Shown: positions 1 to 64,000 of the stretch, piece by piece | Numbering within the stretch: position 1 is the stretch's first letter | Layout: each line of letters opens with the position of its first letter | Origin: Sipunculus nudus | Lineage: Eukaryota > Annelida > Sipuncula > Golfingiida > Sipunculidae | DNA: 64,000 bases | Assembly: GCA_026874595.1 (NCBI GenBank) | Contig: CM049322.1 | Location: 47,029,840 to 47,093,839, forward strand | Direction of reading: 5' to 3' | Translations under genes and position numbers: made by a program | Notes under the pieces: model-generated | The model's input: only the letters and a program-made list of their open reading frames with translations | Databases searched by the model: none | Told to the model about the DNA's origin: nothing

Positions 1-35
1 GCATCATTATGTTGTGAGGAATTATTGTAAGATAA

Positions 36-103
<68 letters not shown>

Positions 104-1426
104 ATTGCCTTTGCCAAATATTTCGGCCCTCTCCCCTCCCTCAATCCTGGCTACGCCACTGTTCATTTTAGACCAAACGTATTAGTTTACGCCTGGGAAT
201 AGTTGATTTTTAAAGGATAAGCTCAGAAACACGTGTAAAATCACATTCCTAAAGTCCAAGAGAATCCCCTTTGTCACTTCAAAATCCAACATGGCGATCA
301 AAATGGCTGTCATTTCCCAAAATTCATCATTCATTCGCTTTAAGACCACTTTTAAATATACATAAAATTGAAACGTATGTTTTAAGGTACGTGAAATCTT
401 TTAACACGGTTAACAAGAGCCATCGAAGCATTAGTGTCCATAACAAAGATGGCATTCAAAATGTGGTCTTTATTCTAAAGTGGTCTCATAAGATGGTTCA
501 GTTTTAACCCACGTGACAGCAACGTGAATCACTCTTAAGAGGTTGTCTAATCTACTGGGGGTCTTTCAGGCGTTTTCTATCTTGGTTCAAGAGACACACA
601 CACACACACACAATGCTGAGTCACAGGGACAGAAACCACAGCAGACCACCGTTACTTGCAGTTTATAGGTTCGTGAAAAATTATCCATTGATATGATTCA
701 GGCAAATTTTTAAAATTATTTCAACAATAGATAAAGTGTGGTATCACTCCGAGGACGACTTGCATGTTAAAAGGGTTCCCCTGGGTTAGAGCCCTGCGCC
801 GCTTCCTATTTGCGCCGCCGCCAGCCGAGATTAAATCAAGCCAATCATGAAAAATTTATAAGGAGGCGCTGCCGGTATTTCATTTAGCTGAAGTGAGCGT
901 ATTTTGCACTGCTCAGTCTGTATTGAGAACAAATTGATACAAAAGATCAATATTTCACAATAAAAAATCCCGAAACAAATATTTAAGTTTTGCTAATTTA
1001 TATCTCTTCGCTGTAAGGAAACGCTGTGATTGTGTGACAGTATAGAAGTGTTGGCTTGTGAAACCATCAGGACAAACCGCATGTACACGATATTTAATCA
1101 CAGACCAGTTAAATGAAGCATAGATACATGCAATATATCACACTTACGTAGATAACTTGTTTAAATATAAGGGATACTTTGTAATATCGTCAAATGAATA
1201 GGTTTTCAGGTCAGTTTAAGCCAGCCGACATTTTGCAAGTCGAGTCGAGCCACGAAACTCGGCTAATTACTAATTTCAACCGTCTTTTTGTCCTGCAGAG
1301 GCTACTCAGAACACAACCTCCTTCGTTTGTGTTTCGTGCGGAATCAACCACAGGCCTATCCGGGACATCTTATCTATTGGAAATCATAAAAATAACAGTA
1401 ATCATTCTTTTTTTTTCTTCTTTCAG
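1..1426. other. non-coding stretch, no gene recognised
   Basis: I see no exon, RNA gene or complete mobile element here. It holds a (TA)n tract at 39-98 and a short (AC)n tract near 594-612. A GC-rich patch at about 790-880 contains a TTTATAAGG TATA-like string near 855. That patch could be a core promoter for the candidate exons that start at 1427, but no start codon followed by a signal-peptide-like exon could be found between them. Confidence 0.5.
39..98. repeat. (TA)n microsatellite
   Basis: About 30 uninterrupted TA dinucleotides. Open frames across it encode only alternating Tyr-Ile and are not genes. Confidence 0.95.
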
Positions 1427-3255
1427 ATTGCCCTGGAGATAATGCCACACGTTGGTTAAACGAGATCCTTTCCGAAATTGACCCATGGGTAGGAGTTATG
1501 TTTTATAATTTATTAACGGAAAACAAATTGACGAAACAAAGAGATCAATACATAATTTGTTTACGAAACTTATGGTGCTCGACAGCAACAGAAAATAAAC
1601 TTCTTGTAACGGTCACACGACACTCACAGGTCTCAGCCTATCCAAAGGTAGCCTATCCCGCGGCAACATGTAGCTGGGTTTTCATCCATTTGTCTGTGCA
1701 CGTTATAGATAAGAAGAAAATCAAACATTCAAAATCTGAAAAATCGCACTGTTTTACCCCTACGACTTGAAAAATAGGTCACGGTTAATGAAACTGGGTC
1801 AAATTAATTGAACAATGGTATGCTACATCTTTGAATGAAATCGGATGAAAACAATTGGCAGGATAATTAGAAGAAGAAGAAAAATTATAATGGATAGATT
1901 GAGGCAATAAATGTATTTAATCTAAATAGCCTATCTACACAAATACATCCACATAAACTACATGTAGATTATATAGTCCAATAGTGTTGCCTGAACCAGG
2001 AATATTAATAAATAATATATGATGCAGCACCAGGTTGAATGATATTCATGTGCAGTAATCATTGGTTGTGTTACATTGCGCATGCTCAAGTAGTAACAGT
2101 ACTAGCGTCGTTCAGACTCGACCGTACAACTGCTCCCCAGTTAGCTCACTTTTATGTCAAATCCAGTTGAGCGTCAAGGCAGATGTGCCATTTGTTTAAT
2201 AGAAGGAGAGCCCTATGTTTTAGCAGCAAGGCATTAAATATATTTTTACTTTGTTATACTCTATTTTGTAGTATGAGTTTACTTAATCTCAGTTTGAGAT
2301 TAGATTTACTTTTTATTTCACTCCTATCAGAAATATGCGATTAAAAAAAGAATAGTTCATGGATAAATACTTTACTTTTTATCATTAAAAAAATTTATAC
2401 CAATGTTAAGACGAGATCAATCCCCGTAGGTACAGACACATTGGTTTCAAAAAAAAGGTTCTTTCATTGGGATCAACGTAACGCTTCCGTCTTATGTAAT
2501 ATTAAATTATGGTCATAACAGATGACGCTGTTTTTTAACTGCATGGAAGGTGAGTTGGTCAGTGGATCTGAAATGTGCTTTGGAATGTCAAAGGTAAGTA
2601 ACAAATCAGAAAAAAAAAATTATATTTATATTTCATACCATTCGTAATTATGTCATTCGTAAGCTAAGTTGAATAATACTATACTTTTCAACATAAAGAA
2701 TTTATATAATGAAAATGTAAGCATATCATATTGTTAGTGTACAGAGGCGTCAATACAGGGGGGATGGGGCGTATATATCCCCTCCCTTCACTTTTCATCA
2801 AGGAGGAATGGGCAGTGTTAACCCCCCCCCCCCCCCCCCGCAATTCAGAGAAAAATATTTAGACATTGTATACATTTTTGAGTTTACATTGAAATATTAT
2901 ACATCTAAACCTGGTCTAGAAGTAAGTTTAGCTGATATATCATACCTTATTTTTTAAAACCTTATACTTAATTGCAATTTACATGAAATGTGTCACATAG
3001 ACAATAAAAGAGATATACACTTATACAATTATACACACACACATATATAATATATATACATATACACACATATATATTAAATATACACACACATATACAT
3101 ATATGTTGTTCTAACTATGATATCTTTCCCACTCTTAGTAATTCCCTAAATAGGAAGATAAATTGACGCCACTGTTAGATTTATATAAATTATGTATATT
3201 ATTGTACGATATTGTTCGATTTATATATATTCTGTACATTATTGTACCATATGTT

Positions 3256-3295
<40 letters not shown>

Positions 3296-4714
3296 AATGT
3301 ATCATATTGTTGGTTTACCGTGATTCCAGCTGACAAATGCCACACAGACGTGCCATAAGCAAGCTCAAGACGCGGACCATAAGGAATACGTAACTACAAG
3401 AGCAAATTTCATCGATCCCTTTATGGAATACTTCCAAACCTTCCTTGAGGGTAATTGTTTAAGTAAGTATATTTCTCTCCAGGTTTTCTATTACTTTTTT
3501 AAACGAATATTAAACTTAAACAGTTAAGCAAGTACCGTTATATTCCAATAAGCGCCCCGACGCTACACGTGTTAAGTACAATAGAGCGTAGTTTATCCGA
3601 AAACATCGAGGTGACAAGCTTTGTGTTCGGATAAGCGATAACGCGGATAAACGATTTTTTTTAAGCAGCGGTGAGTTTATCAATGCTTTGCACTCGGATG
3701 CATTATATATTCAGCAATATGTATCACAGCTGATCTACCTACATTTGTTTGGAATCATACGATCTTTTATACCATCTTTTTTTCTGGTATTTTGTCATGG
3801 TTCTGATTTTAGATAAATGGTGAAATGTTCGGTTCTGATTAAGGTTCGATTATGTGTTGATTATTATCTCTTAAGAGCACCACGTGCACCACCATCCATC
3901 TCCCAACCTCGCTCTTATAGTCCAGTTTTCCCCTACTTCGTCGAATCGCTTATTAGGTCAAATGCTGTGATTACAATTGCTTATTCATAATCAATCAGGT
4001 GACTTGAATCCATGCCTGAACTACATGTTTCCCCAGACCCTCTTTACCCCTAGCCCTGGGTCCCTAAAACAACCCTTAATCCAGCCACGAATAGCCGCAA
4101 GTGAGCGGTAATAGGGATATTCGGAATGAATAATTTAACTTAGAGTTAAATTCAGCTCTTCACCTAACTTTTCTATAGAATGCATATGATTTCTGACTTA
4201 CCCTGTGTACATATTAGGAAACTCATGGTAATTTCTATTATTACAAGTTCTTATAACATTCCTATGGTGGGTGTATCAGCCTGTTAACCTACAAGCTGTT
4301 AGAAAAAACAGTAATATTGACAAACGGAAAAACAAACATGTAAACTAAGGTGATCGGGTGGATGTATGTGGAAGTTTGACAATCCAAAAGGTAGCAAACC
4401 TTTTTTCTGGTTCATTTGGTTTGTCGCAAAATATCCTTGCTGAATGTGTTTCGTACTTTTGGCGGGTCCATACTCTACTTTGATAAAAACAAAACGAACA
4501 GAATGTGTGCAGTGGGCTCTAGGTTTATCTGTCCTTACAGCCATATTGGAAAGTTAGCGCGAACAGGGAAAGAAACGAGTGATAAAGGGTGAAAATCTAT
4601 GGAGTGTACGCCCTTTGAAGGAAAGGTCAAAGTCAATAATATGTATCAGGTGCAAATGTGTTATTGATGACTTTTGCCCACGCTCGAGTACGCATAGGTA
4701 TTGCGTTTTCTTTT

Positions 4715-4766
<52 letters not shown>

Positions 4767-5627
4767 AGCGTCAGATATGGGGACGCAAACCCTTAGGGGA
4801 AGATAAGTGTTCAAATTTGGTGCTATGGGATATTTATTAAACCTGTGTTATTCCTTGAAAAATTTGAGCTGAAAATATTTTGGAAAAAAAAACACCATGG
4901 ATATCGCGGCATTGCTATCCTGGAGTATGAATATAACAAACAATAACCATCCCCCTCCCTTTCCCCCACTCCTTCCGTTAATGCACGTTGGTTAATTAAT
5001 GGCACTATTTCAGGGTAACGGCATGTGTAGTGACGTCATTGTCCTATGGGGCATCATGAATCGCCCTCCAAAGATGGCCATATCGTCACATGCTACGTCA
5101 AAGTGTTATCTTATGTGCAATAAAACCCCACAGAACATTTATTCAGGGGTTATTCAAGCTTGTATTATACAAAAATTGAACTTCTTTGACATTTTTACAT
5201 ACCAACCCATACGCTATATTTCAATAACATCCGTTACACAATCTCCAGATATCTAGATATGGCGCGGACATACACACATATATACACACGCAAACGAGTG
5301 AAAACAATAACCTCCGCTTTTAGGAGGTTGACTATATATTATAAAAAAATCAAAAGCACATTGAACATTGTATTACCGTTAGTCAAGGGTGCGGGGAGAC
5401 ATAAAAAAATTATAAAAAATAGCATATTTTAGAATAATACAGATTACACTTACAATTCATGGCTAAAGATCAGCTATAGATAAGCAGCCAGTCACTAGCA
5501 CAATAGACTGGGAACAAGTTTATTGATGTATATTTTGACCAGGACAATTTGGTCCAAACAACAGAACAAATGGAGGCCTTCAGAGCACCAATAAAAAACA
5601 CTAATTTTCACCGGGGCAAATGCGTAG
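1427..5627 (+). CDS. candidate multi-exon cysteine-containing gene (partial, unrecognised)
   Basis: I do not recognise this protein. Four plus-strand blocks have splice-like borders and compatible phases: 1427-1488 (phase 1 in, 0 out, after a strong pyrimidine tract and TTTCAG), 2522-2593 (0/0, donor GTAAGT), 3330-3462 (0 in, 1 out, donor GTAAGT) and 5565-5627 (1/1, donor GTCAGT). Each is open in the one frame that joins to the next. Together they give about 110 residues with well-spaced cysteines, including a CPGDN start and ends resembling EGNC and RGKC. A possible last exon at 7108-7177 follows a good pyrimidine tract; its cysteine-bearing frame needs a different phase, so an exon may be missing. 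The third block loosely resembles a C-type-lectin-like segment. No signal-peptide exon was found, and the acceptor at 2521 is weak. It may be a pseudogene or chance. Confidence 0.3.
2739..3177. mobile_element. TIR element, GGCGTCAAT family, copy 1
   Basis: The left end reads ACAGAGGCGTCAAT and the right end reads ATTGACGCCACTGT, an inverted repeat. The interior has a G-run/C-run palindrome, the phrase CATCTAAACCTGG, an AC/TA-rich tract and no open frame. A second copy lies at 9907-10357, and related left-end copies lie in each GST unit. This is the structure of a non-autonomous DNA transposon (MITE). The target-site duplication is uncertain, possibly TA. Confidence 0.6.
3258..3292. repeat. 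(TA)n microsatellite
   Basis: An uninterrupted AT dinucleotide run next to the first GGCGTCAAT-family element. Confidence 0.9.
3575..3660. mobile_element. remnant resembling the pogo/Tigger-like MITE ends
   Basis: GAGCGTAGTTTATCCGAA and, about 50 bases later, GTTCGGATAAGCGATAACG form an imperfect inverted repeat. They resemble the terminal sequence of the intact MITE at 6808-7087. Borders are unclear and it may extend further right. Confidence 0.35.
3661..5564. other. non-coding stretch between candidate exons
   Basis: Apart from a (TA)n tract near 4717-4763 I see only unassigned A+T-rich sequence. Open frames here are short and low in complexity. Confidence 0.5.
4717..4763. repeat. (TA)n microsatellite
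   Basis: A TA dinucleotide run. The overlapping open frames on both strands are Tyr-Ile artefacts. Confidence 0.9.
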
Positions 5628-6807
5628 GTCAGTACATGTATTTAAACGGGTCTTAATTAGTTGCCTATTGTGTTTGTGTAATCCTAGTACTAACAATCTC
5701 CTAAAGTAACAGAAAAGTTCCACGTAGACGTCTGCACCATCAGTTATAAAAATAACCAGCTTATGAACATGACATCAAGGTCCCGTGTGTTATGGTTTAA
5801 GATGGGTAACAGTTTAAGCTGAACACATGAGTTTATATTCTGGTTTTCATCCCACTAGAAGATAAAATAATACAATTTTGGTACGATTTTCTTTGTTATG
5901 TGGTGTTTTTACCCTTTGTAGCAGAAAAGAAACGTCATTCTCATGCTTTTCCTTGATCATATGACATTTTTATACAAACATACAAAAAAGGTCAACAATA
6001 AAATACCGTCCGTTCGCATTGATTTCTGAAAAAAAGTGCCTGAGAACCGGACTTTTTTTATTATTATTTTTTTTTTGGCCTTAGGGTAACAAGTTTACAA
6101 CTGAATAGTAAGTCTAAACAATTTGGAATTAATATGGATCACCGTGATATATTTCTACTTTTAAAAATGTCTAGTGTCACCAGGGCTAAGAACAATTCCT
6201 TTGTCCCATGTAGGGCCTCCTATGCATACGTACATGTATTAGAGTAGCGTTTGGTCGGCATCTCTCCAGGCGACCCTTATTACAAAAGCTATATGCAATA
6301 CATGCACTATATTATATATCGCATATATTAAATACAAAACGTGTATGGGACACAGCTATAGACCGTATCAAACTCACGGAGAATTTTCTGTGGTACCGTG
6401 CTTAGTGTGACTTGCATACTGCGTTTTAGTTACACTCGTGGTTTAAGCGAATAGTCTGTAGAAATTATCTCTTTACACTCATAGTAATCAAATGTTTATC
6501 TGATAAGAGTTCATGGGAATACATACATGGTAACAGAAGCAGATAATATAAGGGGGAAATGTCCCTTGTAATGCCTACAATAGGTGTCTAACAGGACGTA
6601 TTTACGTCTTATGGTTAGGAATAAACAGTCAGGTTCATTAAATTAAATATAACTTATCAGTAACATTACCTACGTGCCTACATGGATATTCAATGTTAAA
6701 TGTCTAAGAGAAACATATATGTCAATGATATTAGTCAGACCACATGGTCATATTTGTATACTTGATTAACGAGAAGTATTACGGGTATTAATTCGATTTG
6801 TTATATA
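5628..6807. other. non-coding stretch, nothing recognised
   Basis: A+T-rich single-copy-looking sequence with no convincing exon, RNA gene or repeat. Confidence 0.5.
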
Positions 6808-7087
6808 TTGTGGAGCGCCGTTCATCCAAACATCGTTTATCTGAAGAACCGGTTATCCTGATTTTGTTTACAAAAGTTTTCTTGGTGGTCTGCTATTATT
6901 ATTATCAAAATCGGAATAACAAATTGTCGCCAGTGTATTACTCCCATTCTCCACTAATAAGTGCATGCGTCATGCATCACATCGTTACCACGATTTTATT
7001 TTGCACCTGACCGTTCATCCAAACTTTCATTAATCCGAACAAAAAACCCGTGCCCCTCGAGGTGTTCGGATAAGCGGCGCTCCACTG
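6808..7087. mobile_element. 280-bp MITE with pogo/Tigger-like ends
   Basis: The left end TTGTGGAGCGCCGTTCATCC is the inverted complement, with few mismatches, of the right end GGATAAGCGGCGCTCCACTG. TA dinucleotides flank both sides (6806-6807 and 7088-7089), the target duplication expected of the Tc1/mariner/pogo superfamily. There is no transposase frame, so it is non-autonomous. The TATCCGAAC-type terminus resembles pogo/Tigger elements; the family assignment is inferred. Confidence 0.75.
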
Positions 7088-7764
7088 TATATCATTTTGT
7101 TTTTCAGCTTCAACTTCTCCTGCGACTCCCTAAGGGCCGATACCCTAGCGGTGTGTGCGATGGTTACCATCTTATAACCCGAGGCTGATGATGTATCTTC
7201 TGAAGCACGGCACAGATATCAGAATGGCACTGTTCACTTGTATATTGTCACGCTTACTCTGTAATATGATCATCTTCAGGGGTACTCTGGTATTTTGTTT
7301 GGGGTTACTCTGTATTAATGCACTGTCATCCCGGAAGGTCTTCTGTTTAGACTGAGCTATTTAAGGGTCAGGTCAATCCATTTTGTGATGTAAAAATTGG
7401 AGAGCTCAATGAATAGTGCAGAGCAATAGAAAATTTCAAACAAACTAATTTGAAAATCAACATACCATTTATAGCACGTTTCTGATATGGGAAATTTAAT
7501 AAATTAAGAAAAAAATGGGAGTGTTGGCCTTTTTGCGTTTTTGGTGGAATGTTATGGTGAAGTTGTATGCGTGTCCACGTGTTCCTGTGCCAATATCTGT
7601 GACCTGGTTTAGAAGTTGTCATTTTACTTAAAACGAGATCTACAGCCCCTTGTTTTCCTGAATAACATAAACGTGTATGAGGTGAGCTTCAAATAACAAG
7701 ATTCCAAAGGCGATAAGCAACACTTCACTGGGCAACCAATACAAGGTCTGGCAAACGTCCCTCT

Positions 7765-8705
7765 AATCCTCACGTGTACCCTGTAATATTCTTCACAATT
7801 ACCTTGTTATATTTTTCAAGGTGACCCTGCAGTATTCTTCACGGTGACCCTGTAATATTTTTCGTGGTGACTCTGTAATATTTTTGATGTAGACCCTGTA
7901 AACTTCCTCACGGTGACCCTGTAATATTCTTCATAGTGACCCTGTAATATTCTTCACGGTTACCGTTTAACATTCTTCACGGTTACCCTGTAATATTCTT
8001 CATGGTGTCCCAGTAATATTCTCCACGGTTATATTGTTAAACACTTCACTGTAACCCTGTAATATTCTTCACAATTACCTTGTTATATTCTTCACGGTGA
8101 CCCTGTCATATTCTTCTTGGTAACCCTTTAATATTCTTCACGGTGACCCTGTAATATTCTTCAAGTGTACCTTGTAATATTCGTCACAATAACCTTGTAA
8201 TATTCGTCACAATAACCTTGTAATTTTCTTCATGGTGACCCTGTAATATTCTTCACTGTTACCATGTAATATTTTTCACGGTTACCGTGTAATATTCTTC
8301 ACGGTGACCCTGTAATATTCTTCACGGTGACCCTGTAGTATTCTTCAAGTGTACCTTGTAATATTCGTCACAATAACCTTGTAATATTCGTCACAATAAC
8401 CTTGTAATTTTCTTCATGGTGACCCTGTAATATTCTTCACTGTTACCATGTAATATTTTTCACGGTTACCGTGTAATATTCTTCACGTTGACACTGTAAT
8501 ATTCTTCACGGTGACCCTGTAATATTCTTCACGTTGACACTGTAATATTCTTCACGGTGACCCTATTATATTCTTCACGGTGACCCTGTGATATTTTTCA
8601 CGGTTACACTGTAATATTTTCACTGTTACGCTGAATTATTTTTCACAGTTACACTGTAATATTTTCACTGTTACGCTGAATTATTTTTCACAGTTACACA
8701 GTAAT
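7765..8705. repeat. 23-bp minisatellite, first block
   Basis: Tandem, moderately diverged copies of a unit close to TAATATTCTTCACGGTGACC plus CTG, roughly 40 copies. It lies about 2.7-3.6 kb upstream of the lysozyme start and shows no coding potential. Confidence 0.85.
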
Positions 8706-9324
8706 ATTCGCACAAGGCAGTTTAGTGCGATGTAACGTGACTACTAGACCTAAAGGGACCAGTTGCCCCTTCTCCATTAACTTGTTTGCGTAAGAATATT
8801 AACCCAAACAGTCACATTTGTATACAGCTTCAGTATAAAATGACTCAGGTCTACAGCTTTGTCTGAATGTTTTATGAACCTTTCTCAAAGACCACCTGTC
8901 TAATAAAACCACCGGCCTATTAATTAGGACCCCACTCTCAGCAAGGTCCTCGTCTCCGATCCTCCATGGTATAACTTGAACAGTTGTAAACCGATTTTAT
9001 CTTCTTTCTTAAATTATTTTACCATCATGCGGTTGAATCTATATATAATAAAATATTTTAAACAGACCTTTCTTCAGTACAGTCTGATAGGGATATGTAC
9101 ATGTTCCTGTTAGGGCCTTTTTTTCAAAGATACTTAAATTTATTTCAGATGATCTGTGTCTTTTTCAAGATATGAATGTGGGGTTAAGAATATTCAGCTT
9201 TTTAAAGTTCATAATAAGGCTTTAAACATATATCAATATGTAATTAATTAATCATGATTCATAGGGGATACTATTTTAAGGGAAGGGGTAAAGAAGTCAC
9301 ATCGTAACAAATTGCCTTCAGGAT
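8706..9324. other. unique sequence interrupting the 23-bp minisatellite
   Basis: About 620 bases without the repeat and without a gene. It either inserted into one array or separates two related arrays. Confidence 0.5.
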
Positions 9325-9905
9325 AATATTCACCACGGTTACCCTGTAATATTCTTCACGGGAATACTACAGTATTTTCAAGTTTGCACTATACGATTTT
9401 TTTCCCGATTAAACTGTGGTGTTCTTCCCGGTTACACTGGATTAATCTTCACGGTTTCATTGCAGTATTCTTCATGGTATAACTGTAATATTCTTTAAGG
9501 TTACACTGTAACATTCCTAACAGTAACACTGCAGTATTCTTCGTGGTAACATTGTAATATTCTTCCCGGTTACACTGCAGTATTTTACGGTTACACTATT
9601 ATAGTTTTCTTGGCTATACTGTAATTTTTTTCACGGTTACACTGTAATATTCTTCACAGTTACACTGAAGTAATATAACGGTTACACTGCAATATTCTTC
9701 GCGGAAACACTGTAGTATTTTTCGCGATTACAATGTAATATTCTCTACGGTTACACAGTAATTTTCTAAACGGTTACACTGCAGATTTTTCACGGTCACA
9801 CTGTAATATTCTTCACAGTTTCACTGCAGGATTTTTCAAGGTTATACTGTAGTATTCACACGGTCACATTTATTTTTTTCACGGTTATACTGCCGTATTC
9901 CTAAC
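9325..9905. repeat. 23-bp minisatellite, second block
   Basis: More diverged copies of the same unit as at 7765-8705, with the CACGGTTACACTGTAATATT variant predominating. Confidence 0.8.
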
Positions 9906-9906
9906 G

Positions 9907-10209
9907 ATACAAGAGGGGGGGGGGGGCTAATCTCCAAACTGTTGAAGAAGGGGGGGGGGGGTGTCAATGTTAACAAGCCCCCCCCCCCCCGAAATTCAGA
10001 GAATAATATTTGTATATTAACAATTGAATTTATTAATAATTAGAATTCTATTCCTTGGTTCATTTTCTGAGTTTACTATGCTACATTATATATCTAAACC
10101 TGGCTTATAATAAAACTATACTGGAAACGTTAAACAAAATACCTAATTTTTTTTAAAACTGAACCTCAATTGTAAGATATTTGAAATTTGTTACATAGAC
10201 AATGAAAGG

Positions 10210-10273
<64 letters not shown>

Positions 10274-10357
10274 TTTAAGAAAACAAGTTCTCCCAACTAT
10301 GATTACCCTCCCATACGAGTCATCCACCTACCCTTCAAGATAAATTGACGGCACTGT
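9907..10357. mobile_element. TIR element, GGCGTCAAT family, copy 2
   Basis: It shares the interior of copy 1 (ATATATCTAAACCTGG, the ACATAGACAATGAAAG phrase, the AAGATAAATTGACG right end). The left end is rearranged around long G and C runs. It carries an internal (TA)n-(GT)n tract at 10210-10270. Confidence 0.55.
10210..10270. repeat. compound (AT)n-(GT)n microsatellite
   Basis: About 10 AT followed by about 20 GT dinucleotides, inside the second GGCGTCAAT-family element. Confidence 0.95.
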
Positions 10358-10882
10358 TGATGAGTTTATATCTGTGTCACTCTGCGTCCTTTGGGGCGAA
10401 ATATTGGTTCCTTAAGTTCTCAGGAGTTCAAAGCCATCGACGAAAATTGTTTTTCTTTTTCTAGGTTATTAACTGCCACCTATCCGCTTATACAGTTATT
10501 TTCTAAAACTAACCTTAAATCAGAGAAAATAACAAAGTTGACACATTTAAACCTGATAATTAATTTTCACATTGCCCTTATTCTCATGATATGGGACAGC
10601 TTCCCCTTTCTATTTTGCTCGGCGATTGCAGCTGTTACATTAAGTTTCAAATTTGCTTGAAACATTTCAAACATATATTCTTACTACATGAATAAATGAT
10701 TATAACTACGTACAGTTTAGTCATTGTCATATTTAATATAACTCAGGAATAACAAACATATTGTGTGTAAAGATTGTATATTCATATAATGCTACATTCC
10801 AATTTGTCCTTTAAAATATAATATTCAATCATCTTGAAGTCTAAAAGTAAGTAAAAAACTAGAAAAGCACTCAAAGAATGCA

Positions 10883-11157
10883 CACCTCCGCCCAGGTAGC
10901 TAATTACCACCCCCGCCCCCGCCCCCCCCCCCCCCCCCCCATAAAACAGCATTGTTCCTTTAAAATTTCCTTGATCCAGATGGTGCTCTGGATTATCCCC
11001 AAATTTAATCAAACATTTCTGGTTTCATTGAGCAGCTATCCCGAAAATATCATCAAAATCCGTTAATAGCTTTTTGAATAATGTTCCTAACAGACAGACA
11101 AACAGAGAGACAACCAAACCTACGCCAGCCAAAACATAACCCTCGCTAGGCGGAGGT
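10883..11157. mobile_element. interspersed repeat bounded by ACCTCCGCC / GGCGGAGGT
   Basis: The ends ACCTCCGCCCAG and CTAGGCGGAGGT are inverted repeats about 275 bases apart. The interior has a C-run and, near the right, the phrase CAGACAGACAAACAGAGAGA. Similar CCTCCGCC...GGCGGAGG pairs recur in the GST units (for example near 45.5-45.84 and 61.79-62.10 kb). Probably a MITE family. Confidence 0.5.
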
Positions 11158-11351
11158 AATAAAGGAAACGTAAATGAAACAAACAAATCTATGCTCGACC
11201 CATCAGTTTGACTTGTTCACAGGTGTGGATAGATAGTATATATTAACAAACAGGATATTTCAACTAGACAATACGTAACATGTCACATTGGCTATACGGA
11301 CATGTCCTTGAGGTGGCGATACCCAGCTGTTGTGGTCACACTGACACGTTG

Positions 11352-11360
11352 TATATATAA
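11352..11360 (+). promoter_or_regulatory. TATA box of the lysozyme gene
   Basis: TATATATAA lies 46 bases upstream of the ATG at 11407. The usual spacing would put the transcription start near 11383, leaving a 5' leader of only about 25 bases. Confidence 0.7.
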
Positions 11361-11406
11361 ACCAGCACGGTGACAGATGCGTCGTGTGGTTCACCTGAGC
11401 GTCAAA

Positions 11407-13157
11407 ATGGTTACCCTCTTTGGACTTCTTGTTTTGACTGCTGTTGCTTACGGTAAGTTTTAAACAAGTTAAAATAGAAACGATAAGGCTATATTAAGAT
11501 ATTTGTTTCAGTTTCTAAATAGTTTTTTTTAATTAAAATCTGATTGAAATCACCCTTAATTCAGAAACAAAAAGCAACATACTAAAATGTACGCAAAGGT
11601 TTATGACGATTCAACCAGGCAATTGACACATAATTAAAACCGTTTATCCTCGAATACAGGTCACAGTGACCTAATTTTATGTTTCCTTTGAATATAGCAT
11701 AGGGCCTCCTAAATAATTATATTCTGAATATGAGATATCTAATTGAAAGATTATAATCAGGAAATATGAAGAAACAAATTAACCTCTGGATAACCGGATC
11801 ATCTAACAATCTCTATATTGAAACAAAAATATATTACTTTATTGCCCTAAAAGGTGAAGGGGACGCAGGTTTGGAGGATGCCTGCAAGTCTACCTTGAAA
11901 CAATGCTATTGATCTGTCCCTTAACATTTTACAATACCTTGTAATAATGTCCAGCTTAATGTCGCAGGATTATATGATTTATCCCCTGACATTTGCTAAA
12001 TTTGAACTTACACAGACCATTTACATTTTGTAAAAAGTATGATATATAGCCAGTCTGAGAAGGCCAAACTTTTATTAGTTTCATGTTAATTTTAATACAA
12101 AACCTCAACATTTTAATTATATGTGATAATACATGATGTTTCTTAATCTTTAAACTCTTTAAATATCGAAACTACACTATATTGTATTTTTACCTTCAAA
12201 CTGAAAATACACCACAAGTTTATTGACAATAGAATTATTATGTTAATATAAAAGAATCTTCTTCAACAACTGTCTGGTAGATGATTTGATGTGACCTTTG
12301 ACCTTTTATCTCCTGTCCAGGCGAGGACGTCGGGTGCAGTGATACGTCCAGGGACGGGCGTGACGGCACGTGCGTCCAAAGGGGATGCTGTAGATTTGAC
12401 TTCCAAGTGACTGACGCCAATCTATGCGACGGATCAAACGAGGTGTGCTGTTACCAAGACAACACATGTGAGAACAATTTTTGAACAAACAGTTTTATAA
12501 CAGATAAATAATCTGTTTACAGTGCAACACAACATCTTAGGATGGGATAAATAACATAAACAAATACTGAGTGGTCATGTAAACATAGTCATACATATAT
12601 GTTATTATATGTATTTTATATATTATTTCTGTATGAAATGTGTTGAGAATGAAATGCCTGGTCATTTTTTTTTTGTTTTAATAACACTCTAAAATTAAAG
12701 TTCTTCTGATGTATGTTTTGAACAAGGTTTTTCAAGGTGATAATTTAAAAATTTAATGATATAGGATTTATGCTTGCTTTATTCTTGGCCTGATAACAGG
12801 TGGCACTGGCGGCGGCGGAAGTGGTCAGTACACGTGTTACGGTGACATGACGCTGCTAAGCCCAACTGGCGCCAGCTCCGACACAGCCAGACAGGACGGC
12901 CTCTCCTATACCGGTCAGTGAGCTTACATAAACATACGTACATACACCCCTATATACACCTAAGATACAATATTAAAAGTTATGCCATACCAATACAGGA
13001 ATTAGTATTGCGGTGATATCATATGTAAGACATAGCGCTGAGTGAAAAACAAAGACATAGTAGTATAGTGTTAAAAAATAAGAAATAATATTATATTTTG
13101 ATTTTTCTATGCAGAAAATAATCGAATCGCCTTCGGTACAATATAAACATACATACT

Positions 13158-13224
<67 letters not shown>

Positions 13225-16200
13225 ATATTTATTTATATATATAAGTTTAAGCTAATATATTTATTCTACTAAATTTTTATATCTCTATATGCTATTTTTC
13301 TATGCTTTTTCTATACCATGGGAAGGACCAGCCCCATCAGCAAACCTCCCTATAGGCTTACGTATTGCCTTTGCACATCATTAAATGGAGATATACGCCT
13401 TTGCAAGCCTTCATCATTGTTAGTTTAACACTGAAATTTTATATATCGAAGGTTTCAGGCCCCACCCCGCATTCATCCGTACCTTTGCCACAGCCACGTC
13501 AACAACTAACATGTGATTTCACTTAAAGGGGCCTTATCACCTATACAGTACGTTAGGTGATTTTGAAAAAGAAAAACAATTGGAAACCCGCCACAGCCCG
13601 GATATATGGCTCATTCGACATTTTTGTGAATAATAATCAAAATATACATACACAGGGAGTAAATAAAGAGATATAAGTTGATTGCGGCTGATTTTTTTTT
13701 TTTTTTAATTGTATTTTTTGACAGGAGTCCGTGCTTCCAACACCATGGTCTCTAACGACATTGATGAATTGGACAGAATCAGGAACTGTTATGACCAGGT
13801 CGGACGGAAACACTGTAAGTAAATCAATCCTGATACCTTTAAACCACAAGACAATAGGATCAAGTACATACTGAATAGACTTACGTAACCTGCATATAAA
13901 TAAATAATAGGAGACATCAATATATACTGCCGGAATGTAGGTCTACATACTTCGGATAAAGAAACAAGAACCGACTTTAAAAAAGTGATGCGATAAAATA
14001 TGCTAACTATGACGATATTAAACGGTTGCTTCAATTTGTCGAATACTAAACCTGAAAAGCTGGTATTAAGGAGAGGAGACCTACTACTTGCTGTTTACGA
14101 CTACCAAAAAAATGGTCGCTTACCTGTCTTGGATTGTCGTCCAGGTTTGAACCCCGCCCTGATCGCTGCCCTGGCCAGCCGTGAGTCACGTGGTGGAAGG
14201 CTGCTCCGTAGCACAAACGGCTGGGGTGACTGTGGCAGCGGAGAATGCAGAGCCTACGGCATCCTCCAAGTAAGTGACTGTGTCATCGTTAAGTATAGGT
14301 CTGTGACTGTGTAACCGTAAGGTGAAGGTCAGCGATTGTGTCTCTATAAGGAAAAGGTCAGTGACTATGTCTCAATAGAGTATTGGTCAGTGACTGTGTC
14401 TCTATAAAGAATAGGTCAGTGACTGTGTCTCTATTAAGTATAGGTCAGTGACTGTGTCTCAATAGAGTATAGGTCAGTGACTGTGTCTCTATAAAGAATA
14501 TGTCAGTGATTGTGACTCCATAAAGTATAGGTCAGTGACTGTGTCTCTATCAGGAAAAGGTCAGTGACTATGTCTAAATAGAGTATAGGTCAGTGACTGT
14601 GTCTCTATAAAGAATATGTCAGTGATTGTGACTCCATAAAGTATAGGTCAGTGACTGTGTCTCTATCAGGAAAAGGTCAGTGACTATGTCTAAATAGAGT
14701 ATAGCTCAGTGACTGTGTCTCTATCAGGAAAAAGTCAATGACTGTGTCTCTATAAAGTATAGGTAAGTGACTGTGTCTCTATCAGGAAAAGGTCAGTGAC
14801 TGTGTCTCTATAAAGTATAGGTCAGTGACTGTGTCTCTATCAGGAAAAGGTCAGTGACTGTGTCTCTATAAAGTATAGGTCAGTGACTATGTCTAAATAG
14901 AGTATAGGTCAGTGACTGTGTCTCTATAAAGAATAGGTCAGTGACTGTGTCTCTATAAAGTATAGGTCAGTGACTGTGTCTCTATCAGGAAAAGGTCAGT
15001 GACTGTGACTCTATAAAGTATAGGTCAGTGACTATGTCTAAATAGAGTATAGGTCAGTGACTGTGTCTCTATAAAGAATAGGTCAGTGATTGTGTCTCCA
15101 TAAAGTATAGGTCAGTGACTGTGTCTCTATAAAGTATAGGTCAGTGACTGTGTCTCTATCAGGAAAAGGTCAGTGACTGTGTCTCTATAAAGTATAGGTC
15201 AGTGACTATGTCTAAATAGAGTATAGGTCAGTGACTGTGTCCCTATAAAGAATAGGTCAGTGACTGTGTCTCTATAAAGTATAGGTCAGTGACTGTGTCT
15301 CTATCAGGAAAAGGTCAGTGACTGTGACTCTATAAAGTATAGGTCAGTGACTATGTCTAAATAGAGTATAGGTCAGTGACTGTGTCTCTATAAAGAATAG
15401 GTCAGTGACTGTGTCTCTATAAAGTATAGGTCAGTGACTGTGTCTCTATCAGGAAAAGGTCAGTGACTGTGACTCTATAAAGTATAGGTCAGTGACTATG
15501 TCTAAATAGAGTATAGGTCAGTGACTGTGTCTCTATAAAGAATAGGTCAGTGATTGTGTCTCCATAAAGTATAGGTCAGTGACTGTGTCTCTATAAAGTA
15601 TAGGTCAGTGACTGTGTCTCTATCAGGAAAAGGTCAGTGACTGTGTCTCTATAAAGTATAGGTCAGTGACTATGTCTAAATAGAGTATAGGTCAGTGACT
15701 GTGTCCCTATAAAGAATAGGTCAGTGACTGTGTCTCTATAAAGTATAGGTCAGTGACTGTGTCTCTATCAGGAAAAGGTCAGTGACTGTGACTGTATAAA
15801 GTATAGGTCAGTGACTATGTCTAAATAGAGTATAGGTCAGTGACTGTGTCTCTATAAAGAATAGGTCAGTGACTGTGTCTCTATAAAGTATAGGTCAGTG
15901 ACTGTGTCTCTATCAGGAAAAGGTCAGTGACTGTGTCTCTATAAAGTATAGGTCAGTGACTATGTCTAAATAGAGTATAGGTCAGTGACTGTGTCTCTAT
16001 AAAGAATAGGTCAGTGACTGTGTCTCTATAAAGTATAGGTCAGTGACTGTGTCTCTATCAGGAAAAGGTCAGTGACTGTGACTCTATAAAGTATAGGTCA
16101 GTGACTATGTCTAAATAGAGTACAGGTCAGTGACTGTGTCTCTATAAAGAATAGGTCAGTGACTGTGTCTCTATAAAGTATAGGTCAGTGACTGTGTCTC

Positions 16201-19200
16201 TATAAAGTATAGGTCAGTGACTGTGTCTCTATCAGGAAAAGGTCAGTTACTGTGTCTCTATAAAGTATAGGTCAGTGACTATGTCTAAATAGAGTATAGG
16301 TCAGTGACTGTGTCTCTATAAAGAATAGGTCAGTGACTGTGTCTCTATAAAGTATAGGTCAGTGACTGTGTCTCTATCAGGAAAAGGTCAGTGACTGTGA
16401 CTCTATAAAGTATAGGTCAGTGACTATGTCTAAATAGAGTATAGGTCAGTGACTGTGTCTCTATAAAAAATAGGTCAGTGACTGTGTGTCTATAAAGTAT
16501 AGGTCAGTGACTGTGTCTCTATAAAGTATAGGTCAGTGACTGTGTCTCTATCAGGAAAAGGTCAGTGACTGTGTCTCTATAAAGTATAGGTCAGTGACTG
16601 TGTCTCTATCAGGAAAAGGTCAGTGACTGTGTCTCTATAAAGTATAGGTCAGTGACTATGTCTAAATAGAGTATAGGTCAGTGACTGTGTCTCTATAAAG
16701 AATAGGTCAGTGACTGTGTCTCTATAAAGTTTAGGTCAGTGACTGTGTCTCTATCAGGAAAAGGTCAGTGACTGTGTCTCTACAACGTATAGGTCAGTGA
16801 CTATGTCTAAATAGAGTATAGGTCAGTGACTGTGTCTCTATAAAGAATAGGTCAGTGACTGTGTCTCTATAAAGTTTAGGTCAGTGACTGTATCTCTATC
16901 AGGAAAAGGTCCGTGACTGTGTCTCTATCAGGAAAAGGTCAGTGATTGTTTCTCTATAAAGTATAGGTCAGTGACTATGTCTAAATAGAGTATAGGTCAG
17001 TGACTGTGTCTCTATAAAGAATAGGTCAGTGACTGTGTCTCTATAAAGTATAGGTCAGTGACTGTGTCTCTATCAGGAAAAGGTCAGTGACTGTGTCTCT
17101 ATAAAGAATAGGTCAGTGACTGTGTCTCAACAGAGTATAGGTCAGTGACTGTGTCGCAATAGAGTATAGGTCAGTGACTGTGTCGCAATAGAGTATAGGT
17201 CAGTGACTGTGCCTCTATAAAGTATAGGTCAGTGACTGTGTCTCTATAAATTATAGGTCAGTGACTGTGCCTCTATAAAGTATAGGTCAGTGACTGTGTC
17301 TCTGTCAGGAGAAGGTCAGTGACTATGTCTAAATAGAGTATAGATCAGTGACTGTGTCTCTATAAAGAATAGGTCAGTGACTGTGTCTCTATAAAGTTTA
17401 GGTCAGTGACTGTGTCTTTATCAGGGAAAGGTCAGTGACTATGTCTAAATAGAGTATAGGTCAGTGACTGTGTCTCTATTAAGAATAGGTCAGTGACTGT
17501 GTCTCCATGAAGTATAGGTCAGTGACTGTGTCTCCATAAAGAATAGGTCAGTGACTGTGCCTCTATAAAGTATAGGTCAGTGACTGTGCCTCTATAAAGT
17601 ATAGATCAGTGACTGTGTCTCTATCAGGAAAAGGTCAGTGACTATGTCTAAATAGAGTATAGATCAGTGACTGTGTCTCTATAAAGAATAGGTCAGTGAC
17701 TGTGCCTCTATAAAGTATAGATCAGTGACTGTGTCTCTATCAGTGAAAGGTCAGTGACTATGTCTAAATAGAGTATAGGTCAGTGACTGCGTCTCTATAA
17801 AGAATAGGTCAGTGACTGTGTCTCTATAAAGTATAGGTCAGTGCATGTGTCTCTATAAAGAATAGGTCAGTGACTGTGTCTCTATAAAGAATAGGTCAGT
17901 GACTGTGTCTCTATCAGGAAAAGGTCAGTGACTATGTCTAAATAGAGTATAGATCAGTGACTGTGTCTCTATAAAGAATAGGTCAGTGACTGTGTCTCTA
18001 TAAAGTTTAGGTCAGTGACTGTGCCTCTATAAAGAATAGGTCAGTGACTGTGTCTAAATAAAGTATAGGTCAGTGACTGTGCCTCTATAAAGTATAGGTC
18101 AGTGACTGTGTCTCTATCAGGAAAAGGTCAGTGACTATGTCTAAATAGAGTATAGGTCAGTGACTGTGTCTCTATAAAGAATAGGTCAGTGACTGTGTCT
18201 CCATAAAGTATAGGTCAGTGACTGTGTCTCCATAAAGAATAGGTCAGTGACTGTGCCTCTATAAAGTATAGGTCAGTGACTGTGCCTCTATAAAGTATAG
18301 ATCAGTGACTGTGTCTCTATCAGGAAAAGGTCAGTGACTATGTCTAAATAGAGTATAGATCAGTGACTGTGTCTCTATAAAGAATAGGTCAGTGACTGTG
18401 TCTCTATAAAGTTTAGGTCAGTGACTGTGTCTTTATCAGGGAAAGGTCAGTGACGATGTCTAAATAGAGTATAGGTCAGTGACTGTGTCTCTATAAAGAA
18501 TAGGTCAGTGACTGTGTCTCCATAAAGTATAGGTCAGTGAATGTGTCTCTATAAAGTATAGGTCAGTGACTGTGTCTCTATCAGGAAAAGGTCAGTGACT
18601 ATGTCTAAATAGAGTATAGATCAGTGACTGTGTCTCTATAAAGAATAGGTCAGTGACTGTGTCTCTATAAAGTTTAGGTCAGTGACTGTGTCTTTATCAG
18701 GGAAAGGTCAGTGACTATGTCTAAATAGAGTATAGGTCAGTGACTGTGTCTCCATAAAGTATAGGTCAGTGACTGTGTCTCCATAAAGAATAGGTCAGTG
18801 ACTGTGCCTCTATAAAGTATAGGTCAGTGACTGTGCCTCTATAAAGTATAGATCAGTGACTGTGTCTCTATCAGGAAAAGGTCAGTGACTATGTCTAAAT
18901 AGAGTATAGATCAGTGACTGTGTCTCTATAAAGAATAGGTCAGTGACTGTGTCTCTATAAAGTTTAGGTCAGTGACTGTGTCTTTATCAGGGAAAGGTCA
19001 GTGACTATGTCTAAATAGAGTATAGGTCAGTGACTGTGTCTCTATAAAGAATAGGTCAGTGACTGTGTCTCCATAAAGTATAGGTCAGTGAATGTGTCTC
19101 TATAAAGTATAGGTCAGTGACTGTGTCTCTATCAGGAAAAGGTCAGTGACTATGTCTAAATAGAGTATAGATCAGTGACTGTGTCTCTATAAAGAATAGG

Positions 19201-19789
19201 TCAGTGTCTGTGTCTCTATAAAGTTTAGGTCAGTGACTGTGTCTTTATCAGGGAAAGGTCAGTGACTATGTCTAAATAGAGTATAGGTCAGTGACTGTGT
19301 CTCTATAAAGAATAGGTCAGTGACTGTGTCTCCATAAAGTATAGGTCAGTGAATGTGTCTCTATAAAGTATAGGTCAGTGACTGTGTCTGTATCAGGAAA
19401 AGGTCAGTGACTATGTCTAAATAGAGTATAGATCAGTGACTGTGTCTCTATAAAGAATAGGTCAGTGACTGTGTCTCTATAAAGTTTAGGTCAGTGACTG
19501 TGTCTTTATCAGGGAAAGGTCAGTGACTATGTCTAAATAGAGTATAGGTCAGTGACTGTGTCTCCATAAAGTACAGGTTCATGATTGTATTACAGTATTC
19601 TATTGATTTAATTTCTATTTTTCAACGTCACGTATATTAACAAACTATTGTTACATCATTATAATGCCACGAATCGTAAGTTACCAAAATATAATATATA
19701 TTATACATGTTAGATGTACACAGGCCAACTGAATAAATTGTAAGAAAAAATATTAACATTGTTAAAACCAATAATATATATATATATAT

Positions 19790-19853
<64 letters not shown>

Positions 19854-22800
19854 AGACCGATGTTTTAGTTATATAGCGTGTTTGTTTTATAGCAACAGTG
19901 CTGTAAAACTTCATAGATTCAGAGTTGCACGCATGTGAATTTATATATTTTTAACGATTATTATCAGTCTTCTTAATGCTTACTTTCATTTTTCTCTTTT
20001 TTTTACATCTTTTAGTCTTGTGCAATTTGTATTGTTACAACTATATGGCATATGTTAATTATTATAAAAGAATTGTACATTATAAAGCACGTTTGAACAC
20101 TCTCAGGGTGAAATTATAATAATTATATCACTAATAATAAAAAATAATATAAATAACAATAATAGTAATAATAAGATTTGTTCTAATCATATATTTTGTG
20201 TTTACAGTGTGACATCTACACATCGGGCCTCGGCAGCCGCTGTACCGCCTATCCCTGGGACAGCTGTGAACACATGGATATGATGATTAATGAGGTGTTC
20301 CTGCCCAAGGTCCGTGGGGTCCAGAATAAACACCCAAGCTGGCTGAAGGAGAGACAGCTCCAAGGTAAATATCCCGGTCAAAAACACGTAATATGACGTG
20401 GTTACTCCCCATGCTGTAGTGACTCTCCATGACGTACTAACCTACCGTGATGTAGTGACTGTCCCTAATGCAGAGATTCTCCGTGATGTAATGACTCTCT
20501 GTGATGTAATGAATCTCCGTGATGTAGTGACTCCGTGATGTAGCGACTCTCTGTGATGTAGTGATTCCCCATGATGTAGTGACTATCCTTGATGAAGTAA
20601 CTCTCCTTGATGTAGTAACTCCCCATGATGTAGTGACTCTCCGTGATATGTGACTCTCCTTGATGTAGTGACTCTCTGTGATGTAATGAATCTCCGTGAT
20701 GTCGTGTCTGTCCGTGATGTCGGACTCTCTGTGATTCAGTGACTCTCGATGATGAAGTGACACCCCATGATGTAGTGACGCTCCACGATGTAGTGACTCT
20801 CCTTGATGAAGTAACTCTCCTTGATGTAGTAACTCCCCATGATGAAGTGACTCTCCTTTATAGAGTGGCTAACCATGATAAATGCTTCTCCTTGATGTAG
20901 TGACTCTCCATGATGTAGTGACTCTCCCTGATGCAGTGTCTCTCCTTGATGAAATGACTCTCTATGATCTAGTGACTCTCTTAGATGTAATGAATCTGCG
21001 TGATGTAGTGTCTGTCCGTGATGTCGGACTCTCTGTGATGTAGTGACTCTCGGTGATGAAGTGACACCCCATGATGTAGTGACGCTCCACGATGTAGTGA
21101 CTCTCCATGATGTAGTGACTCATCCTGATGCAGTGTCTCTCCTTGATGTAATGACTCTCTGTGATATATTGACACTCGATGCTGAAGTGACACCCCATGA
21201 TGTAGTGACGCTCCACGATGTAGTGACTCTCCTTGATGAAGTAACTCTCCTTGATGTAGTTACTCCCAATGATGAAGTGACTCCCCTTTATAGAGTGACT
21301 CACCATGATTAAATGCTTCTCCTTGATGTAGTGAATCTCCATGATGTAGTGACTCTCCCTGACGCAGTGTCTCTCCTTAATGAAATGACTCTCTGTGATG
21401 TAGTGACTCTCTATGATGTAATGAATCTGCGTGATGTAATGTCTGTCCGTGCTGTCGGACTCTTTGTGATGTATTGACACTCGATGATGAAGTGACAACC
21501 CATGATGTAGTGACTCTCCTTGATGAAGTGACTCTTCATGATGTAGTGACTCTCCGTGATGTAGTGACTCTCCGTGATGTAGTGACTCTCCGTGATGTAG
21601 TGACTCTCCGTGATGTATTGACCCCAGGTGGTGAAGTAACACTGCGTGACGTTATGATCCCCCATGATGTGGTGATTCTACGTGAAGCATTGATTGTGTA
21701 TGACCTAATGATTCTTCATGACGAAGATATTCTCTAAAACGCAGTGACTAAATGACTGTTGTAATGACTCTTTCATGGCGTACCAACCTATCATGATCAA
21801 ATAACTCAACTTGATAATGTAACTCTCCGTGACGAAGAGACTCTACATGATGAAGTGAAGCTCCATGATGTAGTGACTCTCCGTGATGTGTGACTCTCCG
21901 TAATGTAGTGACTCTCTGTGATGTAATGAATCTCCGTGATGTAGTGTCTGTCCGTGATGTCGGACTCTCTGTGATGTAGTGACTCTCAGTGATGAAGTGA
22001 CACCCCATGATGTAGTGACGCTCCACGATGTAGTGACTCTCCTTGATGAAGTAACTCTCCTTGATGTAGTAACTCCCCATGATGAATGGATTCTCCTTTA
22101 TAGAGTGACTCACCATTATTAAATGCTTCTCCTTGATGTAGTGACTCTCCATGATGTAGTGACTCATCCTGATGCAGTGTCTCTCCTTGATGTAATGACT
22201 CTCTGTGTTGTAGTGACTCTCTGTGATGTATTGACACTCGATGATGAAGTGACACCCCATGATGTAGTGACTCTTCATGATGTAGTGACTCTCCGTGATG
22301 TGTGACTCTCTTTGATGTAGTAACTCTCCTTGATGTAGTGACTCTCCGTGATGTAGTGACTCTCCGTGATGTATTGTCCCCAGGTGGTGAAGTAACTCTG
22401 ACACCCCATGATGTGGAGATTCTAAGTGAAGCATTGATTGTGTATGACCTAGTGATTCTTTATGAAGGAGATATTCTGTAAAACGCAGTGACTAAGTGAC
22501 TGTTGTAATGAATATTTCATGGCAAACTGACCTACCATGATTAAGTAACTCAACTTGATAATGTAACTCCTCGTGCCGAAGAGACGCTACATGATGAAGT
22601 GAAGCTCAATGAAGTAGTGACACTTTGTGATGCAGTGACTCTCCGTGACGTTGTTACTTTCCAAGATGTAATGACTCTTTGTGACGATATGACCCTCCAT
22701 GACATGGTGATTCTATAGAGAGCATTGATTGCATAAGACCTGGGGTTCCATCTGACGTAATTATTCTCTATTACGCAGTGACTTAGTGGCTGGTGTCATG

Positions 22801-24640
22801 ACTCTGCATGACATAGCAACGTGCCGTTATGTAGTGACTCTCCGTGATGTAGTGACTCACTGTGATGTTGTGACTCTCCGTTATGTCCTGACTCCCCGCG
22901 ACGTAGGGAATCTCCGAGAAGTAATGACCCTTCGTGATGTGGAGATTGTACATAAAGTATTGATTGTGTATGAACTAGTGTTTCCTGATGACGAAGTTTT
23001 TTAACTGTTAGGAGTGACTATGTAACTGATGTAATGTCTTTCCATAACGTACTAACTTACCGTAGTTAAGTGACTCTGCGTGATGTAGTGACTCTCCGTG
23101 ATGTAGTGACTCTCCATTATGAAGTAACTCTCTGTGATGTAGTGACACTTTGTGATTTAGTGACTCTCCGTGATGTAGTGATTCTCCGTGATGCAGTGAC
23201 TCCCCGTGATGCAGTGACTCTCCATCATATTGTGACTTTCATGACGTAGTGACTATGGATGATTTAGTGCTCCAATGATTTAGGGACTCTCAGTGATGTA
23301 GTGACCTTCCGTGATGTGATGAATCTCTGTGACGTTATAAGCCCCCAATGATGCGGTGATTCTACATGAAGTATGTGAATGTATTGCTTGTATATGACCA
23401 AGTGATTCCTTTTAAGGTAATTTTTTCTCTATTTCACAGTGACTAAGTAAAAAATTTAATGACTCTCCATGATGTTCTGACATCCCTTTACTCTCTTTGA
23501 TGTACTGTCTCTAGTTGATGTAGTGACTCATTGTGATGTACATATTGACTCTAGGTGGTAAAGTGACTCCTTATGATGTAGCATAACTCTCCATGATGTA
23601 GTGATTCTCCATGCTGTAGTGACACTCTTTGATGTAGTGACTCTCCGTGATGTAATGACTCTCCAGGATGTAATGACTCTCCGTGACGATATGACCCTCC
23701 ATGATGTGATGAATCTACATAAAGCATTGATTGTATATGACCTAGTGATTCCATTTGACTTAATTATTCTCTATTACGCAGTGACTTAGTGGCTGGTGTC
23801 ATGAGTCTGCATGACATAGCAACGTGCCGTTATGTAGTGACTCTCCGTGATGTAGTGACTCACTGTGATGTTGTGACTCTCCGTTATGTCCTGACTCCCC
23901 GTGATGTAGTGAATCTCCGCGAAGTAATGACCCTTCGTGATGTGGAGATTGTACATAAGTATTGATTGTGTATGAACTAGTGTTTCCTAATGACGTAGGT
24001 TTTTTTTTTTACTATTAAGAGTGACTATGTAACTGATGTAATGTCTTTCCATAACGTACTTACTTACAGTACTGAACGTGAAGTCGAAAATCAGCCGAGG
24101 AGTTCTTTTTCCCCGCGGTCAGCCCCCGTCCAGGGTCAGCGCTTTGCATGCCTAACTGAAAAGCCGTGCCCAACGGCCGTGTATCAACCACAGTGGAGAC
24201 GGACGTTATGGCGTTCATAGGGTTATGACCCGACCATCTGTATGGCTGCATAACAAGACCAGCAGGCACTGTAGACACTGGGTCTTGATTACAGCATTAT
24301 ATTATTGTGTGCTACTGCACTGTAAAAAAATCTCCCGACCTTATTTGACCTGCAAAAACTCTTTGACATAATTACATGCTGCAACGTTTGTGAGTATATC
24401 TTTCACACTGAGTGCAAAGTATATAGCTACTTAATGATAACGTATGATTGGTTTTCCTTATATATTATTAAAACTTCATGTTACTGTCTTTTTCAACCAG
24501 GTGGAGTTGCTGCTTACAATTTCGGCGTCAGTAACGTGCAGTCTTGGGAGCGACTTGACATTGGCACGACCGGAAATGACTATTCTAATGACGTCATGGC
24601 GCGTGCGCAGTATCTGATCGACGAGTACGGATGGGAATAA
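11407..24640 (+). CDS. goose-type lysozyme, secreted, with N-terminal eight-Cys module
   Basis: Seven coding exons: 11407-11452, 12321-12467, 12800-12913, 13725-13814, 14145-14269, 20208-20364 and 24501-24640. All junctions are GT-AG and in phase; they total 819 bases, 272 residues plus stop. The enzyme is predicted to cleave peptidoglycan between MurNAc and GlcNAc outside the cell. Residues 1-16 are a signal peptide. Residues 21-65 form a module C-x11-C-x4-CC-x11-C-x6-CC-x5-C, followed by a Gly/Ser linker. From about residue 77 the g-type lysozyme domain runs to the end, with YGDMT, the catalytic Glu146 in SRES, Asp161 in NGWGD and Asp176 in LQCD; a [18 protein letters not shown] match lies near the C terminus. 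Between Asp161 and GILQ there are about four more residues than in goose lysozyme, with two extra cysteines (162, 167). No AATAAA was found soon after the stop. Introns 5 and 6 are mostly satellite. Confidence 0.94.
13161..13221. repeat. (TA)n microsatellite in lysozyme intron 3
   Basis: About 30 AT dinucleotides between exons 3 and 4. Confidence 0.95.
14270..19576 (+). repeat. 29-bp minisatellite filling lysozyme intron 5
   Basis: Units begin GTCAGTGACTGTGTC and end mostly in TATAG, AATAG or AAAAG. The first unit starts on the first base of the intron (GTAAGTGACTGTGTC), so the real splice donor is monomer 1. The span is 5307 bases, exactly 183 x 29, so there is no net insertion or deletion. 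Four common variants (ending AAAGTATAG, AAAGAATAG, CAGGAAAAG, and the GACTATGTCTAAATAGAG type) follow each other in higher-order blocks of about 4-6 monomers. The first three monomers are the most diverged. Each unit begins GT and ends AG, creating AG|GTCAGT at every junction. Confidence 0.95.
19773..19851. repeat. (TA)n microsatellite in lysozyme intron 5
   Basis: A long TA run with one GA interruption, between the 29-bp array and exon 6. Confidence 0.95.
20393..24060. repeat. 18-bp minisatellite in lysozyme intron 6
   Basis: The unit is close to GTGATGTAGTGACTCTCC. The array begins about 28 bases into the intron; copies are regular to about 22.4 kb and more diverged after that. Larger blocks recur, for example about 20.76-21.3 kb resembles 21.9-22.3 kb, and about 22.78-23.04 resembles 23.77-24.05 kb. 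Because 18 is a multiple of three, long periodic frames stay open on both strands (such as minus-strand 20962-21642 and 21748-22434). They encode only a six-residue repeat and lie inside an intron. Confidence 0.92.
24085..24190 (+). mobile_element. SINE core fragment in lysozyme intron 6
   Basis: The stretch from AGCCGAGG through CCAGGGTCAGCGCTTTGCAT to GTGCCCAACGGCCGTGT matches the body of the SINE at 44851-45008. No tRNA-like head is seen, so the copy is 5'-truncated. Confidence 0.6.
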
Positions 24641-26017
24641 GATAAAATAGATTCATATCTCATCGAGCACCTTTGAGGCATATTCAAGCACAGATCACCA
24701 TTCAAATGTTCATAACAGTTAAAGAACTCCATTGATACTTTTGTGTTGTTTTTCTGTCATTCAGTAAACTCAGATGTACCAATATTACATTCACTGAAGA
24801 AAAACACATAATAATTCTAATACATACACCGAACCATCAGTTTATCTGTCCTAGAAGAATTGTGCCTGTGCTGTCCCTCCATTTTGTCTCCCCAAATCCG
24901 ACTTGCAGCATCTGAGGTTCAGTAAGTATAAAAGGTGGCGGCACGTGAATTACTTTGAATGACTGCGATGAATGAATCGGTTAGGGTTTTATAAGGACAG
25001 TAAGACACGAAACACCGCTAGGACAATCACAGGACGCTAATTTACATGCGAAGATAGTTTAGCCCTGATCGGACCTGTAGCAGCAGAGAGGAGGCAAGGT
25101 GGTCGTGTCCATGTTTTATTTAAAAAAAGCAATTTACATACGTTGGTCAAACTAACATATGTTATTGTGCTTAATAAGGGGAAATTACAGTGGCCACCAT
25201 TGTTTTAGCTTCCTCATGACTACCTGTAACAAATAGATTGACAGTAAATGTTTTGTTAAGTTATGACAATCATTCTAAATATAGAATAGAACACTAAGCA
25301 AATAGATACATTAGGAAACTTTTTTTTTGTGGAGACAGCTCTTTTATATCATTATTCACTACATCTTAAAACATATCGTAAATGATCATTGTCATACATT
25401 GCATATACAGTATCACCTAGTTACATAAAATACATACTACACAAATTTTTTTAATGCACTTATTAGCGCCTATTCACACTGTTATAAACATTGCACTAGT
25501 GTACACATAATTGCCTTGTGACTAGCTACATACCACATGTTACAATTTCATCCTACAGATTAATATTAGTGTAGGGATGACACAAGATTAAAAAAAATTA
25601 TTCCTTTATATACAAATGCATTCTTAAGGCGATTTGTTCTAATCACTGGTAAGGCTAAACTTTCTCCTGATCGCAAGAATTTAAAATTGCCATTCAAGGG
25701 GTGAGATTCATCTTTCATGATTTTGTTTACCATTTTCAGCATGTAAGTATCATATAAATCATGGAATTAGAGAGCATTTGCACCAATCTTCCAGGAAAAG
25801 TTGACAATTTTTCCCAGTTTGTGTCTATAATTACCATTTAGGCAAACATACCATACAGTGTGTGAGAAACAGAGAACAAATTCAATGATTGCCTCAGAGA
25901 AGAGTGACTGAATAATTTTGTCTACATTTAAATTCCTCAGTATCTCCTTGAATACATGTACTATACACTAGCCTTGTCTTCCCTGTACCTCTTCTCTTTC
26001 AACTTTTTATTTTTTTA
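24641..26017. other. intergenic stretch between lysozyme and GST unit A
   Basis: The first part should be the lysozyme 3' UTR. Beyond it I see A+T-rich sequence with no convincing exon, and no repeat shared with the rest of the window. Confidence 0.5.
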
Positions 26018-26532
26018 TCACTAAATTGGATGGTACACATTGATTTTTGCTGAAGTAAAACAACATTGTTTTTTCACATTCAATTTCAGAAAGTTCTGTT
26101 CATACCAGCTGACATATATTCTGATTTGTGCCACATATGAATCTTCATTTCCATTTGTTATTTTACCAATAATAAGAGTAACATCTGCATATTATATTAC
26201 AGAACAGTTATATCAAACATATTATAAGTTCCTTAAGTAAACGTTGAAATGTAAAGAAATTTGACATATCATATACTGTAAGTAAAATGAACTTTCCATA
26301 GGACAAGGTCAGTCCATCGTGGTCACCTGGGTCACGTGTCCGGGCGCGCGTGATGAGACTTTGAGTATCAATTCACTCATACTTTAGATATCTAGCCATT
26401 TGCTAACAAAGAGTAAATATGGGTCGCGCGAAAAGCAGCTTATTAATTTGCATATTTATTACATGATCAATTATTATACGTGTGCAAAATCTGATGATAG
26501 CAGCTGTAACGGCTGTTGAAATATTTGGTAAC

Positions 26533-26790
26533 AGTAGGGGCGTCAATACGGGGGGGGGGGTTATATACCCCTTCCACTGTCTAGCAACAACGGATTTCTA
26601 GATTTCTGAGTTTACTATTAACCATTATATATGAGCTTGGTTTGTAATTAATCTCTCCTGAAAACATAATACTTGTTTTCAAACACCAATACTTAGCTGT
26701 GATATGTTTGAAATGGGTCCCATAAATATACTTCGGGGAAAATGTGACATTTCAATATAAACTGAGCCCCCCCCCCCCCCCCCCCCCCCT
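26533..26790. mobile_element. GGCGTCAAT-family left-end copy in unit A
   Basis: It starts GGGGCGTCAATACGG, has the TTTCTGAGTTTACTATTA phrase shared with 9.9-10.1 and 39.7-39.9 kb, and ends in a long C-run (about 26767-26788). The right TIR is not seen. Homologous copies sit at about 39.74-39.97 and 57.95-58.15 kb, so it predates the triplication. Confidence 0.5.
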
Positions 26791-28277
26791 CTGTGAAGCA
26801 AGTAACAGACAGTGACCGTGGGATAGCAGACGTTGCACCACTGCATTTATGACTCCATAGATTGTACAAATATATCGAGCGAAACTAACAAACAGGCGCC
26901 TCTTCATGCAAGAGACAAGATTACAACAGTGCACGTGATTACGACTAGAGATTGTAAACAATTAATATCAATTCCAGAATGTATTTCCGACCTACATACA
27001 TTTACGGGCATCGTAATAGAAAACAAACGATAACGCGTGATTAGAACTTACTCAACTGACACGTGAGACATTAGATAAGATCATAAATTAAACCGTATTA
27101 ATAAATAATCCTAAGTACCGTGACTTAGCGTTTCCCTTCAAGTTCGAGAGAGTTGGGGAATATGTGAGTGTGTGCATGCGTGCATGTATGTCCACGTTTG
27201 TGTGGTTAAATGCATATACGGGATTTTTGCACATGTAGCAACACTTTCTTGGCTCAAGTCTTGTTACTACAATTAATTGAATGATACAATAGGTTTAACA
27301 TATGTTTAAAGTACTACGTAAAATGGTAGGGGATTCAGAGGACAAAGCCTCCCCCATCCTTTTACGCCCGTAGCTACCCGTTTTAGGGTTTCAGTATAAT
27401 TTTACGGTCTGGTCCCCCTTTTTTCCGGACTTGCGAACCTTTTTTTTAGGTTCTGTCATTAATCATCCTGGGTTTCCCCTCATTCGCCAAAATCCTCTGG
27501 TGACAAACATTTTACTTGCTTATAGTTATACGATGATTTTATATGTGTGGTAGCATATTTCGAACAACATATTGCACAGTCAATGAACAATGTTACCTCC
27601 TAGAAACGTAAAACGACGGATTCAAACATATCACGGCCGCACTATAATATGCAACGCAATCCTCATTTATGGTTTATATATACTATTTGCCAAACACCGG
27701 TAAACGGTAATGACTAGTTTGAAATGATAATAATGTTCTTTTTTTAATAAAACCATAATGTTTATTGTTAAACATTCCATTTAGTTTTGCTGTTGTTATA
27801 ATGTACTCTGAACTGTATATGAATGTTCCTTATTGTCAACAAGGGAAACAAAAAATCATGCAACTAATCAATAGATTTTAGCATGTGGCATTGTAGGCAT
27901 TTACTTGACATTTTATTAACAATAGAGTTAACAAAGATAGCGCACACAAAAAGCTTTCTTTGCCTATTAATTATATCATCAATACGTATGCAAAATGTCA
28001 TGATGATAGCTGCAACGACTGTTGAGATATTTGGTAACAGGCAGTGAACGGTGGTCGGCTGACGCTGGACGCCGCGCCCTCGCGTAAGTTCATAAAATGG
28101 ATTAGAATATTTACCGAAACAATAAGACAATACAAAAGCAAATTAATTATTACGATATATCACTTTTCAGTGAAAGGGATTACAAGCATGAAATTTAGAA
28201 TGAAAACAAGTGAAGCCTGATTCAGCATTTTTCATCAGAAAGCAGCTATCTGTCCATGACCAGAAGCACGAAGGTCG

Positions 28278-28285
28278 TTGCGCAA
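28278..28285. promoter_or_regulatory. palindromic TTGCGCAA bZIP (C/EBP-type) site, GST-A
   Basis: TTGCGCAA is a perfect C/EBP-type palindrome 28 bases before the TATA-like box. The same eight bases occur at 41374-41381 in unit B; unit C has TTGTGCAA. Confidence 0.45.
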
Positions 28286-28312
28286 CATACATCGTCACGG
28301 GAGAAGCGAGTG

Positions 28313-28371
28313 TATTAAACCTGCGCGCGGCAACGATACCATTAGCCGACGACTCTCCTGAAGCGTTACAG
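28313..28371 (+). promoter_or_regulatory. putative core promoter and non-coding exon 1 of GST-A
   Basis: TATTAAA (28313-28319) is followed about 30 bases later by the likely start site, then CGACTCTCCTGAAGCGTTACAG with a GTGAGC donor at 28372. The next acceptor that leads into a GST start codon is TTTATCAG at 31790. The arrangement is repeated in units B and C. The 5' UTR exon is inferred, not proven by transcripts. Confidence 0.55.
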
Positions 28372-29623
28372 GTGAGCATAGCAAATTATGTATTCTGCTT
28401 TCTCTGGTCATTTGCTGCAGGGATGTATGTGAAATAGATCCCGTACCGTGTACTGACACCTTAACCGGCTTGCTTATTGTTGTTTTAGGTAAGGAGCAGG
28501 TCAAGCAGTAAGTCTAAAATTTAACACTGGTAATTTTAAGCAGTATTTATATCAGTTATATGATTATCTGTATCACTATGATAAGTATGACGTGTACAGA
28601 CAGGAGTCGCATCGGTGCTGATAAGCAAGACTTGTACTGTTGGCTTTATATTCGCGAGGCTGAAAATGCGCGATTTTTGTTCTTTTTGAACGTTTCACGA
28701 GGGTTTCATTTTCACGATTGACGGGAACCTGTAAAATTTAAGTAAAGCAGGATCTGTATTGATTTAAAATTTAGGAAAAAAAAAATCCTAAAAAGTCTTA
28801 CTAATTATTGGTCCAGTCATTGAATCATGACTTGTATCACAGTCGATATGTATCACAGCCAGTGAATACGTTAATGCATGGGCCAGATTCGAAACCGGCC
28901 TCAGATAAGGTTGCTGAATAGGTTGTTTTCAGAGGTCATCTTAGTTCATGGGCATCTTATTCCCAAGGGTTTCATACTCCGTATTATTTCACATTCGTGA
29001 ATATCGCGAAATTAAATCCCTCGCAAATAAAAAGGCAACTACAGTATACGCTATAGTAAACCTGGCCCTTCGATACTATATAAACATGATACCAAACACA
29101 ATTCCTTGAATCTCTCTCCCTAAATTGAATGCCCTCTGCAAACCTGTCCACTGTACCCAATGGCATATAGGTCAATCCCTGTAAATCAGATAAATGTGAT
29201 TTCCAGAAAGAAACTATGTATATAAACAAGGAAAGTTAAACAGATTCTCACATATTATCCGCTTTAATATGCAATTTGAACACTCACTTTTTCAGTAATG
29301 TGCGTGTTTTTAGTCGAATTATATTACTGGACATATATGACATATATTACAGAAATTGAAAATTTATATTCAATGGAATATTAACACATTTATACAATCG
29401 ATAGTTCTAGACAGCTTTATGCAGTAAAATAGAAAATACCTGATAAGGACTGACTTAATTGGCACGGCCAGATAAGAGCGGAAACCTCGCTGTATCAGTA
29501 AATATTCTTAATTAAGGAGCGTGACTAAGCGTCTTTCGTTCCGTGCAAGACAGTACGGCACGCTTGTGTGTGTCCATGCGGCCCCTGCACCTATCAGTGT
29601 TCATGTGAGGAGATTGCCTACTC

Positions 29624-29626
<3 letters not shown>

Positions 29627-29688
<62 letters not shown>
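29627..29688. repeat. (TA)n microsatellite, unit A
   Basis: A TA run in GST-A intron 1. Unit B has one in the equivalent place (about 43.485-43.53 kb). Confidence 0.9.
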
Positions 29689-29690
<2 letters not shown>

Positions 29691-30790
29691 CCGACCTTTT
29701 ACTTATGATCCATTTGTTTATTTGTTTATTTGTACACTGTGGCCGTGGTTGGCTTCATATTCGTTGGGATAAATTTTCGCAATCTTCCGTTTTAAGTGTC
29801 TCCCGAGAGTTCCATTTCGATTTCGCCATAGATTAAACGATACAGTATATACATTAACATTTATATCACTGTTTGAAATTTAAAATTTTAAAAGTGAAGA
29901 CCTGTTAATGTGATCCTGTTAAGAGATACTGTATATCTTTATTTCTTAAACATTCCTTCGTATGCGGTGAGTATGTTTCAAGTGTCATTATATACGCCCG
30001 TTTATGACCAGACGTGTTATGGCATACCCACGGTCCGTCCGACTGTCTGTCCGGTCGTTGATTTTTGTATCGCCAAAATAACTTACCGGGGCTTTTATGG
30101 ATTTTCACGAAACTTGCCATAACTACTTAGCATCAGATAATCTCGCCCGTATTCTATTATTGGCAATATTCATGCATATTTAATAAGGTCAGCGGTCACT
30201 GGGAATATTTGTAGTGTCGCCTAAATAACTTTCCCAAAATCAGATGGATTTTCATTTAGTTCAACAAAATAATTTATAGATATAATATTTCGCCTATGTT
30301 CGATTTTCAGCTAAATCCATGCATATTAAATAATTTCAGTACGTCACCAAACTTTGGCGGTGCCGCGATGACTTACCAAAATCTTATAGATTATCATTAA
30401 ACTCATGATGAATATTAACTTGTACAGTTTCCCGCCTGAATTACATTCACAGCAAAATTCAAGCATATTTAATGAGGTCCTAGGTCCGATATGAGAACGA
30501 GTGTATGCACCATTTGCGATGCTTTGCTTTAAGATTTTTTTTCAATTTTTTTTTTATTACTTTTTTGTTGTTGGAGGTAACCGCCTCCATTTGTTAATGC
30601 TAGCTTAACTAATTATATGTACATCTGCAGATTTCCATTCCGGTTTCGGACTACGTGACAGGGCAGTATCACACGCTTCATCTCATTTTATATCCTGGCG
30701 TTAACCAGGCCCGGTTACTACTGCACCTGCGGGCTCTGAGTTGGTAATCATACCACCGAGGACCCCCCAAAGGCGCACTCGTTTGTTAAT

Positions 30791-30870
30791 GAAACACGGC
30801 CGTTCCCATTAAGCCTGCAGAGCGCTCACCCTGGGTGAGGGCCGACCGTGAATAACCTCACCGCCTCGGT
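30791..30870 (-). mobile_element. SINE core fragment in GST-A intron 1
   Basis: Read on the minus strand it gives GAGGCGGTGAGGTT, then CACCCAGGGTGAGCGCTCTG, CAGGCTTAATGGGAACGG and CCGTGTTTC, matching the SINE at 44851-45008. The tRNA-like head is not evident. Confidence 0.6.
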
Positions 30871-31803
30871 ACCAAAGGAAAAACAATATTTACAATTTTT
30901 TTGGAAACATAGGATGCTGGTAATAGGAATGCAGATTACTTCGGGTCGGCTTCAGGGCGGGAAAAAAAAGAGAAACTAGAAATCTAGATTTGTATCCATT
31001 TCAGCAGTTTTCCCCGTTGTCCCAGAAAGCAGTAGTGACAGCCTGCCACCCCAAACGTCGATTTTAGATGAACTGAAGAACGATGGGCCCTATCGGTTTA
31101 TTTACGATGCCTGAGTGTCATATTGTCATGGCTAAGAAAGCAGCAAATCAGGTCATTGCGTCATCATTGGAGAGTGACGGATTACGTCATTGAGGATAAA
31201 CCATTTTTTTTGTTTATATCCATTTATTTTATTAATATTATTGCAAAAATCATACAATACACATGCATTTCATACATTTTTTACACAGTCACATCAAATA
31301 CAATGTATACAATTTATAGCATACTTCCTGGATATTATTTCAATCTTACTTCAAAATTCCAACGCGTGTAATTTGTATATGCAGTATATACAAGAATAAA
31401 AATTTCCCCATGCTTTCCAGTACTTAACCTACGAAAGCTACAGTATGTAATAATTAAAAGATATTGAAGAAAACCTTGTCGATCCATCAAATAACATGCA
31501 GCGTGATGATGAATGTTAATTGATTTTATTTGTAAATCTAGAAATCTGCATTACAAGAAACACATGCCTCCGCCATGAGGGCATTCACGTATTAGACCCA
31601 TATTCCCAAGGTCATTTGTGCATACTTTACTTAACATGTGTGAATATTCATTGATGATGTTCTTGAATCCGTATCATATGTGCCAGGTCCTCGCCTAAAT
31701 CTTATTGTTTCTCAATTGGCCAACTCCTGAAATGCTCTGAAATGCTCATGATAATTTTATTGTTTTTTTATTTTTGTTTTCCTTTATCAGTGACGACTTA
31801 AAG

Positions 31804-34800
31804 ATGCCATCCTACAAGCTTATTTACTTCGATTTCAAGGGTAGGGCGGAAACGGCCCGGATGCTGTTCGCGCTTGCTGGTCAGTCTTACGACGATGTCC
31901 GTCTGGAATATAAAAGTAAAGAATGGAACGAATATAAACCAAGTGAGTACTGGTCCGCATGTCCATGCATCGAACACTGTAATAAAATTAAACCGGTGTC
32001 GGGCCATATCAGAGATTTTTTTCAATTAAGTGTTATTACAAAAAGTTCGATTCGAGAGCAGTAAAATGGGAACATGAACAATAATCCCCGAAGGGGGTTT
32101 AACCTTGCCTGTGGCAGCCTTGGTTGCCTTCAGCTACCAGGTCCAAAACAGTATTAAACGATGCTCCAATGCGCGGCTCACCGGCATACATTCCTCAGAC
32201 TACATCCGTGGAGAAAAAAGACATCGCAAGTTGAACATCTAGGTGTTTTTCACAACATTACAAAGAACATTACTTACCAGAAATGGTTTGAACAAATGCA
32301 ACGCATTAAAAAATGTTGGAGACATTAAACCCCTGCTAGAATGATCATTGCCTTGACGGACACAAAAAAAAAACCTCTAACGATGCGGTCAGGACACTTA
32401 ATAACCTCCCTCCCCCCCCCCCCTGCTTTTTGAATGCATAAGAAATGTCTTGACAGTCCAGTTATGCTTCAGGGTCCAGCTGTAATTAGTCAGCATACAT
32501 AAACTGACCAATTATAAATCGGGCCTATTATCCCCAACACAAGCTGTTCCCTGGCTTTTAACCTATCAGTCCAAATTGATAAAACACTCACTCCCCGAAC
32601 TCCACAGGAGTGGCACCTTTGAAAAGCGTACACATAAACCTAAATAAACATGCGCCAACATAACAATCCAGGAAACACAGCTCTTCCACCTGGGCAGGAT
32701 GTAACATAATTTATCTGGCTTTGCATATTAGAGCCTCACGTCCCCTCCTCAGCCCCAGAATGAAACACGAATCTCAACAAATCTTCATCAATTCAATTTC
32801 ATGTCTGATGACACACTCCTCACACAGCGGTTTACACCGCATTCGTTCAAGATCTCCTTCGTTTTAACCGCTGCTTTATTTGCATTTTTTTCGGGGTCTC
32901 GGCACCAGGGCTGCATTGCACATGGGCAATAATCAGACCCACGAGAGCAGGGTCCATCAGATTTAAAAGTTGGAATTAATTGGGAAATGCGATTGGTCTA
33001 TTCATTGGTCTGTTTACAATTGCTTTCCCTGTGCGAGCCCTTGTGGTGTGACCATAAGAATCTTGCTGTACAAAGCAGCGGTTACAAAGAAGGAGATAAA
33101 GAACCACTGCAGTGTATTACCGCTGCGCAAGGAGTAAAGTCTCATTTTTATTTTTTTTATTTTCATTATTTCTGACACCAGACATAGAAAACCAGAGTTC
33201 CAGGGTACATTCCTATTTGATACATGTAACACTAGTTTATCTTTATCCGAATAGGAGGGACAGTACGCCAACATATCATGAACTTATTATTTTATACTTT
33301 AGAGTGTTTTTTTAAAGTAAAATGACAAGAAAATTCGTTCCCCAATCCTGTCCATTTAAAAAGAAACAAGGAACTGTGCTCTCTTTAATACGCTTACAAA
33401 TATTGTGTATCGTTAGAAGTATTAAATTTGTTTACTTTTTTTTATAAATTAATGGATTTGGCAAAACTAGCCACATTATCATTATTTTTAATATTTATTT
33501 CGTATATTGTTCCTTTATTTCAGAAACTCCATTCGGGTATTTACCTCTTCTGGAGGTGGATGGCGTTGTCATCGCTCAAAGCCATGCCATATCAAGGTAC
33601 CTGGCCAAAACGTTTGGTAAGCTGCGTGGTGATGACTTTAAATTCTATGTGGAATTTTAAACTACATCGATGCCTATATATCTTAGTATGCTTCCTGTCA
33701 TATGTTAATCGATGATTCAGTAAACAAACCGGGCGCGCGTCACTGTCGGACAAATAGTCCAAGGTATATGTAAGCTCATCACATGGTAAAGTGCGTGTAC
33801 TAAATTCGTAACTATGTGGTTCATTGACCTCGGTGTCATAAAGGATCCTTCAATATATGCCTTAAGATTGACAAAATTACAACCCTTTTACTCTCTCCTA
33901 CCCAACCTGCTTATCTTGTTGATGCCATATCTCCCCTTTGTGCTCGTGAAGTGACACACAATTCACACAACCTAAAATATCTAAAATGATAAATGCAAAG
34001 TAAAAGTATGAAAGAATAAAGAAAGAAATAATTAATAGGAAAGCAGGGCATCTTGCGATTTTGATAAGAAACTCGCACCCTAGTGTGAAAACGCTTTAAT
34101 ACTGCCACCGGCATCTGGCTACTGCATGGTCTAACATCTGACATATCACATTTTCTTTCACCAAACCACACAGTATCCCTGTACAAAGCAGCTATTATAT
34201 CTTAAATCCTTATACTCTCATGGTGACAGGTAAAGATTTACTTTTCACTTTCCGAACCTTCTTCAGGTTTTGCGGGTAAAACCCCTCTGGAGGCGGCCCG
34301 TGCTGATATGATCGTTGACACAATGGAAGATCTCGTGCAACCACTAACCGAAATAATCGTGTGTCAGGATGAAGGTAAAAAGGTGGGTTTTCTGAAATAG
34401 TAATTTTCACATTCACCCGGATCAATCTGTCATTTGGTGTATGTCGGACCAGGTAGAATTAGAATAAAATATTGAAAGCATGTAAACGTAATAACCTCTT
34501 TTTTGTCTCAGCGCGTAATGAATTCTAAAAAGCAAACAAGCAAACAAAGAGACAGAAAGGCATACATGTTGCTAAAACGTGTAAACAGTCAAGCGTACAG
34601 TGACATAGTTACCACAGGATTTACAAACAAACCAATAGACCAATGAACTCTTAATGTTCCACCACCTTAGGCTGAAATTAAGAAGAAATACACGACCGAA
34701 ACACTCCCAACCATGTTGGCCAGTCTTGAAAAGGTATACTGCTTGAACAACAATGGATCCGACTTCCTTGTCGGTGATGGGGTACGTATTTTGCCATACT

Positions 34801-35335
34801 GTTTCTATTATTATTTAATCTAAAAGCTTTGATGTCGCAGAATTTAGGAAAAGGGTACATCTGAAAAGGACAAGGATATGCGTACCTATGATGTCACAGT
34901 TAGACATATATATATGTGTTTGTGTGTGCATCCGTTGGAAAAAGACGGTTCTATCTGATAATTCTGCAAAATAGTTTTATAATGCGCTGGTGGGGACTTG
35001 ATGTCTCATATTTTAAGCCTCCGCTTTTTGCAGGGACATTTTTTTCATGTGATTCATTTACATGATATAAAGATAACTTGTGCTAGAATCGTGAACTTAT
35101 TGCATGTGTGTGTGTTTAATTTGCATATGGATTTGATGAACCAGTCATAATATATTCACTCTTTTAGCTGACCTGGGCGGATCTGTGTTTCATGAACCTC
35201 ATCACCTGGCCGGGCATGTTTGAGATAGAGGTACCGTGGGAAAAAGCGCCAAAACTGAGGGCTCTGAAAGTGAGAGTAGAGGCCATACCAGCGATCGCAG
35301 ATTGGATCAAGAAGAGGCCACAGACTCAATTCTAA
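31804..35335 (+). CDS. glutathione S-transferase, sigma-like, copy A
   Basis: Five coding exons: 31804-31942, 33524-33616, 34267-34382, 34671-34781 and 35168-35335, all GT-AG and in phase, 208 residues. A leader acceptor lies at 31790 (TTTATCAG), 13 bases before the ATG. The protein should conjugate glutathione to electrophiles or act on lipid hydroperoxides in the cytosol. The N-terminal thioredoxin-like domain has Tyr8 in KLIYFDFKGR (catalytic position of sigma/alpha/pi classes), cis-Pro54 in GYLPLLEVDG and the glutathione-contacting QSHAI at 65-69. The C-terminal helical domain covers about residues 80-208, with FLVGDG..TWADLCFMN and a terminal KKRPQTQF. Length and exon phases match copies B and C. 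AATAAA lies at 35419-35424. Exon 3 (of the coding exons) could also use an earlier donor GAAG|GTAAAA. Sigma class is inferred from sequence feel, not a search. Confidence 0.93.
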
Positions 35336-36954
35336 AAACCCGAAACAAAGGAAAGGATTTGTTTTCAGTAGAAATTTGCCGATTTTCAGTTCCAGTCGCT
35401 CATACATTTGTTTCAAGAAATAAAATAAACATTATTACATTTAATTTTTCAATTATGTGTTTTAAACTGTTTAGTAAAGCATTTCGTTGTCATCAATTTT
35501 TTTTTTCTTCATGTGAATGTTACATCAAAAATTTAAAAAAAAATATGGTTGAAAATGAAGTCTCCCGTCAATACTTATTTAGCAAAAAAAGTGCCTAAGA
35601 ACTCACATTTAAGGCCATAAACAAAAAATAATGGACAATGGATTACTTTTTTTTCCAAGTCCACGGTGCATGTTTAAACATAATGAGGAAGAATATATAT
35701 GATCCGTCAAAATTAGCTGGATACGATTCTTTTCGAGGCCAATCACATGACCATAGATGTTTCTGTGGAAAAGACGTCACGGAATAAGAAATATCTTTCA
35801 AGCATGCGCCGTGTTAACAGAAAGCGTGTCGTTGACAAATATTGATTTTCGAGTTTAATAGTTGGTACAAGTAGTAACAGCCGTCACAATTTCCTCACTG
35901 AAAGATAGTGTTTTTGGGTAGAAACAACCACTGGCGAAAGGGTGTATACAGAGTAAGGGGGTTCATCCCTTGCGGATATTTTACTCAGCAGCCCCTTTAC
36001 AATGTAGTGATCGCCCCTCTGGTGAACGTTAAAACAACTTGGTCCAAGGGCAAAGATATAAAAACATATTGATTTTAATTGAATGATAAACCACATCGAT
36101 ACGGTCACTGATATGATATGCGTGCTGTATCGTCGTATCATTTAAAACCACGAAGTGATAACGGACTCGTGTCAAGTTTTTAGGAACTTGCTTTTGGACT
36201 GGAGGGTCCTGGAATCGGACTTTCACTCGGGCTCGGAGGTAAAGAGTCGATAAACAGACTGGGCCCATCTCGAGTCCAGCAAAAAAAAAATCTCTATCAC
36301 ATATTATAAAGACTATTGTACATGTAAGAATTACTGACAGAAAAATACAAAATAATAATGCTATATATACCAAGCTTTGCTCAGCATTAAAAACTAATAA
36401 TGCAATTAATCATTATTAATAAACACACGTGTAAATTTCTTTGAAAACATACATGATAATCTAAAATTTTCATTTTAAGGGTATTTGTATAGGACCTGAA
36501 CACAGGTTCAAAACGACTCGAACGCGAAAGAGGTTGACTCAGACTCGTACTTAATGGACTCGGACTGGGCCTGAATTCTGACTTGCCAGACTCGGATGGA
36601 GTAGACTCGACTTCATCACTGACTGAAAAACAAAAACTGCAAACAATTATATACAGGTTATACTGTTAACCTAAACTATAATCTGAGTTATTGATAAAGC
36701 TGATTTTCGTATATTAACCTTTTGAGACTTATATAAGATCACGTATTGCTGTATGATTGATAAGGAACGTATAAACATATATTCTTTATAAAGATTTCGG
36801 TCCTTCCATCGATTCCATTGCCTTATGTAATGATTTTTCCTTATTTGTTCATGAAACACTTCCCACAGGGCTTTTAGATTTCCATTTTGTTGAATGGTTA
36901 TTTAAACTCTGAATTTAAATAAATGCGCTTTGTTGTTTACAAGGAATATAAAGC

Positions 36955-37195
36955 ATTAGGCACTTGGACAGCTGAGTTGTAAAACGCTCGGCCTTCTCCG
37001 CTGGCGACTCGGGTTCGATTTCCGGCGTGGCTATGACAGTGGGTTGTAGGGGGCCGTCCAAGATCGGTGGTTTTCTCTCGAACTTCCAGTTTTTCCTTCA
37101 CCTTTACCGAATATCAGGAGCCAACGTCCGGGCCACGGCGAGTGTCTCGTATTAGGTATTATACCTAGTTTTACAATCCATGTAAAATAAATAAA
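36955..37195 (+). mobile_element. tRNA-derived SINE, unit A
   Basis: The head GACAGCTGAGTTGTAAAACG resembles a pol III A box region, and GGGTTCGATTTCC (about 37011-37023) a B box. The body includes GGTTTTCTC and CCAGTTTTTCCTTCACC, and the tail AAAATAAATAAAG is A-rich. A diverged sister copy is at 57365-57605. Confidence 0.6.
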
Positions 37196-37769
37196 GTTTA
37201 TATTTAAATTAAAGCAGTAAATCTATCAATTAATCAGTCAGCAGCTATTTGGTTGAACAAAAAATATCGATCCGAACACACAGACAATGCATTAGCAAAT
37301 GAATTAAATCGGATGGTACATATTGATCTTCCTGAAGTCAAACAACATTTCTTTGTTTTATTTACTTTTATTTCAAATTCAGATTAAGAAAACTCTGCTC
37401 ACACCTGCTGACATATTTTCTTATTTCTTATTTGTGCAAGATAGGAATTTTTATTTCCATCTGTATTTTACCAATAACTACAGTATCATCTGCATGTTTG
37501 ATGACTGAACAGTAATATCAAACGTGTTCCAAATTCATTAAGTATTTGAAATGTAAAGGAATTTAACATCTTATATACTGTCAGTAAAATTAAGTTTTCA
37601 TAGGACAAGGTCAGTCTATCGTGGTCAACTAGGTTACATATGCGGGCGCGCGCGATGAGACTTTGAGTATCAATACACTCTTAATTCAGAAATCTTGCTA
37701 TGAAATCTTGTATGGCATTTTGCTAACAATAGAGTAAATACAGGTTGCGCACAACAAAAAAAGAGCTTA

Positions 37770-39651
37770 CACTCTAAGGAAAAAGGGTTCCAGGTAGAAT
37801 CCAAAAGGTTCGTCAGAGTGGACTGAGTGGGGAACCTTTTAAGGTTCCAGCTGGAACTTTAATGGCGGGGTTCTTTTTAGAACCTCCCGAAGGTTCTTTT
37901 TCTGGAACCTTATAGGTTCCATCTAGAACCTCCTCAGAGGTTCTGAGAGGAACCTTCCAAGGTTCTTTACGATGAACTGAGTGGGGAACCTTAAAAGGTT
38001 CTGGGTGGAACCCCATGTGTAGGGTTCTTTATGGAACCTTCAATGCAGGTTAACATGGTTAACACAAAAAAATATCGTTTTTTCTACTTTGTGATACACA
38101 ATGCCATGTGCATTATTAACAGGTGTTATGATTTAAAAATATCTCTGGGATAGCCTACCATGTTATAATCGCCAGTCCGTGTTACAACAATCATCTCTTC
38201 TTTTTCATTTGCTTTCTCGCTAGCCAGGCAGATGTATCTGGTTCCTACAAAAAGAAAGAATGGGTGGTAACTTTAGTATATTCTACACTTTGTAAAATTA
38301 ATTAAAGAACGTCTTCAACGAATGTGTAATAAAGCGTGACCACACCTAAAGAGACTCAGATGAAAGTTTCCAAAACATTAAACAATCATAATACAAATAT
38401 AGTGTGTATGTGTGCAATTGTTTACAACGATATGTCAACATATAGTAAGTAACCTTATCTAATTAATTTAAATGTAAAGGTAGGGTCCTCATAATCAGAT
38501 GTAAATACAGACATAAAAAACTCCGATTTTCTACTTTGTGATACACAATTCCATGTGCATTATTAACACGTGACACGTTACAATTTAGAAATAACTCTGA
38601 ATATTTTACCCTGTTATAATCATTAGCCTTTTCAAATGAAAATCCTTCTTCTCTTTCATTCGCATTATAGCTATCCAGGCAGATGTATCTGACCACTTCA
38701 AAGAGAAAGAATGGATAGGCGACCTTAGTAAAGTCAACGCTTGTTAACAATTAGGCAATACAACACCACAATCATTAGAGAACACCTTCAGGGAATGTGT
38801 AATTAAGCGTGATCAAACACTGGGAGAGTCCATTTGGTTCCTTGGGCCACTTTGTTGAACACCCAAATTAACCAGTTTTCAAAACAGCGCTCCATTCAGT
38901 CCCACATACTGGTTATGCTCAAAATTTGTTTGGCGATGCGTTTTAACACTCTTTGTATGATAAATGATCTTAAGGACAATTTGAAGAAATGACTGAGGAT
39001 AGAGTAATACGGTAAACACCATTCAATATGTTATGTGTATTCCATCTACAGTTGCCTGGTTTGTTTAGTTTCAGACACAAAAGCCGAATTTTATTTTTGT
39101 TTGGTAAATGTTGTTAAAAAGTGGTCATTTTCCTTTTACACTGTTAAAACTGTTGAAATTCTACATGACTGGTGTTACTATGAATTTGTATTACTCAAGA
39201 CCGCACAGCATGTTCATCATCGGCCTTGGCCCACGTTTAGATTAAGTTAACGTACCGGTAACTTCTTTTGCAGACGGGGACTAACTGGGTACATTAAGTC
39301 ACTGGACATTAAATCTCTAGCCATAAGTTCAATATTCTTCACATGAAAATATATATAAACATAGGTCTTACCTCATAATTATTCCCTCTTCCAATAGACC
39401 AAAACATCCGACCGTGAACAGTTGACCTCATTAGTTCAAATAGCTTGCGCATGCGCGTCCTAATCATCGGGATATCCAGTCAATACACAGGTTCCATCTG
39501 GAACCTTGTATAAGTGATCGTTAGGGCACCAACCTCCAAGTGCTAGATGGAACCTTTTAACGAAGAAAAGAGTTCTAGATGGAACCATGGTCCTACTCAG
39601 AACCATATGGGTTCTTAAATGAACCATCAAGAACCTTTTTTTCTTAGAGTG
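37770..39651. mobile_element. 1.88-kb CACTA/EnSpm-like non-autonomous element
   Basis: The left end CACTCTAAGGAAAAAGGGTTC is, apart from small gaps, the inverted complement of the right end GAACC...TTCTTAGAGTG. TA flanks both sides (37768-37769, 39652-39653). Unit A has an uninterrupted AGCTTATTAATTTGCAT near 26.44 kb. Both subterminal zones are packed with GGTTCC/GGAACC palindromes (about 37.79-38.04 and 39.49-39.64 kb), as in CACTA elements. The interior holds two related segments about 460 bases apart (from about 38.07 and 38.51 kb), both with TACTTTGTGATACACAAT and CAGGCAGATGTATCTG. No transposase frame is seen. Superfamily is inferred. Confidence 0.7.
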
Positions 39652-39734
39652 TACTTGTTTGCATATTAATTACATGATGAAAACGTGTGCAAAATTTGAT
39701 CATGACAGCTGTAACGTCTGTTAAAATATGTGGT

Positions 39735-39974
39735 AGCAGTAGGGGCGTCAATACATGGTTAATTCTAGAAAAAAGGGATTTCCTGATTTCTGAGTTTACT
39801 ATTATATAGAGGAGCTTTGTTTGTAATTTATCTTCTCTGAAAACATTATACCTTTTATCAAACACCTATACTTAGCTGTGCTATGTTTGAAACGGTTCAC
39901 ATATATATATACTTTAGGAAAATGTGATATTTAAATATAAACTGAGTCACCCCCGCCCCCCCCCCCCCCCCCCC
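39735..39974. mobile_element. GGCGTCAAT-family left-end copy in unit B
   Basis: It starts GGGGCGTCAATACATGG and ends at a C-run (about 39953-39974), in the same relative place as 26533-26790. Confidence 0.5.
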
Positions 39975-41373
39975 ATCCGGTTAGGAACGATTTACGCATC
40001 TCCGTAGGAGTAACAAGAGTGAACGGTGGATAGTGGACGTTGTGCCACTGCATTTATTAGTTCATAGATTGAACATAAAAATCGAGCGAAACCAACAAAC
40101 AACCGCCTCCATGTGCAAGAAACCAGATTACTACAGTGCACGTGATTACGACTATGGATTGTAAAAAATAATGTTTAATATCAATTTCAGAATGTATTTC
40201 TGACCTACATACATTTTCTGGCACCGTAATAGAAAACAAACGATAATGCGTGATAAGAACTTACTTAACTGACACGTGAAAAATTAGATAGGAACATAAA
40301 TTATACCGTTTTAATAAACAGAGTACCGTGACTTAGCGTTTCCCTCTAAGTTCGAGAGAATACGGGAATATGTGTGTGCATGCGTGCATGTATGTCTACG
40401 TTTGTGTGGTTAAATGCATATATGGGATTTATGCACATGTACCAACACTTTCGAGCCTCAATACTTGTAACTACAATTAATTGAATTATACAATAGGTTT
40501 TGGGATTCGTTAACATATGTTTCAGGTACTACGTAAAATGGGAGCGGATTCAGAGGATCCTTTTATGTTCTGTCATTAATCATCCTGGGTTTCCCCTCAT
40601 TTGCCTAAATCTTTGTTGGTGACAAACATTTAACTTGCTTATAGTTATACGATGATTTTATATGTGTGGTAGCATATTTTGAACAACATAATGCACCGTC
40701 AATGAACAATGTTACCTCCTAGAAACGTAAAACGACGGACTCAAAAATATCAAGGCCGCTTTATAATATTGGTCATTTTTGGTTTATAATTACTATTTGC
40801 CAAACACCGGTAAACTTAGTTTGAAATTATAAGAATATTCTTTTGTCAATAAAACCATTATATTTATTGTTTAATATTCCATTTAGTTTTACTGTTGTTA
40901 TAATGTACTCTGAATTGTGTATGAGGTTCCTTGATGTCCACAGGGAAAACAGAAATCATGCAACTAATCAATAGTTTTAAGGATTTAGCATTTTTAGCAT
41001 TTACCTGGCATTTTACTTTAAAGAGAGTTAACAAAGATAGCACACACGAAAGCTCATTTTTGTCTGTTTATTCTATCATCAATACGTGTGCAAAATGTAA
41101 TGATGATAGCTACAACTACTGTTGAGATATTTGGTAACAGACAGTGAACGGTGGACGACTGACGCTGGACGCCGCGCCCGTAAGTTCAAAAAATGGATTA
41201 AAATATTGACCGAAACAATCAGATAATACAAAAGCAAATTAATTATTACGATATATCACTTTTCAGTGAAAGGGATTACAAGCATGAAATTTAGAATGAA
41301 AACAAGTGAAGCCTGGTTCAGCATTTTTCATCAGAAAGCAGCTATCTGTTCATGACCATAAGCATGTAGGTCG

Positions 41374-41381
41374 TTGCGCAA
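41374..41381. promoter_or_regulatory. palindromic TTGCGCAA bZIP (C/EBP-type) site, GST-B
   Basis: The same palindrome as in unit A, 28 bases before the TATA-like box. Confidence 0.45.
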
Positions 41382-41408
41382 CATACATCGTCACGGGAGA
41401 AGTGGGTG

Positions 41409-41467
41409 TATTAAACCTGCACGCGGCAACGATACCATTAGCCGACGACTCTCCTGAAGCGTTACAG
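41409..41467 (+). promoter_or_regulatory. putative core promoter and non-coding exon 1 of GST-B
   Basis: TATTAAA at 41409-41415, then CGACTCTCCTGAAGCGTTACAG with a GTGAGC donor at 41468. It would join the acceptor at 45944, just before the GST-B start codon. Confidence 0.55.
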
Positions 41468-43480
41468 GTGAGCATAGCAAATTATGTATTCTACTTCCGT
41501 TGGTCATTTGCTGCATGGATGTATGTGAAATAGATCTTGTACCGTGTACTGATACCTTGACCGGCTTGCCTTTTTTGTTTTAGGTAATGGGCAGGGCTAG
41601 CAGTAAGTGTAAGATCTTCACTTGTATTTTTTTAGCAGGAATTATATCAGTTATATGATTATCTGTATCACTGTGATAAGTATGACGTGTACAGACAGGA
41701 ACGGCATCGGTTCTGATACACTAGACTTATACTGTGGTTGGCTTTATATTCGCGAGGCCGAAATTCTTTTTGAACGTTTAACGAGTGTTTCATTTTCGCG
41801 ATTGACGAGAACCTGTAAAATCTTAGTACAGCAGGATCTGTATTGATTTAAAGTTTAGAAAAAAAATCCTACAAATCCTAACTAATTATTGGTCCAGTCA
41901 GGAATCATGACTTGTATCACAGTCGATATGTATCACAGCCAGTGAATACGGCTAATGCATGGGCCAGTTTCGAAACCGGGCTCAGATAAGGTTGCTGAAT
42001 AGGTTGATTTCAGAGGCCATCTTAGTCGATGGGCATATTATTCCCAAAGGTTTCATACTCGCTATTATTTCACATTCGCCAATATCGCGAAATTAAAACC
42101 CTCGCAAATAAAAAGGCGACTACAGTATACGCTATAATAAACTTGGCCCCTCGATACTGTATAAACATGATACCAAACACAATTACTTGGGTCTCTGGCC
42201 CTAAACTGAATGCCCTCTGCAAACCTGTCCACCGTACCCAATGGCATATAGGTCAATCCCTGTAAATAAGATAAACGTGATTTCCAGAAAGAAGCTTTAT
42301 ATATAAACAAGAAAAGTTTAACAGAATTTCACATATTATCCGCTTTGTTATGCAATTTGTATACTCACGGAAATTTGCATGTTTCAGTAAAGTGCTTGAT
42401 TTTCAGTCGATTTATTTTACTGGACACATATGACATATATGACAGGGATTGGAATTAATATTCAATAGAATATTTTTTTACCAAAGAAAAAACAATTTTT
42501 ACCAATGTAGTGAAACATAGGATGCTGGCAATAGGAAGGCAGATTACTTCGGGTCGGCATCAGGGCGGAAAAAAAGAGAAACTAGAAATCTGCATTCTAA
42601 GGAGTGCAGGCCTTAATGTGTATCCTTAATGTGGGGTGATCCCAAACCCGTGTTTGCATTAAATCATTCGGTCCGTATTCCCAAGATAATTCGTGTATAA
42701 GCGACTTTACATTTATGAATATTCCATAATAGTGTTCGTGAATCCAGATCATGTGCCGGATCCACACCAAAATCTAAGTGATTCTTTATTTTCCCTTTCC
42801 AGAAATGCCCTGAAAATTTCATAACCTTAAATTAATGATTCCGTGGGGTATATTTTGAAAAAAAACACACACATACACAAATAAACACACGAACGTGGGT
42901 GAAAACTTTCCCTCCTGACGGAAGCAATCATCCAAAGAAATTTCAGTGAGAGATTAAGAAAAGCCAAAACAAGAAGGAAGGGTTAAAGGTTAAGATCTAA
43001 TGAAGGTGTTTCGAGGCCACAAATTTTATCTGAACAATTGCTTAGAGTTTCTGTGGCACCTTAAAAATGTCATGTTTGATTGAAAACAATTGCCCTCTCC
43101 ATTTCAGCATTGAACACTAGTCATTTCCTGAAATTAGGCACCAATTAGGGTTTACATAAAGAACGTGATGTCAATATTATGAGTGTTTTATGCAACGGTG
43201 TTGTTTCCGAGCTACATTTACACACTTGTACAATCGGAAGTTCCAGACAGCTTCATGCAGTAAAAATGATGATACCTGATAAGGACTGACTTAATTGAAA
43301 CAGCCAGATAAGAGCATAAACCTTGATGCATCAATAAATATTATTTAGTACCGTGACTAAGCGTCTTTCGTTCCGTGGTACGTATATACCGTTTGGCACG
43401 CTTTTGTGTGTCCATGCGGCCCCTACACCTATCAGTATCAGTGTTTATGTGGGGAGATTATCTATGCATAACATTTTAAA

Positions 43481-43484
<4 letters not shown>

Positions 43485-43531
<47 letters not shown>
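43485..43531. repeat. (TA)n microsatellite, unit B
   Basis: A TA run at the place corresponding to 29627-29688 in unit A. Confidence 0.9.
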
Positions 43532-43536
<5 letters not shown>

Positions 43537-44850
43537 TGCATATATATATCAATTGCCGAAGTTGCGAACCTTTTTAATTATGATCCATGTGTTTATTTGT
43601 ACACTGTGGCCGTGGATGGCTTTATATTTGCGGGGATTTTTTTTTTCAATCATCCGTTTTAAGTGTCTCCTGAAAGTTACATTTCGATTTCGCCATTGAT
43701 TAAATGATACAGTATTTACATTAACATTTATATAAAAAAAATTATAATTTAAACACCTGTAAAAGAGAAGACCCAGGAGTAAATCTTTTGCCTTCCGACT
43801 TTGGACACTAGAGACGTAGACAAGATTATGCAAATGAAGTTCCAGAATAACTTAACTAATAATGTTCATTCGCGACGTATTCAGGAATGTTTTAATTTCA
43901 AGATAATTTTCCTGTCGGTAATATTGGAAAATTGAAACCCTTGGGAGCATAAAATTAATAACTTCATACATGTTTTAATTTCACGATAATTTTCCTTTCA
44001 GGAATATCGGAAAATTGAAACCCTTGGGAGCATAAAATTAATAACTTCATGTTCTTTGTAAATATATGTTGACACTTCGGTTATCAGGATTCCGTACAAG
44101 AACCCTCGTTCATACTCAACTACCTCCAATATGCATACATACATGTATCTATCAACACTATCAAATATTTATTTAACATATGAAGTAATTAATTTATCCT
44201 AAACGGGATATTATAACATCAAAGACTGTTTGAACAAAAACCGCATTAAACTATATTTCAAGTGTTTTATAGGCCTATACGCCCGTTTATGACCGGACGT
44301 AATATGACATTCCCACAGTCCGTCCGACTGTCTTTCCGGCCGTTGATTTTTGTATCGCCGAAATAACTTACCGTGACTTTGAAGGATTATGGGCAATATT
44401 CACGCATATTTAATAAGATCAGCAGTCACTGGGCTTCTTTGTAGTGTCGCCTCAAAAACTTACCCAAAAGCAGATGGATGTTCATGAAGTTCAACAAAAA
44501 TATTAATAAATATAATATCTCGCCTCTGTTCGATTTTCAGCTTAATCCATGCATATTAAATAATATCAGTACGTCACCAGACGTTGGTGGTGCCGCGATG
44601 ACTTACCAAAATCTTATGGATTATCATTAAACCCATAATGGCTAACTTGTACAGTTTTTCGCCTGAATTACATTCACAGCAAAATTAAAGCATATTAAAT
44701 GAGGTCAGAGGTCACAAGATATGAGAACGGGCGTATAATGCACCATTTGCGGTGCTTTTGTTTAATATCTTTTGCACACGATGTGATTCATAAGAAAATG
44801 ACACACGTCTTGTTCAGATTTATGTATTACGTATAAAATGGTTTTCCATC

Positions 44851-45008
44851 GGATTCTCTGGCTCAGGGGTAGAGCGCAGGACCCAAAGCCGGGAGAGCGT
44901 AAGTTCGAATCACAGCCGAGGCGGTGAGTTTTTTAACGCTCGGCCCCCACCCAGGGTGAGAGCTCTGCAGGCTCAATGGCAAGGTCATGCCCAACGGCCG
45001 TGTTTCGA
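44851..45008 (+). mobile_element. tRNA-derived SINE with conserved core (GST-B intron 1)
   Basis: The head contains an A box TGGCTCAGGGG (44859) and a B box GTTCGAATC (44903), followed by GCCGAGGCGGTGAG. The core CACCCAGGGTGAGAGCTCTG continues to CCCAACGGCCGTGTTTCG. The core also occurs at 24085-24190 (plus strand) and 30791-30870 (minus strand). As a folded tRNA it is poor, so it is a SINE and not a tRNA gene. Confidence 0.7.
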
Positions 45009-45957
45009 TTTGGGAATTTTATCCATTTCAGCAGGTTTCCCTGTTGTACCAGGAGGCAGCAAATCAGGCCATTGCGTCATAATTTGAGAGTAACGGATTG
45101 CGTCGTTGAGGATAAACGATTTTTTATGTTTATATCCATTTTTTTAAATTATTTTATTGCTAAAATCATATAATACCATTCAATTTAAACATTTTTCTAC
45201 ACAATCGAATCAAATACAATGTATACAATTTAAAGCACATTTCCTGGACATTATTCCAATCATGCTTCAACATTCCACCGCTTGTAATTTGAACATGCTG
45301 TATATATATATATATATATATATATTCTAATTGTCCCTATAGAATAAAAAATTTCCCATGCCTTACCAAAAACTAAACCTAATAAAGGTACAGTGTGTTA
45401 TAATTAAAATATTTGGAAGAAAACCCTTGTCGATCCATCAAAAAACATGCAGCGTGATGATGAATGTTAATTGATTTTATTTGTAAAACTTGAACTCTGC
45501 ATTACAAGAAACACATGCCTCCACCATGAGAGCATTCACGTATTCAACCCATATTCCCAAGGTCATTTGTGCATAAATGACTCAAAACTTGTGAATATTC
45601 GTCGAAGATGTTCTTGAATACGGATCATATGTACCAGGTCCTCACCTAGATCGTATCGTTTCTCCATTGGCAAACTCCTGAAATGCCCTGAAATGTTCTT
45701 GATATTCCGATCATGATCGTTTATGTTACACAACACACACACACACACACTAACGGGAATGATCGCACACACTCCTGGCGGATGCAATAAATGTTCACAA
45801 CCACACGAACAAGAATGCATGCATAACCCCCTGGCGGAGGGAATGTAAACCATAATGTCATAACTGTCACTGAATGGATTTCATGATAAGTTTCATGATA
45901 ATTTTATTGTTTTTTTTTTTTTTGTTTTTGTTTTCCTTTATCAGTGACGACTTCAAG

Positions 45958-48899
45958 ATGCCATCTTACAAGCTTATTTACTTCGATTTCAAAGGTCGGG
46001 CGGAAACTGCCCGGATGCTGTTCGCGCTGGCTGGTCAGCCTTACGACGATGTCCGCTTAGAATTAGAAGCTGATGAATGGAAAGAATATAAACCAAGTGA
46101 GTACTGGTCTGCATGCCCATGCATCGAACAGTGTACTGAAATTAAACCGGTGTCGGGCCATATCAGAGAGTTTTTTTCTAATTAAGTTTTTTTTACAAAA
46201 GTTCGACTCGACAGCAGTAAAATGGGAACATGAACAATAATCCCCGAAGGGGTTTTTACCTTGCCTGTGGCAGGCTGGGTTGCCTTTGTCTACCAGGTCC
46301 AAAACAGCATTAAACAATGCTACAATGTGCGGCTCACCGGCATATATTCCTCAGACTATATACGTGGAGAAAAAAGACATAACATTTGAACATAACAGGT
46401 GTTTTTCACAACATTACAAAAGAACAGTACTTACAAGAAATGGTTTGAGCAAATGCATCCCAGTAAAAAAAGTGGTGAACATTAAAACCCCCCTAGAATG
46501 ATCATTGCCTTGACGGAAACAAAAACACATCTAACAATGCCTCTAAGGAAGCTCGATGGGTCGGGACACTCAATAAACCCCCCCCCCCCCCCCGCTTTTT
46601 GAATGAATAAGAAATGACAGTCCTTTTATGCTTCAGCTATAAGTATTCAGCATACATAAACTGCTCATTTATAAATCGGACATATTATTTACAACACATT
46701 TGCTATTCCCTGAATTTTAACCGATCAGTAAAAATCTATGAAATACTGTCTCATAATTTATCTGGCTTTAGTCATTAGAGCCACACGTCCCTTCCTCAGC
46801 CCAAGCTTGAAACACGAATCTCAACATAACTTCATAAAATTTAATTTCATGTCTGATGACACAAACCTCACACAGCGGTTTACACCGTATTCGTTCAAGA
46901 TCTCCTTCGTTTTAACCGCTGCTTTATTTGCCAGGGCTGCATGGCACATAGGCAATAATCAGACCCACAAGAGCAGGGTCCAGCGGATTTAAAAGTCGGA
47001 ATTAGATGCAAAATGCGATACCACGCTTTCATTGGTCTGATTAAAATTGCTTGTCCTGTGCGAGCCCTGGTGGTGAGACCCAAAGCATCTTGCCATACAA
47101 AGCAGCGGTTAAAAAGAAGGAGATATAGAACGACTACAGTGTATAGCAGCTTTGTGAGGAGTGTAGTCTGATGACCTCAATTATTTCAGACACCAGGCAT
47201 AGAAATCCAGGGTTGTAGATAACATTCTTATTTTGATACATGTAACACAAGTTTATCTTTATCCAATTACAAGGGACAGTACAACAACCTGTCATGGGCT
47301 TATTATGTTATATTTTAGGGATATTTACTTGGCAAAATGACAAGTAATTTCGTTCGTCAATCCTGTTCATATTAAAAAAACAAGGAACTGTGCTTTTTTA
47401 ATACGCTTACATATAATGTGCATCGTTAGATGTATTATATTGGTTTGCTTTATATTAATTAAGGGCATAACTAGCAACAATATCATTATTGTTAATATTT
47501 ACTTCGTATATTGTACCTTTATTTCAGAAACTCCATTCGGGTATTTACCCCTGCTGGAGGTAGATGGCGTTGCCATCGCTCAAAGCCATGCTATATCAAG
47601 GTACCTGGCCAAAACGTTTGGTAAGCAGTGTGGTGATGACTTTAAATTCTATGTGGAAATTTAAACTAAATCGATGCCTAATCATCTTAGTGTTATGCAT
47701 TCCTGTCATACGTAAATAGATGATTCGGTAAACAGACCGGTCGCGCGTCACTGTCGGTTAAATAGTCCGAGGTTTATGTAAGCTCATCACATATTAAGTT
47801 CGTAACTGAGTGTTTCATTGACCTCGGTGTCATATAGGATACTTCTAACATATCCCTTAAGATTGTACTCTCTCCTACCCAACCTGCTAATGTTGTAGAT
47901 GCCATATCTTCCCTTTGTTCTCTTGAAGTAACATAAAATTCATACAGTCTGAGATATCTGAAATAAATATAAATGCAAAGTAAAAGTATGAAAGAAAAAG
48001 GAAAGAAATAATTAATGGGAAGGCAGGGCATCTTGCGATTTTGATAAGAAACTTGCAACCTGCGGTGAGAGCGCTTTGATACTGCCACCGCCATTTAGCT
48101 ACTGCATGGTCTTACTTCTGACATATCGCATTTTCTTTCACCGAACCCCACAGTATCCCTGTACAAAGCAGCTATTATATCTTAAATGCTTCTACCCTTA
48201 TGGTGACAGGTAAAGATTTACTTTTCATTTTCCGAACCTTTATAGGTTTTGCGGGTAAAACCCCTCTGGAGGCGGCCCGTGCTGATATGATCGCGGATAC
48301 ACTGCAAGATCTTGTGCAACCACTAGGCGAAATATTCGTGTGTCAAGATGAAGGGAAAATAGTGGGTATTCTGAAATAGGAATTATCATATTCATCCAGA
48401 AAAATATCTGCCATTTAGGATCAGGTAGAATTGAAATAAAAGACTGATAAAATATGGAAGGCATGTATAAATAACTCTTTCATTTCCAAGAGCGTAATGA
48501 ACTCTGAAAAGCAAACAGGCAAACAGAGAGACAGAAGAGCATATATGTTGCTAAAAAGTGTCAACAGTCAAGCGAACACAGTGACCTTTAGTTACCGCAG
48601 GATTACAAACAGACTAATGAAATCTTAACGTTTATCTCCAATAGGCGGAAATTAAAAAGAAATACACGACCGAAACACTCCCCACCACGCTGGCCAGTCT
48701 GGAGAAGGTTTTCTGCATGAACAACAATGGATCCGGCTTCCTTGTCGGTGATGGGGTGCGTATATTTCCATACTGCTTTTATAATGATTTAATCTGAAAG
48801 CTTTGATGCTACAGATTCAGATACCCCGTAAATGAATTCAATCAAGGGTACATCTGAAAAGGAACGAGGATATGCGGGCCTATGATATCACAGTTAGAC

Positions 48900-48947
<48 letters not shown>

Positions 48948-49376
48948 AATATATATATATATTACATGCACCGGTGGAAAATCCACGGTTCTATCAGCTA
49001 ATTCTGTAAAAAAAATAGTTTTATAATGCGCTTGTAGGGACTGAATGTCTCATATTTAAAACCTCCACTTTTCGCAGTGACTTTTTTATCATTTTTGTCC
49101 ACTTACATGATATAAAGATTGTGCTAAAATTGTTAACTTATTGCATTTGTGTGTGTTTAACATACACATTGATTTGATGAAGCGGTCATAATAAATTCAC
49201 TCTTTTAGCTGACCTGGGCGGATCTGTGTTTCATTAACCACATCATCTGGCCGGGCGTGTTTGACATAGAAGTACCGTGGGAAAAAGCTCCAAAGCTGAG
49301 GGCTCTGAAAGCCAGAGTCGAGGCCATACCAGAGATCGCTGATTGGATCAAGAAGAGGCCACAGACTCAGTACTAA
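45958..49376 (+). CDS. glutathione S-transferase, sigma-like, copy B
   Basis: Five coding exons: 45958-46096, 47528-47620, 48246-48361, 48645-48755 and 49209-49376. Each has the same length and phase as in copy A, giving 208 residues ending TQY. Tyr8, Pro54 and QSHAI are all present, and no stop or frameshift is seen. Differences from A include LELEADEWKEYKPS for LEYKSKEWNEYKPS at the end of exon 1, ADTLQDLVQPLGEIF in the third exon, and several changes in the last two exons. The third-exon donor is ATA|GTGGGT, having lost the G at -1 seen in A (AAG|GTGGGT), so its splicing may be weaker. AATAAA lies at 49456-49461. The BEL/Pao element sits about 450 bases downstream. Confidence 0.92.
48902..48961. 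repeat. (TA)n microsatellite, GST-B intron 5
   Basis: A TA run with small interruptions, between GST-B coding exons 4 and 5. Confidence 0.9.
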
Positions 49377-49828
49377 AAACCCGAAATAGAGGACAAGAAT
49401 TTTTTTCATTAAAAATTTACCGATTTTGAGTTCCACTCGCTCATTTATTTACAGAAATAAATTAAACATTATTACATTTTATTTTTCTATGTTGTTTTAA
49501 ACTGTTCAATACAACATTTCGTTCTTATCATTTTTTTTCTCCTCTTTATGTGAATGTTTCATCACATATTTAAAAAAATATGATGGAAAATAAAGTCTTC
49601 CCATCAATACTGATTTAGCAAAAGAGTTTCTCACTGAAAGAGAGTGTTTTGGGTAGAAACAACCACTGGCGAGAGGGTACATACTGAGTCAGGGGGTTCA
49701 TTCCTGAGGGTCAGCAGTCGTCGTAGTCGCCCCACCGGAGAACGCTTAACCAACATGGTCTAAGGGCAAAGATATATAAACATATAAATTTTGATTTAAT
49801 GATACGCAACATCGATACGGTTACTGAT

Positions 49829-50111
49829 TGTTGTGGATTCCGATGTGAAACAGATTTATTAATTCATTAATTAGCGTCAATTATTATCATGTCAATGTGC
49901 ACCAGAAATATTATCCATATTTAAATGTAAGTTTTTGTTTTGGTCAGGCTATGTTTCTATTGCCGGAACCTTCATCTAATAAATCACTTCCGGAAATGTC
50001 TGAGAGCCGTTGAAGTCGTTTTGAGGAACGTGGGTGTTTGTGAATCTGTTTTGAGGCAGAATAAATGGAGGACGAGCTATCTCGAAGTGGACAGAAGGAG
50101 ACCTCGCTACA
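49829..50111 (+). repeat. 5' LTR of the BEL/Pao element
   Basis: It starts TGTTGTGGATTCCGATGT and ends CGCTACA. It matches the LTR at 55808-56087 closely, roughly nine bases in ten by eye, with diverged last 30 bases. Confidence 0.9.
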
Positions 50112-50129
50112 TGGTGCTAAGACTCGGGA
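50112..50129 (+). other. primer-binding site
   Basis: TGGTGCTAAGACTCGGGA directly follows the 5' LTR. TGG is the expected complement of a tRNA CCA end. Confidence 0.7.
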
Positions 50130-50257
50130 AAGGCAAGAATATTGGTTTATTTAGTCAAATTGCCTTTTTGTAAAACTAGCTCCTCCATTGCTTCGTGGTA
50201 GTGGGCGATAATGTGTGAGTTTCGTCGTCCCCGCAACACACAGTGTTATTGCGTTTG

Positions 50258-51053
50258 TAGTCGTCCGTGCGCCTTGTTGTGGTAGTTATAGGCTACATAT
50301 TTGGTTTGAGACTGTAGTCGTCCGTGCGCCTTGCTGTGATAGGTGGAGGCTACATATTTGGTTTGAGACCATAGTCGTCCGTGCGCCTGGTTATGATAGG
50401 CGGAGGCTACATATTTGGTTTGAGAATGTAGTCGTCCGTGCGCCTTGTTGTGGTAGTTGGAGACTACATATTTGGTTTGAGACTGTAGTCGTCCGTGCGC
50501 CTTGCTGTGATAGGTGGAGGCTACATATGTGTTTTGAGACTGTAGTCGTCCGTGCGCCTTCTTGTGATAGGTGGAGGCTACATATGTGTTTTGAGACTGT
50601 AGTCGTCCGTGCGCCTTCTTGTGATATGTGGAGGCTACATATTTGGTTTGAGACTGTAGTCGTCCGTGCCCCTTGCTGTGATAGGTGGAGGCTACATATG
50701 TGTTTTGAGACTGTAGTCGTCCGTGCGCCTTCTTGTGATAGGTTGAGGCTACATATGTGTTTTGAGACTGTAGTCGTCCGTGCGCCTTGTTGTGATAGGT
50801 GGAGGCTACATATTTGGGTTGAAACTGTAGTCGTCCGTGCGCCTTGTTGTGATAGGTGGAGGCTGCATATTTGGTATGAGACTGTAGTCGGCCCTGCGCC
50901 TTGTTGTGATAGGTGGAGGCTACATATTTGATTTGAGACTGTAGTCGTCCGTGCGCCTTGTTGTGGTAGTTGGAGGCTACATATTTGGTTTCGGACTGGA
51001 GTCGTCCGTGCGCCAAATTGTGATAGGTGGAGGCTACTTATTCAGTCAGAGAC
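50258..51053 (+). repeat. 57-bp minisatellite in the retrotransposon leader
   Basis: About 14 copies of a unit starting TAGTCGTCCGTGCGCC and containing GGAGGCTACATATTTGG. As 57 is 19 codons, one frame on each strand stays open (plus 50215-50931, minus 50246-51016), each giving a 19-residue repeat. It lies between the primer-binding site and gag, where no coding is expected. Confidence 0.9.
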
Positions 51054-51347
51054 TCAAGTTGTGTAAGTACCACTTGTGTGCGTCATACACACTCCAGAAC
51101 TGAGAGTTGTTTTTTTTTTTTTTTTTTTTTGTCACACTTTTGGAACTTTGGTTAAATTGGCTACCGTGTGATTGTCACCACAGTATCAGAAATATATTAG
51201 AACATAAGTGTGTTGAGGAACTATTCAAGGCGAGTAGTTCTAGTACATGACCTTTTGTTGTAACATTGCGTGTCGTTTAATGCACACTGTGTAGGCGCAG
51301 TGTGAGGATACACGTGAACGTTATGTTTTCCTTGTGACAAATCAACC

Positions 51348-51595
51348 ATGTCGCTGGACGTGAAAAGAGTGCGTGCAGGTGCCCGTGGATGGGCTAACCG
51401 TGCGTCCAAAAATCTGCAACAGCTTGTCGACAAAGCGGACATTGATATTCACTATTTAAGGGATGCTGTTGAGGAGCTGGATAAACGCTTGGATACACTG
51501 GACGATGCTTAGTTTAATGTTGAAATGCAGTTATCCGAGGAGGAACCGTCCGTGGATATTGACGAGGCTGCTGATTTTAGGGAAAAGTGCCGAAT
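51348..51595 (+). pseudogene. gag N-terminal remnant
   Basis: An ATG at 51348 opens a 54-codon frame starting MSLDVKRVRAG and rich in charged helical residues, stopped at 51510-51512. The same frame reads on as acidic sequence (QLSEEEPSVDIDEA) until the 44-bp repeats. It resembles the coiled start of Pao-type gag. Confidence 0.55.
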
Positions 51596-51812
51596 GCTGC
51601 GAATTCTAGCTATGAAAATGATATGTTCCCAGGAGGGATGCTGCGAATTCTAGCTATGAAAATGATATGTTCCCAGGAGGGATGCTGCGAATTCTAGCTA
51701 TGAAAATGATATGTTCCCAGGAGGGATGCTGCGAATTCTAGCTATGAAAATGATATGTTCCCAGGAGGGATGCTGCGAATTCTAGCTATGAAAATGATAT
51801 GTTCCCAGGAGT
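51596..51812 (+). repeat. 44-bp tandem repeat, five copies
   Basis: Identical or near-identical copies starting GCTGCGAATTCTAGC at 51596, 51640, 51684, 51728 and 51772. As 44 is not a multiple of three, the expansion destroys the gag frame. Copy identity suggests it is recent. Confidence 0.95.
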
Positions 51813-52461
51813 CTACAGTAGCAAGTGATGGTAATTTATCATAGATGTCTCAGTCAGTTGACGCAAAACTGCCAAACTCCCTACTTTCAGTGGTGAACCA
51901 ACTGAATGGCCTTTGTTTTAGGACCAGTTTAAGGATATTGTACATGATTCTGGATTGTCTGATGTCGCTAAGTTTTCCTAAGTACTCTCTTTACTCAAGG
52001 GTGAGGTTAAGCTGGCTGTTCAAGGACTATCACTTACTGCTAAGCATTTTCAGATAGCTTTTGACCTGCTCAAGAAAAGGTATGGTAAAAGGTGTTGAAT
52101 ATAAATGTTAGTTCAAGATCATCTGTCAGTAATCTTTGGAGGTAACAAGACATGTTACTGAGTAATATTCGAAGCTAAGAGACACTTGATGTCAAGGGTG
52201 AGCAGTATGGGGTGATTTTGACTCCTCTTATTTTATCGCGTTTACCACAAGACTTACGTTTGGAATGGGTCAGACAAGGTGAATGTCATGAGTCAGAAAT
52301 GCAGTTTTTACTTGACTTCCTTCGTGGCGAAATCTAGAGCCGAGAGCAGTATCAGACATTTCGTGTTACGACGTTAGACTCTGAGAAAAAAGCCTTCTCA
52401 CAACCTTCCTACTGGTGCTGCCCTGCACTCGTCTTCACTGACCTCAGTAGGTGGCGTCACG

Positions 52462-52998
52462 TGTAAATGCTCCCCTTGTCATAAATCCCATGCCACTGAG
52501 CGCTGCTGGGATCTTAAAAGGTTGTCCCCCGAGGAACGCAAGGACAAAATACAACAAGCTGGACTCTGTTTTAGGTGTATTGTAAAGGGTCACTCTGCTA
52601 AAGAGTGTTTGAAGAAATGTGCTAAATGTAATGGGAGGCATCACCTTTTATTGTGTGGAATACAAGTCACTAAGAAGCCGGAATCTCCTGTACGTTCTCA
52701 ATCAAAATCTAATGCACCAATCCTTGACCTTGATCAAAATACTCAGCAGCTCAGAGCAGCTAGTAATGTTAATATGTCCCACAATTTCCTTGAAAACGTG
52801 TTTTTTCAACAGACGACCTGTGGACTTCTTTCTGGCACTAAAGGGATCCATGAGGCTACAGTGTTATTTGACACGGGTTCTAATAGGTCATATGTGTCTT
52901 CCGCCTTAATTGAAAAAATTGGCCCGGAATGGGTTTCTACTGCCTGGGTCTCTTATTGCCCCTTTGGTTCTAAAAAAATCCTGGTGAATCAAACTTAA
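52462..52998 (+). pseudogene. gag zinc knuckles and start of aspartic protease
   Basis: Three cysteine/histidine knuckles in a row: CSPCHKSHATERC, CFRCIVKGHSAKEC and CAKCNGRHHLLLC. Then follows a retropepsin-like TVLFDTGSNRSYVS with the catalytic Asp-Thr-Gly. The frame stops at 52998. Confidence 0.8.
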
Positions 52999-53051
52999 GG
53001 AACATATTCAAGTTAAACCTTAAAGATGTTAATGGCTCTTTTGTTTCAGTT

Positions 53052-53635
53052 TTGGCCACAGGGATACCAAGCATTTGTTCTCCTATATACTGCCCCCAGG
53101 TCACAGATGAGATACTACAAACCTTTGGTCAATTTGCATTTAAGACCAAGAAAAATAGTCGAATTAATGTAGATATTTTACTTGGGTTAGATGTGTATTG
53201 GAAGCTAGTAATTGCAAACACAAGATACATTAGGCCAGGTTTAGCTGCACAGGAGACTGTGTTTTGGTAGATTCTTTCTGGCACTGGGATGAATCCATAA
53301 GCAAGGTACCTGCTGTATCAGGCTCAGGGCATCAATTGTTATGCTTAAGTAATGTCTCTGATAAAACATTGCATAAATTCTGGGAGCTTGAATCTGTTGG
53401 CATTACAGATGACATGTCTAAAGATACTGATCATGTACTTTCAGATTTCATACGGCAGGTAAACTTTTCAGATGGCCGTTATCAGGTTCCATTGCCATGG
53501 AAATCAGCTGAGGTCAAAGGTAAAGTCATGAATAATGCGAAATTAGCAAGGAAACGCCTCGACAGTTTGTGTAAGCAGTTAGCCAAAACCCCTGATTTAG
53601 AACATCGCTATCAGGAAGTATTTACAGACATGTAG
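53052..53635 (+). pseudogene. protease C-terminus and linker to reverse transcriptase
   Basis: Two overlapping frames (to 53270 and 53264-53635). Motifs NVDILLGLDVYW, FWELESVGI and FSDGRYQVPLPWK are those seen before the reverse transcriptase in Pao polyproteins. There is a frame change near 53.27 kb and a stop at 53633-53635. Confidence 0.75.
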
Positions 53636-53730
53636 AACTCTGGTATCATTGAGGAAATTCCTGCAGGTGAGTTGGTTACCCCTCATCCTACATTTTGCTT
53701 ACCCCATAGACCTGCCCTAAGAGTAGATAG

Positions 53731-54225
53731 TTAACCACTAAAGTTAGACCTGTCTTTGAAGCATCTGCCGAAGGATATAATGGCATATCTCTGAACGATT
53801 GTATAGAAACAGGACCTGGCTTGATACCCAACTTGGTCAGCATTCATATTCGTTTTAGGAGATGGAAGGTAGCCATTACTGCAGATAATACAAAGGCTTT
53901 TCTCCAGATCCGGGTTACGAACTGTGACCAAGATGTGGAAAGATTCCTTTTAAAAGTTTATAATTCGGAAAGAATCATGAGGTTAGTCAGAGTCTTATTC
54001 GGGAATCGTGCCAGTCCTTTCCTCTTAAATGCAACTGCCATGTTTCACCTAAAGACTGTTCCAGATACACGTGTTGTACATGAGCTGAAAGATAACATGT
54101 ATGTTGATGACTGGCTGTCAGGGGCCGATGACGATTTGGAAGCCTGTAGCATGGTTGTGGAAGCGTCCAGCATCATGGAAAAGCTGATATGTCATTTTCA
54201 AAATGGTGTTCTAACAGTGAAGTAG
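53731..54225 (+). pseudogene. reverse transcriptase remnant
   Basis: It includes KVRPVFEASAEG, the first catalytic block ITADNTKAFLQI (usual Asp replaced in context but ADN-KAF recognisable) and the second block MYVDDWLSGADD with the YVDD core. A stop precedes it at 53728-53730 and the frame ends at 54225; the thumb continues in other frames (54189-54374). Confidence 0.85.
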
Positions 54226-54376
54226 TTTCTGAAATGTTGAACACAAAATTTAAGGGCAAAAGCCTAGATACTAGTTCCCTAAAGGTTTTGGGTCTTCAGT
54301 GGATAGCAGGAAGAGATAGCTTTTCTTTTGACGAAATCAAAATTCCTGAATATATTCTAGTACAAAGAGAGTAGTC

Positions 54377-54709
54377 TTGAGTTTTGTGTCAAGGGTATTT
54401 GACCCTTCGGGGTTCATTGCTCCCTTTGTTATGCAAGGGAAATGTTTTTTCCAAGATATCTGGAGAATAGGATTCCTCTCGGATGATGAACGTCCTGATA
54501 ACATGAAGAAACAATTCCTTCAATGGATTAAGGACCTAGAAAAGCTAAAGTCCTGGTATATTCCTAGAACATACTCATATTAGGGTTGGAAAGACAGTCA
54601 TGATATCACTCTTAATGCTTTCGGGGATGCGAGTGAGAAAGCTTTTGGGGCATGTGTGTACATTATAGCCAAGTCAAGGCTCTTTCCCCTTTGCAGTGAC
54701 TGGTTTTGA
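54377..54709 (+). pseudogene. connection region and truncated RNase H
   Basis: SRVFDPSGFIAPFVMQGK followed, after a stop at 54581-54583, by LNAFGDASEKAFGACVYI, the start of the RNase H-like domain. The rest of RNase H is missing, and integrase sequence follows at once. Confidence 0.7.
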
Positions 54710-55185
54710 CCACGCAAGACCTTTATATTGTGCAGATCACCCGAGACACAAGTTTTATGTTATTATTCACGTTTGGAGTGGTGAGGGCTCTGCATATTGA
54801 GCTGGTGAATTCACTGTCATCAGACGATAGCACTTTAGCTTTATGGCGATTTATTTCACGGCGTGGATTGCCTTCTGTATTGTATTCAGATAATGCCAGA
54901 TCATTCAAAGCAGCTTATTGTAAAATGATAAGTATATATTGGACACTTAGTCCCAAGTGGAAATACATAGTTTCTAGGGCCCCCTGGTGGGGAGGATGGT
55001 GGGAGAGATTGGTAAGAACAATCAAGTTAGCACTAAGAAAGACACTAGGTACAAGGGCGCTTACTAGATGCGAATTAGAAACAACTCTACAAGAAGTTGA
55101 AGCAAGCATCATTTCTAGGCCCTTGACATTTGCAGGTGATGATGTATCAGCTACAAATCAGGACTTCACGTTTCCAGCCTGCTGA
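54706..55185 (+). pseudogene. integrase core remnant
   Basis: VVRALHIELVNSLSSDD, YSDNARSFKAAY and WWGGWWERLVRTIK are typical of the Pao integrase (rve) core. The zinc-binding domain and the start of the core are absent, so several hundred residues of pol are deleted between RNase H and here. Confidence 0.85.
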
Positions 55186-55333
55186 GGTAAGTAATGAGGA
55201 TTTATAAGACGACATAGACTTGTTAATTATGGACAAAGCTAGGAAGCAGTTATTAGATCATTTCTGGTTGTTATGGAGAAATAACTATATTAGACAGCTA
55301 CCTCCCTGTATGGGATCCGAGGCGTAAGGTAAG

Positions 55334-55612
55334 TTGAAACAGGGTCCTGTGGTGCTTTTCCGGAATGCGGACAGGTTTCGATCACAGTGGCCTTTAGGCG
55401 TGGTGAATGAGGTATTTCCTGGTAAAGATGAAAATATGAGAGCTGTTAGTGTTAAAACAGCCAAAGGAATGTTCATTAGACCCATTCTGTTGCTACACAA
55501 GTTAGAGGTCACTGCTCAGCCGGGTGAAATAACACCACAGCCTCATGAATCATCCAAATCCCAGTCCCAGGAATCAGTCAGAACAACCCACCTGATCAGT
55601 CCCAGGGTATAA
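55334..55612 (+). pseudogene. pol C-terminal domain (DUF5641-like)
   Basis: GPVVLFRNADRFRSQWPLGV and the following KTAKGMFIRPILLLHKLE match the usual end of Pao polyproteins, in a frame separate from the integrase remnant. Confidence 0.8.
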
Positions 55613-55807
55613 GTGATTCTGTTGATCCCATCTCCATGACAAGATATGGCAGACAAATTAAACCTGTCCAAAGGCTGGGCTTTTAAGGTCCATCTTTCAA
55701 CTCCATATTATATTGTTTTATATGTATATTTAATGAAAGTTATGCTCTGGTTACTTCAATAATGCTCATATTAGTGTTGGAGTGTAACCCTCCAACAGGT
55801 GGGAGAA

Positions 55808-56087
55808 TGTTGTGGATTCCGATGTAAAACAGGTTAATTAATTCATTAATTAGCGTCAAGTATTATCACGTCAATGTGCACCAGTAATATTATCCATGTT
55901 TAGATGTAAGTTTTTGTTTAGGTCACGCTCAGTTTCTATTGCCGGAACCTTGCAACTAATAAATCACTTCCGGAAACGTCTGAGAGCCGTTGAAGTCGTT
56001 TTGAGGAACGTCTCTGTTTGTGAATCTGTTTTGAGGCAGAATAAATGGAGGACGAGCTAGTAGTGGACAATAACGAGAACCTCTACA
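55808..56087 (+). repeat. 3' LTR of the BEL/Pao element
   Basis: It starts TGTTGTGG just after the polypurine stretch AGGTGGGAGAA (55797-55807) and ends CTCTACA before the CTTAT flank. Confidence 0.9.
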
Positions 56088-56723
56088 CTTATACGTTATG
56101 CGTGCTGTACCATCCTATCCTTTGAACCATGTAGTGATAACCGACTCGTGTCAAGTTTTTAGGGACTCGGTTTTCGACTGGAGGGTCCTGGAATCGGACT
56201 TTCACTCGAGCTCGGAGGTAAAGACTCGATAAAACAGACTGAGTTCATATCGAGTCCAACAAAAAAAACTGTGTCACATATTATAAAGACTATTACACAT
56301 GTGCGAATAACTAACAGAATAATACAAATTAAAAATACTCTATATACCAAGCTTTGCTCAGCATCGGGAGCTATTAATATTATTAATCATTATTAATAAA
56401 CAAACGCGGAAACTGCTTTAAAACCATATGATATTCTGAAATTTTCATTTTAAGGCTATCTGTATTGGATTTAGACTTAGGTTCAAAAAGACTCGGACTC
56501 GAAAGAGGTTGACACAGACTTGTACTTCAAGGACTCGGAATTGAACTCAAGTGGCCTGAATTCTGACTTGCCAGACTCGGATGGTGTGGACTTGACTTCA
56601 TCACTGAATGAAACACAAAAACTGCAAACAAATATACACAGGTTATACTGTTAACCTAATCTATAATCTGAGACATATAATTGATATAGTTGACTTTTGT
56701 TTATTAACCTTTTAAGACATATA

Positions 56724-57136
56724 TGTTACGTAGACAAATTATTCAGGGGAAAATACTGGGCCGGTCCGGGATTCGAACTCATGTCGGTGACACACGTTCC
56801 AACCGCTTCGCTAGCTTCACTAGCTAGACAGTTCGGTCCGCTTTTATGTCACCCCGTAACACACCCCCTATAAAGAGCGTTCTGCAATCAGAGCAAGACT
56901 AATTATCCCAGGAGTCACACTTTGGTGAGCCTATTCCCTGGGCCACAAAGTTAACCGTCACATTGGACGAGCCCCCGTTTTGTTACGAAGACCAATTATT
57001 CAGGGGAAAATACTGGGCTGATCCGGAATTCGAACCCATGTCGGCGGCGCACATCTCCGGCGTTCCAACCGCTTCGCTAGTAAAGCAAGCTTCACTAGCG
57101 AGACAGTTCGGTCCTCTTTTATGTCACCCCGTAACA
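56724..57136. mobile_element. TRIM-like element with tRNA-like boxes in its terminal repeats
   Basis: Two direct repeats, 56724-56861 and 56981-57136, both begin TGTTACG and end CGTAACA, separated by 119 bases (CTATAAAGAGCG...GACGAGCCCCCG). Unit A lacks the block (TTATATAAGATCACG near 36.73 kb). Read on the minus strand, each repeat has TAGCGAAGCGGTTGGAACG (A-box-like) and, about 25 bases on, a GTTCGAAT-type B box. It could be a miniature LTR element or a duplicated SINE. Confidence 0.5.
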
Positions 57137-57364
57137 TGTAAGATCAAGTGTTGCAGTATGATTGACCGGATATAGAACGTATAAACATATATTTTATATA
57201 CAGTTCACGGTGCTTCCGTCGTGTGATAACGACGATACACTTATGTTACGGTCTTCCTTATTGTTCATGAAATCACTTCCCACAGGGCTTTTAGATTTCC
57301 GATTAGTTGTATTGTTGTTAAAACTCTGTATTTTAATGATTGCTTTTTGTTCTTTACAAGGAAA

Positions 57365-57605
57365 ATAAAGTATTAGAGGCCTTGACTGCTGAGTTGTAAA
57401 ACGCTCGGTCTTCTACGCTGGCGACCCGGTTTTGCTTCCCGGCGTGGCATTGACAGTGGGTTGAAGTGGGCCGTCCCAGGTCTGCGGTTTTCTCCGGGAC
57501 TATCGTTTTTTTCTCCACCTTTACCGACTTCCAACCGTCAACTTAAGGGCCAAGGAGAGTGCCTCGTATTAGTTATTATAGCTGGATGTACAATCCATGT
57601 AAAAT
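57365..57605 (+). mobile_element. tRNA-derived SINE, end of unit B
   Basis: A diverged counterpart of 36955-37195: CTGAGTTGTAAAACGCTCGG, GACAGTGGGTTGAAGTGGG, GGTTTTCTCC and an AAAATAAATAAAG tail. The B box is worn (GGTTTTGCTTCCC). Confidence 0.6.
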
Positions 57606-59731
57606 AAATAAAGTTTATATATTAAATAAAGCAGTTAATCTATCAATCAGTTAATCAGCAGCTATTTGGATGAACTGAAAACATTGATCGGAACAAATAA
57701 ACAATGCAGTAGCAAATGAATTAAATCGGATCGTACACATTTATTGTCCTAAAGTCGAACAACATTTCTTTTTTTTTTCAAATTCAGATTCAGAAAATTC
57801 TGCTCACACCTGCTGACATATTTTCTTATTTTCTATTTGTGCAAGATATGAGCCATATTATTTATTTGCATATTTATTACATGATGAAAACGTGTGCAAT
57901 ATTTGATCATGATAGATGTAACGGTTGTTGAAATATGTGGTAGCCGTCGGGGCGTCAATACATGGTTAATTCTAGCAAAAGGGGATTTCTCATTTAACTA
58001 TTATATATATGAGCTTGGTTTGGAATTAATCTTATCTGAAAACATAATACATTGTATCAAGCACCTATACTAAGCTGTGCTATGTTTAAAATGGGTCACA
58101 TATATATACTTCAGAAAAATGAGACATTTCAATATTAATTGAGTCCCCACCCAACCTGTAAAATTCGATTTACCCCTCTCCGTCTGAGTAACAGAGAATG
58201 ACCGGTTGATAGTGGACGTTGCACCACTGCATTTATTAGTTCATAGATTGAGCAAATATACCGAGCGAAACTAACAAATAACCGCCTTCATGTGCAAAAC
58301 ACCAGATTACAGCTTTGCACGTGATTACGACTCGGGATTGTGAGAAACATTAAATAATATTTTATATAAATTCCAGAATGTATTTCTGAGCTACATACAG
58401 TTGCAGCCACCGTAATAGACAAAAAAAAGATAATGCGTGATGAGAACTGACTTAACTGACACGGGAGGGATTAGATAAGAACAAAAATGACACCTTATTA
58501 ATAAATAACTCTAAGTACCGTGACTCAGCGTTTTCCTCTAAGATCGAGAGAGTAGGGGTACATGTGAGTGTGTGCATGCGTGCATGTGTGTCCACGTTTG
58601 TGTGGTTAAGTACATATATGGGATTTGTGCAAACGTACAAACACTGTCTTGGCTAAATACTTGTTATTACAATTAATTGAATAATACGATAGGTTTTGGG
58701 ATTCTGTAACATATATTATATATATGTTACAGAATTAAAGATACTACGCAAGAAGGACGCGGTCTTGACACCCCCCCCCCAAACTCTTTAACATCCGCAG
58801 CAACCTTCATTATAATTTTACGGTGTGGACCCTCCCCCCCCCCCCCCCCTTCCGGACATACGGACCATTTCTTTATGGTTTTGTCATTAATCGTCCTTGG
58901 TGGGACCCCTCATTGGTCTAAATAGGTTTGATGATGAGGTGACAAACATTTTACTTGGAACAAACAATTTACTTGCTTATAGTTATACGTAATTTATATG
59001 TAAGGCAGCATATTTCGTACAACATATTTCAGCCAATGAGTAATACTATATGCTAGAAACTGAAAACGACGAACTCAAATATATCAAGGCAGCTTTATAA
59101 TATGCAACACATCTGCCATTTATATTTTATATATACTATATGCCAAACACAGGTAATTGTTGATTATTGAAGGTTCAAATGTTATTAATGTTCTTTTTTT
59201 TTCAATAAAACCATTGTGTTTATTGTTTAACATTCCATATAGTTTTACTCTTGTTTTAATGTACTCTGAATTGTATATGATTGTTACCTGTTGTCAACAA
59301 GGGAAACAGAAATCATGCAACCAATCGATAGTTTTTAGCATTTAGCATTTGTAACATTTACCTGGCATTTTATTAACAAGAGAGTAAACAAAGATGGCGT
59401 ACACAGAATCTAATTTTTGCCTGTTAATCCTATCATCAATAATTGTGCAAGCTGAACAGTGAACGATGGACAGCTGACGCTAGACTCCTCGCCCTCGCAT
59501 AAGTTCATAAAATAGGTTAAAAATATTGATCGAAACAATCAGACAATACACAAGCAAATTAATAATCACGATAGATCACTCTTCCTCTGACAGGGGTTAC
59601 AAACATGAACTTTAGAATTAATACAAGTGAAGCCTGATTCAGCATTTCCCACAGAAAAAAACAGCCATCTGGCCATGACCAATAGCACGTGGGACGTTGT
59701 GCAACATACATCGTCACGGGACAAGTGAGTG

Positions 59732-59791
59732 TATATAAACCTGCACGCGGCCACGATACCATTAGCCGACGACTCTCCTGGAGCGATACAG
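59732..59791 (+). promoter_or_regulatory. putative core promoter and non-coding exon 1 of GST-C
   Basis: TATATAAA at 59732-59739, a stronger TATA box than in A or B, then CGACTCTCCTGGAGCGATACAG with a GTGAGC donor at 59792. It would join the acceptor at 62185. The upstream bZIP palindrome is changed to TTGTGCAA. Confidence 0.5.
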
Positions 59792-60287
59792 GTGAGCATA
59801 GCAAATTATGTTAACTCCTTTCCCGGGTCAGTGTTAGCCGGGTTTCGAAAGACATGTGACTGGCTTTAGCGCCGACTGCACTTAAGTCAGCAGTCCTCTT
59901 CTGGGTCATTTGCCGCAGACGGTGTGTGTAATAGATCCCGTACCGTGTAACTGATACCTTAATCGTCTTGCTTAATGTTGTTCTAGGTAATGAGCAGGGC
60001 AAGCAGTGAATGTAAGATTTTTCAGTGGCACTTTAAAGGAGGATTTATATTCGTTATATGATTATCTGTCTATTCTGACAGGTTTTGCATGTATAGGCAT
60101 TAATTGTTTCTAATGCGCAAGGCTTATAAACGCTATATAGTTAAACCTGCCCCGCCAATACTATAAACGGACCACCAAACACAATTCATTGGGTATCTGG
60201 CCCTAAACTGAATGCCCTCTGCAAATATGTCCAGTGTCCCTAGTAGCACATCGGTAAATCTCTGAAAATAGAAAAAAAATCGTCGAC

Positions 60288-60290
<3 letters not shown>

Positions 60291-60340
<50 letters not shown>
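60291..60340. repeat. (TA)n microsatellite, unit C
   Basis: About 25 TA dinucleotides in GST-C intron 1. Confidence 0.95.
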
Positions 60341-60342
<2 letters not shown>

Positions 60343-62198
60343 CCATTGGATTATTACTATTGTGGTTAATCGTGGAGATTTTCTAGAAAACTAGAAAAAA
60401 AATTCATAGATATAAAGACATGAAAAATGTAAAATGTTATCATTTTATCCGCTTTGATATGCATTTGCATATTCTTGTTCAGTTTAGTGCGTGATTTTAA
60501 GTCGATTTATATTACTGGAGACAGGCATTGAAAATTATTATTCAATAAAAAAAAATGTTTCCCATGGGGATAACAATTTGTAGAAATCAAGTGAAAATGG
60601 AAAGCAGGCAAAAGAAAAAAACAGAGATCTTAGAGTCGGCGTTAGAGGAGGAAAAAGAAACTAGAGATATGCATTCTACGGAGTGCAAGCCTCCGCCATA
60701 TATGATACTTAATGCGGGCTGCTCCAAAAACTGTGTTTGCATTCAATCATTCGGGCCATATTCCCAAGTTAATTCGTGTATAACTGACTGTCCATTTGTA
60801 TATACGCAATGATGACGTTCCCATATCGGGATCATTTGCCGGATCCACAGTAAAATCTCATTGATTCTTCATTTGCTCTTTCCAGGAATGCCCTGAAAAT
60901 TTCATAAGATCAAGTTTATGATTACGTGGGGTATATTTTGAAGAAACCAACAAATACTTATACTCAAACTCGCGAACGTGGGTGAACTGCCACCCCCATT
61001 TCAACAATAGAACATCAGTAATTCCCTGATATTCTGGCACAAATAAAACTGAAAACGTGATGTCCATATTATGTGTGTATTATGTAACGGTGGTGTTTCT
61101 GAGCTACATATACACACTGGTACATCGATAGCTCATGACAACCTTATGCTGTAAATAATGATAAAACCTGATAAGGACCGACTTAACTGACACGGTCAGA
61201 TAATAGTAGCGCCAGATCAGCCCTATGACATTATGGCAAGATCACTGGCCTGAGTCATGTTTGTCGCAGCAACCACGCTGTATATATAAATAGCCTTAAA
61301 CACCATGACTAAGCGACTTTCGTTCCGTTCAAGACAGTACGGCACGCTTGTGTGTGTCCATGCGGCCCCTCCACCTATCAGTGTTTATGTAGGGAGATTA
61401 TCTGAGCATATATACAGATATGTGTTTGGTTTGGGAGGGCGTGTGTGTCGACGATGTTGCGGACTCTTACTTGTGATCCATATGTCTATTTTCATACTAT
61501 GGCCGTGATTGGCTACATATTCGCTCGGTTAAATTTCCGCGATATTCCGTTTTAAGTGTTTCTAGAGAGTACATAGTCCCAATCATACAGAATACAATGT
61601 ATACAATTTATACAAGGGACTTTTCCTGGATATTATTTCAATAGATAAAATTTGCACCTGCAGTCTATACATATACTCTATATTCCAATGCTTAAACTAC
61701 AAAAGCTACTGCATGTTATAACATGCAGCATTATGATGTATGTTTAATTATTTTTTTCTTTGTAACTAGAAGTCTGCATTCCATGAAATACAGGCCTCCG
61801 CCATGTGGGCATTCACTTATTCGACCCGTATTACCTGGTCCATTTGTGCATACGTGACTTTACATTTGTGAATATTAACTGATGGTCCTCCCCTAAATCA
61901 CATAAATTTCTCCATTAATCCACTCCTGAAATGCCCTGACATTGTTGCTAATATTAAGTTCATGATCGTGTATGATATGTTGTTAACAAACACAACACAC
62001 ACAAACACACAAACGTGAATGAACGCATACCCTACTGGCGGAGGCAACAAGCGTTTACAACCACACGAACTGGAAAGAACGCATATGTCCCTGGCGGAGG
62101 GAATGAAAACTAGAACTTCATAACTATCACAGAATTGATTCCATGATAAGTTTCATGATTTTTGTTTTTTTTCTTTCCTTATCAGTGACGACTTCAAG

Positions 62199-64000
62199 AT
62201 GCCATCCTACAAGCTAATTTACTTCGATTTAAAAGGTCGGGGGGAAACTGCCCGGATGCTGTTTGCGCTTGCTGGTCAGCCTTACGACGATGTCCGCCTG
62301 GACTATGAAGCTAATGAATGGAAAGAATATAAACCAAGTGAGTGAATGTCCGCATGTCCAAGCATCGAACACTGTACTGAAAGTAAACCAGTGTCAGGTC
62401 ATATCAGATATCTTCTTTATTTTATTACTAAATGTTTGGTTCGAAAGTAGTAAAATTGGAACATGACCAATAATACCTGAAGGGGTTTAACCTTGCCTGT
62501 GCCAGCCTGGGTGGCTACAAATAAGAACACCTCCCCCCCCCCCCCCGGATGTAATATCTCTCATTGTATCTATTTATTTTCCCAGCTTTTTATTATTCGT
62601 ATCTTTTTCATATATCTTTTTTATTCCCTTTCATTAAAGTTATCCACGGTTCATTATGAGCAGCCGTGGGATATGTTTCATTAATCATGAAAGCATTCAA
62701 ATTTACTTTACTGAGAGAGGCTTCTCGTCATTACAGCAACCTTTTTCATATAGTATATTACGTAATAATAATAACAGGACATGCACATCCCCGTATAAAA
62801 TACATGCACAATTCATGAAATATATTTTTTTTCTTAAAACCCATTAACCGCTTACCCCGAATTACCGCCCTCTTGTTCACGAATTTATGGATTCGCCATT
62901 GTGCTACCAGATATAAACAGTATTGAAACATTCACCCAAACTGGTTTGATCAGAAGCAACGCAGGGAAAAAGAAAGATGTCGGAGACATAAAACCCCTGA
63001 TGATCTTCAATCTGACCGTTCCATGGTAATACAGATCTAGGGTAGGATGTAACATAATTTATCTGGCTTTGCACATTGAGCCACAGGTTCCCTCTTAAGT
63101 ACCAGTCTGAAACACCATTTTAAACATAACTTCATAAATTCAGTTTCATATCAGATGACACACTCCTAACGCAGTGGTTTACCCTGCATTCGTTCAAGAT
63201 CTCCTTCGTTTTAACCGCTGCTTAATTTGCAATTATTTCGGGGTCTCGACACCAGGGATGCATTGCACATGCGCAATAATCAGATAAACGAGAACAGGGT
63301 CTCGCGGATTTAAAAGTTGGAATTAGATGCAAAATGCGATACCACGCTTTCACTTGTCTGATTATAATTGCTTGTCCTGTGCGAGCCCTGGTGGTGAGTT
63401 CCGAAGAATCTTGCTGTACAAAGCAGCGGTTACAAAAAAGGAGATAAAGAACGACTGTTGTGTATAACCGCTGCGCAAGGAGTAAAGTCTCATTTTGTTT
63501 ATTTTCATTATTTCTGACACAAGACATAGAAAACCAGAATTCTAGGGTACATTCTTATTTGATACATGTAACACTAGTTTATTCCTAATAAGAGGGACAG
63601 TACACCAACAGATCATGGACTTAATACTGTATACTGTAGGGAGCTTTTTTCGTAAAATGACAAGTAAATTCGATCACCAAATACTGTTCATATTAGAAAA
63701 AAATACAAGGAACTGGGCTCTCTTTAATAAGCTTACAAATAATTTAGTTTAAACATATTTATTTTAGTTGGATTATACAAATAGCACAAAGTGCTTATGA
63801 ACGTACTCTCCAATGCCCTTCGTTTAAAGGTTATATAGGTTTACTTATTTTTTTTTTTTAAATTTACGGATATGGGAAAACTAGCAACAATGTCAATGTT
63901 TTTTATAGTTACTTCGTACATTGTACCTTTATTTCAGAAACTCCGTTCGGGCAGTTGCCCTTGCTGGAGGTAGATGGCGTTGTCATCGCTCAAAGCCATG
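62199..64000 (+). CDS. glutathione S-transferase, sigma-like, copy C (cut by window end)
   Basis: Coding exon 1 is 62199-62337 and exon 2 starts at 63938 and is open to the window end. Lengths, phases and the 13-base leader from the acceptor at 62185 match copies A and B. Tyr8 is present in KLIYFDLKGR; Ala15 of the GRAETARM stretch is Gly here, and exon 2 has PFGQLPLLEVDG where A and B have PFGYLP. The start of QSHA is the last thing visible. No break is seen, so it may be functional; the C-terminal domain cannot be judged. Confidence 0.88.

Follow-up and report, generated by a model that had tools for sequence, protein, structure and literature searches.

A donor-anchored 29-bp minisatellite in intron 5 of a goose-type lysozyme gene of Sipunculus nudus, probably seeded from the 5' splice site

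The minisatellite of human IFI6 (6-16), whose unit is 12 bp, reportedly yields multiple splice donors, an observation attributed to Turri et al. in 1995. Later papers cite an IFI6 minisatellite with multiple splice donors (PMC2572611) and describe the use of two downstream repeat units as donors, giving rise to isoforms (PMC4526556). In amphioxus, minisatellite-like tandem duplications of exon/intron boundaries, termed mirages, are described in Adh3, troponin C, the globins BflGb6 and BflGb9, and PGBD5; many of the copies retain AG/GT, the edges of the clusters escape homogenization, regular splicing is reportedly undisturbed, and the BflGb6 mirage has 6 and 3 units in two haplotypes (PMC3087553, PMC3902484). 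Tandem dual-specific splice sites with RNA evidence of use are found in the human coding genes UBC and VCX3A, and it has been proposed that expansions of this type do less harm, since splicing can remove them (PMC10809524). Among molluscs, the fourth intron of the mussel goose-type lysozyme gene MGgLYZ1 contains a tandem repeat (PMC3448621) and an intron of an abalone TSSK1-like gene contains a 27-bp minisatellite (PMC6905558); no boundary array was found for mollusc genes in the open-licence literature. A preliminary description of the locus analyzed here knew of no described gene with such an arrangement. Boundary minisatellites as a kind are already known from the amphioxus mirages, IFI6 and UBC/VCX3A; what is new is the scale of the array, how many genes are affected, and the recurrence at one donor among the members of a family.

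The window analyzed is a 64-kb stretch of the S. nudus genome. Enumeration of open splice combinations predicts a goose-type lysozyme of 272 residues, encoded by seven exons at 11407-24640 (Table 1). Four combinations are open, differing only in the acceptors of exon 4 (by 3 nt) and exon 7 (by 6 nt). The predicted protein matched swan and goose lysozymes in PDB (E 6e-44 and 1e-43, residues 76-265), indicating that its catalytic domain is related to goose-type lysozymes; the Pfam SLT match (0.0069) was below the curated cut-off. That the 90-nt exon 4 is separate from exon 5 is in line with the extra intron that mussel goose-type lysozyme genes have relative to those of vertebrates (PMC3448621). 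Use of the donor at 14270 was deduced from the reading frame. The GTCAGT donor of exon 3, pointed out in the preliminary description, was used in all four open combinations. Upstream of the lysozyme start codon lie a 23-bp minisatellite (7770-8709) and a 46-bp minisatellite (9324-9900). The window also contains ORFs at 52522-52998 and 54706-55185, zinc-knuckle protein-like and integrase-like, respectively, which may belong to a BEL/Pao-type retrotransposon. Most of a 57-bp repeat (50256-51042, 13.8 copies) is open in a frame on each strand, and a 44-bp repeat (51594-51811, 5.0 copies) is probably recent, since its copies match at 100%. Rfam gave no match in the 64-kb window at gathering thresholds, and a pattern search among viral contigs gave none.

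Table 1. Positions, within the window, of the predicted lysozyme exons and of features of the intron 5 and intron 6 arrays.
Feature	Position	Strand	Basis or remarks
Exon 1, coding part of the goose-type lysozyme: start codon, signal-peptide-like	11407..11452	+	Open-frame enumeration; signal peptide by eye
Exon 2, cysteine-rich N-terminal part	12321..12467	+	Open-frame enumeration
Exon 3, donor CCG|GTCAGTGA	12800..12913	+	Open-frame enumeration, donor scoring
Exon 4, 90 nt; second open acceptor 3 nt downstream	13725..13814	+	Open-frame enumeration
Exon 5, end ...GGCATCCTCCAA, donor CAA|GTAAGTGA	14145..14269	+	Open frame, donor scoring, homology to goose/swan lysozyme
29-bp minisatellite, 183 units	14270..19576	+	Gap-free; higher-order periods of 5, 9, 11 and 16 units
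Array unit 1, intron 5 donor predicted to be functional	14270..14298	+	23/29 to consensus
Unit 18, sole later unit with full TAG|GTAAGT donor	14763..14791	+	Donor matrix, U1 pairing
Possible degenerate unit 184, array end	19577..19605	+	16/29 to consensus
Exon 6	20208..20364	+	Open-frame enumeration, paralog matches
Intron 6 head with 18-bp array	20365..22373	+	First 36 nt fit the array at 17/36 in phase with the donor, at 12 in the next best phase
Exon 7 with stop codon; second open acceptor 6 nt downstream	24501..24640	+	Open-frame enumeration, paralog matches

The minisatellite makes up 89% of the 5938 nt of intron 5, and its 183 units fall into 50 types. The first unit, which reads GTAAGTGACTGTGT, contains the predicted authentic donor. 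This unit matches the consensus at 23 of 29 positions, and at 18 of the 23 that lie beyond the donor hexamer; the maximum among 58,471 ungapped 29-mers outside the array was 18/29. The donor of intron 5 is thus homologous to the array and in register with it, and the proposal that the first 29 bases of the intron, beginning at CAA|GTAAGT, are the first monomer is borne out. The 29 bases before the donor, at the end of exon 5, match the consensus in register at 8/29, and the best match in any phase was 16 against a background mean of 15.5, indicating that the unit holds no recognizable exonic sequence. We found GT at the start of 170 of the 183 units (AT in 12, CT in one) and AG at the end of 179, with both in 167. 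It had been stated that every later monomer runs from GT to AG, and that about 180 AG|GTCAGT junctions follow one another; the pattern is indeed prevalent, with 169 of the 182 later units starting in GT, but AT and CT starts exist, and the AG|GTCAGT junctions number 161 of 182 (AG|GT, 165 of 182) and are not consecutive.

The array may be compared with the described systems. It shares with the mirages that the predicted authentic splice site is itself one of the units, at 14270, and differs from them in that the unit has no recognizable exon part and in its 183 units, against the 6 and 3 of BflGb6; a paralog (L032) and several other genes of this genome, discussed below, are close to the mirages, and a second paralog (L031) resembles them in decayed form. 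As in IFI6, where units act as splice donors, the minisatellite sits at a donor; here, unlike in IFI6, the units are 29 bp long and the continued frame reaches a stop codon. The sites of an AG|GT array could in principle serve as donors or as acceptors, as in UBC and VCX3A, but the repeats described there lie in coding genes, whereas the present array is intronic. The mussel MGgLYZ1 is likewise a goose-type lysozyme gene, and by exon order its fourth intron can be equated with intron 5 of the window.

A search of the genome found ten further places matching lysozyme, and nine of these regions were read. In L032, intron 5 carries 20.9 copies, 94% matching, of ACGGCATCCTACAG|GTAATATAGTACAAC, beginning 14 nt inside the exon. 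This 29-bp unit joins the final 14 bases of the exon to the first 15 of the intron, and so contains exonic sequence. L031, the sister of L032 on the tree (support 89/87), has the L032-type unit in 5.3 copies that are decayed and match at 70%, the two consensuses being alike at 27 of 29 positions, together with a longer exon-end copy (z 7.3). When 24 introns were scanned for copies of their 5' boundaries, copies were found only in intron 5, with z 3.7 in the window, 7.3 in L031 and 15.6 in L032, the match in the window being limited to the intron part; the remaining 5' scores, with intron 3 of L040 left out, were 2.4 or less. Duplications also occur at the 3' boundary. In L031, a 52-bp duplication (z 9.1) covers the intron 5/exon 6 acceptor boundary at 1765-1867, and in L035 the same acceptor is duplicated near the 3' end of intron 5 (z 6.4).

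We also searched the genome for three copies of AGGTAAGT in tandem at spacings of 5-35. This motif gave 329 matches, its reversal 384, the permuted motif AGTGAATG 736, and the reversal of AGTGAATG, which is GTAAGTGA and thus itself donor-like as a control, 352. Because the controls match as often or more, the idea that arrays across the genome are enriched in donor motifs was rejected. Among the matches listed for contigs 1-3, a manual count gave 17 donor-motif arrays and 15 arrays of AGTGAATG (the latter to 90.6 Mb of contig 3, and 22 with the members of a 140-kb cluster counted singly); the two arrays of the reversed-motif control among the matches listed are not comparable with the others. 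The 5' flanks were fetched for 22 of the 23 donor arrays counted among the matches listed. Exon ends backed by protein homology were found at the start of the AG|GTAAGT array in five of the 22 flanks: a PKA RI-alpha regulatory subunit (E 1e-25), an ABCC2-like ABCC transporter (9e-10), a SKAP55-like PH domain (PDB E 8e-4, Pfam 0.023), a PIG3-type quinone oxidoreductase (4e-10), and an NCS2 permease (Pfam 8e-5 and NCBIfam 2e-4, both below curated cut-offs, with one unrelated match at 0.62 as the only one in PDB). L060 and L061 are two copies of a duplicated gene about 37 kb apart (C3:73793299-73831243), and in each a 22-bp array starts from the same exon end; the exon is identical at 95 of 101 positions between them, the upstream sequence at 69 of 134. 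In the exon-backed arrays, the unit is made of exon tail and intron head. Where an exon is present, the array periods (29, 29, 38, 42, 30, 42-43, 43 and 22) are not tied to multiples of three; the 42-bp units of L051 are open on read-through, so that use of its copies would be in frame.

The other 15 of the 22 flanks were without a demonstrated exon. An open frame was searched in 13 of them (L044, L045, L047, L048, L049, L050, L054, L055, L056, L058, L059, L062 and L063); L057 has no open frame and L052 is array throughout. Pfam matches in the 13, all below curated cut-offs, were to DUF6567 in L047 (0.21) and to G-gamma (0.0085) and HEAT_EZ (0.064) in L055, with further ones in L054 (0.15), L062 (0.022) and L063 (0.029); no others were found. 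A possible acyl-CoA-synthetase-like character of the frame in L055 found no support in the searches. In a rough estimate, based on about 44,000 sites of the 8-mer expected by chance in 2 x 1.43 Gb and an assumed 10-16 thousand true AGGTAAGT donors, random seeding would place a fifth to a quarter of the AGGTAAGT arrays on real donors. This expectation is close to the 7 of 22 seen, so we claim no targeting to donors.

The lysozyme gene has a further array next to a donor. An 18-bp array with the consensus ATGATGTAGTGACTCTCC extends in several blocks over 20393-23943 and fills much of intron 6. Given a GT start, a fit to the donor register as good as that observed is expected in 1.0% of cases over 36 nt and in 9.7% over the first 18 nt, weakly suggesting that this array may be in register with its own donor. 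Shuffle comparisons among the 29-, 18- and 23-bp arrays of the region gave p values from 0.07 to 0.74; in a second comparison, the values were 0.06 and 0.14 for the 29-bp against the 18-bp unit and 0.50 and 0.04 for the 29-bp against the 23-bp unit. Given these values, a common origin of the three arrays is not claimed.

Our preferred interpretation of the array in intron 5 is a mirage-like minisatellite, anchored at the donor and ignored by splicing. With a probability of roughly 70%, it is a passive minisatellite that arose when sequence at the donor of an old intron was duplicated in tandem, grew by unequal exchange, and was tolerated. The duplication at the intron 5 donor would have given the first units, and unequal exchange would then have expanded them to 183. 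The exon-adjacent donor would still be chosen, and since the other copies lie within the intron, where splicing would remove them, growth would merely lengthen the intron, accounting for its tolerance. Strong similarity between units at lags of 5, 9, 11 and 16 reveals higher-order repeats, and the nearest other unit matches at 27-29 positions for 180 of the 183 units and at 26 or fewer only for units 1-3 (24, 23 and 26). Unequal exchange from which the edges escape typically leaves nested higher-order repeats and divergent first units, and the greatest divergence is expected at an old edge lying at the donor. The array has no copies at other loci among the 80 matches listed by a DNA search of the S. 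nudus genome, all of which fall inside the array itself; this search skips very common words, so its repeat counts are lower bounds. The preliminary description had suggested that the array grew by copying the 5' splice site. Such seeding is supported by the in-register first unit and by the paralogs and further genes whose arrays combine an exon tail with a donor; the lack of an exon tail in the units and a similar repeat away from the donor of a paralog, L034, leave it short of proof for the window. Paralogs and other genes of this genome carry independent boundary-derived arrays; seeding from a 5' splice site thus appears well supported at other loci and is probable for the array of the window.

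The direction of events could also have been the opposite, with an older minisatellite of AG|GT units within intron 5 spreading to the exon edge, where one unit replaced the original donor. The main support for such a capture comes from L034. Its 35-bp units, GTCAGATAACTGTGTAATGCACTATATACACCCAG, resemble the unit of the window (p 0.0005 from 2000 shuffles with loose scoring; 0 of 2000 shuffles as high with strict scoring), although this was one of six units compared and the similarity involves short units compared after inspection. Good 35-bp copies begin about 280-300 nt past the donor of L034, with degenerate traces nearer to it. At about 650-1200 of L034, some 550 nt of unrelated sequence divides the 35-bp arrays, as if inserted. 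It had been held that an array lying away from the donor in a related species would make the seeding idea fail; applied to this paralog, the finding weakens seeding for the window. Capture would also fit the missing exon tail and the end of exon 5, which reads CAA|G in the window as against CAG|G in all eight paralogs in which it was read. L031 and L032, on the other hand, show the direction from donor to array in the same intron, and we consider capture unlikely. We infer that duplication rather than capture made the array, and that splicing uses only the junction 14269/20208.

Considerably less probable is a functional role, put forward in the preliminary description, in which the units serve as decoy donors or as zero-length-exon AG|GT points for recursive (ratchet) splicing and so regulate splicing of the lysozyme transcript. 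The numerous AG|GTCAGT junctions would suit such a role, and so would their scores. By a 5' splice-site matrix, 163 of the 182 later units score at least as high as the exon 3 donor of the same gene, and the predicted true donor outscores all of them except unit 18, a strong AG|GTAAGT. By predicted pairing with U1, 162 of the 182 are more stable than the true donor (-6.4, against a unit mean of -6.7 and -11.3 for unit 18). This order makes the later units plausible donors, and the first, if it is the one used, must be chosen by its position; it also makes it an assumption that the exon-proximal donor wins. The splice-core columns are the least variable of the unit, with a copy-share variation of 1.6% against 11.1% elsewhere, and received 7 of 41 private changes where 11.3 were expected (p 0.09), a pattern that leans towards constraint rather than establishing it. 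Against a functional role, units with AT in place of GT persist in 12 copies, 11 of which belong to two amplified types. The pyrimidine share before the AGs of the units (mean 0.52, range 0.38-0.63) resembles that of the unique part of the intron (0.51) and not that of the six predicted acceptors of the gene (0.62-0.81), so that no tract of the kind expected at ratchet sites is found. The period of 29 is not a multiple of three and a stop at +42 interrupts the frame that continues into the array, so donor use of later units would shift the frame or reach that stop. The published mirages reportedly leave splicing undisturbed (PMC3087553, PMC3902484). The decoy and ratchet proposals are thus unsupported.

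The occurrence of AG|GT within a repeat unit is not unusual in this genome. In 284 kb analyzed with TRF, including the 64-kb window, we found 29 minisatellite arrays, nine of them in the window; AGGT is present in five of the 29, against 5.9 in shuffles, so an AG|GT junction in the unit is by itself unremarkable, and AGGTNAGT is found in one, the intron 5 array, against 0.1 in shuffles. A 29-bp array of GT...AG units also occurs in L011, where no exon was noticed by eye at its start. These observations would allow for a coincidence in which selection halts the array at the coding sequence and its GT register arose by accident, but this is improbable, since the functional donor and the next 23 bases are homologous to the array in exact register, to a degree beyond chance.

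5' splice sites may be a regular birthplace of minisatellites in this genome, affecting many genes and recurring at the same donor within one family, adding kilobases to introns without changing the mRNA, and representing a major route of expansion outside the cephalochordates; we put this forward tentatively, as a doubtful generalization. With 183 similar candidate donors in one intron, and about 21 copies of the exon end and donor in L032, these are natural genes in which to test why the exon-proximal donor wins, if it does so. The series of boundary duplications in the paralogs, from fresh in L032 to decayed in L031, is useful for understanding how introns lengthen, and also how new introns may arise from duplicated AG|GT sites.
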